Assembly: GCF_019039255.1 (NCBI RefSeq)
Contig: NZ_CP077062.1
Location: 1,178,001-1,242,000 of the forward strand
From: Nocardioides panacis
Lineage (GTDB): Bacteria > Actinomycetota > Actinomycetes > Propionibacteriales > Nocardioidaceae
Reading direction: 5' to 3'
Length of the DNA: 64,000 nt
The notes under the pieces were generated by a model. It saw only the letters and a program-made list of their open reading frames with translations, was not told the DNA's origin and did no database searches. Made by a program: the position numbers and the translations under genes. This document shows, one piece after another, positions 1 through 64,000 of this stretch. Every line of letters begins with the position of its first letter. Position 1 is the first letter of the stretch.

Positions 1-2
1 TG

Positions 3-431
3 TGGGTCTCCCAGTGCCGCGCGATCGGTGGCAACGGCCGCCGCTGCATCCCGTCCGACGCCCCGACGGTGACCGCTCCCTGGCTGGGCGTCTGCCCGGC
101 CGGGCACACCACCGAGCGGCACCGGCGCCCCGAGCGCGTGCAGTCCTGCGCGCGGTGCAGCCGCACGTTCTCCGCCGACCACCTGCTCAAGTGGACGCTG
201 CACGGGCGGCCCGCCGTGATGCACCCGAACTACCTCCACGAGCTCGAGGGGCTGCGTGCCGGCCGGCGGATGCGGCTGGCCGGCGTCGGGCAGCCGGTGC
301 GGCTGCTGGTCCCCGGGCCGCTGCACGGCCGCGTCGGGCGGGTGGTCAAGCGCGGCCGCACCAGCTACCACGTGCAGCTGCCCGAGGGCCGGCTCCGGGT
401 CCTGTTCGCCGCCGCCGACCCCCTGGCCTGA
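3..431 (+). CDS. SprT-like family protein, C-terminal part (5' end outside window)
   Basis: An open frame enters from the left edge and stops with TGA at 429-431, so only the last 142 codons are visible. There is a Cys-rich segment (SQC..RRC, then VCPAGH and SCARC about 20 residues apart) that looks like the zinc ribbon following the catalytic domain in SprT-like proteins, preceded by a Trp-containing stretch typical of that junction. The HExxH zinc site expected in the family would lie upstream and cannot be checked. An internal ATG-like start (GTG at 69) would remove the first Cys pair, so I read it as a truncated gene. The family links this to zinc-dependent proteolysis of DNA-protein crosslinks or to uncharacterised SprT-like proteins; that role is inferred, not shown. 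Confidence 0.6.
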   Translation, partial: WVSQCRAIGGNGRRCIPSDAPTVTAPWLGVCPAGHTTERHRRPERVQSCARCSRTFSADHLLKWTLHGRPAVMHPNYLHELEGLRAGRRMRLAGVGQPVRLLVPGPLHGRVGRVVKRGRTSYHVQLPEGRLRVLFAAADPLA

Positions 432-436
432 CCGCG

Positions 437-500
437 CTGACCCGGCGACGGTGGCGGCGCAGCAGGCGCCGACCCGGCGACAGTGGCGGCGCGGCGGGCG
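437..500. repeat. 32-bp imperfect tandem duplication
   Basis: Two adjacent 32-bp units (437-468 and 469-500) differ at only a few positions; both contain GACCCGGCGAC followed by GTGGCGGCGC-like sequence. The duplication begins just after the stop of the SprT-like gene and abuts the HNH gene fragment. Confidence 0.6.
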
Positions 501-600
501 TGCCTGTGTCGACGACACCACCGGCTCAAGACCTTCGACGGCTGGACCTACCGGCGGCGGACGGCTCGTGCCGTTGGCGGGGAAAGGCCCTGTTCACGCC
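498..600 (+). pseudogene. 3' remnant of a DUF222/HNH endonuclease gene
   Basis: Codons from 498 read ACLCRRHHRLKTF followed by DGWTY, almost identical to the C-terminal HNH segment of the intact gene on the other strand near 37.9 kb (ACLCRRHHRLKTF followed by TAWTY). After about 555 the similarity continues in another frame as DGSCRW, matching DGDYAW of the intact copy, so the fragment is frameshifted as well as lacking everything upstream of the last HNH residues. There is no start codon or ribosome binding site. It is the tail of a former 13E12-type gene. The rest of the 304-base gap between the flanking genes (601-735) shows nothing recognisable except the ribosome binding site of the next gene. 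Confidence 0.6.
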
Positions 601-735
601 GGCTTGTGGACCTGTCCGGCCCCCGCGACCGGGTCTAGCGTGGAGCCAGTGCTCCGGCGGAGCCGCCGCCGGTGTGCGAGGGGGCCGAGGCCGGGCGCGG
701 AAGGCCGCGCGCCCGTGGACGTCCGGGAGAGTGAG

Positions 736-1230
736 ATGCGCAGCAGAGCCCTACTCGCCAGCACCGCGGTGGTCGTCGTCACCGCGGCCGGGGTCACCGT
801 CGGTGCGGCCCAGGCCCAGCCCGACTCACCCGCCGCACGGACGCAGGCCGGCCGGGCGGCCTCGCAGATCGTCGTCGTCGAGCGTGCCGTCAGCGACACG
901 GTGGTCGACCAGGGGCCGACGGGCGACAGCCTCGGCGACCTGCTGGCCTTCGGCAACCCGGTGTACGACCGGACCAACACCCACCAGGTGGGCCGGGACC
1001 AGGGGTCCTGTGTCCGCACGGTCGTCGGCAAGGCCTGGGAGTGCTCCTACACGACCAGCCTCGCCAAGGGGGCGCTGGTCGTCGAGGGGCCGTTCTACGA
1101 CACCCGGGACTCGGTGCTCGCGATCACCGGCGGGACCGGGAGCTACTCCCGCGCCCGCGGCGTGCTGCACCTGCACGCACGCAACGCGAAGGGCACCGCG
1201 TTCACCTTCCGGTTCGTCGTCCAGCGCTGA
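736..1230 (+). CDS. Exported allene-oxide-cyclase/dirigent-like barrel protein
   Basis: 164 residues from ATG 736, preceded by GGGAGAG. Residues 1-28 form a signal peptide (Arg-Ser-Arg, hydrophobic core, AAQA cleavage region). The rest has the alternating beta pattern of the allene oxide cyclase-like/dirigent barrel: GDSLGDLLAFGNPVYD (about 63-78), GALVVEGPF, and the hallmark ITGGTGSYSRARG (about 130-142) shared with plant dirigent proteins and bacterial relatives. Cys92 and Cys103 could form a disulfide after export. Bacterial members are mostly uncharacterised; the fold often binds hydrophobic ligands, but no substrate can be inferred. It appears monocistronic. Confidence 0.7.
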   Translation: MRSRALLASTAVVVVTAAGVTVGAAQAQPDSPAARTQAGRAASQIVVVERAVSDTVVDQGPTGDSLGDLLAFGNPVYDRTNTHQVGRDQGSCVRTVVGKAWECSYTTSLAKGALVVEGPFYDTRDSVLAITGGTGSYSRARGVLHLHARNAKGTAFTFRFVVQR

Positions 1231-1275
1231 GACGCGTCCGCGACGTGCCCGGGACGCGCTGGCTAGCATCGTCGC

Positions 1276-1680
1276 GTGCAGGAGAGAACGCCGTCGCGTG
1301 ACCCGGGCGACCGCTGGTCGCGGTCGGACTGGTGGGGCGTCGTGCTGGACGCCCCGGACGTGGCCGTGCTCACGCGCTTCTACTCCGAGCTGCGCGGCTG
1401 GCCGGTCTGGAAGCAGGACGCCGAGGGCTCGGCCCTGGACCTCGGCGAGGGCGTGGCCTACCTGACCATCCAGCACAACCCGGACTACGTGCGCCCGGTG
1501 TGGCCCGCAACGCCCGGACACCAGCAGATGATGCTGCACCTGGACTTCGAGGTCACGGACCTCGACGAGGCGGTCGCCAGGGCGCTGGCCTTGGGGGCAG
1601 AGCTGCCCGAGCACCAGCCACAGGAGGACGTGCGGGTGCTTCTCGACCCTGCCGGCCACCCCTTCTGCCTCTACACCTGA
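1276..1680 (+). CDS. VOC family (glyoxalase/bleomycin-resistance-like) protein
   Basis: 134 residues from GTG 1276. A single vicinal-oxygen-chelate unit: WWGVVLDAPDVAVLTRFYSELRGW at the start (opening strand and helix), HLDFEVTDLDEAV in the middle (His often a metal ligand) and a closing strand ending in DPAGHPFCLYT, where the Asp/Glu-type ligand and aromatic residues fall in family proteins. The length equals one VOC subunit, which normally dimerises. VOC members include glyoxalases, dioxygenases and antibiotic-binding proteins; specificity cannot be read here. The next gene on the strand starts 36 bases downstream, so the two may be co-transcribed. Confidence 0.8.
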   Translation: MQERTPSRDPGDRWSRSDWWGVVLDAPDVAVLTRFYSELRGWPVWKQDAEGSALDLGEGVAYLTIQHNPDYVRPVWPATPGHQQMMLHLDFEVTDLDEAVARALALGAELPEHQPQEDVRVLLDPAGHPFCLYT

Positions 1681-1715
1681 CCGACGCCGGCCGCCCGACC
1701 TGGCACCATGACCGG

Positions 1716-2711
1716 ATGCCGGGTCACCGTGTCGTCGCGCTGCTCGGCGCACTGCTGCTCCTGGTGTCCTGCTCGGCGTCCTCCCGGTCGGACGAGCCGC
1801 CGCCCTCCTCGTGCCCCGCACTGCACTTCGACGACGTGCGCGGGCCGGTGCCGTCGTACGTCTCCGCGCCGCTCGCGGCGTTCCCCAACGACCAGGCGCT
1901 GTGCCGAGGACTCTGGCTGCCGACGGCGGACCGCTGGCTGGTGCCGCAGGGGCTGGCGCTGGACGGTCGGACGGCGTGGGTGAGCGGCTACCGCTGGCGG
2001 AAGTCGTACGGCGACCGCCCCTGCCGGCTGCTGCACGTCGACCTGCTCACAGGGCGGCTGCTCGCGTCCGCCGACCGGCTCACCGGGTCCGTGGGGGACC
2101 GTGGCGCGACGTTCTGCCGGCACGGCGGCGCGCTGTCGTCGGACCGGCACGGACTCTGGCTGGCGGAGGCGGACCGGCTGTGGCTGGTCGACCCGGCGCG
2201 GGTCGGCACCGGGCACGAGGTGCTGCGCGTGTGGCGCACCGAGCGCCCGGTCCGCGGCTCGGCCTTCGTCGACGGCTCGCGCGCGGAGATCGCGCTGGTG
2301 TCGTTCTCCGACCGGCACGCCGGCCGCACCCGGTGGTACTCCTTCGACGACCTGCTGGCGGACGGCGTCACCACGCTGGTCGCCGGGCGCCCGACGCGTG
2401 CCGACCAGGCCGGGGCGACGCGGACCACCTCGGCGGTCCGTCGGGTGCAGGGCACCACGCGCGGGCCCGGGGGAGTGTGGTCGACGTCCTCGACCTCGAC
2501 GTGCGGCATGCTCGTGACCCCGGGAGGCCGGCGGGTGGCGTTCGCGCCCGGGGCCGAGGACCTGGAGTTCGACGGCCGGGGCCGGGTGTGGGCGGTCCTG
2601 GAGTCCGGCGCCCGGAGCTACCAGCGCGACGGGCGCCCGCTCGTGCCGATGCTGGCCCGCTTCGACGCGCGCTCGCTGCTCTCCGGCCCGGACACGACCT
2701 GCTCCTGGTAG
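1716..2711 (+). CDS. Putative lipoprotein with a predicted extracellular beta-propeller-like domain
   Basis: 331 residues from ATG 1716. The N-terminus has a lipoprotein signal (hydrophobic 6-17, then SCS with Cys19 as the lipidation site). The mature part contains regularly spaced short strands (LALDGRTAWVSGYRW, LLHVDLLTGRLLAS, GLWLAEADRLWLVDPARVG, LEFDGRGRVWAVLESG) typical of proteins that read out propeller blades, but no named family is recognised. Several Cys residues (CPALHF, CRGLW, CRLLHV, CRHGG, CGML) suggest disulfides outside the cell. It may follow the VOC gene in one transcript. The function is unknown. Confidence 0.6.
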   Translation: MPGHRVVALLGALLLLVSCSASSRSDEPPPSSCPALHFDDVRGPVPSYVSAPLAAFPNDQALCRGLWLPTADRWLVPQGLALDGRTAWVSGYRWRKSYGDRPCRLLHVDLLTGRLLASADRLTGSVGDRGATFCRHGGALSSDRHGLWLAEADRLWLVDPARVGTGHEVLRVWRTERPVRGSAFVDGSRAEIALVSFSDRHAGRTRWYSFDDLLADGVTTLVAGRPTRADQAGATRTTSAVRRVQGTTRGPGGVWSTSSTSTCGMLVTPGGRRVAFAPGAEDLEFDGRGRVWAVLESGARSYQRDGRPLVPMLARFDARSLLSGPDTTCSW

Positions 2712-2733
2712 CCCGGTCGGGCCCCCACGCGGT

Positions 2734-3738
2734 TCAGGAGGAGCGGCGCGCCGCCTTCTCGTCGTACATCGCGGCGTCGGCACGGTCGAGCAGGGCGGCG
2801 GGGGAGTCGGCCGGCCCGAGGCCGCGGGAGGTCCCCACCGAGGCGCCGAGCCGGACCACCCGGCCGTCCGGCAGCTCCACGGGGCCGTTCAGCGCCGCGC
2901 GCACCCGGTCGGCCACCTCGGTGAGCCCGTCCTCGTCGCCGATCCCGTCCTCCACGAGCACCACGAACTCGTCGCCGCCGAGCCGCGCCACGAGGTCGGT
3001 GGCCCGCACGGAGCCGAGCAGCCGGTCGGTCACCTTGCGGAGCAGGGCGTCCCCGGCGGCGTGGCCGAGCGTGTCGTTGACCTGCTTGAACCCGTCGAGG
3101 TCCACGAACAGCACGCCCGGCGCGGTGATCGAGCGGTCCATCCGGGCGAAGGCCCGGTCCAGGGACTCCAGGAACAGCGACCGGTTCGGCAGCCCGGTCA
3201 GCGGGTCCCGGGTCGCGGCGTGCGCCAGCGCTCCGGCGGCCCGTCGCAGCTCCAGCAGGCGCACGGTCGCCGCGGCCAGGTCGCGCAGCCGCTCGATCTG
3301 CAGCCGGGTCAGCTGCGAGGCCTCGGGGGCGAACGCGCACAGCGTCCCGACGACCTGGTCGTCCCCGACGATCAGCGGCGCGGCGACGTACAGCCGGATG
3401 TTCGCCAGCTCGCCGGTGACGTGCGGGTTGTCGGCGAAGACCGCGTCCAACGACGCGTCCGGCGTGTAGGTGACGTCCCGCGACAGGATGCTGTAGCCGC
3501 ACATCGACTCGTCGCGGTGCACCTCGGTGGGCTCGGCGCCGTACGTCGAGGCCTGCCACTGCCGGTCCCGGTCGATGAGGTTCAGCACGGCGGTCGGGGT
3601 CCCGCAGATGTACGACGCGAGGCGGGTCAGCCCGTCGAGCTCGGCGTCCTGGGGACGGTCGAGGACGTCGAGCCCGTGCAGCACCGCGAGCCGCTGCTCC
3701 TCGTTGCTGGGGCGCGGCCAGGACGAGGAGGGGGTCAC
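2734..3738 (-). CDS. GAF-GGDEF diguanylate cyclase
   Basis: 334 residues. Residues about 17-165 form a GAF sensory domain (LTRLASYICGTPTAVLNLID; VAAPLIVGDDQVVGTLCAF), and about 175-330 form a GGDEF domain starting at RDPLTGLPNR. The catalytic signature is intact (RLGGDEFVVL, GGDEF at 254-258), as are the metal/GTP-binding FVDLDGFKQVND and the product-inhibition I-site RATD (245-248) five residues before it. It should make cyclic di-GMP from two GTP under GAF control. There are no membrane segments, so it is cytoplasmic. It lies 13 bases behind the aminotransferase on the same strand and is probably translated from the same message. The GAF ligand is unknown. Confidence 0.9.
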   Translation of the reverse strand: MTPSSSWPRPSNEEQRLAVLHGLDVLDRPQDAELDGLTRLASYICGTPTAVLNLIDRDRQWQASTYGAEPTEVHRDESMCGYSILSRDVTYTPDASLDAVFADNPHVTGELANIRLYVAAPLIVGDDQVVGTLCAFAPEASQLTRLQIERLRDLAAATVRLLELRRAAGALAHAATRDPLTGLPNRSLFLESLDRAFARMDRSITAPGVLFVDLDGFKQVNDTLGHAAGDALLRKVTDRLLGSVRATDLVARLGGDEFVVLVEDGIGDEDGLTEVADRVRAALNGPVELPDGRVVRLGASVGTSRGLGPADSPAALLDRADAAMYDEKAARRSS

Positions 3739-3751
3739 GGCTGAGAGTGTG

Positions 3752-5125
3752 TCAGGTTCTCGGCCTCGTGAGCGCCGTGACAGCCTCCTCGAACAGCCGG
3801 GTGTGCAGCGCGACGTCGGCCGCCGACGTGTCGGGACACATCAGGGCCATGTTGTGGAACGGCGTGATCAGCACGCCCCGGTTGGCCATGAACAGGTGGA
3901 GGTACTCGTCGAGCTCGTCGTCGGCCGCCGCCGCGGAGTCGCTGCCGGTGCGCGGGGCGGGGGCGGCGAACCGGTACTCCGCCCGGGCCCCGAGCTGCTG
4001 CACCGTCCACGGGACGCCGGTGCGGTCGAGGGTGGCCTGGACGCCGGCGGTGAAGTCGCCGGCCAGCGCGACCATCCGCTCGAAGGCGGTCTCGGTGAGC
4101 ACGTGCTCGAGGGTGGCCCGCATGGCGGTGACCGAAAGTGCGCTGCCGGCCAGCGTCCCGCCGACCCCGCCGACGTCGACGAGGTCCGCGTCGTCGCGGG
4201 ACATGGCGGCCGCCGCGACCTCGCGGGTCAGGCCGTAGGCGCCGCTGGGGATCCCGCCGCCGATGCTCTTGCCGATCACGAACAGGTCCGGCTGCAGGTC
4301 CCACAGCGCGGTCGCGCCACCCGGACCGGCCGAGAACGTGTGCGTCTCGTCGATCATCAGCAGGGCGCCGTACCGCGTCGCCAGCTCGCGCAGGCCCGAC
4401 AGGAACCCGGGCTCGGGCAGCACGATGCCGATGTTGGTCAGCGCCGGCTCGGTGAGGATCGCGGCCACGTCGCCCGCCCGCAGCTGCTCCTCGACGCCGG
4501 CGAGGTCGTTGAACTCCGCGACCCGCGTCGTCTCGGACAGCGCGACGGGTGCACCCACCAGGCCCTCCCGGGCGACCGCCTGCCCCGCCGGGCCCGGGAC
4601 GGCGAACGCCTCGTCGACCGAGCCGTGGTAGCAGTAGGCGAAGGTCAGGATCTTCGGCCTCCCGGTGACCAGCCGGGCGATGCGGATCGCCCACCGGTTC
4701 GCGTCGGTCGCGGTGAGCGTGAACGACCACAGCGGCAGCCCGAAGCGGCGGGCCAGCTCGGCGCCGACCCACTCGGCGTCGGCGGTCGGCAGCATCGTGG
4801 TGATCCCGCCGAGGTCCCGCATCCGCGCGGTGACCGCCTCGACGGTCGCCCCCGGGCTGTGCCCGGCCATCGCGCCGGTGTCGCCCATCGCGAAGTCGAC
4901 GTACTCCTGGCCGTCCACGTCGACCACCCGGTTGCCCCGCGCCCGGTCCAGGTAGAGCGGGAAGCCGCCGCTCCACATGTTCATCCAGGTCATCGGCACC
5001 CGGCCGAACAGGTGGTCGGCGCGGGCGTACTGCTCGGCGGAGCGCGGGTGCGTGCGGGTGTACGTCGCCCGCTCGACGTCGAGCAGCGCGACGAGCCGGG
5101 CACGGTCCAGGTCGTGGGGGGCCAT
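3752..5125 (-). CDS. Class III (PLP-dependent) aminotransferase, glutamate-1-semialdehyde aminomutase-like
   Basis: 457 residues from ATG at 5125. The fold type I PLP enzyme core is clear: GDTGAMAGHSPGATVEAV near the start, FAYCYHGSVDE, the PLP-binding Asp context GALLMIDETHTFSAG, and the Schiff-base lysine in GKSIGGGIPSGAYG. The closest familiar group is glutamate-1-semialdehyde aminomutase and related class III transaminases, but the sequence around the pocket (LWSFTLTATDANRWAIR) departs from a classic HemL and there is no tetrapyrrole gene next to it, so I do not call it hemL. It leads the diguanylate cyclase in an apparent operon and is divergent from the iron-regulated reductase gene. 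A run of six G/C bases immediately after the ATG makes the start sensitive to sequencing error. Confidence 0.8.
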   Translation of the reverse strand: MAPHDLDRARLVALLDVERATYTRTHPRSAEQYARADHLFGRVPMTWMNMWSGGFPLYLDRARGNRVVDVDGQEYVDFAMGDTGAMAGHSPGATVEAVTARMRDLGGITTMLPTADAEWVGAELARRFGLPLWSFTLTATDANRWAIRIARLVTGRPKILTFAYCYHGSVDEAFAVPGPAGQAVAREGLVGAPVALSETTRVAEFNDLAGVEEQLRAGDVAAILTEPALTNIGIVLPEPGFLSGLRELATRYGALLMIDETHTFSAGPGGATALWDLQPDLFVIGKSIGGGIPSGAYGLTREVAAAAMSRDDADLVDVGGVGGTLAGSALSVTAMRATLEHVLTETAFERMVALAGDFTAGVQATLDRTGVPWTVQQLGARAEYRFAAPAPRTGSDSAAAADDELDEYLHLFMANRGVLITPFHNMALMCPDTSAADVALHTRLFEEAVTALTRPRT

Positions 5126-5182
5126 GCCCGGACGCTCTCGCCTCCGGGGCCGCTCGTCAAGCCCGGCGCGCAGGGACCGGCC

Positions 5183-5211
5183 TTGACCGTGTGACTTAGG
5201 CTTGCCTAACC
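5183..5211 (+). promoter_or_regulatory. DtxR/IdeR-type iron box overlapping a promoter
   Basis: TTAGGCTTGCCTAA at 5196-5209 is a perfect TTAGG-N4-CCTAA palindrome, the core of the DtxR/IdeR operator. A TTGACC hexamer at 5183-5188 could be the -35 box, placing the operator over the -10 region, the usual geometry for repression by iron-loaded regulator. It sits 24 bases before the ATG of the siderophore-interacting protein and also within the 108-base gap from the divergent aminotransferase, which may share the control. Confidence 0.8.
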
Positions 5212-5233
5212 CGCCGTCCCGCCGAGGAGTCCC

Positions 5234-6088
5234 ATGCCCGAGCCCCGCCGCCGCCGCACCGCCTTCGCCGCCACCGTGCTGCGCACCGAGCGGTTGTCCG
5301 GCTCGCTCGTCCGCCTGGTCGTGGGCGGTCCCGGCCTGGTGGGCTTCACGCCCTCGGAGAGCACCGACTCCTACGTCAAGGTGCTGTTCGTGCACCCGGA
5401 CGTGCCGCGGCCGCTGCTCCGCACCGAGGACGGCCGGGTCGACGTCGACGGGATCCGCGACGCCGGACCGGCCGAGCAGGCGCCGCGGCTTCGGTCCTAC
5501 ACCGTCCGGGCGTACGACGCAGCCGCCCGCGAGCTCACCCTCGACTTCGTCGTGCACGGCGACGAGGGGCTGGCCGGACCGTGGGCGGCGGCCGCCCGTC
5601 CCGGCGACGAGATCGCGTTCATGGGGCCCGGCGGCGGCTACGCCCCCGACCCGGACGCGGGCTGGCACCTGCTCGCCGGGGACGCCAGCGCCCTGCCGGC
5701 GATCGCGGTCGCGCTCGAGCGGCTCCCGAGGGACGCCCGCGGCCACGCCGTCGTCGAGGTGCACGACGCGGACGACGAGGTCGTGCTGGCCGGCCCGGAC
5801 GGGGTCGCGGTGACCTGGGTGCACCAGGGCGACGCCCGCCCCGGCACCCGGCTGGTCGAGGCGGTGCGGGACGTCGCCTGGGCCGGGGACGACGTGCACG
5901 CGTTCGTGCACGGCGAGGCCGCGGCGGTCAAGGAGCTGCGGCGCTACCTGCGGGTGGACCGGGCGCTCGGCCTCGACCGGCTCTCCATCTCCGGCTACTG
6001 GCGGCTCGGCGTCGACGACGAGGGATGGCGCGCCTCGAAGCGGGAGTGGAACGCCGCGATCGAGGAGTCCGAGGCCGTCGTCGCCTGA
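5234..6088 (+). CDS. Siderophore-interacting protein (flavin-dependent ferric-siderophore reductase)
   Basis: 284 residues from ATG 5234 with GAGGAG just upstream. The FAD-binding motif RSYTVRAYD, the following TLDFVVHGDEGLAGPWA segment and GDEIAFMGPGG are typical of the ViuB/SIP family, as is the C-terminal SISGYWRLG with a WRASKREWNAAIEE-like helix. Family members reduce Fe(III)-siderophores in the cytoplasm, releasing Fe(II), using FAD and NAD(P)H or ferredoxin. The iron box directly upstream supports induction by iron starvation. There is no siderophore synthetase or transporter in the window, so its partner uptake genes must lie elsewhere. Confidence 0.9.
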   Translation: MPEPRRRRTAFAATVLRTERLSGSLVRLVVGGPGLVGFTPSESTDSYVKVLFVHPDVPRPLLRTEDGRVDVDGIRDAGPAEQAPRLRSYTVRAYDAAARELTLDFVVHGDEGLAGPWAAAARPGDEIAFMGPGGGYAPDPDAGWHLLAGDASALPAIAVALERLPRDARGHAVVEVHDADDEVVLAGPDGVAVTWVHQGDARPGTRLVEAVRDVAWAGDDVHAFVHGEAAAVKELRRYLRVDRALGLDRLSISGYWRLGVDDEGWRASKREWNAAIEESEAVVA

Positions 6089-6140
6089 GCGACTCCCGGC
6101 GCGTCCTGCTCAGGATACGAACGTCGCCGATGATCACAGC

Positions 6141-7118
6141 GTGCAGTCTGGTCGTGGACAGGTCGCGGAGAGCCGGGTGCGCATGGTCGCCCAGCCCCAG
6201 AGCGTGCCGGCCGTGCGACGGTTCGTCGACGACGCGCTCACCACCTGGGGCTGTCTCGACCTGATCGACGACGTCAGCCTGTCGGTGACCGAGCTCGCCA
6301 CCAACGCGACGCTGCACAGCCGCAGCAACTTCTTCGACGTCGAGCTGCGCTCGGACCCGTACGCCGTCCGGGTCGCGGTCGTGGACACCGGTGACATGTC
6401 CGCGGAGTCGATCGCGCTGCGCGCCGACGTCGGCCACCACCCCGACGTCACCGGCGACCTCGACCTGGAGTCGATGACCGGGCGGGGGCTGTTCATCGTC
6501 TCCTCGCTGGCCAGCAGCTGGGGCATCGACGACCTGCCGGGCGGCACCCGGGTGTGGGCCGACTTCGCGACCGGCGGCCGCCCGGATGGTGACCAGGGCG
6601 CCGTCTCCTCGCAGCCGCTGCTGTCCGGGTGGGGACGACCGGACCCACGCCTCGAGGTGGACACCGTGGTGATCCGGCTCGACGGCTGCCCGCCCGGCCT
6701 GCTGCTCGCGCACGACGACAACCTCGCGGACATCGCGCGCGAGCTGCGGCTGTACGGCGCCAGCCACGCCGACCCCGAGGCGTCCCGGTCGGCCGAGGAG
6801 GTCGTCGAGATCGTGCTGCTGTCCGCGCTGTCGTGGGACGCCGCGCGGGTGCTCGCGAAGCAGGCTGCCCGGGACGGGCGCCCCCTCGTCGACGTGGCGA
6901 TCGCGAGCAACCCCGTGGAGCTGCCCCGGCGGGTCGCGGTGCTGCGCCGGGCCCTGCTGCGCGCCGAGGCGATGGCCGAGCAGGGCCTGCTGATGACGAT
7001 GCCCGCCCCGGCAGCGGTCCAGGAGTGGCGGGACTGGGCCGAGGTCGAGATGGTCGAGCAGGCGTGCACCGGCCGGGCGCCGCGGTCGTTCGCCGGGCAC
7101 CGCGAGGGCCTCGTCTAG
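6141..7118 (+). CDS. RsbW-like ATP-binding protein with C-terminal extension
   Basis: 325 residues from GTG 6141. The first half is a HATPase_c_2 (anti-sigma-factor kinase type) domain: the N-box SVTELATNATLHS, the G1 box VAVVDTGD and the G2 box MTGRGLFIVSSLASSWG are all present. The second half (about 160-325) is an alpha-helical extension (LADIARELRLYGASHADPEAS; PRRVAVLRRALLRAEAMAEQG) with no recognised domain. Members of this group usually act as kinases or partner-switch proteins on anti-sigma-factor antagonists; no antagonist or sigma gene is adjacent. Its stop codon shares CTAG with the stop of the convergent acyltransferase gene. Confidence 0.75.
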   Translation: MQSGRGQVAESRVRMVAQPQSVPAVRRFVDDALTTWGCLDLIDDVSLSVTELATNATLHSRSNFFDVELRSDPYAVRVAVVDTGDMSAESIALRADVGHHPDVTGDLDLESMTGRGLFIVSSLASSWGIDDLPGGTRVWADFATGGRPDGDQGAVSSQPLLSGWGRPDPRLEVDTVVIRLDGCPPGLLLAHDDNLADIARELRLYGASHADPEASRSAEEVVEIVLLSALSWDAARVLAKQAARDGRPLVDVAIASNPVELPRRVAVLRRALLRAEAMAEQGLLMTMPAPAAVQEWRDWAEVEMVEQACTGRAPRSFAGHREGLV

Positions 7119-8518
7119 ACGCCCGCGGCCCCCTCCAGCGCGACGACCTCGTCGTCGAGGTGGGTGAGCAGCCGCTGCAGGCGCGGCACCGTGCGACGGC
7201 AGCCGGTCAGCCCGAAGCCCAGGTTCCCGGCGTAGGACGTGCAGGTGATGTTCAGACCCATCCCGTGGATCGGGATCGAGAGCGGGTACATGCCCTCGAG
7301 CCGGGCGCCGTTGGAGTGCAACGGCTCCTCAGGGCCGGGGACGTTGGAGATGATCAGGTTGAACGGCGGCCGGGCGACCCCGTCCATCTTGAGCATCGGG
7401 CCGAGGACCGCGGGGGCCAGGCCGAGCGCGCTCATCGCCAGGATCTGCGCCGGCGTCATCGCACCGAGCGCCTCCTTGCCCGAGACCATCGAGTCGTGGA
7501 CCGACTGCAGGCGGTCGGCGGGGTCCGCCTGGTCGGTGCCCAGCCGGACCATCACCGAGCCCACCGAGTTGCCGCCCGACGCGGAGGCGCCCTGCGGTCC
7601 CTTGGCCTTGAGCGCGACCGGCACCATCGCCACCAGGGAGGTGTCCGGCAGCGCGTCGAGCTCGTCGAGGTAGGTGCGCATGGCGCCGCTGCACATCGCC
7701 AGCACGACGTCGTTGAGCGTCGTACCCGTGGCGCGGCCGATCGCCCGCAGCCGCTCCAGCGGCCAGTCCTCGGCGGCGAACCGGCGCGAGCCGGTGATCC
7801 GCTTGTTGATGATCGTGCGGGGGGCGTAGAGCGACACCGCCGAGGTCTCGTTGCGCACGCCCCGCGACAGGGTGCGGACCAGGGCACCGGGCAGCCCGGC
7901 CGCCTCGGAGCTGATCGCCAGCGCCGCCCGCAGCGCACCGAGCGGGACGGCCGACCCGGGGCCGGACTGCTCCGGCTCGCTCCGCGGCCGGCGGCGGGCG
8001 TGCTCGGCGGACCAGGTCGGCGCCATGCCCCGCTCGTCGGGGTCGGCGGACAGCACGCTCTGCATGAGCCGCATCGAGGACACGCCGTCGATCAGGGCGT
8101 GGTGCATCTTGCTGTAGACCCCGACCCGGCCGTCGCGCAGTCCCTCGATGACGTGCACCTCCCACAACGGGCGCTCGAGAGCCAGCCGGGTGCTGTGCAG
8201 CCGGCCGCACAGCTCGAGCAGCTCACGGATCCGGCCGGGCTTGGGCAGCGCGCTGTGCCGGACGTGGTACTCGATGTCGAACTTTTCGTCGTCGGTCCAG
8301 AACCACTGCCCGGCCGTCGCGACCGACCGGTGCGGCCGCTTGCGGAACAGCGGCGCCGGGTCGTCGTGGGTGAGCATGTCGTCGAACATGTCCTTGACGA
8401 ACGTGCGCCCGGCACCCTCGGGCTTGCGGAACAGCTGGAGCCCCCCGACGTGCATGGGCTGGCTGCGGTTCTCGGCGAACAGGAAGCCCGCGGACGTGGG
8501 GTCCATCGGTGTGGGCAT
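7115..8518 (-). CDS. WS/DGAT-type wax ester synthase/diacylglycerol acyltransferase
   Basis: 467 residues from ATG 8518. The catalytic HHxxxDG motif is present as MHHALIDGVS (His139, His140, Asp144, Gly145). The start MDPTSAGFLFAENRSQPMHVGGL is the family's conserved N-terminal substrate region, and NVPGPEEPLHSNGARLEGMYP followed by GLNITCTSYAGNLGFGLTGC is the usual C-terminal section. Enzymes of this family use acyl-CoA to acylate diacylglycerol or fatty alcohols for storage lipid. No other lipid gene is adjacent. The gene overlaps the ATPase gene tail to tail by four bases. Confidence 0.9.
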   Translation of the reverse strand: MPTPMDPTSAGFLFAENRSQPMHVGGLQLFRKPEGAGRTFVKDMFDDMLTHDDPAPLFRKRPHRSVATAGQWFWTDDEKFDIEYHVRHSALPKPGRIRELLELCGRLHSTRLALERPLWEVHVIEGLRDGRVGVYSKMHHALIDGVSSMRLMQSVLSADPDERGMAPTWSAEHARRRPRSEPEQSGPGSAVPLGALRAALAISSEAAGLPGALVRTLSRGVRNETSAVSLYAPRTIINKRITGSRRFAAEDWPLERLRAIGRATGTTLNDVVLAMCSGAMRTYLDELDALPDTSLVAMVPVALKAKGPQGASASGGNSVGSVMVRLGTDQADPADRLQSVHDSMVSGKEALGAMTPAQILAMSALGLAPAVLGPMLKMDGVARPPFNLIISNVPGPEEPLHSNGARLEGMYPLSIPIHGMGLNITCTSYAGNLGFGLTGCRRTVPRLQRLLTHLDDEVVALEGAAGV

Positions 8519-8576
8519 CGCTGGGGGCCCCTTTCGCTCGGAGGGTCGCGTGTGAGCGTAGCCACTCCGGGGCCCC

Positions 8577-8942
8577 TCACTCCGGCGGCTGGTCCTTGGT
8601 CCGGTGCAGCAGCCAGTCCCGGCCGGTGTCGATCAGCGCGTAGCGGACCGCGCCCTCGCGGCCGTGCAGCACGAACAGCATCCGCCGCTCGGTGCGGTCC
8701 TCGTCCTGCCACCAGCCCGTGTCGGCCACCGACTTGTCGGCGTCCTCGTAGGCGAGGTGGTCCAGGTCGTGGTCGCCGACCGCGACGGCGAGCCGGTCCT
8801 GGCTCGGGCTGGTCGGCACCCCCTTGGGCAGCGCCCAGGAGCGCAGCACGCCACCCTCCTCGAGCCGCGGGTCGAAGTGGTGCCGCGGCTTGTGGTGCTC
8901 GTGCAGCACGAACGCGGGCCGCCGGACGGTGTGGTCGCTCAC
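8577..8942 (-). CDS. Stand-alone LigD-type 3'-phosphoesterase (PE) domain protein
   Basis: About 121 residues from GTG 8942, which follows a plausible GCAGGA. Starting at the in-frame ATG at 8987 would overlap the divergent helicase start, so I prefer the internal GTG. The core HHFDPRLEEGGVLRSWALPKG corresponds to the conserved H-x-D/R-L-E...SWA-x-PKG block of the DNA ligase D phosphoesterase domain, which trims 3'-phosphate or ribonucleotide ends before end joining. There are no polymerase or ligase domains. It is divergent from a SWIM-SNF2 helicase with only 43 bases between them, which hints at a shared DNA-repair role (inference). Confidence 0.8.
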   Translation of the reverse strand: MSDHTVRRPAFVLHEHHKPRHHFDPRLEEGGVLRSWALPKGVPTSPSQDRLAVAVGDHDLDHLAYEDADKSVADTGWWQDEDRTERRMLFVLHGREGAVRYALIDTGRDWLLHRTKDQPPE

Positions 8943-8985
8943 ACCACCATCCTGCCTGTCGGCGCCCCCTCGTAGGCTCGCGGTC

Positions 8986-11900
8986 ATGGTCGACCTGTCC
9001 TCGCTGCTCGGTGACGAGGACCTGCGCCGTCGCTACGGCACGCCGACGCTGGACCGGGCGTGGGACTACGTCCGTCGCGGCAACGTGCTCTCCTGCACCC
9101 ACGACCTGGACTCCGACGGCGACCTCGACGTCCGTGGCACCGTGGCCGGGTCCACCAGCGCGCCGTACACCGTGAGCCTCAGCGTCGGGTCGGACGGCGA
9201 CGGCGCCTGGGTGTTCGGGCGGTGCAGCTGCCCGGTGGGGGAGGGGTGCAAGCACGCGCTCGCGGTGCTGATCACGGTGCGCGACGAGCAGGCGCGTACG
9301 TCGCCGCAGTCCGAGCGGCGCTGGGAGCGGCAGCTGTCCTCGCTGCTGGACGAGCTCGACGAGCGCGCCGTGAAGTCCCAGGAGCGCACCGACCAGCCGC
9401 TCGCGCTGCAGGTCGAGCTCAAGCCGCCGGCCCGCTCGACCGCCTACCGCGGCTGGTCGCGCGACGTGCCCAGCGCGCGCGGCACGCTGCGGATGCGGCC
9501 GATGCGCCGGGGAGCCCGGGACAACTGGGTGCGCACCGGCATCTCCTGGTCCGACGTGCCCTACCTGGACCGCAACGGTGCCCATCCGCCGGAGCAGGTG
9601 GTCGCGCTCAACGACCTGCTCTCCGGGCACCGCCTGGCCATGCGACAGCTCTACTTCGGCGCCGACGGCAACGTGGCACTGGGGTCCTTCGGGCCCGACG
9701 AGGTGTCCCTGGTCCGGCGGGCCGTCGCGGCCGGGATGCCGCTGCTGGCCGGGCCCGGGCTCTCCGCGGTGACGCTCGCCGACCCGGTGACGCTCCAGCT
9801 CGACGTCAACGCCGCGCCTGCCCGCGACGCCCAGCTGCGGCTCGGGGTCCCGCTCGACGGCGAGTGGTACGGCGCCGCCGACCTCGACGTGCTGGGCGAG
9901 GGCGGTCACGCCGTCGCGCTCTGGCTCGCCGACGGCGACCGCTGGTCGGTGACGCTGGCCGCGCTGACGGCACCGCCGGGTCCGGAGGTCCGCCGCCTGC
10001 TCAAGCGCGGCGACTCGGTGGTGGTGCCGGCCGCCGACCGCGACGACCTGGTCGCGGAGTACCTCCCCCGCCTGCAGCGGCACGTCCCGGTGATCTCCTC
10101 CGACGGGTCCGTCGACGTGCCCCGGCCGGCCGACGCGCGACTCGCGCTCACCGTGACGTGGGTGGCCGCCGACGAGGTGCGCACCGCGTGGACGTGGCGC
10201 TACCGGGTCGGCACCGACGACCGCGTCTACGCCCTGTCGGAGACCCGGGGGCTGCGCGGCGTGCGCCGTCCCGACCAGGAGCAGGAGCTGCTCGACCGGT
10301 TGGTGCTCGACGCCGAGCAGGAGCACCACCTCTGCCGCGGGCACCAGCGCGGGATGGGCCTGGAGGACGCCAGGACCTACCGCGACGCCCACGCGATCCT
10401 GTTCGCGACCGAGCTGCTGCCGGGGCTGCGCGGCCAGGTGGAGATCGACGAGATCGGCGACCAGCCGGACTACCGCGAGCTGGACGGCGTGCCCGTGATC
10501 CACTTCGTCAGCCGCGAGCGGCCCGGCCACGACCAGCTCGACCACCCCGTCGACTGGCTCGACCTCGAGATCGAGATCACCGTCGACGGCACTCCGATCG
10601 CGCTGGCCCACGTGCTGGCCGCGCTGACCACCGGCCTCGACCGGGTGATCCTGCGCAACGGCAAGCACCTGCGCATCGACCGGCCCGAGTTCGCGCACCT
10701 GCAGCGGCTCGTCGAGGCAGCCGCCGAGCTCCAGGAGCAGCCGGAGGGCGGCGTCCGCGTCGGGCACCACGACCTGGGCCTGTGGGACGAGCTGGCAGAG
10801 GTCGGCATCGTCGACGAGCAGGCCGCCCAGTGGGTGCGGGCCGCGCAGGCGCTCCGGTCTCTCGACACCCTGCCGGCCGTCGAGCCGGTCGGGCTCGAGG
10901 CCCAGCTGCGGTCCTACCAGCTGGCCGGGTTCCGCTGGCTGGCCTACCTCTGGCAGTCCGGGCTGGGCGGGATCCTGGCCGACGACATGGGGCTCGGCAA
11001 GACCATCCAGACCCTCGCGCTCGTCGCGCACGCCCGGGCGCACGGCGCCGCCCCCTTCCTCGTCGTCGCGCCCACCAGCGTGGTCGGCCTGTGGGCGAGC
11101 GAGGCGGCGCACTTCACCCCCGGCCTCGACGTCCGGGTCGTCACCGAGTCGCAGGCCCGGCGCGGGTCGTCGGTCGCCGAGGTGGCCGACGGCGCCGACG
11201 TCGTGGTGACCTCCTACACGCTCTACCGGCTCGAGGCCGCCGACTACGTCGCACTCGCCTGGGGCGGCCTGGTGCTCGACGAGGCGCAGACCGTCAAGAA
11301 CCACACCGGCAAGACCTACCAGGCCGTGCGCCGGCTCGACGTACCCTTCCGGCTCGCGCTGTCCGGCACCCCGATGGAGAACCGGCTGATGGAGCTGTGG
11401 TCGCTGCTGTCGATCGTGGCGCCGGGGCTCTACCCGTGGCCGCAGCGGTTCACCGAGGCGGTCGCCAACCCGGTCGAGCGGCTCGGCGACCGTGAGGTGC
11501 TGGCCCGCTTCCGGCGCCGGATCCGGCCGTTCCTGCTGCGCCGCACCAAGGACCTGGTGGCCGCCGACCTGCCGGCCAAGCAGGAGCAGGTCCTCGAGGT
11601 GCAGCTCACCCCCCGGCACCGCACGATCTACGAGACGCACCTGCAGCGGGAGCGCCAGACGGTGCTGGGCCTGGTCGACGACTTCGACAAGCACCGGATG
11701 GCGATCTTCCGGTCGCTGACCCGGCTGCGCCAGCTCAGCCTGGACGCGGGGCTGGTCGACCCGGCCTACGACGGGGTGGGCTCGGCCAAGGTCGACGTGC
11801 TCGTGGACCACTTGCTCGAGCTCGCCGCCGAGGGGCACCGGGCGCTGGTGTTCAGCCAGTTCACGTCGTTCCTGACCCGGGTGCGTGCCCGGCTCGACCG

Positions 11901-12288
11901 GGAGGGCCTCTCCTCGTCCTACCTCGACGGCACCACCCGGCACCGCCCGCAGGTCGTCGACGCCTTCCGCACCGGCGACGACCCGGTCTTCCTGATCAGC
12001 CTCAAGGCCGGCGGCGTGGGGCTGACCCTGACCGAGGCCGACTACGTCTTCGTGATGGACCCGTGGTGGAACCCGGCCGTCGAGGCGCAGGCCGTGGACC
12101 GCACGCACCGGATCGGCCAGACCCGTCCGGTCAACGTCTACCGGCTGGTCGCGGCGCAGACCATCGAGGAGAAGGTGATGGAGCTCAAGGCCCGCAAGGC
12201 CGCGCTGTTCGCACAGGTGGTCGACGACGACGCGCTGATGTCGGCCCCCATCGGCGCCGACGACGTGCGGGCCCTGTTCGAGGACTGA
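8986..12288 (+). CDS. SWIM zinc-finger SNF2-family helicase
   Basis: 1100 residues from ATG 8986. Residues about 80-95 carry a SWIM zinc finger (CSCPVGEGCKHALAVL, pattern CxC-n-CxH). The C-terminal half is a Swi2/Snf2 ATPase: Walker A LADDMGLGKTIQT near residue 665, Walker B LVLDEAQTVKN near 765, LALSGTPMENR, and the helicase C motifs DPWWNPAVEAQAVDRTHRIGQ. It should be a DNA-dependent ATPase or translocase that remodels DNA-bound proteins. The large middle region (100-600) is family-typical but unassigned. It is divergent from the PE-domain gene. Confidence 0.92.
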   Translation: MVDLSSLLGDEDLRRRYGTPTLDRAWDYVRRGNVLSCTHDLDSDGDLDVRGTVAGSTSAPYTVSLSVGSDGDGAWVFGRCSCPVGEGCKHALAVLITVRDEQARTSPQSERRWERQLSSLLDELDERAVKSQERTDQPLALQVELKPPARSTAYRGWSRDVPSARGTLRMRPMRRGARDNWVRTGISWSDVPYLDRNGAHPPEQVVALNDLLSGHRLAMRQLYFGADGNVALGSFGPDEVSLVRRAVAAGMPLLAGPGLSAVTLADPVTLQLDVNAAPARDAQLRLGVPLDGEWYGAADLDVLGEGGHAVALWLADGDRWSVTLAALTAPPGPEVRRLLKRGDSVVVPAADRDDLVAEYLPRLQRHVPVISSDGSVDVPRPADARLALTVTWVAADEVRTAWTWRYRVGTDDRVYALSETRGLRGVRRPDQEQELLDRLVLDAEQEHHLCRGHQRGMGLEDARTYRDAHAILFATELLPGLRGQVEIDEIGDQPDYRELDGVPVIHFVSRERPGHDQLDHPVDWLDLEIEITVDGTPIALAHVLAALTTGLDRVILRNGKHLRIDRPEFAHLQRLVEAAAELQEQPEGGVRVGHHDLGLWDELAEVGIVDEQAAQWVRAAQALRSLDTLPAVEPVGLEAQLRSYQLAGFRWLAYLWQSGLGGILADDMGLGKTIQTLALVAHARAHGAAPFLVVAPTSVVGLWASEAAHFTPGLDVRVVTESQARRGSSVAEVADGADVVVTSYTLYRLEAADYVALAWGGLVLDEAQTVKNHTGKTYQAVRRLDVPFRLALSGTPMENRLMELWSLLSIVAPGLYPWPQRFTEAVANPVERLGDREVLARFRRRIRPFLLRRTKDLVAADLPAKQEQVLEVQLTPRHRTIYETHLQRERQTVLGLVDDFDKHRMAIFRSLTRLRQLSLDAGLVDPAYDGVGSAKVDVLVDHLLELAAEGHRALVFSQFTSFLTRVRARLDREGLSSSYLDGTTRHRPQVVDAFRTGDDPVFLISLKAGGVGLTLTEADYVFVMDPWWNPAVEAQAVDRTHRIGQTRPVNVYRLVAAQTIEEKVMELKARKAALFAQVVDDDALMSAPIGADDVRALFED

Positions 12289-12314
12289 GCCGAGGGCTGC
12301 GTAGGCTCCCGCGG

Positions 12315-12917
12315 ATGAGCGCCTACGACACCGTGGACTGGCGGCGACGCGTGTTCGCCCTGTACTCCGACGTACGGGCGACCGCCGAGCCGGCCGCCGC
12401 CCACGACCTCTGGCGGCGGGGTCGCGACGAGCTGTTCGCCTCGCACCCGGCCACGCCGCTGCGGGAGCCGGACCGGGCGTCCTTCCGGGGCCTGCCGGTG
12501 CCGGCCTACGACCCGGCCTGGCGGTTCGAGGTCGAGGTCCGCGACGCCGCCCCGGAGCGGGTCGAGCTCGACACCGGCACCGACGGGGCGGTCCCGTTCG
12601 AGCGGCTCGGCGTCGTGGACCTCCCCGGCGTCGGCAGCCTCGACGTCTGGCGCCTCGCGTCGTACGGCGGCGGGCTGTTCGTCCCGGTCAAGGACGCGTC
12701 GGCCGGCCGGCCCGGCGGCACCTACGGCGGCGGCCGCTACCTCGTCGACACCGTCAAGGGCGCGGACCTCGGCTCGGCGGGCGGCACGCTGGTCCTCGAC
12801 CTCAACTTCGCCTACAACCCGTCCTGCGCCTACGACCCGGACTGGGCCTGCCCCCTCGCGCAGCCCGGCAACACGGTGCCCGCGGAGATCCCGGTGGGGG
12901 AGCGGACCTACCCGTAG
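12315..12917 (+). CDS. DUF1684 family protein
   Basis: 200 residues from ATG 12315. Family features are clear: an N-terminal WRRRVFALYSDVR-like helix, LWRRGRDELFASHPATPL, the repeated glycine pattern GGTYGGGRYLVDTVKGAD and the C-terminal FAYNPSCAYDPDWACPLA, whose two Cys residues are a conserved signature. Members are small cytoplasmic proteins of unknown biochemistry, widespread in actinobacteria. It starts 26 bases after the helicase gene and is probably co-transcribed with it. Its 3' end is overlapped by an antisense protease remnant. Confidence 0.85.
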   Translation: MSAYDTVDWRRRVFALYSDVRATAEPAAAHDLWRRGRDELFASHPATPLREPDRASFRGLPVPAYDPAWRFEVEVRDAAPERVELDTGTDGAVPFERLGVVDLPGVGSLDVWRLASYGGGLFVPVKDASAGRPGGTYGGGRYLVDTVKGADLGSAGGTLVLDLNFAYNPSCAYDPDWACPLAQPGNTVPAEIPVGERTYP

Positions 12918-13050
12918 CAGGGTCCGGCACCGAGCACGGCGAGGCCGGTGAGGTCACCGGGTCCCCAGCCGGTGCGCCCGGTGTTCTCGGCGTCCATCAG
13001 CTCGCCGGCGTCGTCGACGTGGTCGAGGGGCGTCACCCCAGCACCAGCAC
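12908..13050 (-). pseudogene. Possible C-terminal remnant of a matrixin-like secreted metalloprotease
   Basis: Reading the minus strand towards a TAG at 12910-12908 gives LDHVDDAGELM, NTGRTGWGPGDLTGLA and VLGAGPCYG-stop. This resembles the end of actinobacterial M10/matrixin-like proteases, where HxxGHxxGLDHVDD is followed by a Met-turn and a GPGDxxGLxxLG tail. The zinc-binding helix that should precede it is missing (the frame reads LAAVRAGAGVTP instead) and there is no start. I therefore read it as a relic; a short expressed peptide cannot be excluded. The rest of the 285-base gap to the lysozyme gene shows a T-rich patch (13095-13106) that may belong to the lysozyme promoter. Confidence 0.35.
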
Positions 13051-13202
13051 GAACGGCTGCGAGCTGCCGCGTCGGTATGGGGCACCTTTCGGTGTTTTAC
13101 TTACGGCACCCCGTCGGGCGGGTTAGCCTCGAGGACTCACCTGCACCACCTGTAACGAGATCGGGGTCGCCGCCGCGGTCCCTGGGAGACTCGGAGGAAC
13201 CC

Positions 13203-14582
13203 GTGAGTAGATCGGTCGCTGCCGTCCGTCGTACGACCCGCCTGTTCGTCGTGCTCGTGACCTCGCTCGCCGCGATGGCCGCCTCGGCCCTGGCGTACGC
13301 CGACGGCGTCGACGTCTCGCACTGGCAGGGGTCGGTGAGCTGGACCAAGGTCAAGGCCGCCGGCATGCAGTTCGCGTTCATGAAGGCCACCGAGTCGACC
13401 ACCTACACCGACACCCAGCTGGCCACGAACTGGGCCGGCACGCAGGCCGTCGGGCTCTACCGCGGCGCGTACCACTTCGCCCGGCCGAGCACGAGCGCCG
13501 GCTCCGCGGCCAAGCAGGCGGCGTACTTCGTCTCCAAGGTCGGCTCGTTCCAGAACCCCGGCACGCTGCCGCCCGTGCTCGACCTCGAGGCCAGCGGCGG
13601 ATTGGGCGTCACCACCCTGCGGACCTGGACCGCGACCTGGCTCAGCGAGGTCGAGCGGCTCACCGGCCGGGTCCCGATGATCTACGTGTCCCCGGCCTTC
13701 TGGGAGCACTACCTCGGCAACAGCACGGCCTTCACCCGCTACCCGCTGTGGATCGCGCACTACGGCGTGAGCAGCCCGCGGGTCCCCGGCGGCTGGCCCA
13801 CCTGGACGTTCTGGCAGCGCACCAGCAGCGGCTCGGTCAGCGGCATCTCCGGCAACGTCGACATGAACCGCTTCAACGGCACCACCGCGCAGCTCGCCAC
13901 CCTGGCGATCACCACGGGCGGCTCGTCGGTGCCGGTGCCCCCGGGCCCGAGCGTCCCGGCCGCCTCGCCCACCGCGCTCACCGCGACCCCCTCCGCCACC
14001 ACGGTGCCGGCGCGCGGCGCCCTGTCCATCTCGGGGTCGCTGACCCGGAGCACCGACGGCGCCCCGCTGGCGAACCTGCCCGTCGTCCTGCAGTCCCGCC
14101 CGGTCGGCAGCTCGACCTGGAAGACGCTGGGCACCGTGACCACCGACGCCAACGGTGCGTACGTCGCGGTGACCACCGTGCCGAGCGCCACCGAGTACCA
14201 GACCGTGTACGGCGGTGACGGGTCCACGCTGGCCCCGGCCACCTCGCCCCGCGCGCAGGTGCTCAACCCGGCCCCGGCGCGGGTGACGGTCTACCTGCAC
14301 AAGAACAAGACCGCCAAGGTGCGCAAGGGCACCGCGGTGATGGTCTACGGCCACATCAAGACCGCTGCCGGGCCGATCACCGGAAAGTACGTCCGGTTCT
14401 ACCAGCGCAAGGCCGGCACCAAGCGCTGGTCCTACGTGCGCCGTACCGCCAGCCTGTCGCCCACCGGGTGGTACTCCACGGTCGTGCGGCCGCGCCGCTC
14501 GACGACCTACAAGGCGGTCTCGTTCGCGGCCCCCGGGCTGCGCTCGAGCACCTCGAACCTGACCACCGTGCGAACCCGCTGA
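13203..14582 (+). CDS. Secreted GH25 lysozyme-like muramidase
   Basis: 459 residues from GTG 13203, with GGAGG upstream. A Sec signal peptide (residues 1-33, core LFVVLVTSLAAMAASALAYA) is followed by a glycoside hydrolase family 25 domain (35-245): the N-terminal DGVDVSHWQG with the catalytic-site Asp, the catalytic DxE as VLDLEASG (127-129), MIYVSPAFW, and WTFWQRTSSG. After a Pro/Ser linker come two beta-sandwich repeats (about 265-360 and 365-459) of the kind that bind cell-wall polymers. It should cleave the MurNAc-GlcNAc bond of peptidoglycan outside the cell. It ends at a strong shared inverted repeat facing the M50 protease gene. Confidence 0.9.
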   Translation: MSRSVAAVRRTTRLFVVLVTSLAAMAASALAYADGVDVSHWQGSVSWTKVKAAGMQFAFMKATESTTYTDTQLATNWAGTQAVGLYRGAYHFARPSTSAGSAAKQAAYFVSKVGSFQNPGTLPPVLDLEASGGLGVTTLRTWTATWLSEVERLTGRVPMIYVSPAFWEHYLGNSTAFTRYPLWIAHYGVSSPRVPGGWPTWTFWQRTSSGSVSGISGNVDMNRFNGTTAQLATLAITTGGSSVPVPPGPSVPAASPTALTATPSATTVPARGALSISGSLTRSTDGAPLANLPVVLQSRPVGSSTWKTLGTVTTDANGAYVAVTTVPSATEYQTVYGGDGSTLAPATSPRAQVLNPAPARVTVYLHKNKTAKVRKGTAVMVYGHIKTAAGPITGKYVRFYQRKAGTKRWSYVRRTASLSPTGWYSTVVRPRRSTTYKAVSFAAPGLRSSTSNLTTVRTR

Positions 14583-14594
14583 CCCACCCACCAA

Positions 14595-14648
14595 CCGGGT
14601 CGTCCGGTTGAGCGCGCGCCCTAGCGCCCCCGCAACCGGACGACCCGG
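14595..14648. terminator. Bidirectional terminator between convergent lysozyme and M50 protease genes
   Basis: CCGGGTCGTCCGGTTG at 14595-14610 pairs perfectly with CAACCGGACGACCCGG at 14633-14648 (16 bp, 22-base loop). There is no clear U-tract, as is common in high-GC actinobacteria. It lies 12 bases after the lysozyme stop and just beyond the reconstructed stop (14655) of the protease gene, which supports that stop over the one at 14621 inside the loop. Confidence 0.8.
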
Positions 14649-17197
14649 GGTTCGCTAGGGCGTCGGCGTCGCGTCGGCGGCCGCGGGCGTGGCGTCCGGC
14701 GTGGGCTCCGACGGGGTCGGGGTCGGGGCCGACGACGCGGTCGGGGCCGGGGGCGTGGTGTCGGTCGACGTACCGGAGGGGCGCCGCCGGTGCTGCTGGT
14801 GGCGGTCGGCTCGCTGCTCGTCGCCGTCGTGGGGTCCCCGGCGGTGGGGGACGCGAGGCCCGTGGGAGTCACCCCGGTGCTCGGGCTCGCGCCGTCGGAG
14901 GGGGTGGCGGTCGGCGCGGCGGTGGGAGTGCCCGCGAGCGGGCCCTGCTCCTTCTCGATGATCCCCAGGATCTGCGTCTCGTAGGCGCTCAGCCGGGACC
15001 GGATCTCGGAGAGCGGCACCTCGGTGATGTGCGTGCCGAACGACGCGATCTCCTGCCAGAGCGCGGAGATCTGCTGCGTGCCGGCCTCGCTGAGCGGTCC
15101 GTCGAGGGTCACGAAGAGCTGGGTGGCCAGGGCGTAGGTCAGGCAGTTCACGCAGTCGGAGTTCACCGCCGCCGAGATGTTCTGCGGCACCGCGACGTGG
15201 TTGTCGCCCGTGACGAGCACGATCTGGAAGCCCACCGCGACCGCCGCGCAGTTCGTGCAGCTGGCGAACGCGTAGGCCTCGTTCTTGTTCATCGCCGGGG
15301 AGTCGTCGTCGATCCACACGAGGGCGAACGCGACGTCGTACTGCACGGTGTTGTCGGTGGTGTTCACGGCCATCGACTGGTTGTCGCCCTCGCCGGGGGC
15401 GAGCGGCTTGTCGAACGGGAAGACCCACGACTGCGGAGCGGCGGGTGCCGGGTCGGCCGGGGCCCCGGGGGCCGTGGCGGGCTGGTCGCCGGGCACCGGG
15501 GTCGCTCCGTCCGCGCCGGTGGACGGGGTGGGTGCGGAGGCGGCCTCGACGGTCGAGCCGTCGCCGCCGTCGCCGCCGTCGGTGCCGTCGCTGCCCGGGG
15601 TGCCGGAGCCGTGCGGGACCAGCACCATCGCGAGCTGGGGGTGCTCGCGGGTGGGCCGTGCGTCGCCGTCGGCCCAGCCGGTGACCAGCGTGCCGCGCTG
15701 CCCCTCGACGAGGCCGGACGGTGCCGGACGGACGGCGGCCGGCAGCGCCTGGGCGACCTGTCGCAGGGTGCCGCCCTCGTAGGGCTGGATCGGGCGGTAG
15801 GTGTCGGGGTGCGGCCACCAGGCCCAGGCCAGGCCGGCGACCAGGGCGGCGGCCACGAGGCCGGCGACGCCACGGTGCAGCGGCCGGCCCTGGGTGCGGG
15901 TGAGGACCGACCGGACGACCGAGCGGACCAGCCGGGTGAGGATCACCGCGGTGGCCAGGATCGGGAAGGTCACCGCCAGGATCGCGACGCCGCGGGCGGC
16001 GACCTCGAGGAAGTCGGCGTCGCCCCAGGCGCGTCCCAGCAGCGTGGACTGCTTGCCCAGGCCTGCCCAGGCGGTGCCCAGGATGCGGGGGAGCGTGACG
16101 ACCATGGTGAACATCGAGAACGCCAGCATCGGCACCACGACCAGCACCCACAGCGTGACCACGATGCGCGCCCACGGCTTGAGCACGGTGCTCTCGGGGT
16201 GCCGCCAGCGCCAGGGCAGCACGCCGAGCAGGGTGGGCCGGATCCGGTGGAACAGGTCGGGGACGCCGGTCACGTCGGCCAGCACGTGGTAGCCGTCGAA
16301 GCGGACCAGCGGGGTGAGCTGACGGACCATCTGCAGGATCTGGGTGGCCACGACGAGCAGCAGGGCGTCGTACCCGGTGGCCCACCAGACGCCGGCGATG
16401 CCCACGGCGACGATCGCGTTGAAGTACAGGCCGCCGAGGTCGGTGCGCACCCGGCCTCCCCGGCCGAGCCGGTAGGAGTCGGTGACGTCGGTGTAGAACG
16501 CCGGCCAGACGAGGTAGACGCCGGCACCCATCACCCCGGGGGTGGCGCCGCCGCGGCGCGCGCCGGCCGCGTGCCCGAACTCGTGGAAGCCGGCCGACAG
16601 GACCGTGACCAGCACGACGAGCAGCAGCAGGCCCGGCTTGTCGAAGGCTTCGTACGTCGCGGACGCGAGCCCCTTGCGGAAGAACACCCACCAGCTGACG
16701 AACCCGAACGCCGCCATCACCGCCGTGACGACCACGGGGTGGAACAGCCGGGCGAAGGGCGAGGTGAGCCGCCGGGTCTGCTCCGGGTCGCTGACGGCGT
16801 ACTTGAACCGCAGCGCCAGAAGCGGGTTGGACTTCCTGACCTCCGGCTGCGAGCCGTCCTCCTTGGCGAGCAGGCCCATCGGCCGGAGCTGCTGGTCGAC
16901 CAGCGTGCGGATGTTGTCGGCGGTGACGGTCCGCCCGTAGGCAGCGCCGACCTGCGCTGCGACGGCCTCGTAGTCGCGCTGGCCGTCGACGGTCTCCAGG
17001 ACGAGGTAGAGCAGCGGGGTGAGCTGGAACGTCTGCCCGTCGCCCCGGCGGGCCAGCGCCGGCGGCACGCGGTAGCCGGAGCCGACCATCTGCCCGATCA
17101 GCTCGACGCCGTCGGCGCGCACCGGCGCACCGACGACGGGACGCGACGGCGCCGCAGCGTCGTCGCGTCCCGTCGAGGAGCCCGGGAGGACCGTCAT
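14621..17197 (-). CDS. PqqD-like domain/M50 membrane zinc protease with CxxC extracellular domain (C-terminus frameshifted)
   Basis: 858 residues as sequenced. Residues about 27-110 resemble a PqqD/RiPP-recognition winged helix (RADGVELIGQMV; FQLTPLLYLVLETVDGQRDYEAVAAQV). A multi-spanning M50 domain follows, with the zinc motif HEFGH at 205-209 inside a membrane helix and the third-ligand motif RFDGYHVLAD at 299-308. After the last helix (about 443-462) comes a Pro/Gly-rich linker and a domain with paired CTNC (647-650) and CVNC (682-685), then a Thr/Pro/Ser-rich tail. Near 14778-14781 the frame switches into an Arg/Pro string ending inside the terminator loop. Restoring one G keeps the Thr/Pro composition to a stop at 14655, giving about 847 residues. 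It begins 7 bases after the repeat-protein gene. It resembles YydH-like peptide zinc metalloproteases; processing of the upstream protein is my inference. Confidence 0.8.
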   Translation of the reverse strand: MTVLPGSSTGRDDAAAPSRPVVGAPVRADGVELIGQMVGSGYRVPPALARRGDGQTFQLTPLLYLVLETVDGQRDYEAVAAQVGAAYGRTVTADNIRTLVDQQLRPMGLLAKEDGSQPEVRKSNPLLALRFKYAVSDPEQTRRLTSPFARLFHPVVVTAVMAAFGFVSWWVFFRKGLASATYEAFDKPGLLLLVVLVTVLSAGFHEFGHAAGARRGGATPGVMGAGVYLVWPAFYTDVTDSYRLGRGGRVRTDLGGLYFNAIVAVGIAGVWWATGYDALLLVVATQILQMVRQLTPLVRFDGYHVLADVTGVPDLFHRIRPTLLGVLPWRWRHPESTVLKPWARIVVTLWVLVVVPMLAFSMFTMVVTLPRILGTAWAGLGKQSTLLGRAWGDADFLEVAARGVAILAVTFPILATAVILTRLVRSVVRSVLTRTQGRPLHRGVAGLVAAALVAGLAWAWWPHPDTYRPIQPYEGGTLRQVAQALPAAVRPAPSGLVEGQRGTLVTGWADGDARPTREHPQLAMVLVPHGSGTPGSDGTDGGDGGDGSTVEAASAPTPSTGADGATPVPGDQPATAPGAPADPAPAAPQSWVFPFDKPLAPGEGDNQSMAVNTTDNTVQYDVAFALVWIDDDSPAMNKNEAYAFASCTNCAAVAVGFQIVLVTGDNHVAVPQNISAAVNSDCVNCLTYALATQLFVTLDGPLSEAGTQQISALWQEIASFGTHITEVPLSEIRSRLSAYETQILGIIEKEQGPLAGTPTAAPTATPSDGASPSTGVTPTGLASPTAGDPTTATSSEPTATSSTGGAPPVRRPTPRPRPRPRRRPRPRPRRSPRRTPRPRPPTRRRRPSEPRVVRLRGR

Positions 17198-17204
17198 CCG
17201 GGTG

Positions 17205-18041
17205 CTACTGGGCGATGTCGGAGGTCTGGTCCGACGTCGCGTCGGCAGAACCGGTGATGTCCTGGTTGATGATGGCGTCCTGCTGGGAGACGGCGATCGC
17301 GTCGCTGCCGACCGAGCCCACGTTGGCGCCGACGGCCGCGTCGATCGGGGCGGCCACGTTGGCGTTCGCCGCGACCGCGCCGTTGATCGGGGCGGCCACG
17401 TCGGCGTTGGCGTCCACGTTCACGTCCACGTTGAGCAGGTTCCCGTCGAGCAGGCTGCCCGCGCCGCCCGCGGCACTGCCCACAGCACCGCCCAGGCCAC
17501 CGGTCGCGTCGCCCACGGCTCCGCCGGTCGCGTCGCCGACTGTGCCGCCGGTCGCGTCACCCACGGCTCCGCCGGCCGTCTCGCCGACCGCACCGGTGGC
17601 GCCGTCGACCGCACCACCGAGAGCGTCGCCGAGGGGCGTGGTGGTGCCGGCGGTCGAGACGTCGGCCGGGGCCGCGGCGGGCGCGGTCGCGTCGGCGGGA
17701 GCGGTGCTGGTGTCGTTGCCCTGGTCGAGGGCGCTGTCCTGCACGGCGTGCGCGCTGGCGTCGGCGTCGAGGCCCTGGTTGATGATCACGCCCTGGTCGC
17801 TGAGGGCCTGGGCGGTGGAGTCCACCGAGAGCACGTTCGCGCCCACCGCGGCGTCGATCGGCGCGGCCACGTTGGCGTTGGCGGCGACGGCGAGGTCGAT
17901 GGGGGCGGCGGCGTCGATCGCGAGGTTGATGTCCGCGTTGAGGTCGAGGATCGACACGACTTCCTTGTCCGGAAGCGCGGTCGCCCCCTGGGCGTCGAGC
18001 TCCTCGGCCGAGAGGCCGACGTCGGGCTGGTTGGCGTTCAT
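17205..18041 (-). CDS. Repeat-rich Asn/Ala/Asp protein, candidate substrate of the adjacent M50 protease
   Basis: 278 residues from ATG 18041, with GGAG upstream. There is no signal peptide or membrane helix. Residues 1-33 are charged and leader-like (LSAEELDAQGA, ALPDKEVVSILDL). Two long repeats follow, about 34-97 and 203-267, sharing the identical 20-mer AVAANANVAAPIDAAVGANV (51-70 and 222-241) and a QGVIINQ/QDAIINQ motif. Between them is an Ala/Thr/Pro stretch and three tandem GGxVGDAT units (about 157-182). There are no Cys residues. Spacing of 7 bases to the protease gene implies one operon. I recognise no named family. It could be a processed structural or adhesive protein, a RiPP-like precursor, or an ordinary low-complexity protein. 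Confidence 0.7.
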   Translation of the reverse strand: MNANQPDVGLSAEELDAQGATALPDKEVVSILDLNADINLAIDAAAPIDLAVAANANVAAPIDAAVGANVLSVDSTAQALSDQGVIINQGLDADASAHAVQDSALDQGNDTSTAPADATAPAAAPADVSTAGTTTPLGDALGGAVDGATGAVGETAGGAVGDATGGTVGDATGGAVGDATGGLGGAVGSAAGGAGSLLDGNLLNVDVNVDANADVAAPINGAVAANANVAAPIDAAVGANVGSVGSDAIAVSQQDAIINQDITGSADATSDQTSDIAQ

Positions 18042-18172
18042 CGGGTTCTCCGTTTCCGGCGCGCGGTGCACGCGCACGACCTGGTGGGTGGAGGCGCGTG
18101 TACCCGGACGGCAGAGCGACAAACCCCCTTGAATTACAGGGGAAACGGCACAGCTCCCGGTCGTGGGCGCTC

Positions 18173-18191
18173 GTTGTGCACCGTGCACAAC
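18173..18191. promoter_or_regulatory. Perfect 9-1-9 palindrome in a divergent intergenic region, candidate operator
   Basis: GTTGTGCAC, one central C, GTGCACAAC. It lies in the 249-base gap between the repeat-protein/M50 operon and the secreted metalloprotease gene, 132 bases from one start and 100 from the other. A smaller hairpin (CCCCT at 18125-18129 with AGGGG at 18138-18142) lies beside it. The size and symmetry fit a dimeric repressor such as a GntR or LacI type; the cognate regulator is not in the window. Confidence 0.55.
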
Positions 18192-18290
18192 CGGCTCCGA
18201 CCGTGAGACGTCGGCCCTGTCTTCTCAAGTCCGTCCCGCGCGGGTCCGATGCTCCAGGAGTCACACCGGAGGGCTTGGGAGGGCTTTTCA

Positions 18291-19980
18291 ATGCGGATCC
18301 GCGCCGTCGCGCGCCTGGTCGTCGTCTCGCTGGCGGCGGCCGGAGCGCTGGTCCTGGTGCACCCCGCCGTCGCGGACTCCGAGAACGGCGGGCCGGTGTC
18401 GGTGGCGGGCGCGTCAGGCACCCTGGCCCACCCCGGCGAGCTGGGCCCCGTGCACATCGACCCGGTGCCGCACGACGTGAGTCTCTCCGACCCGGTCGAC
18501 ACCGTCTCGCTCCTCGAGAAGGCCGGCGTCGTCGGCGCCCGGCTCGCCGCCGCGGACCAGCCGATGACGGTGGGGGCGACCGCGCCGCTGGGCACTCCCG
18601 GGATCAGCTCGCTCGGCAGCCACGTCACGCCGTCCTGCACGAGCAGCGACGCGGACCGGGTGCAGGTGCTCTACGTGCACGAGGCCACCACGACCTCCCG
18701 CTACACCCAGGTGCTGCCGCTGATCCGCAACGAGGTCGCCAACGTCGACGACGTGTTCGCGGTCTCGGCCGAGCAGACCGGGGGCGGGCGACGGGTCCGC
18801 TGGGTGCACACCGCGGACTGCCTGCCCGTCGTCCTCGACGTGGCGGTCCCGGCCGGCGCGCTCGGGCCCGACTTCTGGGACACCATCGACGCTCTGCAGG
18901 CGCAGGGCTACGACCGCGCGGACCGCAAGTACATGGTCTTCGCCGACACGAACCAGTTCTGCGGCATCGGCACGGTGTACGACGACGACCGTCTCGTCGG
19001 CAACCTGAACGACGGGCGGGCGGCGTCGTACGCCCGGATCGACGCGAACTGCTGGTCCTCCGGGCACTCGGTGCCGGCGCACGAGCTGACCCACAACCTG
19101 GGCGGGGTGCTGCCGGGTGCGCCGCACGCGACGGCCAACGGGCACTGCTGGGACGAGTCCGACCTCCTGTGCTACGACGACGGATCAGGCGTGCCCATGC
19201 AGCGCGTCTGCCCGTCCTCGCAGGAGCAGCTCCTCGACTGCAACCACGACGACTACTTCAGCACCGACCCGGTGCCGGGGTCGTACCTCGCCACGCGCTG
19301 GAACACCGCCAGCTCGAGCTTCCTGGACACGGTGCCCGGTCCCGTCGTCGCCCCGAGCGTGCCGGCCCCGAGCGCCCCGGCGCCCGCCGTGCCCGACGCC
19401 CCGCGCGTGCCGACTCCGGCGTCCCCGGTCCCGGTCGGCACCGCGTGGTCCGTGCCGACGGTGAGCCGGGACACCGTGCACGCGACCCTGCTCGCCGCAG
19501 GCGCTCCCCCAGCCGGGCACGAGCGTCCACCTCCAGGCCCGGTGGGCCGGCAGCACCCGGTGGGTCGAGGTGCGGCGGCTGACGACCGACAGCCGTGGTA
19601 CGGCGAGTGCGCCCGCGTCGTACGCCACCGCCGGGGTGGTGCGGTTCGTCCTCGACGGCGACGCCGCGCGCAGCGGCTCGGCGTCCGCGGCCGTGCGGGT
19701 CAGGGTGTCCACCCGGGTCTCCGGCACCGCCGGGCGTCGCCGGGTCGCGGCCACGCTGCACACCGTCGGGGGCCGGGGGATCGTCCGCGCCGTCCTCGTC
19801 CTCCAGCGACGGGACCCGGCCAGCGGCCGGTGGTCCGCCGTGGCGCGGCAGCGGACCGACGCCCGCGGAGCGGCGGTGCGACGAGTCGTCCTCACCCGCG
19901 GGACCACCTTCCGGTGGGTGTTCGGCGGCGAGGTGCTGCACGCGCCGGCCGCGAGCCCGGCGCTCCGGGTCCGGCCCTGA
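18291..19980 (+). CDS. Secreted zinc metalloprotease with HELTH motif (C-terminus frameshifted)
   Basis: About 562 residues after repair, from ATG 18291 preceded by GGGAGGG. Signal peptide 1-28 (VVVSLAAAGALVLVHPAVA). The zinc site AHELTHNLGG puts HELTH at 264-268. The surrounding Cys-rich catalytic region (NQFCGIGTVYDD, DANCWSSG, GHCWDESDLLCYDDG, QEQLLDCNHDDYF) resembles extracellular gluzincin/metzincin-like proteases of actinobacteria. A Pro/Ala/Val linker (about 355-395) leads to a beta-rich C-terminal domain. At the C5 run 19506-19510 the frame is lost. Removing one C continues it as PQPGTSVHLQARWAGSTRW and on to a TGA at 19978-19980; the uncorrected frame is Arg/Gly nonsense to 19994. 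It is divergent from the M50 operon. Confidence 0.75.
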
Positions 19981-20065
19981 AGGTGCGCGGGTGAAATACA
20001 GCGGTCGGCACCGGTGTTCTCCGCGGGACAGGTCCTGTCCCCTCCCGCAAGGAGCACCCCTCCGC

Positions 20066-21145
20066 ATGAGCCAGCTGTTCACCCCGATCCGCCTGCGCGA
20101 CCTCGAGATCCGCAACCGTGTCTGGGTCTCGCCGATGTGCCAGTACTCCGCCCGGGACGGTGTGCCCAACCAGTGGCACCTGGTGCACCTCGGGTCGCTG
20201 GCCCGGGGCGGTGCCGGCCTGGTGATCACCGAGGCGACCGCCGTCGTGCCGGAGGGGCGCATCTCCCCGGCGGACACCGGGATCTGGAACGACGAGCAGC
20301 AGGCCGAGTGGGCCCCGATCGTCGACTTCCTGCACGACCAGGGAGCGAGTGCCGGCATCCAGCTCGCGCACGCCGGCCGCAAGGCCTCGAGCCAGGTCCC
20401 GTGGGAGGGACGCGGGGCGGTCGCGGACGACGCCGGTGGCTGGCAGCCCGTCGCCCCCTCCGCGGTGGGCTTCCCGGGGCTGCGCGAGGACCCGGCCGAG
20501 CTCTCCGGCGCCGGCATCGCCGCGGTCGTGGAGGCCTTCGCCGCGGCAGCCCGCCGGTCCGTCGCGGCCGGCTTCGACCTGGTCGAGCTGCACGCCGCGC
20601 ACGGCTACCTGCTGCACGAGTTCCTGTCCCCGCTGTCGAACCACCGTGCGGACGCGTACGGCGGCTCCTTCGAGAACCGGGCCCGCCTGCTGCTCGAGGT
20701 CGTGGACGCCGTCCGGGCCGCCGTGCCTGACACGCTGCCGGTGGTCGTGCGGATCTCCGGCACGGACTGGACCGAGGGTGGCTGGACGATCGAGGACTCG
20801 GTGCGGCTGACCGGGCTGCTGCGCGAGCACGGGGTCGACCTCGTCGACGTCTCCAGCGGGGGCAACGTCGCCGACGCGCCGATCCCGGTGGGCCCCGGCT
20901 ACCAGGTGGACCTGGCCCGGCGGGTGCGCGCCGAGGGCGGGCTGCCCAGCGGCGCGGTGGGTCTGATCACCGAGCCGAAGCAGGCCGAGGAGATCGTCGC
21001 CTCCGGCCAGGCCGACGTGGTGCTGCTGGCCCGCGCGGTGCTCCGCGACCCGCACTGGCCGCTGCGCGCCGCGCACGAGCTGGGCGTGTCCGTCGGTGAG
21101 GGCGTGGAGTGGCCGCCGCAGTACGCCCGGGCCGCGCTCGGCTGA
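20066..21145 (+). CDS. Old yellow enzyme family NADH:flavin oxidoreductase (YqjM class)
   Basis: 359 residues from ATG 20066 (AAGGAG upstream). The (beta-alpha)8 FMN enzyme is recognised by LFTPIRLRDLEIRNRVWVSPMCQYSA, whose Cys is the FMN-tuning cysteine of the thermophilic-like class, by HAGRKAS, by FDLVELHAAHGYLLHEFLSPLSN and by ADAYGGSFENRARL. It should reduce activated C=C bonds with NAD(P)H. The native substrate is not predictable. It converges on the LLM-class oxidoreductase, with only three bases between the stops. Confidence 0.92.
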   Translation: MSQLFTPIRLRDLEIRNRVWVSPMCQYSARDGVPNQWHLVHLGSLARGGAGLVITEATAVVPEGRISPADTGIWNDEQQAEWAPIVDFLHDQGASAGIQLAHAGRKASSQVPWEGRGAVADDAGGWQPVAPSAVGFPGLREDPAELSGAGIAAVVEAFAAAARRSVAAGFDLVELHAAHGYLLHEFLSPLSNHRADAYGGSFENRARLLLEVVDAVRAAVPDTLPVVVRISGTDWTEGGWTIEDSVRLTGLLREHGVDLVDVSSGGNVADAPIPVGPGYQVDLARRVRAEGGLPSGAVGLITEPKQAEEIVASGQADVVLLARAVLRDPHWPLRAAHELGVSVGEGVEWPPQYARAALG

Positions 21146-21148
21146 GCC

Positions 21149-22076
21149 TCACAGGTGGGGCAGCACCTGCTCCGCGACGAGGTCGAGCTGCTCGAGGTCG
21201 GTGAGGTCGAGGACCTGCAGGTAGGCGCGGGAGGACCCGGCCTCGGCGTACGCGCCGAGGCGGTCCACCACCTCCTGCGGGGTCCCGGCCAGGCCGTCCT
21301 CGCGCAGCTCGCCGACCTCGCGGCCGATCGCGGCCGCGCGGCGGGCCAGCTCGGCCTCGTCGCGTCCCACGCACAGCACGAGCGCGTTGGAGTACGCCAG
21401 CTCGTCGGCGTCACGTCCCGCGCTCTCGCAGGCCTCCCGCACCCGGGCGACCAGCTCCCGGGTGGTCCCTACCGACGCGAACGGCACGTTGAACTCGTCG
21501 GCGTAGCGCGCGGCCAGCGCCGGCGTGCGGCGCTTGCCGCGCCCGCCGATGATCACCGGCGGGCGCGGTGACTGCACCGGCTTGGGCAGCGCGGGGGGAG
21601 TCGAGGAGCCGGTAGTGCACCCCGGCGTGGCTGAACGTCTCGCCCACCGGCGTGGTCCACAGGCCGGTGACCACCGCCAGCGTCTCCTCCAACCGGTCGA
21701 AGCGCTCGCCGGCCTCCGGGAACGGGATGCCGTACGCCGCGTGCTCGGCCTCGAACCAGCCGGCCCCGAGTCCCAGCTCGACGCGGCCGCCGCTCATCTG
21801 GTCGACCTGGGCCACCGAGATCGCGAGCGGGCCGGGCAGCCGGAAGGTCGCCGACGTCATCAGCGTGCCGAGCCGGATCGTCGAGGTGTCGCGGGCCAGC
21901 CCGGCCAGCGTCAGCCACGCGTCCGTCGGCCCGGGCAGGCCGTCGCCACCCATCGCGAGGTAGTGGTCGGAGCGGAAGAACGCGTCGAAGCCGAGCTCCT
22001 CGGCCCGGCGCGCGACGGCCAGCAGGTCGTCGTACGTCGCACCCTGCTGCGGCTCGGTGAACACCCGGAGATCCAT
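21149..22076 (-). pseudogene. LLM-class F420/flavin-dependent oxidoreductase, single-base frameshift
   Basis: The gene reads well in two frames. From ATG 22076: MDLRVFTEPQQGATYDDLLA, AEELGFDAFFRSDHYL, GLGAGWFEAEHAAYGIPFP, ending at LLDSP. Then, from LPKPVQSPRPPVIIGG, another frame runs to the stop at 21149. Removing one G from the G6 run at 21593-21598 joins them as LLDSPALPKPVQ followed by SPRPPVIIGG, exactly the pattern expected in luciferase-like monooxygenases, giving 308 residues. Such enzymes use F420 or FMN. As sequenced the protein is broken, but the rest is undamaged, so a sequencing error is likelier than decay. Confidence 0.8.
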
Positions 22077-22144
22077 GCGTCCACTGTGACACCCCGGGAG
22101 ACACTCCGCCCATCGGTAGGCATAAAGTGGAGTAAACCAGTAGA

Positions 22145-22154
22145 CTAACGTTAG
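22145..22154. promoter_or_regulatory. Short palindrome in the promoter region of the LicD-fusion operon
   Basis: CTAACGTTAG lies 44 bases before the cytidylyltransferase start in the 121-base divergent gap from the LLM-class gene. This part of the gap is AT-richer than its surroundings (GGCATAAAGTGGAGTAAACC at 22118-22137), as expected of a promoter. Operator function is only a suggestion. Confidence 0.3.
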
Positions 22155-22197
22155 AAGCACGACGGCGGTCTCCGCCGGACCACCCAGGAGGGGCTTG

Positions 22198-22650
22198 ATG
22201 AGCGCAGTGATCGGGTACGCGCCCGGTGCGTACGACCTGTTCCACGTGGGACATCTCAACGTGCTGCGGCAGGCGCGCCAGCACTGCGACGTCCTGGTGG
22301 CCGGCGTGGTGGCCGACGAGGTCTGCGAGCTCACCAAGGGCGTGCGGCCCTTGGTCCCGCTCGAGGAGCGCCTCGACATCGTCGCGAGCATCGGCATCGT
22401 CGACGAGGTGTACGCCGAGACCACCACCGACAAGCTCGACGCCTGGCAGGACGTGCGCTTCACCCGGATCTTCAAGGGCGACGACTGGCGCGGCACGCCC
22501 AAGGGCCGCGCGCTCGAGGAGCGGCTCGGTGCCGTCGGCGTCGAGGTCGTCTACTTCCCCTACACGATGCACACCTCCAGCACGATGCTGCGCCGGGCCG
22601 TGCGGTCCCGTGCGGCTGCCCCGTCCCTGACCGTCCCCGCGATGGCCTGA
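22198..22650 (+). CDS. TagD-like cytidylyltransferase family protein
   Basis: 150 residues from ATG 22198 (CAGGAGGGG upstream). The nucleotidyltransferase HxGH motif is in GAYDLFHVGHLNVLRQA, and the second family motif, normally RTxGISTT, is YTMHTSSTMLRR. LVPLEERLDIVASIGIVDEVY and FKGDDWRGTPKG match the TagD/ECT group, which makes CDP-activated alcohols (glycerol, ethanolamine or similar) from CTP. It is the first gene of a three-gene operon with a LicD-methyltransferase fusion, so it probably supplies a CDP-activated group for surface-polymer decoration; the specific alcohol is unknown. Confidence 0.8.
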   Translation: MSAVIGYAPGAYDLFHVGHLNVLRQARQHCDVLVAGVVADEVCELTKGVRPLVPLEERLDIVASIGIVDEVYAETTTDKLDAWQDVRFTRIFKGDDWRGTPKGRALEERLGAVGVEVVYFPYTMHTSSTMLRRAVRSRAAAPSLTVPAMA

Positions 22651-24245
22651 TGGCGTCCCCGGTCCTGGTCGCCGACGGGTGCGACGTCGACGACCACGGG
22701 ATCACCCTGCCCTCGTCAATCGACGGCGTCGTCACGGTGTCGCTCGACGGTCGGTACATCTGGTCGTTCCGGCCGCGTCGGGACGCCCTGCCCGGGCCGC
22801 GCGGCCCGGTGGTCGCCTGGCCCGCGTTCCTGCGTCCGCACCTGCGGGGCACCACCCGGCTCACCCTCGCCGAGCCCGGCTCCGGCCGCACGTACGTCGA
22901 CCGCGAGGTCGTCCTCGGGGACGGCGGCGCCGACCGCATCGCGGTGGTCGACGTGCACGGCCACCCGCTGGCCGTGAACAAGGTCGGCAACCTGACCCGG
23001 GTGTTCTCCGAGACCGACGACGACGCCCGCCGGGAGATCCTCCGCGGCACGGCCCTGGTGCTCGAGGACCTGCGCGAGCACGGGGGAGCCGAGGCGTTCC
23101 TCAACTACGGCTGCCTGCTCGGCGCGATCCGCAGCGGCCGGATGATCGGCACCGACTGCGACGCCGACCTCTGCTACCTGAGCGAGCAGACGCACCCGGC
23201 CGACGTGATCCTCGAGTCCTACCGGCTGGAGCGCGCGATGACCGCCCGCGGATGGCCCACCGTGCGGATGTCCGGCGGCGACTTCAAGGTGCTGCTGCGG
23301 CTTGCGGACGGCCGCACCTGCTACGTCGACGTGTTCGTGGCGTTCTACACCGAGGGCACCTACTACCAGCTCGGCAACCGCAGCGGCCGGCTGCCGCGAT
23401 CGGCCGTGCTGCCGACGTCGACGGTGGTCCTCGAGGGCGTCGAGATGCCCGCGCCGGCGGACCCCGAGGCGATGCTGGCGTTCGTCTACGGCCCCGGTTG
23501 GCGGGTGCCGGACCCCTCGTTCAAGTTCGCCGACCCGGCGCGCGGGGTGCGCCGGCTCGACGGGTGGCTGCGCGGCTACCGGGACGAGCTGCCGGCCTGG
23601 AACGCGTTCTTCCGCAGCGCGGAGGCGGCCGAGGTGCCCCGCAGGCGCTCCGGCTTCGCCCGGTGGGTGGCCCTGCGGGTGCTGCTCGGTGACACGCTCG
23701 TGGAGCTCGGCTCGGGCACCGGGCGCGACGCCGCCTACTTCGCGCGCCGCGGCCACCGGGTGCAGGCCTACGACATCTCCCCGGACGCCCGGCGGGCGAC
23801 CCAGCGTCGGCTGCGCAGGAGCGACGACGAGGCCGCCGTACGACGGCTGATGCTGGACGAGCTGCGCACCGTCGCGGTGACCGGTGCCGAGATCGGGCTG
23901 CTCGCGGGCCGGCGGCACGTGTACGCGCGCGGCCTGGTGGGCTGCCTCGGGGCCGAGGCCCGCCGCAACCTGTGGCGGCTGGCCCGGATGGCCCTGGACG
24001 GCGACCGCGGCTGCCTGTTCCTGGAGTTCTCCGCGACCCGGCCCGACCTGCCCGACGCGCTCGCGCCCGCCGGCCTGAACCGCCGGGTGGACGCCGACAC
24101 CGTGGTCGCCGAGCTCGAGGCGTGCGGCGCCCGCGTCGACCTGCGCGTCGAGCGCCCGGGCACCGACCTCCTCGACCGGCCCGACCCCTGGACCTGCCGG
24201 CTGCAGGTTACCTTCCCGAGCACTGGAGCGAACCGCCATGTCTGA
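22650..24245 (+). CDS. LicD-like nucleotidyltransferase fused to a SAM-dependent methyltransferase-like domain
   Basis: 531 residues; the ATG at 22650 overlaps the upstream TGA by one base. An N-terminal beta domain (1-130) precedes a LicD-type transferase domain with LNYGCLLGAIRSGRMIG and the acidic TDCDADLCY (about 151-176). LicD proteins transfer phosphocholine or related groups from CDP donors. From about residue 350 a methyltransferase-like domain begins with motif I VELGSGTGRDAAYFARRGHR and AYDISPDARR. Its later motifs are less standard. The combination suggests transfer and methylation of a phosphoamino-alcohol on a surface glycan (inference). Teichoic-acid-like or glycolipid targets are possible. 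Confidence 0.7.
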   Translation: MASPVLVADGCDVDDHGITLPSSIDGVVTVSLDGRYIWSFRPRRDALPGPRGPVVAWPAFLRPHLRGTTRLTLAEPGSGRTYVDREVVLGDGGADRIAVVDVHGHPLAVNKVGNLTRVFSETDDDARREILRGTALVLEDLREHGGAEAFLNYGCLLGAIRSGRMIGTDCDADLCYLSEQTHPADVILESYRLERAMTARGWPTVRMSGGDFKVLLRLADGRTCYVDVFVAFYTEGTYYQLGNRSGRLPRSAVLPTSTVVLEGVEMPAPADPEAMLAFVYGPGWRVPDPSFKFADPARGVRRLDGWLRGYRDELPAWNAFFRSAEAAEVPRRRSGFARWVALRVLLGDTLVELGSGTGRDAAYFARRGHRVQAYDISPDARRATQRRLRRSDDEAAVRRLMLDELRTVAVTGAEIGLLAGRRHVYARGLVGCLGAEARRNLWRLARMALDGDRGCLFLEFSATRPDLPDALAPAGLNRRVDADTVVAELEACGARVDLRVERPGTDLLDRPDPWTCRLQVTFPSTGANRHV

Positions 24246-24480
24246 CCTCAGGACCACCGTCGACCGGGTCCGCACCCGGGGGGCGCGGCTGCGCGGCGCC
24301 CGCGGCGCGAGCGTGCGCGCCCGGCTGCGCGAGCTCGAGGCCGAGGTGCAGGAGAACCGCCGGCTGAACCGCCGGGTCGCCGAGCTCACCGACCTGGTCA
24401 CCGAGCTGGTCGTGCCGCTGGCCCGCCGCGACGACGCCGCGGTCGACGCCGTCCTCGAGCGCTACCGCTCGATGATCTAG
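24238..24480 (+). CDS. Small coiled-coil protein, third gene of the LicD-fusion operon
   Basis: 80 residues from ATG 24238, overlapping the LicD-fusion gene by eight bases. It is Arg/Glu/Leu-rich with a heptad-like stretch (LRELEAEVQENRRLNRRVAELTDLV, about 30-54), predicted to form a coiled coil. It resembles small DUF6752-type proteins of Nocardioidaceae, but I cannot confirm that. There is no signal or membrane segment. The tight overlap implies translational coupling and a structural or regulatory role with the two enzymes. Confidence 0.7.
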   Translation: MSDLRTTVDRVRTRGARLRGARGASVRARLRELEAEVQENRRLNRRVAELTDLVTELVVPLARRDDAAVDAVLERYRSMI

Positions 24481-24533
24481 CCGGACGTGCTGCCGGCCGA
24501 TGAGTTCCGGCCGTCCGGGAGGTCTGACCCTGC

Positions 24534-25142
24534 ATGACGCTGACCACCTGCCACGTGACGATCTCGCTCGACGGCTTCCTCGCCGGACCCGACCAGAGCC
24601 TGGACCATCCCCTGGGCGTGGGCGGCCTGGCCCTGCACGAGTGGCACTTCGACGCGGACGAGAAGGGGCACGCCGCCGACATCGCCGCCCGGGACGACCT
24701 GCTGAAGCAGCGCGGCGCCTACGTGATGGGGCGCAACATGTTCGGCCCGGTCCGCGGCTCCTGGGACGGGGACTGGCGCGGCTGGTGGGGCGACGAGCCG
24801 CCGTACCACGCACCGGTCTTCGTGCTCACCCACCACCCGCGGGAGTCCGTCGAGATGGCCGGCGGCACGACCTTCCACTTCGTCACCGAGGGCTTCGAGG
24901 CCGCGCACGCCCGGGCCAGGGAGGCCGCCGGTGACCTCGACGTCGCGATCGCCGGTGGCGCGTCGACGGTGCGCCAGGCCCTGGCCGCGGGCGTCGTTGA
25001 CGAGATCACCCTGGACATCGCGCCGGTGCTGCTCGGCGCGGGGGAGCGGCTGCTCGAAGGCGTCGCGGACCCCGGTCTCGTGCCGCTCGAGGTGACCGGC
25101 TCGCCGCTCGCCACGCACGTGCGCTACCGGGTCGGGCGCTGA
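24534..25142 (+). CDS. Dihydrofolate reductase/RibD C-terminal family protein
   Basis: 202 residues from ATG 24534. The RibD-C/DHFR-like fold is visible in CHVTISLDGFLAGPDQSLDHPLG, GAYVMGRNMFGP, APVFVLTHHPRES, the NADPH-binding IAGGASTVRQALAAGVVDEI and LDIAPVLLGAGERLLEG. Such stand-alone proteins are NADPH-dependent reductases of unknown substrate, often annotated as YyaP-like. It follows the LicD operon by 53 bases and converges on the SDR gene. Confidence 0.85.
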   Translation: MTLTTCHVTISLDGFLAGPDQSLDHPLGVGGLALHEWHFDADEKGHAADIAARDDLLKQRGAYVMGRNMFGPVRGSWDGDWRGWWGDEPPYHAPVFVLTHHPRESVEMAGGTTFHFVTEGFEAAHARAREAAGDLDVAIAGGASTVRQALAAGVVDEITLDIAPVLLGAGERLLEGVADPGLVPLEVTGSPLATHVRYRVGR

Positions 25143-25149
25143 CGCGGCC

Positions 25150-25824
25150 TCAGCCCTCGCGGTCCGCCCGGGCCGGGTAGGGCACCTCGACCCGCCAGTC
25201 GCCGGCGTCCTGCGTGACGGCGGCGTACGTCGCGTCCGCCACCCGGTCCGGGTCGAAGACGGTGCCCCGCTCCAGGGTGCCGTTGACCGTCAGCGTCACC
25301 GCCCGGACACCCTCGTCGCGCAGCGTGGCGTCGACGCTGCGCATCAGGTTGCGCAGCCCGGCCTTCTGCACGCCGAGGCTGGCCGCCTCGTGCCAGGGAC
25401 GGTCGGCGGCCATGCTCCCGGTGGCGACCACCCGGCCGCCGCTGCGCAGGAACGGCCGGGCCGCCTGCACCAGGGTGAGCAGCGGGGCGACCCCGAGCCG
25501 GACGTCGGCGAGCAGCTCGTCGGGCGACAGGGACAGCGGGTCCTTGTGGGTGAACGCGCTGGGGTTGAAGTGCAGCACGTCGAGGTGCCCGGCGTGCGCG
25601 CCGAACCGCTCCACCGCCGCCCGCAGCGCGTCCTCGTCGGTGACGTCCAGCGCGCTCCAGCCGGTCGTCACGCCCTCGGCCTGCAGGGCCTCGCCCAGGG
25701 CGGTCAGGCGGTCGGCGGACCGGGAGACCAGCGCGACGTCGTACCCCTCCCGGCCGAACCGCCGCGCGACCGACGCCCCGACCCCGGGCCCGGCACCCAC
25801 CACCAGCAGCACGGGATTGCTCAT
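25150..25824 (-). CDS. Atypical short-chain dehydrogenase/reductase lacking the catalytic Tyr
   Basis: 224 residues from ATG 25824. The Rossmann glycine motif is VVGAGPGVGASVARRFG, LVSRSADRL is the cofactor-specificity region and SALDVTD is the adenine-binding Asp. The structural NNAG is replaced by FNPSAF and the YxxxK pair by LGVQK, so the Lys is kept but the catalytic Tyr is not. It is therefore either inactive, a binding protein, or uses another residue. It is divergent from the polymerase gene by 22 bases. Confidence 0.75.
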   Translation of the reverse strand: MSNPVLLVVGAGPGVGASVARRFGREGYDVALVSRSADRLTALGEALQAEGVTTGWSALDVTDEDALRAAVERFGAHAGHLDVLHFNPSAFTHKDPLSLSPDELLADVRLGVAPLLTLVQAARPFLRSGGRVVATGSMAADRPWHEAASLGVQKAGLRNLMRSVDATLRDEGVRAVTLTVNGTLERGTVFDPDRVADATYAAVTQDAGDWRVEVPYPARADREG

Positions 25825-25846
25825 CCCCGGACCCTAGACGCAGGAC

Positions 25847-26896
25847 ATGATGGGGTCCATGACCCTGCGCGCGTGGGTGCTGCACGTCGACCTCGACCAG
25901 TTCATCGCTGCCGTCGAGGTGCTGCGCCGCCCCGAGCTGGCCGGCCTCCCGGTGGTCGTCGGCGGGCGCGGCGACCCGACCGAGCGCGGGGTGGTGTCCA
26001 CCGCGTCCTACGAGGCACGGGCGTTCGGCGTCGGCTCGGGCATGCCGCTGCGCACGGCGGCCCGCAAGTGTCCCGACGCGGTGTTCCTCGCCGTCGACCA
26101 CGCGGCCTACGACGCGGCCTCCGTGCAGGTGATGGACACCCTGCGGTCCTTCGACGTGCCGGTGGAGGTGCTCGGCTGGGACGAGGCGTTCCTCGCGGTG
26201 ACCACCGAGGACCCGGTCGGGTTCGCCCAGGAGGTCCGCGCCGCCGTCCTGGAGCGCACCGGCCTGCACTGCTCGATCGGTATCGGGGACAACAAGCTGC
26301 AGGCCAAGATCGCCACCGACTTCGGCAAGCCGCGCGGCGTCTTCACGATCACCGGCGAGACCTGGTTCGAGCAGATGGGACAGCGCCCGACGGAGGCGCT
26401 GTGGGGCATCGGCCGCAAGACCGCCAAGAAGCTCGCCGAGCTGGGCATCGCCACGGTGGCCGACCTGGCCGGCACGGACACCGTGCTGCTGGCCGACCGG
26501 CTCGGGCCGACGATGGGGCCGTGGTACCGCCGGCTCGGGCGGGGCGTCGACTCCTCGCCGGTGGACGCGACGCCGTACGTCGCCCGCGGGCACGGCCGGG
26601 AGACGACGTTCCAGGAGAACCAGTCCGACTGGGCCGCCGTCGCCGACGCCGTACGCGTGCTCGCCGGGCAGGTCACCCGGGACATCGCCGCGGAGGGACG
26701 CGCAGCCGTGCGGGTCGGGATGAAGCTGCGCTACGCGCCGTTCGAGACCCGGACCCGCTCGTTGACGCTGGCCGCACCGACCTCGGAGGAGGGCGTGATC
26801 GCCGCGGCGGCCCTCGAGCTGCTCGGCCGGTTCGACCACGAGCGGGCGGTCCGGCTGGTCGGCGTGCGCGCGGAGATGGAGCCGCCCCCGACGTGA
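25847..26896 (+). CDS. Y-family DNA polymerase (DNA polymerase IV-like)
   Basis: 349 residues from ATG 25847; ATG 25859 gives the usual MTLRAW start and is equally plausible. The catalytic acidic residues are in VLHVDLDQFIAAVE and LGWDEAFLAV (the equivalent of SxDEAYLD), with the palm/fingers motif YEARAFGVGSGMPLR, the thumb helix-hairpin-helix LWGIGRKTAKKLAELGIATVADLA and a little-finger domain. Family members bypass lesions in template DNA. The end is short and I see no clear C-terminal beta-clamp-binding pentapeptide, which distinguishes some actinobacterial DinB paralogues. Confidence 0.85.
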   Translation: MMGSMTLRAWVLHVDLDQFIAAVEVLRRPELAGLPVVVGGRGDPTERGVVSTASYEARAFGVGSGMPLRTAARKCPDAVFLAVDHAAYDAASVQVMDTLRSFDVPVEVLGWDEAFLAVTTEDPVGFAQEVRAAVLERTGLHCSIGIGDNKLQAKIATDFGKPRGVFTITGETWFEQMGQRPTEALWGIGRKTAKKLAELGIATVADLAGTDTVLLADRLGPTMGPWYRRLGRGVDSSPVDATPYVARGHGRETTFQENQSDWAAVADAVRVLAGQVTRDIAAEGRAAVRVGMKLRYAPFETRTRSLTLAAPTSEEGVIAAAALELLGRFDHERAVRLVGVRAEMEPPPT

Positions 26897-26924
26897 CCGC
26901 CCTCGCGGAACGTCGGCGGAAGAC

Positions 26925-28355
26925 CTAGGCCGGGGTGTCCACCAGCTCCTGGGCGCCCTGCTCGGAGTCGGCCGCGGGGGCCGATCCCCACAGGTGCCGG
27001 CCGTTGGACTCGCGGGTGAAGTAGATCGACACCGCACCGACGACCCCGGTCGCGATCAGGTAGTACGCCGGCCAGTTCAGGTCGCCGGTCGCGCTCACGA
27101 GCGAGCCGACGATCACCGACGTCGTACCTCCGAAGAGGGAGACCGAGATGTTGAACGCGATCGACAGCGCACCGCCCCGGACCCGCGTCGGGAACAGCGA
27201 CGGCAGGGTGGAGGGCATCGTCGCGCTGAAGCAGATCAGCAGGATGCCCATGATCAGCAGGCCGAGGAAGATCGTCACGCCGGTCTGCGCGCGGATCAGC
27301 AGCACGGCGGGCAGCGAGAGGACGATCAGCCCGATCGAGCCGAACCACACGATCGGCTTGCGGCCGATCCGGTCGGTGAGCCGGCCGAGCAGCGGGATCG
27401 TGACCAGCGCCACCACCATCACCACGATCTGCAGGACCTGCGACGTGGTCTCCGAGACGCTGGAGCCGCCCTGCACGTCCGGCAGCGTCGTGGTGACGTA
27501 GGTCGGCATGTAGGAGGTCAGCATGTAGTTGGTGACGTTCCAGGCCAGCACCAGGCCGATGCACACGAGCATGATCGGCCACAGGTGGGCGATCTTCCGC
27601 AGCTCGCCGCCGTTCTCGCGGCGCTGCTCCTTCTCGCGCTCCTCGGACTCCTTCTCCAGGGCGAGGAACGCCGGGGTGTCCGCGAGCCGGGTGCGCAGGT
27701 AGACGCCCACCATGCCCAGGGGCAGGGCGACGAAGAACGGGATGCGCCAGCCCCACGAGAGCAGCTGGTCGTCGGTGAGCGCGGCACCGGCGACGGTGAC
27801 GATGATCGCGCCCATGATGTAGCCGGTGAACGTGCCGAACTCGAGCCAGCTGCCGAGGAAGCCGCGCTTGCGGTCCGGGGCGTACTCCGCGATGAACGTC
27901 ATCGCGTTGCCGTACTCACCGCCGGTCGAGAAGCCCTGCACGAGGCGCGCGACGAGCAGCAGGATCGGCGCGAGGATGCCGATCGAGCTCTGGCTCGGGA
28001 TGCAGCCGATGGCGAAGGTGCCCAGCGCCATCAGGATCATCGTGGTCGCCAGGACCTTGTTGCGGCCGATGCGGTCGGCCAGCGGCCCGAAGAACAGCCC
28101 GCCGAACGGCCGGACCAGGAACGCGACGGCGAACAGCGCGAACGTCGCGATCGTGCCCATGGTGTCGGGGAGGTCGGCGAAGAAGACCTCCTTGATCGTG
28201 GGCTCGAAGTAGGCGTAGACGCCGAAGTCGTACCACTCGGTGACATTGCCGATGGCGGCCGCGCTGATCGCGCGCCTGATGACGCTCGGCTCGGTGACCG
28301 TCACCTCGTCGACGGTCCACTCGCGGGGTGGTTCCTGCGGGCTGAGCACGTGCAC
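26925..28355 (-). CDS. MHS-family (ProP-like) major facilitator transporter
   Basis: About 476 residues from GTG 28355, which follows AAAGG; an in-frame start at 28424 would add 23 residues lacking family similarity. Twelve membrane segments are evident. The metabolite:H+ symporter signatures are NVTEWYDFGVYAYFEPTIKEVFF near the start, the loop motif GPLADRIGRNKVLATT, EYGNAMTFIAEYAP, and GRLTDRIGRKPIVWFG for the second half. It should import an organic acid, betaine or proline with protons. Substrate unknown. It is divergent from the ThrE gene across 225 bases, which hold both promoters but no motif I can name. Confidence 0.85.
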   Translation of the reverse strand: MHVLSPQEPPREWTVDEVTVTEPSVIRRAISAAAIGNVTEWYDFGVYAYFEPTIKEVFFADLPDTMGTIATFALFAVAFLVRPFGGLFFGPLADRIGRNKVLATTMILMALGTFAIGCIPSQSSIGILAPILLLVARLVQGFSTGGEYGNAMTFIAEYAPDRKRGFLGSWLEFGTFTGYIMGAIIVTVAGAALTDDQLLSWGWRIPFFVALPLGMVGVYLRTRLADTPAFLALEKESEEREKEQRRENGGELRKIAHLWPIMLVCIGLVLAWNVTNYMLTSYMPTYVTTTLPDVQGGSSVSETTSQVLQIVVMVVALVTIPLLGRLTDRIGRKPIVWFGSIGLIVLSLPAVLLIRAQTGVTIFLGLLIMGILLICFSATMPSTLPSLFPTRVRGGALSIAFNISVSLFGGTTSVIVGSLVSATGDLNWPAYYLIATGVVGAVSIYFTRESNGRHLWGSAPAADSEQGAQELVDTPA

Positions 28356-28580
28356 GGGTAAGGCCTTTCGGTGGCTGACGGTTTTCCCCCGTCGGACACG
28401 CTGCCCCGGACCTTGGCCAGTCAAACAACCGCGAACGCCGTACGGCGGTCGTCAGGCGGCATCTCGGACCGAGCCTCCGCGGTCCGGAATCCCGCCCGGG
28501 ACAGGGGTGAGGAAGACCACGCCGCGCGGCGGCCCGCCGGTTGGCGATGACCCCGGCCCGGCCGTCACACTGGTCCCGCG

Positions 28581-29960
28581 ATGGCGGACAGCAGAGACAC
28601 GGTCAGGGACACAGGCAGGGACCCGGCACGGGACCAGAGCCGGGACGTCTACAAGACGCTGGACCTCGGCCTGCGCATCGGGGAGGTGCTGCTGTCCTCG
28701 GGCGCCGGGGCCGCCGACGTCGGCGCCACGATGCTGAACGTCGCGCACGGCTGCGGGCTCCGCGGGGCGACCGCCGACGTCACCTTCACCGAGCTGGCGA
28801 TGAGCCACCAGACCAGCTTCGACGAGCCGTCGATGATCCAGATCCGGCAGGTGCGGCACCGCGAGATCGACTACGAGGACCTCACCCTGGTCGACCACCT
28901 CGTCCGCGACCTGGTCCGCGGGGAGATCGACCGCGACGAGGCCCGCAGCCGGCTCGCCCGGATCGTCTCCTCCGGTCACCGGCTGCCCCGCTGGGCGGTC
29001 ACGCTCTCGCTCGGCGTGATGGGCGCGGGCGTCGGTCTGCTGGTCGGCGGTGACTGGGTGGTCACGCTGATCGCGTTCGTCGCCGCGGTCGGGGTCGACC
29101 TGCTCCAGCGGCAGATGTCGCGCCGGCGGCTCCCGGGCTTCTACCAGCAGGTCGCCGGCGGCCTGCTGGCCACGCTGATCGCGGTCACCACGGTGGCCGT
29201 CGGCGTGGACGTCGACCCGTCCCGGGTGGTCACCGCGGGGATCATCCTGCTGCTCGCAGGCATCAACTTCATGGGCGCCATCCAGGACGCCCTGACCGGC
29301 TTCCCGCTCACCGCGGGCGCCCGGATCCTGGAGGCGATCCTGGCGACCGCGGGCGTCATCGCGGGCGTCAGCGGTGGGCTCACGGTGGGCCGGATGCTCG
29401 GGGTGAACCTCGGCCGCCTCGACCCCGGGATCACGTCGTTCAGCGACCTGCCGGTGATGACGCTGGGAGCCGCGATCACCGCCGCCGCGTTCGCGTTCGC
29501 GGCCTACGCGCCGCTGCGCAGCCTGGCCCCGATCGCGCTGATCGCCGGTGTCGCCGAGGTGGTGTTCTACACCACCTTCGACCGCGGGCTCGGGGTCGCG
29601 TGGTCCTCGGCGATGGCGTCGGTGACGGTCGGCCTGGTGAGCTACGCGGTGGCGGCGCGGGTCCGGGTGCCGCCGCTGGTGATCGTGGTGTCCTCGATCG
29701 TCCCGCTGCTGCCCGGCCTGTCGATCTACCGCGGCCTCTACCTGCTCTCCGAGGGCGGCAACGGCCTGCTGTCGATGATCAACGCGGCGGCGATCGCGAT
29801 CGCGCTGGCGGCTGGGGTGATCTTCGGCGAGTACGTCGCCCAGCCGCTCAAGCGCGAGGCGCGGCGCCTCGAGGGCCGGCTGTCCGGCCCCCGGCTGGTC
29901 GGCCCGATGCGGGCGCGCTCCGTCCGGCGCCGCACGGCCGCGAGGACGGACCCGCGCTAG
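28581..29960 (+). CDS. thrE: Threonine/serine exporter ThrE family protein
   Basis: 459 residues from ATG 28581. A hydrophilic N-terminal domain (LRIGEVLLSSGAGAADVGATMLNVA; VTFTELAMSHQ; IDYEDLTLVDHLVRD) is followed by about ten membrane segments containing AGINFMGAIQDALTGFPLTAGARILEAIL and the second-half IVVSSIVPLLPGLSIYRGLYLL, both characteristic of ThrE (DUF1212 plus DUF3815 fused). It exports threonine and serine using the proton gradient in Corynebacterium; the same role is likely here. The stop shares CTAG with the convergent acylphosphatase gene. Confidence 0.88.
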   Translation: MADSRDTVRDTGRDPARDQSRDVYKTLDLGLRIGEVLLSSGAGAADVGATMLNVAHGCGLRGATADVTFTELAMSHQTSFDEPSMIQIRQVRHREIDYEDLTLVDHLVRDLVRGEIDRDEARSRLARIVSSGHRLPRWAVTLSLGVMGAGVGLLVGGDWVVTLIAFVAAVGVDLLQRQMSRRRLPGFYQQVAGGLLATLIAVTTVAVGVDVDPSRVVTAGIILLLAGINFMGAIQDALTGFPLTAGARILEAILATAGVIAGVSGGLTVGRMLGVNLGRLDPGITSFSDLPVMTLGAAITAAAFAFAAYAPLRSLAPIALIAGVAEVVFYTTFDRGLGVAWSSAMASVTVGLVSYAVAARVRVPPLVIVVSSIVPLLPGLSIYRGLYLLSEGGNGLLSMINAAAIAIALAAGVIFGEYVAQPLKREARRLEGRLSGPRLVGPMRARSVRRRTAARTDPR

Positions 29961-30232
29961 CGGACCTCGAAGCCGGCCGGTCCCTGCGGCGGCACGTCGC
30001 GGACGTCGACCCGCTCGACCACCGCGTGCCGCGGGCCCACGTGCAGCCAGGCCACCAGGGCGTCGACGTCCTCGGCCGGGCCCTCGAGGTGCGCGTGCAC
30101 GGTCCCGTCGGCCGCGTTCCACACCCAGCCCCGCACGCCCAGCACGCGGGCCTCGTCCTGGCACGAGGCACGGAAGAACACGCCCTGCACCCGGCCGTGC
30201 ACGACCGCCTCCCGGGCGACGGCCCGGCTCAC
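29957..30232 (-). CDS. acyP: Acylphosphatase
   Basis: 91 residues from GTG 30232, overlapping the DUF402 gene's stop as GTGA. The phosphate-binding signature GRVQGVFFRAS contains the catalytic Arg, and the partner Asn lies in GVRGWVWNAADGTVHAHLEG. The length is that of the classic single-domain enzyme, which hydrolyses acyl phosphates such as carbamoyl phosphate or 1,3-bisphosphoglycerate. It is the last gene of a three-gene operon with 4-base overlaps. Confidence 0.92.
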   Translation of the reverse strand: MSRAVAREAVVHGRVQGVFFRASCQDEARVLGVRGWVWNAADGTVHAHLEGPAEDVDALVAWLHVGPRHAVVERVDVRDVPPQGPAGFEVR

Positions 30233-30780
30233 GAGCCCTCCAGGGCGACCGGCCGGACCTCGTCGAGCACCGCGAACCAGGCCCGCGGCAGCACTCCGTC
30301 GTACGGCGGCCGCGCGGAGGTGACCGCGGCGTGCACCTCGTCGCAGGACGTCACGGCCAGCCGGACCAGGTCGGAGGGGTAGGCGTAGCGCACGCGGTGC
30401 GCGGCGAACTCGTCCTCGTCGTCGACCCAGACCCGGCCGGTCCAGCCGCGCACGACGTCGAGGTCGAGGTCCACGGCCGTGACCGCGTCGGGGGTGCGGA
30501 CCGGGACGGTGGTGATGTCGACGTACACGTCGCAGTGCGCGGTGCCGCCGCGCTCGTAGAACGTGGCGAGGTAGGCACCCTCGTGCGGCACCAGCGTCAC
30601 CTGCGGCTGGTCGGTGCGGAACGCCGCTCCGGGCCGGCTCATCGCGGTGCCGACCGGCGCGCCCACCCACAGGCCGAGGTCGTCCTCGCCGAGGCGGACC
30701 GCGTCGTGCTCCCAGTGCGGGCGGTCGGGCCACTTCCGGGCGACGACGCGGACCGGGCTTCCGGGGACCTGCCCGCTCAC
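30229..30780 (-). CDS. DUF402 domain protein
   Basis: 183 residues from GTG 30780, overlapping the stop of the upstream gene as GTGA. Family elements: KWPDRPHWEHDAVRLGEDDLGLWVGAP, YLATFYERGGTAHCDVYVDITT and VDLDLDVVRGWTGRVWVDDEDEF. DUF402/FomD-like proteins adopt a split barrel, and one branch hydrolyses nucleoside diphosphates or nucleotide conjugates with divalent metal bound by conserved Asp/Glu such as those in DLDLD and DDEDEF. The substrate here is unknown; coupling to an acylphosphatase hints at phosphate-ester metabolism. Confidence 0.75.
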   Translation of the reverse strand: MSGQVPGSPVRVVARKWPDRPHWEHDAVRLGEDDLGLWVGAPVGTAMSRPGAAFRTDQPQVTLVPHEGAYLATFYERGGTAHCDVYVDITTVPVRTPDAVTAVDLDLDVVRGWTGRVWVDDEDEFAAHRVRYAYPSDLVRLAVTSCDEVHAAVTSARPPYDGVLPRAWFAVLDEVRPVALEGS

Positions 30781-31166
30781 GCCGGCCCGGCGGGCGCGGA
30801 GAGCCGGCAGTCCCGCCAGGGCTCGGTCTCGGGCGCGCAGTTGAACCAGTAGGGGCCGACGCGGAGCGCGTGGAACCGGGGGTAGGCGACCCGCTTGCTG
30901 GGCACGAGCTCGAGGATGCGGCCCAGCCGCACCGGGTCGTGGTGCCGCCAGACCATCTCGGTGTCGTCGTCCATGACGAGCGTCAGCCGGGTGCCCTCGA
31001 GGATCGCGTTCGCGACCAGCCGCGACGGCGAGCGCACCGCGTCGCCCTGGTGCCGGTAGTGGATCTGGTGACCGGGGGAGTAGAGGTCGCAGGAGCCCTC
31101 CCGCTGCGCAGGCGGCAGGGGCCCGCCGTACGACGGGCTCCGGTCGAGCGAGTGCCTGGGCATCAT
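30777..31166 (-). CDS. Conserved hypothetical protein, first gene of the DUF402 operon
   Basis: 129 residues from ATG 31166 or the adjacent in-frame ATG 31163; GGGGAGGG lies upstream. There is no signal or membrane segment. It has one beta-rich core (LVANAILEGTRLTLVMDDDTEMVWRHHDPVRLGRIL; YPRFHALRVGPYWFNCAPETEPW). I do not recognise a family. Overlaps of 4 bases tie it to DUF402 and acylphosphatase, so it is probably translated with them. Confidence 0.6.
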   Translation of the reverse strand: MMPRHSLDRSPSYGGPLPPAQREGSCDLYSPGHQIHYRHQGDAVRSPSRLVANAILEGTRLTLVMDDDTEMVWRHHDPVRLGRILELVPSKRVAYPRFHALRVGPYWFNCAPETEPWRDCRLSAPAGPA

Positions 31167-31225
31167 CTGGACCCTCCCCTGGGTCTGGCTCCACGATAGC
31201 GGCTGCCCGGGGCGAGAATGACGGG

Positions 31226-32242
31226 GTGCCCCTGGTCGAGCGTGCCCTGACGGACCTGGACGACGTCACCGTCGCCCGGGTGCGCCCGGCACTGGCGTGG
31301 CTGCACCAGCAGGCCCCCGGTGCCGGCCGGGACCCCGACGTCGCGGTGCTGCGGAGGTTCCTGTGGCGCGAGCTGCCGTCGACCTGGCCGGTCGCGCACC
31401 ACGAGCAGCACGAGGTCGCCTGGGCGCTCGGCGAGCTGTTCGAGGCAGCCGGGCTGGCCGACCAGGCGGCCCTGTGCCGGGCCCCGGTGACGCACGAGAT
31501 CCTCTCGGTGTGGCGCTGGACCCGGTCGTTCCCCGACGTACCGGCGGCGTTCTGGACCCCGGCGCTGTCCCGGCTCGGACCGCGCCCGGGACCGCCGGCC
31601 AAGGTCGGGCTGTCCCTGGCCAGCGTGCGGGGCCTGCTGGAGGCGGTGGGCGACGGGATCACCCTGACCCCCGACGGTCATCTGCCGGGCGGCACGGTGC
31701 GCGCGCTCGACGACCGGTTCCGGTGGACCGAGGAGTTCCCGTGGATGCGGCCCGCGGGGGAGTGGGACATCCCGCCGCTGCGGTTCCTGCACCAGCACCT
31801 CGCTGCCCAGGGGCTGCTGGCGCGCGACGGCTCCCGGCTCGCGGTGACGGCCCTGGGGCGGGCGGGCCTGGCCGACGCGGGTCGGCTGTGGTCGGCGGTC
31901 GTGGAGCCCGCCCCGCGCTGGACCCAGGAGTTCGACCGGGACGCGCTCGGCGTGATGGCGGCGACGCTGCTGCGCCGGGGCTCGTTCACGCCGGGCCGGA
32001 TGACCGAGGAGATCGCCGCGGTGCTCGCGGCGAAGTGGCGGCCGGCCCGCGGGGACGGGCGGGGCAGCGTGTTCGACGGCGCCTCGGTGGTGGTCCAGGA
32101 GTGGTACCAGCTCGGCGTGCCGCTCGGCTGGTGGGACACCGGTCGCGGACCGGCGGACCGGCACCCCAACGCGTTCGGGGCGGCGGCCGCGGCCGCGGTG
32201 TTCCGGTCGTCTACGGGGCGAGGCGCCGCGCGGCCAGCGTGA
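31226..32242 (+). CDS. Conserved hypothetical protein, winged-helix-like
   Basis: 338 residues from GTG 31226. It is helical and soluble, rich in Trp (HEILSVWRWTRSFPDVPAAFW; RWTEEFPWMRPAGEWDIPPLRFLHQHLAAQGLL). LRFLHQHLAAQGLLARDGSRLAVTALGRAGL reads like a winged-helix segment (helix, helix, wing), and such long actinobacterial proteins are common but unnamed. It is divergent from the DUF402 operon and overlaps the convergent SDR gene by 32 bases. The function is unknown. Confidence 0.6.
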   Translation: MPLVERALTDLDDVTVARVRPALAWLHQQAPGAGRDPDVAVLRRFLWRELPSTWPVAHHEQHEVAWALGELFEAAGLADQAALCRAPVTHEILSVWRWTRSFPDVPAAFWTPALSRLGPRPGPPAKVGLSLASVRGLLEAVGDGITLTPDGHLPGGTVRALDDRFRWTEEFPWMRPAGEWDIPPLRFLHQHLAAQGLLARDGSRLAVTALGRAGLADAGRLWSAVVEPAPRWTQEFDRDALGVMAATLLRRGSFTPGRMTEEIAAVLAAKWRPARGDGRGSVFDGASVVVQEWYQLGVPLGWWDTGRGPADRHPNAFGAAAAAAVFRSSTGRGAARPA

Positions 32243-33035
32243 ACACCCGCTGGTAGCGCGCACCGACGACGCGCACGAACAGGTCGAGCAGCTTGGCGTC
32301 CGCGCCGACGACCACCCGCGGCTTGTCGGCCAGCACCCCGTCGAGGATGATCTCGGCGGCCCGCTCGGGGGTGGTCCGGGCCATCTTGGTGTCGAAGTGC
32401 CGGGCGACGTGCGTCTGGTCGTGGGAGCCGGTGACCCGGGAGTTGCGGGCGATCGCGGTCTTGATCCCGCCGGGGTGCACGCAGGTCACCTGGACCGGGT
32501 GCTTGGCCAGGATCATCTCCTGGCGGAGCGCCTCGGTGAAGCCGCGCGCCGCGAACTTCGCCGAGTTGTACGCCGTCTGGCCCGGCATCCCGAGCAGCCC
32601 GAAGAGGCTGGACACGTTGACGACGTGGCCGTCGCCGGACTCGATCAGGTGCGGCAGGAACTCCTTGGTGCCCTGCACGACGCCCCAGAAGTCGACGTCC
32701 ATGACCCACTCGAAGTCCTCGTAGGTGGTCTCCTCGAAGTCGCCGTGCAGCGCGACGCCCGCGTTGTTGACCAGGACGTTGACCCGGCCGAGCTCCGCGC
32801 GCACCGAAGCGGCGTACGCCGCCACCGCGGCCCGGTCCCGCACGTCGACCTTGTCGGTGCGCACCGGGTGGTGGGTGCTGGTCTGCACCTGCTGCGCGGT
32901 CTCCACCAGGCCGACCTCGTCCCAGTCGGAGATCGCCAGGACGGCGCCCTGCTGGGCGGCCCGGACCGCGAGGGCGCGGCCGATGCCGGAGCCGGCGCCG
33001 GTGATCACGACCACCTTGCCGTCGAGGGTCTTCAT
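32211..33035 (-). CDS. Short-chain dehydrogenase/reductase, partner of the BVMO
   Basis: 274 residues from ATG 33035, overlapping the BVMO stop as ATGA. A complete classical SDR: TGAGSGIGRALAVRAA, DKVDVRD, VNNAGVALHGDF, catalytic Ser in VVNVSSLFG, YNSAKFAARGFTEAL with Tyr and Lys, and HPGGIKTAIA. It uses NAD(P)H. Such SDRs accompany Baeyer-Villiger monooxygenases, oxidising an alcohol to the ketone the BVMO then cleaves. Probably induced with the BVMO through the adjacent TetR regulator. Confidence 0.88.
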   Translation of the reverse strand: MKTLDGKVVVITGAGSGIGRALAVRAAQQGAVLAISDWDEVGLVETAQQVQTSTHHPVRTDKVDVRDRAAVAAYAASVRAELGRVNVLVNNAGVALHGDFEETTYEDFEWVMDVDFWGVVQGTKEFLPHLIESGDGHVVNVSSLFGLLGMPGQTAYNSAKFAARGFTEALRQEMILAKHPVQVTCVHPGGIKTAIARNSRVTGSHDQTHVARHFDTKMARTTPERAAEIILDGVLADKPRVVVGADAKLLDLFVRVVGARYQRVFTLAARRLAP

Positions 33036-34573
33036 GCGGGGACCTTCCTGTCGGTGCTGGGTGCGGGGACCGCGACGTAGGCCGCGGGGTCGAAGCGGGC
33101 GGTCAGCCGCCGGAACGTGTACGTCGTCCGCGGCCAGAGCGTGACGTTGCGGCCGTGGGCGTCGAGGTACCAGCTCGAGCATCCCCCGGAGCTCCACACC
33201 GTGCGCCGCATCCGGCGCTGCAGGTCGTCGTTCCAGGCCCGCTGGGCCTGCGCGGTGGGCTCCACGGCGCCGATGCCCCGGCTGCGCATCGCGCGCAGCG
33301 CGTCGACGGCGTAGGCGACCTGCGACTCGATCATGAGCACCATGCTGGAGTGGCCGAGACCGGTGTTCGGGCCGACGACGAAGAACAGGTTCGGGAAGCC
33401 GTGCACGGTCGCGCCCTTGTAGGCCTGCATGCCGTGCTCGCGGAAGTGCTCGGCCAGGGTGACCCCGTCGCGGCCGCGGATGTGCCGGGCGATCGGCAGG
33501 TCGGTGGCCAGGAACCCGGTCGCGACGACCAGCACGTCGACCTCGCGCTCGGTGCCGTCCGCGGTGACGATGCCGCGCGGGGTGACCCTCTCGATCCGGT
33601 CCGTGACCAGGTCGACGTCCTCGCGCGCCAGGGCGGGGTACCAGTCGTTGGAGATCAGCACCCGCTTGCAGCCGAGCTCGAAGTGCGGGGTCACCTTCGC
33701 GCGCAGCTCCGGGTCGGCGATGCCCCGCTCGATGTTCAGCCGGGCGGCCCTGCGGGCCGGCGCGGCGATCCGGGAGTCCCAGACGAAGGCCGGCACGAAG
33801 CTCTCCCGGGCCCAGTAGATCGCCGTGCGGTAGGCCTTCTGGAGGCCCGGCACGTGCGCGAAGCCGGCCTTCTCCAGGGCGGTGTAGGCCCGGTCGCGGC
33901 GCGGGATCACGTGCGGAGCGGTCCGCTGGTAGACGTCGAGGTGGGCGACCCGCTCGGCGATCTCCGGCACGATCTGGATCGCCGAGGCCCCGGTGCCGAT
34001 GACCGCCACCCGCTTGCCGGTGAGGTCCTGGTCGTGGCGCCACTGCGAGGAGTGGAACACCTCGCCCGCGAACGAGTCGATGCCGTCGATGTCCGGCAGC
34101 CGGGCGTCCGACAGGGCACCCGCGGCGCTGACCAGCACGTCCGCGGTCAGGCTGCCGGTCGTCGTACGCACCTGCCAGCGCTGGGCGTCCACGTCCCAGG
34201 CGGCGTCCTCGAGCGCGCACCCGAAGCGGAAGCGGTCCAGCACCCCGGAGGTCTCGGCGACGCGCTGGATGTAGGCCTGGATCTCGGGCTGGGGGGAGAA
34301 CGAGCGGGACCAGTGCGGGTTGGGCGCGAAGGAGAACGAGTAGAGCTGCGAGGGCACGTCGCAGGCTGCGCCGGGGTAGGTGTTGTCGCGCCACGTGCCG
34401 CCGACGTCGTCGCCGCGCTCGGCGACCAGGAAGTCGCGCTCGCCGGCCTCGTCGAGCTTGATCGCCGTGCACAGGCCGGCGAAACCGGCCCCGATGACGA
34501 GCGTGTGCACGTGCGCGGGCAGCCCGGTCGGGTGAGCAGCCGGGGGTCCGGGCGTGGCAGGGGTCGGGGGCAT
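33032..34573 (-). CDS. Flavin-containing (Baeyer-Villiger type) monooxygenase
   Basis: 513 residues from ATG 34573. Two Rossmann motifs are visible: FAD-binding VIGAGFAGLCTAIKL near residue 25 and NADPH-binding VAVIGTGASAIQIVPEI near 190. Between them the BVMO fingerprint F-x-G-x3-H-x3-W appears as FAGEVFHSSQW, and DVLVVATGF and FPNLFFVVGPNTG follow later. It should insert one O2 atom next to a carbonyl, making esters or lactones. It forms an operon with an SDR and is divergent from a TetR gene with three palindromes between them, so regulation by that repressor is likely. Confidence 0.9.
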   Translation of the reverse strand: MPPTPATPGPPAAHPTGLPAHVHTLVIGAGFAGLCTAIKLDEAGERDFLVAERGDDVGGTWRDNTYPGAACDVPSQLYSFSFAPNPHWSRSFSPQPEIQAYIQRVAETSGVLDRFRFGCALEDAAWDVDAQRWQVRTTTGSLTADVLVSAAGALSDARLPDIDGIDSFAGEVFHSSQWRHDQDLTGKRVAVIGTGASAIQIVPEIAERVAHLDVYQRTAPHVIPRRDRAYTALEKAGFAHVPGLQKAYRTAIYWARESFVPAFVWDSRIAAPARRAARLNIERGIADPELRAKVTPHFELGCKRVLISNDWYPALAREDVDLVTDRIERVTPRGIVTADGTEREVDVLVVATGFLATDLPIARHIRGRDGVTLAEHFREHGMQAYKGATVHGFPNLFFVVGPNTGLGHSSMVLMIESQVAYAVDALRAMRSRGIGAVEPTAQAQRAWNDDLQRRMRRTVWSSGGCSSWYLDAHGRNVTLWPRTTYTFRRLTARFDPAAYVAVPAPSTDRKVPA

Positions 34574-34583
34574 GCGCCGAACA

Positions 34584-34632
34584 TACCGACGGTATTGAAC
34601 GAGCGTCAATAGCGCTGCTGAACGAAGTTCAG
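34584..34632. promoter_or_regulatory. Three adjacent palindromes between BVMO operon and tetR-like gene
   Basis: TACCGACGGTA (34584-34594), ATTGA-N7-TCAAT (34594-34610) and CTGAACGAAGTTCAG (34618-34632, perfect 6-3-6) fill the 72-base divergent gap, which is AT-richer than its surroundings. Divergent TetR regulators usually bind such sites to repress both promoters until an inducer, perhaps a ketone or its precursor, is present. Confidence 0.6.
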
Positions 34633-34645
34633 TAGGGTGGGTCAC

Positions 34646-35260
34646 ATGATCTCCGCCCCGCCCGGCCGCGTCCGGATGGACCCCGGCACCCGCCGCGAGC
34701 AGCTGCTGGCGCTCGGCGTGCGGCTGCTCTCCACGCGGTCCCTGGACGAGCTGTCGATCGAGATGCTGGCCGAGGAGGCCGGGATCTCGCGCGGCCTGCT
34801 CTACCACTACTTCGGCAACAAGCAGGACTTCCACCGGGCCGTCGTGCGCAAGGCGGCCGACGACCTGATCCGGGTCACCGCGCCGGTCCGGGAGGGCGAG
34901 CCGCTGGAGCGGCTGGCGACCTCGCTGGACGCGTACGTCGACTACGTCGGCGCCAACTACGCGGGATACGTCTCGCTGGTGCGCGGCGCGGCCAGCGGCA
35001 ACCCGGACCTGATGCAGATCTACGACGAGGCCCGCGCCGCGCTGACCGACCGGATCTTCGACACCGCCGGCGCCGACGGCGTGCTCTCGGCGCTCGCCCT
35101 CGAGGACAGCCCGGAGGTCCGGCTGATGGTGCGGGGCTGGAGCGCGATGGCCGAGGACGTCGTGATCGCCTGGGTCCGCGACCACCGCGGCGTCTCCCGT
35201 GAGGACCTGCTCACGATGCTCGCCGCAGCGCTGCCCGGCGTGCTGTCCGGCACGCCCTGA
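34646..35260 (+). CDS. TetR family transcriptional regulator
   Basis: 204 residues from ATG 34646 (AGGGTGGG upstream); a GTG at 34637 would add three residues. The N-terminal helix-turn-helix is standard: RREQLLALGVRLLSTRSLDELSIEMLAEEAGISRGLLYHYFGNKQDFHRAVV. The C-terminal ligand domain (LATSLDAYVDYVGANYAGYVSLVRGAASG) is typical of regulators from lipid and steroid catabolism clusters. It is divergent from the BVMO/SDR operon with palindromes between, so it is the likely local repressor. Confidence 0.9.
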   Translation: MISAPPGRVRMDPGTRREQLLALGVRLLSTRSLDELSIEMLAEEAGISRGLLYHYFGNKQDFHRAVVRKAADDLIRVTAPVREGEPLERLATSLDAYVDYVGANYAGYVSLVRGAASGNPDLMQIYDEARAALTDRIFDTAGADGVLSALALEDSPEVRLMVRGWSAMAEDVVIAWVRDHRGVSREDLLTMLAAALPGVLSGTP

Positions 35261-35264
35261 GCGT

Positions 35265-35290
35265 GCAACCGAATCGGCCTGCGCCCCGTA
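35265..35290 (+). promoter_or_regulatory. Candidate ECF-type promoter upstream of the SigE-family sigma gene
   Basis: GCAACC at 35265-35270 and CGTA at 35287-35290 are separated by 16 bases, close to ECF-type -35 (GGAAC/GCAAC) and -10 (CGT) elements. The site lies 35 bases before the sigma factor start and would allow autoregulation. The match is short and could be chance. Confidence 0.4.
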
Positions 35291-35325
35291 GGACGTGGTG
35301 ACAGGATCGGGCGAGGGGGTGGCGG

Positions 35326-35835
35326 ATGCGCGGGTCGGTCCGGGACGCGGAGTTCAGCGAGTACGTCGCCGGCCGGCGGGCCCAGCTCCGCCGCACGGCG
35401 TACCTCCTGTGCGGTGACGCGCACCGTGCCGAGGACCTCGTGCAGACCACCCTGATGAAGGTGTACGTCGCCTGGCCGCGGATCTCGCGCGACGGCAACG
35501 TCGACGCGTACACCCGCCGGGTGATGGTCAACGCGCACATCGACGAGACCCGCCGGGCCTGGCGGCGCGAGTGGCCCGGCGTCGAGGAGCACGACGTGCC
35601 GGCGGCGGTGGAGGGCTCCCCGGAGGACCGGGACCTGGTGCTGGCGGCGCTCGCCGGCCTGCCGCCCCGGCAACGTGCGGCGGTGGTGCTCCGGCACTAC
35701 TGGGGGCTGTCGGTCCAGGAGACGGCGGACGACCTGGGGTGCAGCACCGGCACCGTGAAGAGCCAGACCTCGCACGCCCTGCGGCGCCTCGGGTCGGCGC
35801 TGTCGCCGCACTACGAGGAGAGGAGCGGACGGTGA
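35326..35835 (+). CDS. SigE-family ECF RNA polymerase sigma factor
   Basis: 169 residues from ATG 35326. Region 2: FSEYVAGRRAQLRRTAYLLCGDAHRAEDLVQTTLMKVYVAW, typical of the actinobacterial SigE family. Region 4: LAALAGLPPRQRAAVVLRHYWGLSVQETADDLGCSTGTVKSQTSHALRRL. Its stop overlaps the GTG of a membrane protein gene, an arrangement usual for sigma factors and their membrane anti-sigma partners. A possible autoregulated promoter lies upstream. Confidence 0.92.
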   Translation: MRGSVRDAEFSEYVAGRRAQLRRTAYLLCGDAHRAEDLVQTTLMKVYVAWPRISRDGNVDAYTRRVMVNAHIDETRRAWRREWPGVEEHDVPAAVEGSPEDRDLVLAALAGLPPRQRAAVVLRHYWGLSVQETADDLGCSTGTVKSQTSHALRRLGSALSPHYEERSGR

Positions 35836-36674
35836 ACGAGTCCTTCTGGCGCGAGCAGCTCGAGCGTGCCGCCCGCGCCGAGGCGGGTCCGGAGGTCGAC
35901 GTACGCGCCGACGTGGCCCGGGGTCGGGTGCGGCTGCGGCAGCGCCGGGTCGCGGTAGGGGGCGCGGCCCTGCTGGTGGCCGGGGTGGTGCTCGGCGGCG
36001 GCCTGGCGCTGGGGGCGGGCGGCTCGGGACAGGCGGGCCCAGTGCCGGTGGGGCCGGGACCGACCGCCACCGCGACCTACCACGAGCCCGATGTCACGAT
36101 CGAGCCGTCGGCGTCGCCCGCCACCGCCACCGCGACGGCGTCCGGCGACGCGCGCACGGCCCGGCTCCGCGCGACGCTGGAACAGGACTGGTCCTCGCCC
36201 GAGGACATCCCGTTCAAGGCCTGGCGCTCGGAGCTGTTCGCGACCACCCGGTCGGTCCTCGACCCGTCCGGCACGCACCTGGACTACGCGTCGGCCGGCC
36301 TGACGGCGGGGTACGACGACCAGGGCGTCGGCCTGGGCGTCAAGCTCGGCTGGTCACGGCCCGGGAGCCCGGGACTGGGGCTGGTCGAGGTCGAGGTGAG
36401 CAACGAGGGCGGCAGCGACCAGGACCAGTGCGTCAGCCTCGGCGGCTTCGGCTGCCCGCGGACCGTGGACGTCGGCGGGACCACGATGCGGGTCGGTGAG
36501 GGGGACGCGGGGGAGTTCGTGGTCCTGCACCGCCGGCCCGACGGGGTGCGCGTGCTGGTGCTGGTGAACCCGCTGTTCGGCAACAACTCCACGACACCGG
36601 TGGCGGGCATCGGGGTCGGGCCGCGCGACGCCTACCGGCTCGTGCAAGACGACCGGCTCGACCTGCCCGAGTGA
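35832..36674 (+). CDS. Single-pass membrane protein paired with the ECF sigma factor, possible anti-sigma factor
   Basis: 280 residues from GTG 35832, overlapping the sigma gene stop. The first 40 residues are cytoplasmic and acidic/basic (FWREQLERAARAEAGPEVDVRADVARGRVRLRQRR), one membrane helix spans about 41-62 (VAVGGAALLVAGVVLGGGLALG), then a Thr/Pro/Ala linker and an extracellular beta-rich domain with CVSLGGFGC. No ZAS zinc motif is present. Position and topology suggest an anti-sigma factor or a membrane sensor controlled with the sigma factor; the sequence alone does not prove it. Confidence 0.6.
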   Translation: MNESFWREQLERAARAEAGPEVDVRADVARGRVRLRQRRVAVGGAALLVAGVVLGGGLALGAGGSGQAGPVPVGPGPTATATYHEPDVTIEPSASPATATATASGDARTARLRATLEQDWSSPEDIPFKAWRSELFATTRSVLDPSGTHLDYASAGLTAGYDDQGVGLGVKLGWSRPGSPGLGLVEVEVSNEGGSDQDQCVSLGGFGCPRTVDVGGTTMRVGEGDAGEFVVLHRRPDGVRVLVLVNPLFGNNSTTPVAGIGVGPRDAYRLVQDDRLDLPE

Positions 36675-36743
36675 CAGGTCCAGCCGGTCGTCCGCGTGAA
36701 GTGGTCCGGATCGGGTGGATCCGTGGAGCTGTGCTGCGTAGAG

Positions 36744-36887
36744 CTATCTGAGGATGCTGTAGCCGCCGGGGCCGATGATCAGGCCCAGGACGATCAGCAC
36801 GATGCCGATCAGCAGGCCGCCGCGGACGATCTGCACGATGCCGGCGACGACCAGGACGATCGCGATGATGAGTGCAATGAGGTACAT
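36744..36887 (-). CDS. GPGG-motif small membrane protein
   Basis: 47 residues from ATG 36887, with GGGAGGAAG just upstream. Two hydrophobic segments (MYLIALIIAIVLVVAGIVQIV and LLIGIVLIVLGLIIG) are followed by the signature GPGGYSILR at the C-terminus. This exact organisation defines a very small actinobacterial membrane protein family of unknown function. It stands alone, divergent from the Nudix regulator. Confidence 0.85.
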   Translation of the reverse strand: MYLIALIIAIVLVVAGIVQIVRGGLLIGIVLIVLGLIIGPGGYSILR

Positions 36888-36966
36888 GTCTTCCTCCCTT
36901 CGAGGAAGTGGTGCCCGCTCCGGGCTTCGCTCAAACGCGACGGTGGGCTAGCAGCCCGGTCCGAGT

Positions 36967-36979
36967 TGTCAACCCGACA
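36967..36979. promoter_or_regulatory. Candidate operator before the NrtR-like gene
   Basis: TGTC-AACCC-GACA forms an inverted repeat 16 bases before the GTG start. NrtR repressors often recognise interrupted TGTC/GACA-like repeats near their targets, and CAATAT directly after it could be a -10 element. Short enough to be chance. Confidence 0.3.
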
Positions 36980-36994
36980 CAATATGCTGGCGTC

Positions 36995-37696
36995 GTGGCG
37001 TCCCCGAGCGAGCAACCGGTCCAGCACGTGACCGTCGACGTCGTGGTGCTGACGGTCCGCGCCGGTGAGCTGTGCGCCCTCGTGGTGCGACGCGGAGAGG
37101 CGCCGTACAAGGGGCGGTGGGCGCTGCCCGGCGGGATCGTGGCCGACGGCGAGGACCTCGTGGACGCGGCGCGCCGCGAGCTGGTCGAGGAGACCTCAGT
37201 GAGCCCGGCGTCCGTGCGGCTCGAGCAGCTCGCGACGTACGGCGCCCCGGGACGCGACCCCCGCCGCCGTACCGTCAGCGTGGCCTGGCTGGCCGTCCTG
37301 CCCCGCCCCGCCGTGCCCGAGGGCGGCACCCACCGGGCCCGGGCCACCTGGCGCCCGACGGAGTGGCTGCTGGGGCGCGGGCGGCTGGCCTTCGACCACC
37401 GCACGATCCTCCGCGACGGCGTGGAGCGGGCGCGCGCGAAGCTGGAGTACACCAACATCGCCACCGCGTTCCTCGAGCCGGAGTTCACCATCGCGCAGCT
37501 GCGTGCGGTCTACGAGGTGGTGTGGGGGCACCCGCTGGACGCCGGCAACTTCCACCGGAAGGTCACCAAGACCGACGGGTTCGTGTCGCCGACCGGCCGC
37601 CGCCAGTCCGCCGGGCGCGGCCGTCCCGCCGAGCTGTTCACCGTGGGCACCGAGGAGTCGCTCTACCCGCCCCTCACCCGCCGCTCCCTTGCCTAG
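36995..37696 (+). CDS. NrtR-like Nudix/winged-helix regulator
   Basis: 233 residues from GTG 36995. The Nudix domain begins VTVDVVVLTVRAGELCALVVRRGEAPYKGRWALPGG. Its Nudix box is near-complete, with E and REL-EE in DGEDLVDAARRELVEET, but the glycine after it is Ser, as in sensor rather than hydrolase members. From about 140 a winged helix (AFLEPEFTIAQLRAVYEVVWGHPLDAGNFHRKVTKTDGFV) matches NrtR regulators, which bind ADP-ribose and control NAD metabolism. No NAD gene is adjacent, so the target genes are elsewhere. Confidence 0.85.
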   Translation: MASPSEQPVQHVTVDVVVLTVRAGELCALVVRRGEAPYKGRWALPGGIVADGEDLVDAARRELVEETSVSPASVRLEQLATYGAPGRDPRRRTVSVAWLAVLPRPAVPEGGTHRARATWRPTEWLLGRGRLAFDHRTILRDGVERARAKLEYTNIATAFLEPEFTIAQLRAVYEVVWGHPLDAGNFHRKVTKTDGFVSPTGRRQSAGRGRPAELFTVGTEESLYPPLTRRSLA

Positions 37697-37741
37697 CCCC
37701 ACCGGTTGGTCGAGTCCGTCGAGACCGCTCCGGGCGCGACC

Positions 37742-37773
37742 GCACGCCCGTCCCGTGTGAGGGGCGGGCGTGC
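37742..37773. terminator. Hairpin between convergent NrtR-like and DUF222/HNH genes
   Basis: GCACGCCCGTCCC (37742-37754) pairs with GGGGCGGGCGTGC (37761-37773) with a single mismatch and a six-base loop. No T-tract. It lies between two converging genes and probably ends both transcripts. Confidence 0.65.
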
Positions 37774-37786
37774 CTGTGGAGGGTTG

Positions 37787-39166
37787 TCAGGATCCGGGGG
37801 TGACCCGGTACGTGCGGGCGTGCGGGTCGGTCCAGGCGTAGTCGCCGTCGGGCAGCCGCTGGTAGGTCCAGGCGGTGAAGGTCTTGAGCCGGTGGTGCCG
37901 GCGGCACAGGCAGGCCAGGTTGGCGGGGGTGGTCTGGCCCGGTGGTCCGCCGTCGTCGGGTGGGACGTAGGGGACCAGGTGGTCGAGGTCGCAGGACCGG
38001 GCGTCGATCGGGCAGCCGGGGAACACGCAGTGCCGGTCGCGCTCGACCACGCACTCGCGCATCCGGCCCGGAGGGTCGTGGGCGTCGACCGCGTCGCTGC
38101 GGGCGAGGTCCAGGACCGGTCGGACGGTCACCCCGGAGGTCCGGGAGAGCCAGTCGCGCAGCAGGGTCAGGGTGGCCGGACCGAGCTTCTCCACCCGCCC
38201 GCCACCACCCTGCCCGGCGGCGGACGGCTCCAGGTCGGCGACGGTGAGGTGCAGGAACAGGGTCGCCCGTGACCCGTTCGGGCCACCGTCCGGGGACGCC
38301 CCACTCCCTGGTGGGGTGGTCGAGGCCGGAACGGCGCCTGTGGGGCCGGCCCCTTGGAGGTGGGCGCGGTGGGCGAGGTCGAGGCTGCGTTGCGGGTGGG
38401 CGAGCAGTGCCAGGGCGGTGGCCTGGCGCTGGTCGAGGGGGCGGGTGTCGCCGAGCCGGGCCAGGATGCCGGCCAGGTCACCGACGGTGGTTTGCAGGTC
38501 CAGGGCGTCGAGGGTGTCCAGCCGGGCGGTGAGGTCGGTGGTGGCGGTCGAGGCGCGGTGGTCGAACCAGACCCCGCGGGCGTCCAGGGCGGCCTGCTCG
38601 ATGCCGGCGGCCTGGTCGGGGTCGCAGCGCAGCATGGCTTCGTGGACCAGCTCGTTGAGCCGGCCCGGGGTCAGGGTCCGGTTCCGGGTGGCGATCACCG
38701 CGAGGTGCCGGTCCACGAAGTCCGCCGCTGCCCGCGACAGCCTGGTGGTGCGGGCGGCGACCTGGCGGGCCTTCCAGGCCTGCAGCCGCCCGTCGTGCAC
38801 CAGCGCCCACAGGCGCGGCAGCCGGAAGCACAGCTCGACGGCCTCGCCCACCAGCCGGCGGGTCGTGGAGTGGGACAGGGACAGGGTGGCGGCCAGTGCG
38901 TCGAGGGCGTGCTCGGCGATGCCGGGGGTGCCGTCCCCGCCCAGGACCGACTCGTCGCCGGGGTGAGCGTCCAGGCCGGCGGCCGGCACCTGGATAGGGC
39001 CGGTCGTGGCCCCGGTGACCGGGTGCAGGTCGACCCAGTGCACGGCGAGTGCGAGCAGCCGGGCCTCCTCCCGGTCCGCGGCCCGTCGGCTCTCGGCGAC
39101 CGCGGCGAGGACCTCGACGGGCGTGAGGTCACGCAGCTCGAGGTCGTCGTGGACGGTGCTGGTCAC
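37787..39166 (-). CDS. DUF222/HNH endonuclease (13E12 repeat family)
   Basis: 459 residues from GTG 39166. The N-terminal DUF222 region has VEVLAAVAESRRAADREEARLLALAVHWVDLH and RLPRLWALVHDGRLQAWKARQVA. The C-terminal HNH nuclease has CVFPGCPIDARSCDLDHLVPY, then NLACLCRRHHRLKTFTAWTY, giving the H..N..H and two Cys pairs for a structural zinc. This family is multi-copy in actinobacteria and is thought to spread within genomes; its natural target is unknown. No inverted repeats or target duplications mark a recent insertion. A remnant of a second copy lies at 498-600. Confidence 0.92.
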   Translation of the reverse strand: MTSTVHDDLELRDLTPVEVLAAVAESRRAADREEARLLALAVHWVDLHPVTGATTGPIQVPAAGLDAHPGDESVLGGDGTPGIAEHALDALAATLSLSHSTTRRLVGEAVELCFRLPRLWALVHDGRLQAWKARQVAARTTRLSRAAADFVDRHLAVIATRNRTLTPGRLNELVHEAMLRCDPDQAAGIEQAALDARGVWFDHRASTATTDLTARLDTLDALDLQTTVGDLAGILARLGDTRPLDQRQATALALLAHPQRSLDLAHRAHLQGAGPTGAVPASTTPPGSGASPDGGPNGSRATLFLHLTVADLEPSAAGQGGGGRVEKLGPATLTLLRDWLSRTSGVTVRPVLDLARSDAVDAHDPPGRMRECVVERDRHCVFPGCPIDARSCDLDHLVPYVPPDDGGPPGQTTPANLACLCRRHHRLKTFTAWTYQRLPDGDYAWTDPHARTYRVTPGS

Positions 39167-39270
39167 GACCCCAATCTAAGGGCGGCCACCGACAGTGTTC
39201 GGGGCACAATCCCGTTGTCCACAAAGGGCAAACGCCCTTCCTTCGTCCCGATGCCAAGGGCTCCAAGCAA

Positions 39271-39369
39271 GAGGCCCGGGTCGCACTGACGAGAGGCCCG
39301 GGTCGCACTGACGAGAGGCCCGGGTCGGCGTCGACGGAGGCCCGGTCGGCGTTGACCGAGGCCCGGGCC
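39271..39369. repeat. Five-copy ~22-bp tandem repeat
   Basis: GAGGCCCGGGTCG-type units start at 39271, 39293, 39315, 39337 and 39358 (spacing 22, 22, 22, 21). The first three are nearly identical; the last two drift. Each contains CCCGG or CCCGGG. It sits in the 216-base gap after the GT2-GtrA stop and before the DUF222/HNH start, next to a small hairpin AAGGGC/GCCCTT at 39224-39239. A terminator-like or replication-slippage array is likely; there are no spacers, so it is not a CRISPR array. Confidence 0.75.
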
Positions 39370-39382
39370 GGTGCCGGTCGTC

Positions 39383-40603
39383 CTACGCGACCGTGGGGCG
39401 GACGAAGACCCACAGGCGCAGGGCGACGAAGCGCATCACCGTCACGAACAGGTTGGCGAGCGTCAGCACGGCCATCTCGGTGAACCGGCCCGGCGTCGGC
39501 GTGGTCGCGTGCAGCAGCCACAGCGAGCCGGTGGTCACCGCGAGGCCGACGGCGAAGATCGCCAGGCCCTGCAGCTGGTGGCGTACGGCGCCCGCCCGGC
39601 CGCGCACGCCGAAGGTGAACCGCCGGTTCGCCGCGGTGTTGGCGACCGCGGTCACGACGAGGGCCACGGCGTTCGCCCAGAACGGCGCGAACAGCGCGCG
39701 GAACGCCAGGTAGAGCACGGCGTACGCGACGGTGGAGAACACCCCGATCACCGCGAACAGCGCGACCTGCGTGCCGATGGCTCCGTCGGCCCCCGCGGCG
39801 GTCTTGCGGTTCAGCCGCTCGGTCACCTCGGCCAGCGGCATCGAGCCGCGCAGCAGCGCGGTGCCGAGCCGGAGGATGCCGCGGACGTCGTCGCGGGCGG
39901 TGCGCCAGAGGTCGACCCGGCTGTCGGGGTCGTCGGTCCAGTCGACCGGCACCTCGTGGATCCGCAGCTCGGCCCGCTCGGCCAGCACCAGCAGCTCGGT
40001 GTCGAAGAACCAGCTGGTGTCCTCGACGAGCGGCAGCAGCTCCCGAGCGACGTCGGACCGGATCGCCTTGAAGCCGCACTGCGCGTCGGAGAAGCCGGCC
40101 CGCAGCGTGCCCCGCAGCAGCAGGTTGTAGCCGCGCGAGATGATCTCGCGCTTCGGACCGCGCAACGTCCGGGCGCCCCGGCTCAGCCGGCTGCCGATCG
40201 CCAGGTCGGAGTGGCCCGAGAGCAGCGGCGCGACCAGGGGCAGGAACGCGTTGAGGTCCGTGGAGAGGTCGACGTCCATGTAGACGAGCACCTGCGAGCC
40301 GGACGCCGACCACACCTGCTTGAGCGCACGGCCCCTGCCCTTCTCCGCGAGGTAGACCGCGCGCACCTCGTCGTACTCGTGGGAGAGCCGGTGCGCGACG
40401 AGCGCGGTGCCGTCGGTGCTGGCGTTGTCGGCGATGGTGATCCGGAAGGAGTACGGCAGCGTCGAGAGGTGCTCGTGCACCCGGGCGACGGAGCCGGCCA
40501 GCGCCACCTCCTCGTTGTGCACGGGGATCACCACGTCGAGCGCCGGTGCGTCGAGGTCGGTGGCGGGCAGGCCGTCGGGCCTCGGGTCCGCCGCCGCCGT
40601 CAC
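39383..40603 (-). CDS. GT2 glycosyltransferase fused to a GtrA-like flippase domain
   Basis: 406 residues from GTG 40603, overlapping the GT39 gene's stop as GTGA. Residues about 20-230 are a GT2 polyprenyl-phosphate sugar transferase (VVIPVHNEEVALAGSV, IADNASTDGT, LVYMDVDLSTDL with the DxD, GSRLSRGA, SDAQCGFKAIR). From about 285 four membrane helices (ALFAVIGVFSTVAYAVLYLAF; NAVALVVTAVANTAANRRFTFG) form a GtrA domain. Such fusions make and flip a polyprenyl-linked sugar, the donor for the neighbouring GT39 enzyme on the outer face. Confidence 0.88.
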   Translation of the reverse strand: MTAAADPRPDGLPATDLDAPALDVVIPVHNEEVALAGSVARVHEHLSTLPYSFRITIADNASTDGTALVAHRLSHEYDEVRAVYLAEKGRGRALKQVWSASGSQVLVYMDVDLSTDLNAFLPLVAPLLSGHSDLAIGSRLSRGARTLRGPKREIISRGYNLLLRGTLRAGFSDAQCGFKAIRSDVARELLPLVEDTSWFFDTELLVLAERAELRIHEVPVDWTDDPDSRVDLWRTARDDVRGILRLGTALLRGSMPLAEVTERLNRKTAAGADGAIGTQVALFAVIGVFSTVAYAVLYLAFRALFAPFWANAVALVVTAVANTAANRRFTFGVRGRAGAVRHQLQGLAIFAVGLAVTTGSLWLLHATTPTPGRFTEMAVLTLANLFVTVMRFVALRLWVFVRPTVA

Positions 40604-42616
40604 TTGACGCCGCCGGAGAGGTCGTAGAGCGTGACGCCGTCGACGGTGGTGGCGGTGAAGTGGGCGGCCACCCAGGTCGAGATCTCCGTGCTGGTGCTGC
40701 CGGTGGCGTTCATCCCGCCGCGCCCGCCGCCGTCGCCGCCACTGCCGATGAAGTAGTGGATGTCGCCGGCCGCGACGTACGCCTTGAACTGGGCGAGCGT
40801 CGGGCTCGGGTCGCTGCCGTTGAAGCCGCCGACCGGCATCACCGACTGCTCGCTGGCCAGCTGGTAGCCGGCCGCGGAGTTGGAGCCGATCGCGGCCGCC
40901 GCCCAGGTGTAGGAGTCGGCGTCGGTCTGCAGCAGCGTGGTGATCGCCGCCGAGGACTGGCTGCCCTCGAGCAGGCCGCCGGTGGAGGCGCCGCCCTGCG
41001 TGGTGCCCTGGGTGGGCGCGCCGGGCGGGGTGCCGCGCATCCCGCCGGGGCCGCCACCCGTGCCACCCATGCCGCCCATCGCGCCGCTGCTCGGGCCGGC
41101 GGTCGGGATCGAGCCGGTGTGCGCGCTGCCGGCGGTGGTGACGGCGTATGCCGTGGGGGCGGCCAGGCCGGCGACGAGGGCCGCGCCGGCCACCCCGAGG
41201 GCGAGGCTGCGCGGGAGGTGCCGGACGCCGACCAGGAGCAGCGCGGCCACCACGCCGATGACGCCGACGACCCACTTGAGCCACGGCAGGTAGTCGCTGG
41301 TGCGGTCGAGCAGGACGAAGGCGAACGCGGTGGTGAAGGCGGTGGTGACGGAGAGGACGACGGCGGCGGCGTAGTCGTCGCGGCGCTGCCAGAGCTGGGT
41401 GGCGCCGATGCCGACGAGCGCACCGATCGCCGGGGCCAGCGCCACGGTGTAGTAGGCGTGGAAGATGCCGGCCATGGAAGCTGAAGCAGAGGCCGGTGAC
41501 GAGCAGCCAGGTTCCCCAGACGACCAGCCCGGCGCGGACCAGGTCGGTGCGCGGGGCGCGGCGGGTGAACCACAGTCCGGCACCCAGCAGGATCAGGGAG
41601 GCGGGCAGCAGCCAGGCGACCTGGCCGCCGATCTCGGAGCTGAACATCCGCAGGACGCCGGTCTGGCCCCACATGCCGGTGCCGCCACCGCCGCCGACCG
41701 AGCCGACCTCGTTGCCGGTGATCCGGCCGAGACCGTTGTAGCCGAGCGTGAGCTCGAGGATCGAGTTGTCCTGCGAGCCGCCGATGTAGGGCCGCGAGGA
41801 CGCCGGCCACAGCTCGACGATCGCGATCCACCAGCCGGCGGCCAGGATCATCGTGCCGAGGGCCACCAGCAGGTGCCCCACCCGCTTGCCGACCGGGGTG
41901 TGCGCGCAGAGCAGGTAGACCAGCGCCAGGGCCGGCAGCACCAGGAACGCCTGCAGCATCTTGGTGAGGAACGCGAAGCCGACCAGCGCGCCGCCGAGCG
42001 CGAGCCAGCGGACCGGGTGGGCGGCGATGCCCTCGGCGCGCAGCCGGGAGGACTCCAGGGCCCGGACCGTCGAGGCGACGGCACCGATCAGCAGCAGCAC
42101 CAGGAGCGCGTCGGGGTTGTTGAACTTGAACATCAGCACCGCGACCGGCGTCAGGGCGAGCACCGCGCCGGCGATCAGGCCGGCCGCCGCCGACCTCGTG
42201 GTACGACGCACGGTGGCGTGCAGCAGGGCCACGGAGGCCACGCCCATCAGCGCCTCCGGCACCAGGATGCTCCACGAGGAGAGCCCGAAGACCTTCACCG
42301 AGAGGGCCATGATCCACAGCGCCATCGGGGGCTTGTCGACGGTGATCGAGCCGGCGGCGTCGGAGGCGCCGAAGAAGAACGCCTTCCACGACTCCGAGCC
42401 GGCCTGGGCGGCCGCGGAGTAGAAGGAGTTCGACCAGCCGGAGGCGCCGAGGCCCCACAGGTACAGCAGCGCGGTGACGGCCAGCAGGGCGAGAAGCGCC
42501 GGCCGTGCCCAGGCCGGGTCCTCGCCGCGGCCGCGCGAGCGCGGGGGACGGACGGTGTCCCGGCCTGCCGGCCGGTCGGTCTTCGGTGGCGTGAGAGTGG
42601 AGGTCTGGGGGCTCAT
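40600..42616 (-). pseudogene. GT39/ArnT-like membrane glycosyltransferase, single-base frameshift
   Basis: About 671 residues after repair, from ATG 42616. The catalytic extracytoplasmic loop has the acidic DKPPMALWIMAL motif of GT39/GT83 enzymes (SGWSNSFYSAAAQAGSESWKAFFFG before it), followed by many membrane helices and a Gly-rich extracytoplasmic region ending VMPVGGFNGSDPSPTLAQF. At 41476-41477 one extra base breaks the frame: LCFSF should continue MAGIFHAYYTVALAPAIGAL, as seen in the other frame. Removing one G joins them. It transfers the polyprenyl-linked sugar made by the GT2-GtrA protein to an external target. Either a sequencing error or a fresh mutation. Confidence 0.8.
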
Positions 42617-42668
42617 GGACCCGACTGTGTCGGCCCGGCCTTGTGTGACCGTGTGGTGTCTCTGTCCG

Positions 42669-44177
42669 TCACCTGTGAGCGAGCGCGCCGCTCGCGGCGG
42701 GCAGCCGCACCTCGAACCGGGTGTGCCCGGGGGCCGAGTCGACCGACACCCGGCCGCCGTGCGCGTGCGAGATCGCCTGCACCAGCGACAGGCCCAGCCC
42801 CGCGCCGCCGGACTCGCGGGTGCGGGCCGAGTCGCCGCGGGTGAAGCGCTCGAACGCCGTGCCGTCCAGCTGGGGCGGCAGGCCCGGGCCGTCGTCCTCG
42901 ACGGAGAGCACGACCTCGTGCGCGTCGGGGTCCTCGGCGACGCCGACGGTGACCGAGGTCCCCGGGGGCGTGTGCCGGCGGGCGTTGTTGAGGAGGTTGG
43001 TGAGCACCTGGTGCAGCCGCTGCTCGTCGCCGGGGGCGACCACCGGCTCGTCGGGCAGGTCGAGCCTCCACCGGTGGTCCCGCCCGACGACGCGGGCGTC
43101 GCCGACGGCCTCGAGGGCCAGCCGGGTGAGGTCGACCGTGTCGCGGGCGAGGGGGCGACCGGCGTCGAGGCGGGCGAGCAGCAGCAGGTCCTCGACCAGG
43201 CTGGACATCCGGGTCGCCTCGGCCTCGACCTTGCCCATCGCGCGGGTGAGCTGCTCGGGGTCCGGCGGGCTGGTGCGCCGGCTCAGCTCGGCGTAGCCGT
43301 GGATGGTGGTCAGCGGGGTGCGCAGCTCGTGCGAGGCGTCCGCGACGAACTGCCGCACCTGCTGCTCGCTGCGGTGCCGCTCGTCGAGGGCGTGCTCGAC
43401 GTGCGCGAGCATGGTGTTCAGCGCCGCGCCCACCCGGCCGACCTCGGTGCGCTCGTCGGTGAGCGCGTCGGGCACCCGGACCGTCGTACCGATCTCGCCG
43501 CTGGACAGCGGCAGCGTGCTCACGGTGTGCGCGGTCTCGGCCACCGACCGGAGCGGGCGCAGCTGGCGGCGCACGAGGACCGTCCCGACGCCGGCGGCGA
43601 TGCTCACGCCGACGAGGAGCAGCAGCGACTCGTAGCCGACCAGGCTGGCGACGGTGGCCTCGATCTCGTGGGTCGGCAGCCCGGCGACCACCGTCCCGGC
43701 GCGGGACTTGACCGCCTGCACCCGGTAGGAGCCGAAGTGCGGAAGGGTGACCGCGTGCACCTGCCCGTCGACCGGCACGTCCCGCAGCCTGCTCATCGCG
43801 GACGCCGAGAGGTTGCGGCCGACGAGGTCCTTGGACAGCACGCCGCCGCCGCTGCCGATGCTTCCGTAGACGGCCGACAGCGTGCCGGTCTCCTGCCCGG
43901 CGCCGAACCGGGTCTCGGGACCGTCCCCGTCACCGCCGTCCCCGTCGGCGTCCGAGCGCGGGGGAGGGAGCCCGCCCCCGAGCAGCCGGTGCTCCCACTC
44001 GTTCACCGCGCGGCCCGTGGACTGCTGGACGCGGGTGTCGAGCTGGCCGGTCAGGTAGGTGCGCATGGCCAGGAACGTCAGGGCGGCGGTGAGGACGCTG
44101 ACGACGGCCACCAGCGCCACGGCTGTCACCACCAGCCGTGCGGTCAGCGAGGTGGGGAGGACGCGGGACGCCTTCAT
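42669..44177 (-). CDS. HAMP-containing sensor histidine kinase
   Basis: 502 residues from ATG 44177. First membrane helix about 15-40, a Gly/Asp-rich extracellular sensor region, a second helix near 185-205, a HAMP domain, then the H-box FVADASHELRTPLTTIHGY, the N-box LTNLLNNARRHTPPG, SVEDDGPGLP and GGAGLGLSLVQ. It follows the response regulator by five bases. A membrane sensor for cell-surface stress is likely, given the glycosylation genes downstream, but the signal is unknown. Confidence 0.92.
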   Translation of the reverse strand: MKASRVLPTSLTARLVVTAVALVAVVSVLTAALTFLAMRTYLTGQLDTRVQQSTGRAVNEWEHRLLGGGLPPPRSDADGDGGDGDGPETRFGAGQETGTLSAVYGSIGSGGGVLSKDLVGRNLSASAMSRLRDVPVDGQVHAVTLPHFGSYRVQAVKSRAGTVVAGLPTHEIEATVASLVGYESLLLLVGVSIAAGVGTVLVRRQLRPLRSVAETAHTVSTLPLSSGEIGTTVRVPDALTDERTEVGRVGAALNTMLAHVEHALDERHRSEQQVRQFVADASHELRTPLTTIHGYAELSRRTSPPDPEQLTRAMGKVEAEATRMSSLVEDLLLLARLDAGRPLARDTVDLTRLALEAVGDARVVGRDHRWRLDLPDEPVVAPGDEQRLHQVLTNLLNNARRHTPPGTSVTVGVAEDPDAHEVVLSVEDDGPGLPPQLDGTAFERFTRGDSARTRESGGAGLGLSLVQAISHAHGGRVSVDSAPGHTRFEVRLPAASGALAHR

Positions 44178-44182
44178 CGTCC

Positions 44183-44914
44183 TCACTCGACGGGCTTGAG
44201 GACGTAGCCGGCGCCGCGCATGGTGTGGATCATCGCGGGCCGGCCGGCGTCGACCTTCTTGCGGAGGTAGGAGATGTAGAGCTCGACGACGTTGGCCTGG
44301 CCGCCGAAGTCGTAGTTCCACACGCGGTCGAGGATCTGCGGCTTGGAGAGCACCCGGCGGGGGTTGCGCATCAGGAACCGGAGCAGCTCGAACTCGGTGG
44401 CGGTCAGGTGGATCTCGTCGTCCCCGCGGAACACCTCGTGGCTGTCCTCGTCGAGGCGCAGGTCCCCGACGGTGAGCAGCGAGGACTCGCGCCGGTCGGT
44501 GGCGCCGGAGCGGCGCATCAGCGCCCGCAGCCGGGCGATGACCTCCTCGAGGCTGAACGGCTTGGTGACGTAGTCGTCGCCGCCGGCGGTCAGTCCCGAC
44601 ACCCGGTCCTCGACGGAGTCGCGGGCGGTCAGGAACAGCACGGGTACGTCGGGGTGCTGGCTGCGCATCCGCCGGAGCACCTCCATGCCGTCGAAGTCCG
44701 GCAGCATCACGTCGAGGACGACGGCGTCGGGGCGCAGGTCCTTGGCGGTGATGACCGCCTTGCTGCCGGTGTGCGCCACGCTGGGCTCCCAGCCCTCGTA
44801 GCGGACCGCCATGCTGATCAGCTCGGCGATGTTCACCTCGTCGTCGACGACCAGGACGCGCAGCGGGGAACCGTCGGGACGGGTCAGGGTGGGAGCGGAG
44901 TTCGCGAGCGGCAT
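44183..44914 (-). CDS. OmpR-family response regulator
   Basis: 243 residues from ATG 44914; an upstream TTG at 44929 is possible but less likely. The receiver has the phospho-acceptor Asp in AVVLDVMLPDFDG and the Lys in DDYVTKPFSLEEVIARL. The DNA-binding domain is the OmpR type (LTATEFELLRFLMRNPRRVLSKPQILDRVWNYDFGG; VELYISYLRKKVD; IHTMRGAGYVLKP). It forms a pair with the histidine kinase and probably controls the GT39 genes and the divergent small exported protein. Confidence 0.93.
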   Translation of the reverse strand: MPLANSAPTLTRPDGSPLRVLVVDDEVNIAELISMAVRYEGWEPSVAHTGSKAVITAKDLRPDAVVLDVMLPDFDGMEVLRRMRSQHPDVPVLFLTARDSVEDRVSGLTAGGDDYVTKPFSLEEVIARLRALMRRSGATDRRESSLLTVGDLRLDEDSHEVFRGDDEIHLTATEFELLRFLMRNPRRVLSKPQILDRVWNYDFGGQANVVELYISYLRKKVDAGRPAMIHTMRGAGYVLKPVE

Positions 44915-44969
44915 GTCCTCAGCATCCAACAGGTAGGTGCGGCCACCCTAGGAGATCCCTGTGCGCACC

Positions 44970-45029
44970 CTGTGAACGTGGGGGACAGGAGGAGAGGCGG
45001 GTCGCAGCGGACCGCAAGCCTTCTCACAG
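44970..45029. promoter_or_regulatory. Inverted CTGTGA sites in the divergent region upstream of the response regulator
   Basis: CTGTGAACG at 44970-44978 and TCACAG at 45024-45029 (complement CTGTGA) face each other across the 149-base gap. A third copy, CTGTGAGCG, lies at 42673-42681, just before the GT39 gene. The recurrence near the genes of one two-component system suggests regulator binding sites; there is no experimental anchor. Confidence 0.35.
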
Positions 45030-45063
45030 GTCGGGCACAGCGGCGCGGTCTTGGCTGGGTGCC

Positions 45064-45378
45064 ATGAACGACGAGAGCACCCTCCGCGAGTCGAGCCCGT
45101 CCACCGATGCCGTCCGGCCCTCCCGGGGCGGGCGGGTCTGGCGGCTGCGCACCGTCGCCGCGGTGGCGATCACCACGGTGGCGTTCAGCGGCGCCGGGGG
45201 TGCCGCCCTGGCTGCGGCGAGCGACGGCGGCTCCACCGGTGGACCCGGCGGCCGGGGTGGCTTCGGCCCGCCCGGGCGAATGACCGGCCCGCCGCAGGGC
45301 CGGCACCCGCGGCTGCCCGGGGTGCCCGGCCAGCTGCCGCCGGCGACCGTCCCGGGGAACGGCACCAGCGACAGCTGA
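45064..45378 (+). CDS. Small exported Gly/Pro-rich protein
   Basis: 104 residues from ATG 45064. An Arg-containing N-terminus, a hydrophobic segment (VAAVAITTVAFSGAGGAALAA, about 31-51) that is a signal peptide or anchor, then a Gly/Pro-rich tail (GGPGGRGGFGPPGRM). There is no family match. It is divergent from the two-component system, and its Gly/Pro composition recalls the external region of the GT39 protein, suggesting a cell-surface protein of the same regulon (inference). Confidence 0.55.
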   Translation: MNDESTLRESSPSTDAVRPSRGGRVWRLRTVAAVAITTVAFSGAGGAALAAASDGGSTGGPGGRGGFGPPGRMTGPPQGRHPRLPGVPGQLPPATVPGNGTSDS

Positions 45379-45396
45379 GCGACGGGCGGGGCAGGC

Positions 45397-45679
45397 TCAG
45401 GCCTGCGCGGTGATGCTGAACTCGACGCCGCCGTTGTCGTCCACGCGGGCGTCGAGGACCATGTCGTCGAGCGTCTCGGCGGCGGTCTCCTCGAGGAACA
45501 CCCGGGCGCCGCCCTCCTCGAGGACCCGGTCACCGGGCTGCGGGGCCTCGGTGGCCATCACGTGCAGGGCGGGGGGAGTCGACGGCGTCCTGGCTGATCC
45601 GCAGACCCGCCTCGGCGGGTCCGGACTGCTCGACGATGGTCTTGACGACGGTGCTGGCGTTCTCGGTCAGGGTGAGCAC
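45397..45679 (-). pseudogene. HesB/IscA-like protein without cysteines, single-base frameshift
   Basis: 93 residues after repair, from GTG 45679 with AAGGAGG upstream. LTENASTVVKTIVEQSG, AGLRISQDAVDSPALHV and VFLEETAAETLDDMVLDAR follow the A-type Fe-S scaffold fold, but the three conserved Cys residues of IscA are all absent, so it cannot bind a cluster in the usual way. The frame is lost in the G6 run at 45571-45576 (DSP-ALHVM joins when one G is removed), in the same 14-base context as the LLM-class gene. Its function is unknown. Confidence 0.7.
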
Positions 45680-45820
45680 GAGGGGTGCGCCTCCTTCGTT
45701 GGTCGCTGGCGATCGGTCAGCGGTCCACCCTGCAAGGTCCGGGCGGCCCGATCAACCTCGCCCCCCGGTCCCGGGCGTGTCGGCAACCCGGTTGCGGCGG
45801 CTCTCTAGACTTCACAGGTC

Positions 45821-48800
45821 ATGTCTGAAGCCGGCCCGCAGGAGCGTCGTACGACGAGACGCCGGCCCTCGCGCAGACGGTCCGGTGCCCGTCGTACCGA
45901 CCGGCGACCCCGCACCCTGAGCCCGGCCGAGGTCGAGCGCCGCCGCGCCCTGGTGCCAACGGTCAGCTACCCCGAGGAGCTGCCGGTCAGCGGCCGCCGC
46001 GAGGACATCGCCGCCGCCATCCGGGACCACCAGGTGGTGATCGTGGCCGGCGAGACCGGCTCCGGCAAGACCACCCAGATCCCGAAGATCTGCCTGGAGC
46101 TCGGCCGCGGGGTGCACGGCCTGATCGGGCACACCCAGCCCCGCCGGATCGCGGCGCGCAGCGTCGCCGAGCGGATCGCGGAGGAGATCGGCACGCCGCT
46201 CGGGGAGACCGTGGGTTACCAGGTGCGGTTCACCGACCACTCCTCGCGCGACACGCTGGTCAAGCTGATGACCGACGGCATCCTGCTCGCCGAGCTGCAG
46301 CACGACCGGATGCTGTCGGCCTACGACACCCTGATCATCGACGAGGCCCACGAGCGCAGCCTGAACATCGACTTCATCCTGGGGTACCTGCGCCAGCTGC
46401 TGCCCCAGCGGCCGGACCTCAAGATCGTGATCACCTCCGCGACCATCGACCCCGAGCGGTTCGCCGAGCACTTCGCGGAGCCCGACGGGACGCCCGCCCC
46501 GATCGTCGAGGTCTCCGGACGGACCTACCCGGTCGAGGTCCGCTACCGCCCGCTCGTCGAGGAGGCCTACGACGACGAGGAGGGCGAGCCCCTGGTCCGG
46601 GACCAGACCGAGGCGATCGTCGACGCGGTCCAGGAGCTGGTCCGCGAGGGGCCCGGCGACATCTTGGTGTTCCTCCCCGGCGAGCGGGAGATCCGGGACA
46701 CCGCCGACGTGCTGACCCGGCTCTCGACCCGGCCGGCCGACTCCTTCGACGTGGTGCCGCTCTACGCCCGGCTGTCCTCCGCCGAGCAGCACAAGGTCTT
46801 CGAGCGGCACTCCCGGCGCCGGGTGGTGCTCTCCACGAACGTCGCCGAGACGTCGCTGACCGTGCCCGGCATCCGGTACGTCGTCGACGCCGGCCTGGCC
46901 CGCATCTCGCGGTACTCCGTGCGCACCAAGGTCCAGCGCCTCCCGATCGAGCCGATCAGCCAGGCGTCGGCCAACCAGCGCTCGGGCCGCTGCGGCCGGG
47001 TGGAGGCGGGCATCGCGGTCCGGCTCTACAGCGAGGAGGACTTCGAGTCCCGCCCGGAGTTCACCGAGCCGGAGATCCTGCGCACCAACCTCGCCTCGGT
47101 GATCCTGCAGATGACCGCGCTCGGGCTCGGCGACGTCGGCCGCTTCCCGTTCGTGGACCCGCCGGACTCCCGCAACGTCAAGGCCGGCGTCCAGCTGCTC
47201 GAGGAGCTCGGCGCGCTCGCCGGCTCCGCCGAGGGCCACCGGCTGACGCCGCTCGGGCGGCAGCTCGTCGCGCTGCCGGTGGACCCGCGGCTGGCCCGCA
47301 TGGTCGTCGAGGCCGATCGGCGGGGCTGCGTGCGCGAGGTGCTGGTGATCACCGCGGCGCTGTCCCTGCAGGACCCGCGCGAGCGGCCCGCCGAGCAGCA
47401 GGCCCAGGCCGACCAGAAGCACGCCCGCTTCAAGGACGAGACCTCGGACTTCCTGACCTGGCTGAACCTGTGGCGCTACGTCCGCACCCAGCAGCGCGAG
47501 CTGTCCTCCAGCGCGTTCCGCCGGATGTGCCGCGCGGAGTACCTCAACTACCTGCGGATCCGCGAGTGGCAGTCCCTGGAGAGCCAGCTGCGCGACACCG
47601 CCAAGCAGCTCGGGCTCAGCCTCGGCACGGCCGCGGACCCGTCGGCCGGCTCCGAGCAGCGCGAGATCGACGGGGACGGCATCCACCAGGCGATGCTCTC
47701 CGGGCTGCTGTCCCACATCGGGCTGCGTGACCCCGAGAAGCGCGACTACCTCGGCGCCCGCAACGCGCGGTTCTCGATCTTCCCGGGCTCCGGCCTGTTC
47801 CGGAAGCAGCCGCAGTTCGTGATGTCCGCCGAGCTCGTCGAGACCTCGAAGCTGTGGGGCAGGGTGAACGCCGCCATCAAGCCGGAGTGGGCCGAGGAGA
47901 TCGGCGCGCACCTGGTCAAGCGCACGTACTCCGAGCCGCACTGGTCCAAGAAGCGCGCCTCGGTGATGGCCTACGAGCGGGTCACCCTGTACGGCGTCCC
48001 GCTGGTCGTCGAGCGGCCGGTGTCCTACGGCAAGGTCGACGTCGCGGTCAGCCGGGAGCTGTTCATCCGGCACGCCCTCGTCTACGGCGAGTGGTCGACG
48101 CACCAGAAGTTCATGGCCAGGAACCGCGAGCTGCTCGACGAGGTCGTCGAGCTCGAGCACCGTGCCCGCCGCCGCGACATCCTGGTCGACGAGCACACCC
48201 TGTTCGACTTCTACGACGCCCGGGTCGGCGCCGAGGTGGTCTCCGGCGCGCACTTCGACGCCTGGTGGAAGCACGCCCGCCGTGCGGACCCCGAGCTGCT
48301 CACCTTCGACCCCGCGATGCTGGTCAACCAGACGGCGGAGGAGGTCACCGAGCAGGACTACCCGGACCTGTGGCGCGAGGGCGACCTGGCGCTGCCGCTG
48401 ACCTACCAGTTCGAGCCGGGCTCGGCCGCGGACGGGGTGACGGTCGACGTACCGGTGGCGACGCTGAACCAGGTCGAGCCCTCGCCGTTCACCTGGCAGG
48501 TGCCCGGGCTGCGGCAGGACCTGGTGGTCGCGCTGCTGCGGTCGCTGCCCAAGGCGCTGCGGGTGAACTTCGTGCCGGCGCCTAACTACGCCCGTGACTT
48601 CCTGGCTGCCGCCTCGCCGGGCGAGGAGCCGCTGCTGGACGCCCTGGAGCGGTTCCTGCGCGGCGCGAGCGGTGTGGTCGTGCCGCGGGACGCCTGGGAC
48701 TGGGCCAAGGTGCCCGAGCACCTGCGCCCGACGTTCCGGGTGGTCGGCGAGGACGGCGGCGTGGTCGCGCAGGGCAAGGACCTCGAGGAGCTCAAGGCGC

Positions 48801-49714
48801 CGCTGCGCCCGAAGTTCGCCGAGGCGATGGCCGAGGCGGCCTCCGCGTCCGGCCTCGACGTGACCGGCGAGCGGACGTGGGCGTTCGGCACGATCGAGCG
48901 GACCTTCACCCAGACCCGGGCCGGGCACGAGGTCCGCGGCTTCCCCGCGCTGGTCGACGAGGGCTCCACGGTCGGGCTGCGGGTCTTCGGCTCCGAGGCC
49001 GAGCAGGACGCCTCGCACCGCCGCGGGCTGCGCCGGCTGCTCGTGCTGACGCTGCCCTCGCCCGCCAAGGCCGTCGCCGACGGGCTGTCCAACGCCGACA
49101 AGCTCGGGCTGGCCGGGTCGCCCTACGGCTCGGTGACCGAGCTGCTCGAGGACTGCGTGGCCGCCGCCGTGGACGTGCTCGTCACCCGGCACGGTCCCGC
49201 CTGGGACGCGTCGGCGTTCGCCGGGCTCGCGGCCGCCGTACGAGCGGGGCTGGAGGAGACCACCCGGCTCGTGGTGCACGACGTGGTGCGGGTGCTGGCC
49301 GCGTGGCGCGACGTCGACAAGCTGCTGAGCGGGTCCGCGGACATGACGATGCTGCCCGCCCTGGCGGACATGAAGGCCCAGGTCGGCCGGCTGGTGCACC
49401 GCGGGTTCGTCTCCGACGTCGGCGCCGAGCAGTTGCGGCACCTGCCCCGGTACCTCGGCGCGGTCCGCACCCGCCGCGAGCGGCTGGGCTCCGCCCTCGG
49501 CAAGGACCGGCTGCTGATGGACCAGGTGGCGCACCTGCAGGCGGCGTACCTGCACCGTCTCGACGCGCTGCCCGACGGCCGCCCGCCCAGCGCCGGCCTG
49601 GTGACCGTGCGCTGGATGCTCGAGGAGTACCGGGTCAGCCTCTGGGACCAGTCCCGCGGCACCGCCCGCCCGGTCTCGGACACCCGGATCCGCAAGGCCC
49701 TCGACGCCCTCTGA
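45821..49714 (+). CDS. hrpA: ATP-dependent RNA helicase HrpA
   Basis: 1297 residues from ATG 45821, the usual HrpA length. DEAH/RHA helicase motifs: Walker A AGETGSGKTTQIPKI, DEAH in TLIIDEAHERSLNID, ITSATI, VLVFLPGEREI-like motif IV, and ANQRSGRCGRVEAGI motif VI. The HrpA-specific C-terminal region follows (about 600-1297, with SRELFIRHALVYGEW). HrpA rescues stalled ribosomes by acting on mRNA. It converges on the PemK-like toxin gene, 21 bases apart. Confidence 0.93.
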   Translation: MSEAGPQERRTTRRRPSRRRSGARRTDRRPRTLSPAEVERRRALVPTVSYPEELPVSGRREDIAAAIRDHQVVIVAGETGSGKTTQIPKICLELGRGVHGLIGHTQPRRIAARSVAERIAEEIGTPLGETVGYQVRFTDHSSRDTLVKLMTDGILLAELQHDRMLSAYDTLIIDEAHERSLNIDFILGYLRQLLPQRPDLKIVITSATIDPERFAEHFAEPDGTPAPIVEVSGRTYPVEVRYRPLVEEAYDDEEGEPLVRDQTEAIVDAVQELVREGPGDILVFLPGEREIRDTADVLTRLSTRPADSFDVVPLYARLSSAEQHKVFERHSRRRVVLSTNVAETSLTVPGIRYVVDAGLARISRYSVRTKVQRLPIEPISQASANQRSGRCGRVEAGIAVRLYSEEDFESRPEFTEPEILRTNLASVILQMTALGLGDVGRFPFVDPPDSRNVKAGVQLLEELGALAGSAEGHRLTPLGRQLVALPVDPRLARMVVEADRRGCVREVLVITAALSLQDPRERPAEQQAQADQKHARFKDETSDFLTWLNLWRYVRTQQRELSSSAFRRMCRAEYLNYLRIREWQSLESQLRDTAKQLGLSLGTAADPSAGSEQREIDGDGIHQAMLSGLLSHIGLRDPEKRDYLGARNARFSIFPGSGLFRKQPQFVMSAELVETSKLWGRVNAAIKPEWAEEIGAHLVKRTYSEPHWSKKRASVMAYERVTLYGVPLVVERPVSYGKVDVAVSRELFIRHALVYGEWSTHQKFMARNRELLDEVVELEHRARRRDILVDEHTLFDFYDARVGAEVVSGAHFDAWWKHARRADPELLTFDPAMLVNQTAEEVTEQDYPDLWREGDLALPLTYQFEPGSAADGVTVDVPVATLNQVEPSPFTWQVPGLRQDLVVALLRSLPKALRVNFVPAPNYARDFLAAASPGEEPLLDALERFLRGASGVVVPRDAWDWAKVPEHLRPTFRVVGEDGGVVAQGKDLEELKAPLRPKFAEAMAEAASASGLDVTGERTWAFGTIERTFTQTRAGHEVRGFPALVDEGSTVGLRVFGSEAEQDASHRRGLRRLLVLTLPSPAKAVADGLSNADKLGLAGSPYGSVTELLEDCVAAAVDVLVTRHGPAWDASAFAGLAAAVRAGLEETTRLVVHDVVRVLAAWRDVDKLLSGSADMTMLPALADMKAQVGRLVHRGFVSDVGAEQLRHLPRYLGAVRTRRERLGSALGKDRLLMDQVAHLQAAYLHRLDALPDGRPPSAGLVTVRWMLEEYRVSLWDQSRGTARPVSDTRIRKALDAL

Positions 49715-49735
49715 CTCCCGGGCTCCTCGGGGGCG

Positions 49736-50116
49736 CTACAGCGCGTGGTGCTCCCGGGCGGCCGCGACGACCGCGTCGAACACGGCACGGTCGAGCGCGG
49801 CACCCTCGCGGCGCACCTCGGACTCCTCGAGCCGCAGCAGCCGGTCGAGCCGCACCTCGCTGTCGCGGCGCTCCCGGTCCCAGTCGCCGGTGCCGACGTC
49901 CCTCCAGTACCGCCCGTAGCGGGCCTCGTCCTCGGCGTCGCGGTCGTGGTCCTTGCTGGTCAGCTGCAGCCCGACGAGCTGGTCGCCGTCCCGGCCGACC
50001 AGCAGCACCGGCCGGTCCTTGCCCTGGGAGGGGTCGTCCTCGTAGGGGACCCAGGCCCAGACGACCTCGCCCGGGTCCGGTCGGCCGTCCTGGTCGGGTG
50101 CGTAGGAGGTCTCCAT
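49736..50116 (-). CDS. PemK/MazF-like endoribonuclease toxin, orphan
   Basis: 126 residues from ATG 50116. The fold's first strands, PDPGEVVWAWVPYEDDPSQGKDRPVLLVGRDGDQLVGLQLTSK, include the conserved G-x-V-x2-W and the RPVLVV strand of the PemK/MazF superfamily. A helical extension (RLLRLEESEVRREGAALDRAVFDAVVAAAREH) follows. No small antitoxin gene precedes it on the strand: the upstream gap of 24 bases separates it from the divergent hydrolase gene. It may be a solitary toxin-like protein or act on RNA in a housekeeping role. Confidence 0.75.
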   Translation of the reverse strand: METSYAPDQDGRPDPGEVVWAWVPYEDDPSQGKDRPVLLVGRDGDQLVGLQLTSKDHDRDAEDEARYGRYWRDVGTGDWDRERRDSEVRLDRLLRLEESEVRREGAALDRAVFDAVVAAAREHHAL

Positions 50117-50140
50117 GGCGATCACCCTAGGCTCTGCGCC

Positions 50141-51070
50141 ATGACCGGGCTGCGCGTCGCGACGTACAACCTCTACCTCGGCGCCGACGTGGCCCTGCTC
50201 TTCGACGCCGCCGACCTCGACCAGCTCGCCGAGCGGGTGCACGTGGTCCGGGCGCAGCTCGCGGGCACCCGCTTCGAGGAGCGCGCCGTGGCGGTGGCGG
50301 CGGTCCTGGCGCGGGAGCGCGTCGACCTCGTCGGCCTGCAGGAGGTGTCCCGGTGGACGACGACGCCGGCCGACGGCGCGGAGCAGGTGCTCGTCGACTT
50401 CCTCCCCACGCTGCTCGCGGCCCTCGACGCGGCGGGCGCGCCCTACGACGCGCACGCGGTCAACCCGAACTTCGGCGGCGCGCTGCCGGTCGCCGGCGAG
50501 GGCGTGTTCACGCTGTCCGGCGCGAACGTCACGCTGGTGCGCCGCGGCGGCCCCGTCGAGGTGGTCGCCGAGACCACCGGAGCGTACGACGCGCGGCTCG
50601 ACGTCCCGACCGGCATCGAGGGCGTCACCTTCCCCGTGGTGCGCAGCTGGGGCCGCGTCGACGTCCGCGTCGCGGGTCGGCCGGTGCGCTTCGTGAACAC
50701 CCACACCGAGGCGTACGACGCACCGGTCCGCGACGCGCAGCGCGACGCGGTGCTGGCCGCGAACGCCGGCACCGACGCACCGGTGGTCCTGGTCGGCGAC
50801 CTCAACGCCCGGCCGGACGCGGTCGGCGTGCCCGCGGGCTGGACGGACGCATGGACGCGCGGCGCCGGGGACGGCTTCACCTGCGGGCAGGCGCCGGACC
50901 TCGCCAACGCGGTGAGCACGCTGCACGAGCGGATCGACTACGTGTGGGTGCGGGGCGCCCGGGTGCTCGGGGCCCGTACCGTCGGCGACCGCGAGGCGGA
51001 CCGCACCGCCCCGCACGGGCTGTGGCCCTCGGACCACGCCGGCGTCGTGGCGGACCTGGACGTCGGCTGA
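50141..51070 (+). CDS. Endonuclease/exonuclease/phosphatase family protein
   Basis: 309 residues from ATG 50141. EEP-fold signatures: ATYNLYLG, VDLVGLQEVSRW with the catalytic Glu, RFVNTHTEAYD, VVLVGDLNARPD with the Asp-x-Asn, and WPSDHAGVVADL with the final Asp-His. There is no signal peptide, so it acts inside the cell. Members cleave phosphodiesters of nucleic acids or lipids with Mg2+; the substrate is unknown. Divergent from the toxin-like gene. Confidence 0.85.
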   Translation: MTGLRVATYNLYLGADVALLFDAADLDQLAERVHVVRAQLAGTRFEERAVAVAAVLARERVDLVGLQEVSRWTTTPADGAEQVLVDFLPTLLAALDAAGAPYDAHAVNPNFGGALPVAGEGVFTLSGANVTLVRRGGPVEVVAETTGAYDARLDVPTGIEGVTFPVVRSWGRVDVRVAGRPVRFVNTHTEAYDAPVRDAQRDAVLAANAGTDAPVVLVGDLNARPDAVGVPAGWTDAWTRGAGDGFTCGQAPDLANAVSTLHERIDYVWVRGARVLGARTVGDREADRTAPHGLWPSDHAGVVADLDVG

Positions 51071-51149
51071 CGCGCGAAACCGCAGGTGGGAGACGCCACG
51101 AGGGGCGAGCCCGGTGGGCCCGCCCCTCGCGATCAGTCGTGCTGGGTGG

Positions 51150-53274
51150 TCAGCGACGCACCGTCACGGTGAACCGGTGGGACCGGTAGGTGCCGTGAGC
51201 GGTCTTGACGGTCGCGAACATGGTGACCTTGGTGCCCGGCTTGTAGTGCTGCCCGAGAACCGAGGAGATGCGGCCGGTGCTGTTCAGGTGGCTGTTCAGC
51301 ACGAGCTTCGAGCCGGCCTTCGTGACGCGGTAGACCTTGACGGGCGCGTGGGCAGCGCGGGCCACGGTGTTGACCGTTGCGCGGACCCGGTGCTGCGTCG
51401 CCGTCACGAGCGAGGGCTGGACACGCGTGTCGTCGTTGACGATGGAGCCCGTCGCGGTCGTGTGCGCCACGGTGGCGTTGCTGCTCGGCGACGACAGACG
51501 GACCGTCATGCGCTCGCTGGCCTCGCGGACCATGTCGGACACCACGCGGACGTTCGCCACGCCGGTCGTGCGGCCGGCCGGGATGGTGACGGTGCCGGTG
51601 GCGGCGCGGAAGTCGCTGCCCGACGTGGCGGTGCCCTTGGAGGTCGAGAACCGCACGGTCACCGGGGCGGTGGCCGTCCGGCTCAGCGTCACCGGGAAGC
51701 GCAGGGTCGCGCCGTGGTTGCCCTCCGACACCTTCGTGTCGCCGATCGAGAGGGTCGGCTTGGCGGCCGGCGTCGTGCCACCGGTGGGCGTCGTGCCACC
51801 GGTCGGGGCCGGGACCACCGGGATGGGCTCGAGGTCGAAGACCGAGGCGGTGTTCGAGGAACCCGTGCCGATGTTCACCTTGCCGATGGTGATGCCGTCG
51901 AGGAAGTACTCGCCGTTCATCTGGGTCGCACCGGCGCCACCGACCAGGAAGGCCACGCCGCCGTTGGGCTGCGTGGGGGCGGTGCTGTCGGCGTTCTGGA
52001 CGATCGTGGCGTCGGGGTGGCTCACCACGTAGTCCTGCAGCGTCACGGTGTCGGCGGCGCCGTTGTCGGCGTCGATGCTCCACCGGCCTGACGTCCGGGC
52101 GTCCCATGCCTGCCAGGCGCTCTGCGCGACGGCGCCGTTGTTGGTGGGGAAGTAGAACAGCGTGTGGTCCACCCCGCCGGTCCCGTCGTCGCTCACGCTC
52201 AGGCGGAGGTAGACCGGCTGCTGGGGGGTGCTGTTGCCCGCGTCCGCGCGCTGGAAGGTGCTGAACTTCACCGTGCGCAGGTCGCGCAGCGGCGTGCCGT
52301 CGTACTGCGGGGTGCGGAACAGCTCGACCCGCTGGGGGTTGGTGCCGTTGTCGAGCTTGAAGCGGAGGCTGCCCTTGCCGGCCGGCGGCGTCGCCGGGCC
52401 GGTGGCGAAGGACTGGTTGGAGGCCAGGTAGACGTCGTCGTCGTAGGCCTGCTTGGCCCAGCCGTGGGCGTTGTCCGGGTCGACGGTGACCGCGGACGTC
52501 GCGCCGGTGGTCTCGGTGCTGCCGCCGAAGTCGAACAGGGTGTCCTGCCCGTTCTCGCCGACGACGACCCGGTCGACGAAGTACTCGCCGCTGGCCTGGG
52601 GGTCGGTGCTGCCACCGTCCGCGCCGCCGGTGACGAGCGCGATCGCGCCACCGTCGTGGTTCGCGTCGAAGCGGTTGTTGACCAGCTTCGCGCCCGGGTG
52701 GGCGAGGGCGTAGGCGTCCAGCGTCATGTCGCCGCCGTTGTCGCCGTTCACGTCCACCAGGCCGCCACCGGTGACGTCCCAGCTCTGCCACTGGCCGTTC
52801 ACGACGGCGCCGTTGTTGGCCGGGAAGAAGTACACGGTGTCGTCCGTGTGGTCGGGGTTGCCGGGGTTGGTGTCCACGTTCAGCCGCATGAAGGTGGGCT
52901 GGCGGTCGGCGCCGGCGCCGGTGTGCCGGGCGAACGTGGAGTAGCCGAGCCGCGTGAGGTCGGTGAGAGCGACGCCGTCGTACGCGTCGGTGCGGTAGAG
53001 CTCCGTCTGGACGGTGGACTCACCGATCGTGATCTTGTGGCTGCTGGTCCCGAAGGGGGGCCCGTTGCGGACCGGTCTCGTCCCTCTGCTGCGGGGTCAG
53101 GTAGACCCCGTTGGCGGTGTTGTCGTACGCCTGCGGGTACCACGCGGCCGAGCCGGTGACGACGGTAGCGGTGCTGGGCGTGGGTGCGGCGATGGCGACG
53201 TTGGCACCGAGGCCGGACAGGACGATGGAGCCGGCGGCGAGCGCGCCGAAGCGGCTCCGACGGAGTGAATGCAT
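51150..53274 (-). pseudogene. Secreted Calx-beta domain protein with internal duplication, single-base frameshift
   Basis: 707 residues after repair, from ATG 53274 with AGGGA upstream. Signal peptide 1-29 (LAAGSIVLSGLGANVAIAA). Two copies of a roughly 150-residue beta-rich module follow: ELYRTDAYDGVALTDL then RTPQYDGTPLRDLR, each with an FPxNNGAV segment and a GGAxxLVxGGA turn. Next comes a Calx-beta Ca2+-binding domain (TLSIGDTKVSEGNHGATLRF to VRLSSPSSNATV) and a C-terminal beta sandwich. The frame breaks in the G6 run at 53055-53060; removing one G joins APF to GTSSHKITIG. Intact after repair, it is a large surface or secreted adhesion-type protein. Confidence 0.75.
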
Positions 53275-53489
53275 GGATTCCCTGAGACTTTCTATAGGTG
53301 CGCCGAGTTGGCTGCTGAGACGCGAGGGCGACGAAGAGCGCCCGTGCATCCCGGACCCTACGGCGGGGAATCCGGCACTCCCGACGGAACATGCACTCTG
53401 CACATGACCTCGACCGAACGCGGGTCCCTGTATGACCGAACGGACAAGATTGCCTGGTGCGTCGGGACGGCCAGGCCGCTGGTCCTGGC

Positions 53490-53912
53490 CTAGTCCGACG
53501 GTCGCCGGCGCAGCGCCTTGGTCTCGCCGCGCCGCTTCTTGCCCGCGAGCCGGCGCTCCTTGGAGCCCCGGGTCGGCCGCGTCGGCCGGCGCTTCGGGGC
53601 CGGGGGAGCGCTGGCCTCGCTGAGCAGGTCGGCGAGCCGGGCGCGGGCCGCCTCGCGGTTGCGGTGCTGGGAGCGGTACTCCGACGCCGCGATGGTCAGC
53701 ACGCCGTCGACGAGCCGGTGCGAGAGCCGGGCCAGCAGCCGGGCGCGCAGCGTGTCCGGGAGGGACGGGGAGCGGGCCACGTCGAAGCTCAGCTCGACGC
53801 GGGAGTCGGCGGTGTTGACCGACTGGCCGCCGGGTCCGCTGGAGCGGCTGAACCGCCAGGCGAGCTCGGCGGCCGGCACCTCGACGCCGCGGAACGCCAG
53901 CGGGCCGTTCAC
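53490..53912 (-). CDS. arfB: ArfB/YaeJ-like peptidyl-tRNA hydrolase (release factor-like)
   Basis: 140 residues from GTG 53912, overlapping the kinase gene's stop as GTGA. The class I release-factor catalytic loop SSGPGGQSVNTADSRVEL includes GGQ, and the C-terminus is Arg/Lys-rich (PKRRPTRPTRGSKERRLAGKKRRGETKALRRR), as in ArfB, which inserts into an empty mRNA channel to rescue ribosomes lacking a stop codon. Transcribed with the pseudouridine kinase-like gene. Confidence 0.9.
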   Translation of the reverse strand: MNGPLAFRGVEVPAAELAWRFSRSSGPGGQSVNTADSRVELSFDVARSPSLPDTLRARLLARLSHRLVDGVLTIAASEYRSQHRNREAARARLADLLSEASAPPAPKRRPTRPTRGSKERRLAGKKRRGETKALRRRPSD

Positions 53913-54754
53913 GCCTCGGCGTCCTCGGGCTCGGGCTCGGGCTGGGCGCCGCGTGCGGCGACGCACCGCGCGGCCGCGCCCATGGCGAGGTCCGGGCCGC
54001 CGACGAGGTAGCCCGCGGCCAGCGCGTCGCCCGCCCCGGTCACGTCGACCACCGGCCCCGCGTCGGGCGCCCGCTCGTCGGTGTCGTCCCCGAGGACGAA
54101 GGAGGCCCCGCGGGGGCCGTGCTTGAGGACGAGCACGGCGAACTGGCCGGCCCCGAACAGGCCGGCGCTGGTGGCCCACTCGGTGTCGGTCGCGAACACC
54201 ACGGCCGGACGCAGGGCGCGGCACAGGTCGGAGAACCGGTCGGCGCCGAACTCGGCGACCATCGCCGCCGACGACAGGTCGACGGCGATCCGGGTGCCGT
54301 GCGCGCGGGCCACGGCGGCGGTCTCCACGACGCGCTGCGGGTCGGGGGTGCGGAGCAGGGCGTAGCCGGAGACGAACAGCCAGTCGGCGCCGTCCAGCCA
54401 GGGCCCCGACCGCACGTCGTCGAGCCAGCTGAGGTCGCCGGGGTCCGAGGCCATCGACCGGGTGCCCCCGGTGACCAGCGACACCACCGAACCGGTGCGG
54501 CCGGTGGGGGTGCCCCAGACCTCGACCCCGAGGCCGGTGAGTGCCTGCTCCACCAGGTGACCGGAACCGGTGTCGGCGCGCGGGCCGAACACGCGGGCGC
54601 GGCCGCCGAGGGCGACGACCCAGGTGGCCACGTTGGCGGCCTGCCCGCCGGCGGCGAACGTGATCCGCGCGGGGGTGTCGTCGTCCTCCACCAGCGCGCC
54701 CGACGTCTCGACGATCACGTCGAGCATCACGTCTCCCAGACACGCGACCAGCAC
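53909..54754 (-). CDS. psuK: PfkB-family carbohydrate kinase, probable pseudouridine kinase
   Basis: 281 residues from GTG 54754. PfkB signatures: FAAGGQAANVATWVVALGG near residue 40 and VVDVTGAGDALAAGYLVGG near 245, with the catalytic Asp in the latter. It is divergent from a pseudouridine-5'-phosphate glycosidase gene, the partner of pseudouridine kinase in other bacteria, hence the assignment; ribokinase-like specificity cannot be excluded by sequence alone. The product would feed pseudouridine 5'-phosphate to that glycosidase. Confidence 0.75.
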   Translation of the reverse strand: MLVACLGDVMLDVIVETSGALVEDDDTPARITFAAGGQAANVATWVVALGGRARVFGPRADTGSGHLVEQALTGLGVEVWGTPTGRTGSVVSLVTGGTRSMASDPGDLSWLDDVRSGPWLDGADWLFVSGYALLRTPDPQRVVETAAVARAHGTRIAVDLSSAAMVAEFGADRFSDLCRALRPAVVFATDTEWATSAGLFGAGQFAVLVLKHGPRGASFVLGDDTDERAPDAGPVVDVTGAGDALAAGYLVGGPDLAMGAAARCVAARGAQPEPEPEDAEA

Positions 54755-54797
54755 GCCCTCACCCTCCCGGTGCAGCTCCCTCGTGCAGAATCCCCCC

Positions 54798-55724
54798 ATG
54801 ACGACACGGGATCCCGCACTGCGTCTCGCCATCGCCGACGAGGTGTCCGACGCTATGTCATCGGGGCTCGGCATCGTGGCATTGGAGTCCACGATCATCA
54901 GCCACGGGCTGCCGACCGCGACCAGCGCCGCGACCGCGCGGCGGATCGAGGACGCCGTACGACGCGGGGGAGCGGTGCCCGCGACGGTCGCGGTCGTCGA
55001 CGGCACGGTCCGGGTCGGGCTCTCCGACGACGCGCTGGTGCGGGTCGCGGAGGACGAGGGCGTGGTCAAGACCAGCGTCCGTGACCTGGGCCCGGTCGTC
55101 GCGCGCGGGCTGGTCGGCGCGACCACGGTGGCCGCCACGGCGTACGTCGCGAGGCTGGCCGGGATCCGGGTGTTCGCGACCGGCGGGCTCGGCGGCGTGC
55201 ACCGGGGGGCCCGCGACACCTGGGACGAGTCGGCGGACCTGGCGGCCCTGGCCGCGGCGCCGGTCACCGTGGTGTGTGCCGGGGTGAAGTCGATCCTGGA
55301 CGTGGCGGCCACCGTCGAGCGGCTGGAGACGCTGTCCGTGCCGGTGCTGGGCTACCGCACCGACTCGATGCCGGGCTTCTACGTGCGTGACGCGGGGCTG
55401 CCGGTGCCGTGGCGGGTCGAGTCGGCGGCCGAGGTCGCCGAGGTGATGCGGGCCCGCGACGCGCTCGGGCTGCCGCAGGGGATGCTCGTGGCCCAGCCGG
55501 TCGACGCCGCCGAGGAGATGGACCTCGGGCTGCACGAGCGGACCCTGGCCGAGGGCCTGGCCGAGGCCGGCCGGCGGGGCGTCGGCGGCAAGGACGTCAC
55601 CCCGTTCCTGCTGGGTTGGTTCCACGAGCGCACCGGCGGCGCGAGCCTGGCCGCGAACGTCGCCCTGGTGCTGGCGAACGCGGGCCTGGCGGCGGAGATC
55701 GCCGCGGACTTCGCGAAGAGTTAG
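54798..55724 (+). CDS. psuG: Pseudouridine-5'-phosphate glycosidase
   Basis: 308 residues from ATG 54798. PsuG motifs are clear: IVALESTIISHGLPTATSAATARRIEDAVR, ATVAVVDGTVRVGL, VKTSVRDLGPVVARG, VFATGGLGGVHRGARDTWDESADL and GYRTDSMPGFYVR. It splits pseudouridine 5'-phosphate into uracil and ribose 5-phosphate, in the cytoplasm, with a metal ion. Divergent from the kinase gene across 43 bases; a strong hairpin with a T-tract follows its stop. Confidence 0.93.
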   Translation: MTTRDPALRLAIADEVSDAMSSGLGIVALESTIISHGLPTATSAATARRIEDAVRRGGAVPATVAVVDGTVRVGLSDDALVRVAEDEGVVKTSVRDLGPVVARGLVGATTVAATAYVARLAGIRVFATGGLGGVHRGARDTWDESADLAALAAAPVTVVCAGVKSILDVAATVERLETLSVPVLGYRTDSMPGFYVRDAGLPVPWRVESAAEVAEVMRARDALGLPQGMLVAQPVDAAEEMDLGLHERTLAEGLAEAGRRGVGGKDVTPFLLGWFHERTGGASLAANVALVLANAGLAAEIAADFAKS

Positions 55725-55756
55725 TGCGCCGGACCGGGAGCGCCTCACGGCGCGAG

Positions 55757-55778
55757 GCCGCTCGTAGCGGCTTATTTT
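55757..55778 (+). terminator. Rho-independent terminator of psuG
   Basis: GCCGCT (55757-55762), three-base loop, AGCGGC (55766-55771), then TTATTTT. This is the clearest intrinsic terminator in the window, 33 bases after the psuG stop. Confidence 0.85.
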
Positions 55779-55859
55779 GGGACCCGGGGCTGCCACGGCC
55801 CGGCGCACTCAACAGTGTACAAGCCGGGCAACGGAACCGCGCCCGGCCCGCCGGCAAAA

Positions 55860-56486
55860 TCAGGCCAGCAGGCCTTCGACCTCCAGGCCCGCGGCCTGCT
55901 CGAGCTGGTCGGCGAGGGTCAGCAGCCGGGCCGCCGACAGGTCCGAGTCGTACGGCGTCCGGGCGTGGCTCGAGCCCACCTGGGTCCGTCCCGCCGCGAC
56001 GACCCGGGCGAACGCCGCGGCCCGGTAGAGCGTGTCGGCGAAGTCACCCTGGACCACACCGCGCAGCACCAGGTCGGTGAGCCGGCGCACCTCGTCCGGC
56101 CCGGGCGGGTCGACCACGCCGGCGACCACCTCGTGCACCGGGGTGACGTGCCGTCCCGCGGCGAACTCCCGGGCCGCGGACGCCGGGTCGGCGTACACCC
56201 AGGCACGCAGCAGGTAGAGCCGCCACAGGCAGCCGGCCAGCGAGTCGGCGGGCGAGCCGGACCAGAGGTCCGCCAGCGTGTCGAGGCCCTCGGTCTCGGC
56301 GAGGTGCACGACCCGGGCGACCACCTCCTCGTCGGCGGTGTCCCGCGCGCCGCGCACCAGCAGCGTGGCGCAGCGGTCGGCGGCCTCGCTGCGGGCGGCA
56401 GGGTCGATGTCGCCGACGATCGCCTCGAAGTGTCCGGCGCCCGGCAGCATCGGGCGGTGGTGACGGTGGCGTGGTTGCTCGGGCAT
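55860..56486 (-). CDS. Conserved hypothetical cytoplasmic protein
   Basis: 208 residues from ATG 56486. It is wholly helical and soluble: RCATLLVRGARDTADEEVVARVVHLAE, LWRLYLLRAWVYADPASAAREFAAG, DFADTLYRAAAFARVVAAGR. I recognise no domain; the pattern suggests a helical repeat or a regulator of a nucleic-acid process. It is 21 bases upstream of the FUSC-type gene on the same strand and may be co-transcribed with it. Confidence 0.55.
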   Translation of the reverse strand: MPEQPRHRHHRPMLPGAGHFEAIVGDIDPAARSEAADRCATLLVRGARDTADEEVVARVVHLAETEGLDTLADLWSGSPADSLAGCLWRLYLLRAWVYADPASAAREFAAGRHVTPVHEVVAGVVDPPGPDEVRRLTDLVLRGVVQGDFADTLYRAAAFARVVAAGRTQVGSSHARTPYDSDLSAARLLTLADQLEQAAGLEVEGLLA

Positions 56487-56507
56487 CTCGTCACCCTACG
56501 ACCGGTG

Positions 56508-57623
56508 CTACAGCCGTGGAGGGGGAAGCGCGTCGGTCGCCTCGAGGACGTCCATGCCGGTGATCTGCAGCAGGTCGACGATGATCGAGCGGATCTGCGC
56601 GAGCACCACGTCCGCGGACAGGTCGGCCACCCGCTCGACCTGGGCGGTGCCCTCGCCGACCCGCAGCAGCGCCCGCTGCACCTCGCCGGACGACCCGGCC
56701 ATCTCGCCGGCCGCGAGCTCGGCGGCCATCATGTCCGCGGCGGCGGCCAGGTCCTCGCAGAGCAGCACGTAGGACCCGGGCAGCGGCACGCGGTGGTAGC
56801 TGGTCAGCGCGATCCTCCGGACCAGCACCCGGGTGTTGCGCAGCGCGCGGTCCAGCGGCTCCACGAGCTCGACCATCCGCCGGACGTTGCCGCCGTGCCG
56901 GCGCCGGAAGGGGGAGGACGCCAGCACCGACAGCCCCTCGTCCGCGGCGTCCTGCAGCTCGCGGATCAGCCGGTCGGTGCTGCGCGCGTCGGCGAGCACC
57001 TGCAGGCCCCGCTCGACGTCCCCGTCGATCGCGCCCTGCGCCCCGGCCCGGAGCAGCTGCGCGATGCGGCGTACGACGACCGCGGCCTGCTCACGAGGTC
57101 GGCGCAGCGGAGCACGGGGCACGACGGCCGCCGCGACCAGCGCCACGGCGCCGCCGATCAACGCGTCCACCCAGCGGGTCAGGGCGTAGCCGGGGGCGGC
57201 CGCGAAGGTCACCACGACGATGCCCTGCACGGCCGCCTGGGTGACGAACAGCGTGCCGGCGTTGAGCAGCAGGGTGATCGTCATCGCGAGCGCGACGAGC
57301 ACGGTGACCTGCCAGGCGCCGGTGCCGATCAGCAGGAGCAGCAGGTCGGCGAGGAAGACGCCGATGGCCACGCCGACGGTGACCTCGGCGACCCGGCGCA
57401 GCCGCTGGCCGTAGGACGTGCCCAGGCAGACGACCGCCACGATCGGCGCGAAGAACGGCTTGGGGTGCCCCAGCAGGTCGTGGGCGAGGTACCACGCGAG
57501 CCCCGCGGCGACCGAGCACTGGCCGATGTGCCAGGCCTTGCTGCGCAGCCGGGCGCGGCGGGCCCGGAACGACACCCGGCCGTGGTCCCACATCCGGTCG
57601 AGGGGGCTGGCGGCGCTCACCAC
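56508..57623 (-). CDS. FUSC-family inner-membrane protein (aromatic acid exporter-like)
   Basis: 371 residues from GTG 57623 or the adjacent GTG 57620. Six membrane helices near the N-terminus (SVAAGLAWYLAHDLLG, FFAPIVAVVCLGTSYG, AIGVFLADLLLLLIGTG, VTVLVALAMTITLLLNAGTLFVTQ, GIVVVTFAAAPG, ALIGGAVALVAAAVV) and a long helical cytoplasmic tail are the FUSC/ArAE arrangement. Members are linked to export of aromatic or organic acids and to envelope stress. No partner membrane-fusion protein is adjacent. Confidence 0.8.
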   Translation of the reverse strand: MVSAASPLDRMWDHGRVSFRARRARLRSKAWHIGQCSVAAGLAWYLAHDLLGHPKPFFAPIVAVVCLGTSYGQRLRRVAEVTVGVAIGVFLADLLLLLIGTGAWQVTVLVALAMTITLLLNAGTLFVTQAAVQGIVVVTFAAAPGYALTRWVDALIGGAVALVAAAVVPRAPLRRPREQAAVVVRRIAQLLRAGAQGAIDGDVERGLQVLADARSTDRLIRELQDAADEGLSVLASSPFRRRHGGNVRRMVELVEPLDRALRNTRVLVRRIALTSYHRVPLPGSYVLLCEDLAAAADMMAAELAAGEMAGSSGEVQRALLRVGEGTAQVERVADLSADVVLAQIRSIIVDLLQITGMDVLEATDALPPPRL

Positions 57624-57662
57624 GCAGACGCTAGTGCACGCGGCCCGCCCCGGCCGACCGGC

Positions 57663-58490
57663 TCAGCCCAGCCGGTCCGTGGCCCGCTGGACGGCGGCGA
57701 CCATCGGCTCCTGGCCGGACTCGTAGTTGTAGTCCTGACCGGCCAGCACCATCTCCACCATCGCGATCCGGGTGCCCACCACCGCCAGGCCCTGGGCGTC
57801 GAAGAAGGACGCGTCGGGGTCACCGGCGACCGGTCCGTAGGTCAGGAGGTACCAGCCGCCGGTGCCGCCGGCCACGCTCACGTCCTGCAGGTCGCCGACC
57901 TCGGAGGTCTTGAAGCGCCCGAGCTGGTCGGCGCACTGGGCCCGCCACGCCTTCAGCACCGCGAACGCGCGCCGGGCGGTGGTGGCGTCCGGGAACTCCG
58001 CGACCAGCTCGGAGGCGTGGTCCGAGGCGCCGGCGGCGACGGGACGGTAGTCGCGGACGGCGACGTCGGTGGCGCCGATCGAGGTCATCGCGAAGCGCTG
58101 GCAGGTGCCGACCGGCGTCCGGGGCTCCTGCGAGCGGGTGCGGCCCCCGGTCCAGCGGAAGCCGTCGTTGAAGCCGGGAACGTCGGCGGCGGCCAGCAGC
58201 CGGGAGCGCAGCCCGCCGGTCCCGGCGGGCGCGCTGCTGACCGGCTCGCTCGGCGACGGGGCGGCCGAGGTGGTGGTCGGCGCGGGCGTCGCGGGGGCCG
58301 AGCTCGGGTCGGCGGCGTCGGTCGTGGCACCGGTCGTGGCGTCGTCCGTCGGTGCGGAGCTCGTCGCCGCAGTGGCCGACTGCGTGGCCGTGCTCGTCGC
58401 GTCGTTGCAGCCGGTCAGGGCCACCGTCGCGAGGCAGGCGAGGGCGGCCAGGGCCACGGTCGGACGTGCGAACGCACGGGGCTGGTTCAC
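57663..58490 (-). CDS. Putative lipoprotein with Ser/Thr/Ala/Pro linker
   Basis: 275 residues from GTG 58490, which follows GAGGAAGACC. Lipoprotein signal with lipobox VALTGC (Cys28), a low-complexity Ala/Thr/Ser/Pro linker to about residue 95, then a compact globular domain (LLAAADVPGFNDGFRWTGG; CQRFAMTSIGAT; RAFAVLKAWRAQCADQLG) resembling sensor-type lipoproteins of actinobacteria. Divergent from the solute-binding lipoprotein gene. The function is unknown. Confidence 0.65.
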   Translation of the reverse strand: MNQPRAFARPTVALAALACLATVALTGCNDATSTATQSATAATSSAPTDDATTGATTDAADPSSAPATPAPTTTSAAPSPSEPVSSAPAGTGGLRSRLLAAADVPGFNDGFRWTGGRTRSQEPRTPVGTCQRFAMTSIGATDVAVRDYRPVAAGASDHASELVAEFPDATTARRAFAVLKAWRAQCADQLGRFKTSEVGDLQDVSVAGGTGGWYLLTYGPVAGDPDASFFDAQGLAVVGTRIAMVEMVLAGQDYNYESGQEPMVAAVQRATDRLG

Positions 58491-58639
58491 GGTCTTCCTC
58501 ACTGTCAGCGGGTTGCCCGCCCAGCGTAGGGTTGGCCCCTCCGACTCGCCGACACCTGCGGTGGCGTGTCCCGATACGGTGTCAGCGTCGGTCCGGAGAC
58601 CTGGGCGGCCGACCATCTCGATGCAAGGAGGGCGAAGCG

Positions 58640-60041
58640 GTGTCCGCACGGCCACGACGGGACCGTCGTACCCGCCCCGTCCCGTCGATCCTCCGGTCGG
58701 TGTCGCTGGCCCTCGTGCTGTGCCTGGGTGCCGCCGCCTGCACCTCCTCGGCCGACAGCGAGCCCTCCGCGGGCACGTCGTCCGCGAGCCCGTCCGCGAG
58801 CTCGGCCAGCCCGGAGCCGGTCACCCTGCGGTTCGCGGTGTACGGCGACCCGGGGGTCCTGGCCGCCTACCGCAGGCTGGCGAAGGCGTACACCGCGCAG
58901 CACCCCGAGGTCACCGTCAAGGTCCAGGCCAGCCCGGACGCCGTCACCTCCGAGGACCAGGTCGACCGGGGCTTCGAGGCCGGCACGCCCCCCGACGTGT
59001 TCCTGACCCGCCAGACGTCGATGCCCGGGCTCGTCGCCCAGGGCCGCCTGCAGCCGGTGGACCAGCTGCTGGAGAAGCGTGGCGTGCAGTTCGGCGACAA
59101 CTACCAGCGGATCGGGCTCGAGGCGTTCGCCGCGGACGCTGCCCTGCAGTGCATGCCCAACGACGTCTCGCCCTACGTCGTGTTCTACAACAAGCGCCTC
59201 CTGGTGCCCCGCAACCTGGCCCTGCCCGGGGAGGCGCCGCCGACCCCCGAGCGGGGCTGGACCTGGGAGCAGTTCGTGTCCGGGGCCCGGGCGATGTCCA
59301 AGGACGGCGTCAAGGGCGTCTACCTCGCCCCCCGGCTCACCACGCTGCTGCCGCTGGTCCGCTCCGCAGGCGCCGACCTGGTCGACGACGCGCGCAAGCC
59401 CACGACCACGACCTTCGCCGACGACTCCGCGCGCGCCGCGCTCGAGGAGATCCTCACCGTCGCCCGTGACCCGAGCATCACCCCCAACGCCCGGCAGCTG
59501 TCCCGGCAGGACGCGGTGACCCGCTTCGAGAACGGCCGCCTCGGCATGCTGATCGGCACCCGCGCCCTCGTGCCGCGGCTGCGCGACAAGCCCGACCTGC
59601 ACTTCGACGTGTTCCCGCTGCCGAACCTCGGCCGGTTCCGCACCGTCGCCGACATCACCGGCTACTGCCTGTCCAAGGACAGCCGGAACGTCGGCCCGGC
59701 GGCCGACTTCATGGCCTTCGCCAGCGGGGACGAGGGCTCGCAGATCCTGGCGGAGACCGGCTCCATCGTGCCGGCCAACATCGAGGCCCTGCACTCGCCG
59801 CAGTTCACCGAGCCGGGCCTGTTCCCGCGCAACAGCGGGGTGTTCGACCAGGTGATCCGGCGCGCCGACCCGATGCCGTCCGCGCCGGGCTGGCCCGACG
59901 TGGTGAGCCAGACCCAGCCCTTCCTCGACCGGCTGTTCTACGCGCCGGTGCTCGACCTGGACACGCTGCTGCCGCGCATCGACGAGGTCTCGGCCCCCCC
60001 TGCTGGTCGAGCCGAGCCCGTCGGCCTCGCCGTCCTCCTGA
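58640..60041 (+). CDS. ABC transporter extracellular solute-binding lipoprotein (last residues frameshifted)
   Basis: 466 residues after repair, from GTG 58640, AAGGAGGGCG upstream. Lipobox LGAAAC (Cys34), a Ser/Ala/Pro linker, then a family 1 extracellular sugar-binding fold: VTLRFAVYGDPGVLAAYRRLAKAYTAQHPEVTVKV, PPDVFLTRQTSMPGLV, NDVSPYVVFYNKRL, RFENGRLGMLIGTRALV and AADFMAFASGDEGSQILAETGSIVP. The C7 run at 59994-60000 has one C too many; with six, the end reads SAPLLVEPSPSASPSS and stops at 60039-60041 in a terminator stem. No permease or ATPase genes lie beside it, so its transporter is elsewhere. Confidence 0.85.
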
Positions 60042-60059
60042 GCCCAGCGCCTCAGGAGG
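60034..60059. terminator. Perfect hairpin containing the stops of two convergent genes
   Basis: CCTCCTGAG (60034-60042) pairs with CTCAGGAGG (60051-60059) over an 8-base loop. The reconstructed solute-binding gene stops at 60041 and the RNase D gene at 60052 on the other strand, both inside the stem. Confidence 0.75.
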
Positions 60060-61344
60060 GTACGGCGGTCTCCGGGACGTCCTCGGGGGAGAGGATCGCC
60101 TCGCTGAGCAGGTCGGCGGTCAGCTCGACCTGCCAGGGCCGCGCGCCGAGCTCGGCGAGCCGCTCGGCGACCAGGCCGGGCAGCTCGGAGTCCTCGCCCT
60201 GCGGCGGCTCCCACATCACCCGGCGCACGAAGTCCGGGGTGAGCAGGTTCTCGACGGGGAGGTCGTGCTCGTCGGCGAGCGCCTTGAGCCGGGTGCGGGC
60301 CGTCGCCAGGCGGGCGGCGGCCACCGGGTCACGGTCGGCCCACGCGCGGGGCGGCGGCGGTCCGTCGTACCGCGCGGCGACCGGGGGGAGCTCGTCCTCG
60401 GGCAGGGTGCGTGCCACCCGGAGCGCCTCGACCCACTGGTTGGCGTAGCGCTCGGCGCCGCGGCCGCGGAAGCCCTTGGTGGACAGCAGGGAGGCCTTGT
60501 CGCGGGGCATCGCGTTGGCGGCCTCGACGATCGCCGCGTCCGGGATGATCCGGCCGGGGGTCACGTCGCGACGGGCGGCGATCTCGTCGCGGGTCTCCCA
60601 GAGCTCCTTGACGGCGGCCAGGGCGCGGCGGCCGCGGGCCCGGTGCATCCCGGACGTGCGCCGCCACGGGTCCTGGCGCGGGCCGTGCGGCTCGGCGCTC
60701 ACCAAGTGCTCGAACTCCTGGCGCGCCCACTCGGCCTTGCCGGTCTCCTCGAGCTCGCGGCCCAGGGCCTCGCGCAGCTCGACGAGCGCCTCGACGTCGA
60801 GGGCGGCGTACTCCAGCCACGGCTCGGGCAGCGGCCGGGTGGACCAGTCGACCGCGGAGTGCTCCTTGCGCAGGCTGCGTCCCACGACGGTCTCGACCAG
60901 CGTGGCCAGCCCGACGCGCGGGTAGCCGAGCAGCCGGCCGGCGAGCTCGGTGTCGAACAGGAGGGTCGGGCGCAGCCCCACCTCGGCGAGGCAGGCCAGG
61001 TCCTGGGTGGCCGCGTGCAGGATCCACTCGGCGTCGCCGAGAGCCTCGTTCAGGTCGTCGAGGTCGTCGAAGGCGATCGGGTCGACCAGCGCCGTGCCCG
61101 ACCCCTCGCGGCGCAGCTGCACGAGGTAGGCGCGGGCGGAGTAGCGGTAGCCGGACGCCCGTTCGGCGTCGATGGCCACGGGTCCGGTGCCGCCGGCGAA
61201 GGCGCGGAGCACCTCGTCGAGCGCGGGACGGGTGTCGACGACCGGCGGCAGCCCGTCGCGCAGCTCCAGCAGGGGAGCGGGCTCGGGGGTCGTCTCGGCG
61301 GGGGTGCCGGGTCCGTCCTCTGTCTCGGGGGTGCTGCCGCCCAT
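60052..61344 (-). CDS. rnd: Ribonuclease D-type 3'-5' exonuclease with HRDC domain
   Basis: 430 residues from ATG 61344, overlapping the DUF3000 stop by one base. DEDDy exonuclease: Exo I VAIDAERASGYRY (Asp and Glu), Exo II ILHAATQDLACLAE (Asp), Exo III YAALDVEALVELREAL (Tyr and Asp), then an HRDC domain around AALAAVKELWETRDEIAARRDVTPGRIIPDAAI. It trims tRNA and other RNA 3' ends. Confidence 0.92.
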   Translation of the reverse strand: MGGSTPETEDGPGTPAETTPEPAPLLELRDGLPPVVDTRPALDEVLRAFAGGTGPVAIDAERASGYRYSARAYLVQLRREGSGTALVDPIAFDDLDDLNEALGDAEWILHAATQDLACLAEVGLRPTLLFDTELAGRLLGYPRVGLATLVETVVGRSLRKEHSAVDWSTRPLPEPWLEYAALDVEALVELREALGRELEETGKAEWARQEFEHLVSAEPHGPRQDPWRRTSGMHRARGRRALAAVKELWETRDEIAARRDVTPGRIIPDAAIVEAANAMPRDKASLLSTKGFRGRGAERYANQWVEALRVARTLPEDELPPVAARYDGPPPPRAWADRDPVAAARLATARTRLKALADEHDLPVENLLTPDFVRRVMWEPPQGEDSELPGLVAERLAELGARPWQVELTADLLSEAILSPEDVPETAVPS

Positions 61345-61967
61345 CAGCCTCGGCCGCGCTGTCCGCGTCGACTGGGCAGCGGCGCGACACCTTCGGGCAC
61401 CGGGGGCAGGCCGGAGGCGGTGCACAGCAGCTCACCCCAGGCCTCGACGTGCGGGCCGAGGTCCAGCGCGCCGTCGCCGGACGGGTCGCTGACCGGGGTC
61501 CAGGACGCCCGGATCTCCAGCTGCGCGCTGGGCTCCTCGCCGGCCATGCTGCCGAAGCTCTCCGAGGACACCTTGGTGACGGTGCCCGAGGGGGCGACGT
61601 ACGTCGCCCCGTGCGCGTCGAGCGCCTCGCTCAGCCAGGACCAGCCGACCTCGGCCAGGAGCGGGTCGTTGGCCATCTCCGGGTCGATCTCGGCACGGGC
61701 GTAGGCCACGCAGCGGAAGGTGCCCTCCCAGGCGTCGTTGCCGGCCGGGTCGTGCAGCAGCACCAGCCGTCCGGTGCCGACGTCGTCGCCGTCGACGGTG
61801 ACGTCCGCGGAGAGCGCGGAGGCGAACGGGGCGATCCGCTGGGGGGCGGGCATCTCCTCGCAGAAGATCTCGGGGCGCAGTCGAGCCTCGCGCAGCTGCG
61901 CTACTGCGAGCCGGAACTCCTCGGGGTGAGCGGAGGGGTCCACACGCGGCTCCTGACGGGCGGCCAT
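61344..61967 (-). CDS. DUF3000 family protein
   Basis: 207 residues from ATG 61967. Conserved segments include EEFRLAVAQLREARLRPEIFCEEMPAPQRIAPFA, ATGRLVLLHDPAGNDAWEGTFRCVAYARAEIDPEMANDPLLAEVGWSWLSEAL and GEEPSAQLEIRASWTP. Members are cytoplasmic, actinobacterial and functionally unknown, and are regularly found beside RNase D and HemE as here. Divergent from hemE; leads rnd in one operon. Confidence 0.85.
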   Translation of the reverse strand: MAARQEPRVDPSAHPEEFRLAVAQLREARLRPEIFCEEMPAPQRIAPFASALSADVTVDGDDVGTGRLVLLHDPAGNDAWEGTFRCVAYARAEIDPEMANDPLLAEVGWSWLSEALDAHGATYVAPSGTVTKVSSESFGSMAGEEPSAQLEIRASWTPVSDPSGDGALDLGPHVEAWGELLCTASGLPPVPEGVAPLPSRRGQRGRG

Positions 61968-62056
61968 GGGGTCAGACTAAGCCGAAGTGGTGATCCTGCT
62001 CATCCGACACGCTGTCCGCGACCGGCCGCCCACCACCCACCTGGGAGGATGACGCC

Positions 62057-63115
62057 GTGCCGTCTGCCGCCTCGAGCGACCCCCGTGTCCACGACTCCGC
62101 CTTCCTCCGCGCCGCCCGGTCCGAGCCGGTGCCCCACACCCCGGTGTGGTTCATGCGCCAGGCGGGGCGCTCCCTGCCGGAGTACCGCGCCCTGCGCGAG
62201 GGGGTCGCGATGCTCGAGTCCTGCATGCGCCCGGACCTCGTCGTGGAGATCACCCTGCAGCCGGTGCGCCGCTACGGCGTCGACGCCGCGATCTTCTTCT
62301 CCGACATCGTGCTGCCGCTCAAGGCGGTCGGCGTCGACCTCGACATCAAGCCCGGCGTCGGCCCGGTCGTCTCGCGGCCGGTGGAGACGCTGGCGGACGT
62401 CGCGGCGATCCCCGACCTGACCCCCGAGCACGTCCCGTTCATCACCGAGGCGGTGCAGACCCTGGTCCGGGAGCTCGGCGGCACCCCGTTGATCGGGTTC
62501 GCCGGCGCGCCGTTCACCGTGGCGTCGTACCTCGTGGAGGGCGGTCCCTCCAAGGAGCACGCCCGCACGAAGGCGATGATGTTCGGCGCCCCGGACGTCT
62601 GGGAGGCGCTGATGAGCAAGATCGCCGGCATCTCCGCGGCCTACCTCGCGGTGCAGGTGGAGGCCGGCGCCTCGGCCGTCCAGCTGTTCGACTCGTGGGC
62701 CGGCGCGACGTCGCCTGACGACTACCGCCGCTACGTGATGCCGTGGTCCACCGAGGTGCTGACCGCCGCCGGCGGGCTCGGCGTCCCGCGGATCCACTTC
62801 GGCGTCGGGACCGGGGAGCTGCTCGGGCTGATGGGCGACGCCGGCGCGGACGTGGTCGGCGTCGACTGGCGGGTGCCGCTGGCCGACGGCGTACGACGGG
62901 CCGGGGGCCGGGCCGTGCAGGGCAACCTGGACCCGTCGCTGGTGTTCGCGCCGACCGAGGTGATGCTGGCGCGCGCCACCGAGGTCGTGGAGGCCGGCCG
63001 GGCCGCCCCGGGGCACATCTTCAACCTGGGCCACGGCGTGCTGCCGTCCACGGACCCCGACCAGCTGGCCCGGCTGACCGACCACGTGCACTCCCTCCAC
63101 CCCGATAGTCCGTGA
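62057..63115 (+). CDS. hemE: Uroporphyrinogen decarboxylase
   Basis: 352 residues from GTG 62057. Signature 1 is [14 protein letters not shown] and signature 2 [18 protein letters not shown]; the catalytic Asp is in [13 protein letters not shown] and the uroporphyrinogen-binding Tyr/His lie in YRRYVMPW and [11 protein letters not shown]. It removes the four acetate carboxyls to make coproporphyrinogen III in heme synthesis. No other heme gene is in the window. The C-terminus lies inside an inverted repeat shared with the convergent gene. Confidence 0.95.
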
Positions 63116-63169
63116 CGTTCCTGCTCCCGGAGCACCCCCTCGGCGACAAGTCCGTCACGGACTATCGGG
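63101..63169. terminator. 17-bp perfect inverted repeat containing stops of hemE and the DUF4349 gene
   Basis: CCCGATAGTCCGTGACG (63101-63117) is the exact complement of 63153-63169, with a 35-base loop. Both convergent genes end inside the arms, which is why both proteins end in PDSP. The long loop makes a simple hairpin terminator less certain. Confidence 0.6.
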
Positions 63170-64000
63170 GGCGGTGCGGCGGCGGAGCAGGGCCCGCAGC
63201 GCGATCCAGGCCGGTACGCCGACCAGGGCCCCGGCCAGCAGGAACGGCAGCAGCGCGCCCAGCACGGTCAGCGTCACCACGACGGCGTCGCCGAGCGCGT
63301 TCCAGCCGGCCTTCAGGCCGCTGAGGAAGCCGGCGTCCCTGAGGGCGTCCGGGGGCGGGACGTACGTCGCGGGCGTGGAGAGGTGCACGGTGATCGTGGC
63401 CAGCGACGTCTGGTCGTCGAGGTAGGCCTGCTGCGCCTTCAGCGACTGCAGCTCGGCCTGCCGCTCGGTGATCTTCTCCTCGAAGTCCAGCAGGTCCTTC
63501 ACGTCCCGCGCGCCGCGCTGGTAGCGCTGCAGGTCGTCGAGGCTGTTCTGCAGCGTCTGCACCCGCTCGTCGACGTCGATCACCTGGCTGGTGACGTCCT
63601 TGGCGGACTCGTCGGAGGTCTCGAGCCGGCCCATCCCCATCAGCGCCTTCTTGGTCGCCGCGAACCGGTCGACCGGCACCCGCAGGACCAGGGTCGAGCT
63701 CTGCACGCGGCCCTTCCGGTCGTGGGTGGTCTGCTCGGTGCCGATCGACCCGCCGACCGCGGCGAGCAGGCCGTCGACGTCCGCCCGCACCGCCCCGAGG
63801 TCCCTCGCGGTGATCGACAGCTCGGCGGTACGGATCACCGACGGGGTCCTGACCGCGGCCCGGTTCGCGCCCGGGGCGGGCTTCAGGTCAGCCTCGCCGT
63901 CCGTGGCCGGCGCCGGTTCGGCCCGGTCCGCGCTCACCGACCCGCCCGACCCGGACATCGCGTCGCTGTTCCCGCTGCCGCCGCTGCACCCCGCGAGCGC
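63155..64000 (-). CDS. DUF4349 lipoprotein, 5' end outside window
   Basis: The frame runs to the right edge; 281 residues are visible. Its visible start reads ALAGC, a lipobox, so only the beginning of the signal peptide is missing. Then come a Ser/Gly/Pro linker, the DUF4349 domain (IRTAELSITARDLGAVRADVDGLLAAVGGSIGTEQ, LVLRVPVDRFAATKKAL), a coiled coil (RVQTLQNSLDDLQRYQRGARDVKDLLDFEEKITERQAELQSLKAQQ) and a C-terminal membrane helix (about VVVTLTVLGALLPFLLAGALVG). Family members are envelope lipoproteins of unknown role. Confidence 0.85.
   Translation of the reverse strand, partial: ALAGCSGGSGNSDAMSGSGGSVSADRAEPAPATDGEADLKPAPGANRAAVRTPSVIRTAELSITARDLGAVRADVDGLLAAVGGSIGTEQTTHDRKGRVQSSTLVLRVPVDRFAATKKALMGMGRLETSDESAKDVTSQVIDVDERVQTLQNSLDDLQRYQRGARDVKDLLDFEEKITERQAELQSLKAQQAYLDDQTSLATITVHLSTPATYVPPPDALRDAGFLSGLKAGWNALGDAVVVTLTVLGALLPFLLAGALVGVPAWIALRALLRRRTAPDSP

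Follow-up and report, generated by a model that had tools for sequence, protein, structure and literature searches.

The question raised by this locus is what an M50 membrane protease with a PqqD-like N-terminus does beside a repeat protein that carries no export signal. The locus lies in a window of 64,000 nucleotides (the whole stretch of DNA that was analysed) from Nocardioides panacis, a high-GC actinobacterium with a complete 4.9-Mb genome in one contig (NZ_CP077062.1). A first-pass annotation of the window had proposed that the repeat protein is recognised through its N-terminus, is cut at or in the membrane and then acts outside the cell jointly with a secreted, divergently encoded HELTH protease; of this interpretation the pairing, the RRE domain, the leader-like N-terminus and the homology to YydH/LiaK stood up to comparison, but the joint role of the HELTH protease did not. 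Its description of a 278-residue protein without export signal holds (no signal peptide by eye), and reading of the coordinates likewise places the start of the M50 gene (17197) 7 bases downstream of the repeat gene and the HEFGH motif at residues 205-209. Genes around the pair were called with a simple gene caller, and Pfam supplied their names (Table 1).

Table 1. Coordinates of the features of the locus, in window positions.
Feature	Position	Strand	Remarks
GH25 gene	13203-14582	+	gene caller, Pfam name
RRE/PqqD-M50 membrane protease with C-terminal CxxC ectodomain	14621..17197	-	858 aa as read
CxxC ectodomain of M50 protein, residues 598-745, two CxxC pairs	14963..15406	-	C647, C650, C682 and C685 invariant in 46 aligned sequences
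FDGYH second active-site motif, residues 300-304 (D301-G302)	16286..16300	-	D and G invariant in 32/32
HEFGH zinc motif of M50 protein, residues 205-209	16571..16585	-	H, E and H invariant in 32/32 diverse members
RRE/PqqD domain of M50 protein, residues 32-104	16886..17104	-	three strands followed by three helices in the AlphaFold model
Repeat protein, 278 aa: leader, N-block, variable linker, C-block	17205..18041	-	proposed substrate
C-block of repeat protein, residues 198-278	17208..17450	-	homologous to N-block
N-block of repeat protein, residues 30-112	17706..17954	-	homologous to C-block and array peptides
Leader region of repeat protein, residues 1-29	17955..18041	-	L-P-D-K-E-V at residues 23-28 (17958-17975)
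Perfect 9-1-9 palindrome	18173-18191
HELTH protease gene	18291-19994	+	gene caller
Oxidored_FMN gene	20066-21145	+	gene caller, Pfam name

Full-length M50 homologues (at least 53% identity) occur in 10 of 98 genomes, the own genome included, at 11 loci, and the repeat-protein profile matches exactly those 10 genomes; since the same genomes carry both genes, the pairing is not due to chance. Two further genomes give M50-query matches without a repeat-protein match: in G085 the match is 39% identical and two short peptides (63 and 65 aa) are encoded upstream, and in G086 it is confined to the ectodomain region (E 5.8e-4). Named contigs, when scanned, yielded 289 M50 relatives, from Arthrobacter, Pseudarthrobacter, Sinomonas, Nocardioides, Mycolicibacterium, Kribbella, Geodermatophilus and other genera. 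In 79 of the best 80 of these 289, which were examined for neighbours, the repeat protein stands directly upstream on the same strand (78 from gene calling and one, L041, from reading frames), and the remaining one (L076) has a C-terminal fragment of it only. No third gene is conserved beside the pair among the best 80 of 289, the next commonest family being found in 30 of the 80, and the plasmid collection gave five records, none with at least 80% query coverage. Judged from this distribution, the repeat protein and the PqqD/M50 protease are a real, co-inherited two-gene system. Co-occurrence and lasting adjacency, the check put forward by the first-pass annotation, are thereby borne out, and repeat homologues found mostly without the M50 gene, which would have told against it, are not what the genomes contain. 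It could be argued from the commonness of M50 proteases (PF02163 exceeds its cut-off in 14 of 14 control genomes) that an ordinary site-2 protease lies here beside unrelated neighbours; this reading was rejected as extremely improbable, being contradicted by the co-occurrence in the same 10 of 98 genomes, by the adjacency in 79 of the best 80 of 289 relatives and by the leader motif test described below.

As a separate observation, the top match among the best 80 of 289 (L034:6116-9478, 76%) lies on a contig labelled Intrasporangiaceae, and relatives from the own genus reach at most 67%, less close than L034; either transfer from family to family or a problem with the label may be involved.

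In the M50 protein, residues 32-104 form three strands followed by three helices in an AlphaFold model (block mean pLDDT 70-96), which is the strand-helix order given for RREs in the excerpted text of PMC12710340. Against an alignment of 20 PF05402 hits, hhalign gives this region 94.0% with the window-type alignment and 90.7% with the diverse alignment, and four other segments of the diverse M50 alignment, taken as a control, reach at most 0.3% against the PF05402 profile. PF05402 itself touches the homologous gene in G078 at 20.8 bits, below the cut-off of 23.4, and the Pfam scan of the window M50 protein gave no match to any family at E ≤ 10, PF05402 and PF02163 included. The domain thus shares strand-helix order and a profile match with PqqD and discrete RREs (PF05402), and differs from them in being fused to a protease and in lying below the Pfam cut-off. 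Model order and the 94.0% profile comparison agree with the PqqD/RRE resemblance first noted for this N-terminus, and the structure prediction, which might have spoken against a winged helix there, did not. Foldseek returned no PDB match at E ≤ 0.001; the RiPP maturase SkfB (6efn) appeared at rank 32 (probability 0.28, 79 columns, rmsd 3.3), and of the PDB sequence searches one gave three weak matches (best E 0.11) and another none.

The proteolytic part is of the site-2 (M50) type: HExxH and the distal D-G are invariant in 32/32 diverse M50 members, the model shows a helical membrane part, and the window protein has both motifs in membrane helices. In NCBIfam it scores 102.3 bits against the daptide protease NF041824 (cut-off 300), 25.3 against YydH/LiaK NF058609 (cut-off 225) and 13.5 against ApyI (cut-off 200); distant M50 members reach 37-59 bits against NF058609, again below the cut-off of 225, and none of the scanned proteins of the system attains a curated Pfam or NCBIfam cut-off. 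By these scores the window M50 protein is a relative of the daptide and epipeptide proteases and not a member of either family; the YydH-like relation suggested earlier therefore stands as homology, to YydH/LiaK and to daptide proteases, but not as membership, both scores falling below the curated cut-offs.

The proposed substrate carries a leader-like N-terminus, in which L23, P24, K26, E27 and V28 are invariant in 45 aligned repeat proteins, so that the part singled out at first sight as the recognised one does prove, by comparison, to be conserved. Its two blocks are homologous to each other (hhalign 99.7%) and match short peptides encoded in arrays elsewhere (97.7% for the N-block, 98.0% for the C-block), and in L027, L028, L031 and L032 the linker between them contains long VVDSAGNVIGVLDGATGNVV-like repeats. 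Among 396 genomes of the phylum the repeat profile matches 21, 11 with both blocks and 10 with short matches, which correspond to genes, mostly in tandem, for peptides of 64-75 aa and, in L165 and L169, to two-unit proteins. The M50 core matches 43 of the 396 genomes, 30 at 34% identity or more over most of the query and 12 weakly, the match in G426 being a 47-residue piece. Twenty of the 21 repeat genomes are among the 31 M50 genomes (the 30 and G426); in the exception, G103, the leader peptides are encoded where a 5.6-kb contig begins, and there is no M50 match. In the 11 M50 genomes without a repeat match the leader peptides are of other kinds: those of five genomes from a single family (6-11 Mb) are about 71 aa long with LLPGREAL-like leaders, the cores are His/Gly-rich in a sixth (G391) and bear Cys in G164 and G304, and G231, G170 and G266 have other core types, those of G170 and G266 seen only as open frames. 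By type, the leader consensus is E-L-(E/D)-x7-L-P-x-(R/K)-(E/A/D)-x-(M/L/V); between types an 18-residue leader window is 28-54% identical and the 28 residues that follow are 4-35% identical (2 of 45 window-type sequences, with the motif too near the called start, were dropped from this comparison). A conserved leader followed by a variable core, the layout expected of a RiPP precursor, is what these genes have.

The pattern LPx[KR]E, derived from columns that do not vary in the window-type family, was searched within 2.2 kb upstream of the M50 start, in open frames whose start codon precedes the motif by 8-45 codons, at 123 of 125 loci (L162 and L167, without an M50 match, were left out); the loci are related and not independent, hence no P value is given. 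Over all loci it occurs upstream in 114/123, on the opposite strand of the same stretch in 1/123 and in 24 of 846 other segments. The count at window-type loci (at least 52%), 94/95, is not independent of the origin of the motif; at distant loci (below 52%) it is 20/28 upstream against 1/28 on the opposite strand and 1/104 in other segments, at least three of these 28 (L173-L175) coming from genomes with two-block matches. A looser leader pattern (109/123 upstream, 15/123 on the opposite strand, 74/421 other segments) was replaced by LPx[KR]E, and a narrower one found 68/123. Among the nine misses, the leader is a variant one in L210, L215, L216, L218 and L221 and lies in the opposite orientation in L166 and L170 (both by eye), and L076 is the fragment; L222 has an M50 gene without a leader gene in the stretch examined, and peptides are encoded beside an ectodomain gene elsewhere in the same genome (L162).

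The two-block form may be explained by a locus in G426 (L223), where the two blocks are encoded by neighbouring genes (98 and 113 aa) that both have an LPDKEAMS leader, and the M50 gene is a short piece, interrupted inside a contig of 21,571 bases. Most simply, the window repeat protein would be a fusion of two precursors in which the second leader was lost, with fission as the alternative.

These data are best accounted for, in a reading held to be somewhat probable, by a two-gene, leader-guided processing and release system with no modification enzyme beside it. Against this reading count the exceptions L222, G103 and G426, the poor model of the repeat protein, the cores that lack the glutamine feature and the lack of an evident dedicated exporter. 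An RRE together with tandem precursors is typical of RiPPs, the nearest named relative of the protease is the daptide protease (102 bits) and some distant cores carry Cys, so that a true RiPP pathway has to be weighed, in which enzymes encoded elsewhere would modify the core, the RRE-protease would cut it and a bioactive peptide would be secreted, as with daptides. This appears unlikely: no third gene is conserved (the commonest family in 30/80, best 80 of 289; a LuxR-type HTH in 7/29 distant loci), the daptide dehydrogenase model has no over-cut-off match in the genome of the window, and two-block substrates, at about 200-490 aa, exceed the usual size of a RiPP. According to the available portions of PMC10036551, the daptide class was found through an RRE fused to a site-2 protease, that protease removes the leader, and the step relying on the RRE of MpaB requires the leader residues L(-7) and M(-4). 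The present system resembles daptides, as described in the same portions, in having the RRE at the N-terminus of an intramembrane site-2 protease (MpaP/DapP, NF041824) and precursors whose short leader is conserved and which can be numerous at one locus; unlike daptide loci, it has no conserved dehydrogenase, aminotransferase or methyltransferase beside the protease, and it has a CxxC ectodomain, substrates up to protein size and an L-P-x-[RK]-E leader. The three matches of daptide_DH NF041822 in the genome of the window are all under the cut-off and more than 2 Mb from the pair. Of the aminotransferase, DUF-RRE protein and methyltransferase that a daptide cluster has, none appears as a conserved gene beside the pair, and the methyltransferase-like part of one neighbouring gene (22650-24245) matches daptide_MTase at 16 bits against a cut-off of 175. 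A daptide cluster was rejected on the sub-cut-off protease, the lack of a conserved third gene and the lack of an over-cut-off daptide_DH.

Epipeptide loci (YydH/LiaK, EpeP; NF058609) are similar, as far as PMC10885120 was available in part, in encoding an M50 intramembrane protease with its peptide; here, unlike there, no radical-SAM epimerase is among the conserved neighbours and the cores differ. In the same partial text EpeP is thought to cut and to export, and its deletion did not abolish the product. That source also provides the precedent for another reading, in which the precursor would be a scaffold cut from its C-terminal end, as by the M50 proteases TglG/TmoG of pearlins, and with which the conservation of the C-terminal Gln (44/45) would agree; it is highly improbable, given that amino-acid-adding enzymes are not conserved beside the pair (best 80 of 289 loci) and that the nearest named relatives of the protease remove leaders. 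In this reading the leader-guided system is a variant of daptide/epipeptide-type processing. No description of a pair of repeat protein and RRE-M50 protease was found in titles and opening abstract lines of open-licence literature, and the present family is not mentioned in the excerpts of PMC10885120, PMC12710340, PMC10036551 and PMC12338566.

The C-terminal part of the protease, the CxxC ectodomain, is a separate protein in several other loci (homologous at 99.8%, hhalign), most of these proteins having an apparent signal peptide by eye; the ectodomain thus seems to act on the outer side of the membrane and to be a companion of the protease. A role in signalling is frequent among site-2 proteases and, together with the lack of a signal peptide in the repeat protein, would fit an M50 protease that cuts or acts with the repeat protein inside the cell, by regulated intramembrane proteolysis or degradation, with nothing exported. 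Such intracellular action is quite unlikely, in that the CxxC part, separate and with its apparent signal peptide in several loci (by eye), points outside, and in that RRE-fused proteases are known for leader removal (PMC10036551, in the portions available). The ectodomain is at most a possible homologue of the cores: the window-type ectodomain gives 40.0% with array cores, 9.2% with the C-block, 2.0% with Streptomyces-like cores and 1.2% with the N-block (hhalign), its alignments to the N-block, C-block and array cores share one register, and separate ectodomains reach at most 2.9%.

In two loci (L049:5530-6081 and L070:5595-6095) the CxxC ectodomain is encoded once more, as a protein of its own, upstream of the repeat gene. 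In L033:8196-10472 (G085) the C-terminal part of the 39%-identical RRE-M50 protein reads as a MinD/ParA-type ATPase; upstream of the RRE-M50 gene two short leader peptides are encoded, and downstream of it a separate CxxC protein.

The cores themselves were matched over cut-off by no family in the Pfam and NCBIfam scans, and in the Pfam scan of the repeat protein an unrelated weak match was the sole result, with no chaplin or curlin family over cut-off. A glutamine pattern recurs in several core types. In both blocks of the repeat protein glutamines stand at the same 6-12-6 spacing (Gln83/89/101/107 and Gln254/260/272/278), five of the eight positions being conserved in 45/45 sequences and the others in 40, 42 and 44 of 45. 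Hydrophobic moments favour beta over alpha (z +4.4 and +4.8 at 180 degrees, -3.1 and -4.1 at 100 degrees), and an AlphaFold model, poor as a whole (mean pLDDT 55), has strands at 76-92, 95-106, 247-263 and 266-277. Q-x5-Q within the last 22 residues is found in 23/23 array, 10/10 Streptomyces-like, 2/2 L033 and 3/3 L223 peptides, against shuffle means of 2.7, 2.0, 0.15 and 0.36, respectively, some shuffles reaching the observed value in the small L033 and L223 sets; it is scarce in the Cys-bearing (1/4, shuffles 1.2), His/Gly (0/3) and other (0/2) cores. For window-type proteins, several of which have C-terminal extensions, the excess in the last 30 residues is modest (32/45 against 17.8 in shuffles). 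Curlin repeats place N or Q regularly in a beta-patterned core. The likeness of the present cores to curlins and chaplins (PF03777), in short beta-patterned cores with regular N or Q, is one of sequence pattern only, and the present proteins differ in lacking a Sec signal and in having an RRE-type leader and a different Gln spacing; one distant peptide (L217) matches the chaplin model weakly (15.5 bits, E 0.016, cut-off 21 bits). Because some cores lack the glutamine feature and the last-30 test of window-type proteins is modest, beta-stacking cannot be general.

In the leader-guided reading, the repeat protein would be made in the cytosol as a precursor, and its leader (E-L ... L-P-D-K-E-V) would be bound by the N-terminal RRE/PqqD domain of the M50 protein, a recognition that the sequence comparisons leave well supported. 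From the invariant active site and the homology to daptide and epipeptide proteases it may be inferred that the intramembrane site-2-type protease then cuts the leader off, and, by likeness to the suggestion made for EpeP, that the core would leave the cell, perhaps with the help of the protease itself. Outside, the beta-patterned core with its glutamine ladder might, speculatively, stack into a surface material near or on the CxxC ectodomain. A broader and more doubtful proposal, possible at best, is a Sec-independent, leader-directed machine for release and assembly in Actinomycetota, in which one RRE-site-2 protease would handle many unmodified cores through the L-P-x-[RK]-E leader and free them at the membrane, fibres or coats would be seeded on its own CxxC ectodomain, and two-block proteins would have arisen from fused short precursors. 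The RRE logic is known from small modified natural products, and here the substrates appear to be unmodified, protein-sized or tandem, and spread over many actinobacterial genera. If the leader-guided reading is right, it would add a further route of protein release at the Gram-positive cell surface; one leader with many cores would be a natural series for the study of leader recognition, and the leader could direct other cores.

Besides protease, ectodomain and peptides, the commonest families at the 29 distant loci are a LuxR-type HTH in seven, an XRE-like regulator and a 75-aa protein in six each, and a small leaderless peptide and an ABC-type ATPase in five each (the ATPase in L223 looks like FtsE); from these neighbour families no dedicated exporter is evident. 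The XRE-like regulator and the 75-aa protein are present in the Streptomyces-like loci L207, L208, L209, L211, L212 and L213, and the LuxR-type HTH is the companion in seven distant loci other than these six. The leaderless protein, of 53-76 aa with a core-like GxNAxIxxN segment, is found in 5/29 distant loci (L163:7828-8034, L165:3830-3991, L166:7607-7825, L168:1834-2064 and L169:6712-6876). In L210:3643-4911 (G391) three tandem leader peptides have His/Gly-rich cores with Cys, which differ from every other core type and are possibly metal-binding.

The remaining part of the first proposal concerned the HELTH protease and the perfect 9-1-9 palindrome in the divergent region. Both the divergent arrangement and the palindrome are as first described. 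A place for the secreted protease in the system, where it would trim or release the product, could be sought in its divergent position in the window and in a 51% homologue near the pair in L042, but this is the only such homologue in 80 loci (best 80 of 289 relatives; some stretches end at contig ends), none is found near the pair at the 11 loci of the 98-genome set, and of the 15 genomes (among 98) in which this protease family occurs, 11 have no full-length M50 gene. Both families occur in the own genome, in G001 (different contigs), in G028 (about 1.1 Mb apart) and in G044 (at least about 0.36 Mb), the two being adjacent only in the own genome among the 98. The window copy, moreover, seems to change frame, since against its homologue L226 frame 1 extends to about 19328 and frame 2 from about 19522 (38%, 61 residues). 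A part for this protease in the system, and with it the joint action first envisaged, is very improbable, and the candidate was rejected for lying near the pair almost only in the own window, L042 excepted.

The palindrome pattern is unlikely to arise by chance (5/100 shuffles gave a match with up to 3 mismatches); palindromes of its size are not rare, the window holding six distinct ones with arms of at least 9 and loops of at most 2. Among 224 loci it is found in only four, all from the own genome, and on this ground it was rejected as a conserved operator.

Frame changes, real or due to sequencing errors, are likely at 14621-14790 and 19328-19522 of the window, in the tail of the M50 gene and in the HELTH gene. 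The last 50 or so residues of the M50 frame (Arg/Pro-rich), beyond about 14790, are probably read in the wrong frame, since the Ser/Thr/Pro tail that L034, the nearest relative, has is encoded in another one. At 21149-22150 a luciferase-like monooxygenase gene also seems split between frames, the called piece matching only profile positions 158-244. The gene at 22650-24245 encodes a 531-aa protein with a LicD-like and a methyltransferase-like segment, which lie below the Pfam cut-off except for Methyltransf_11 (21.4 against 21.2 bits).
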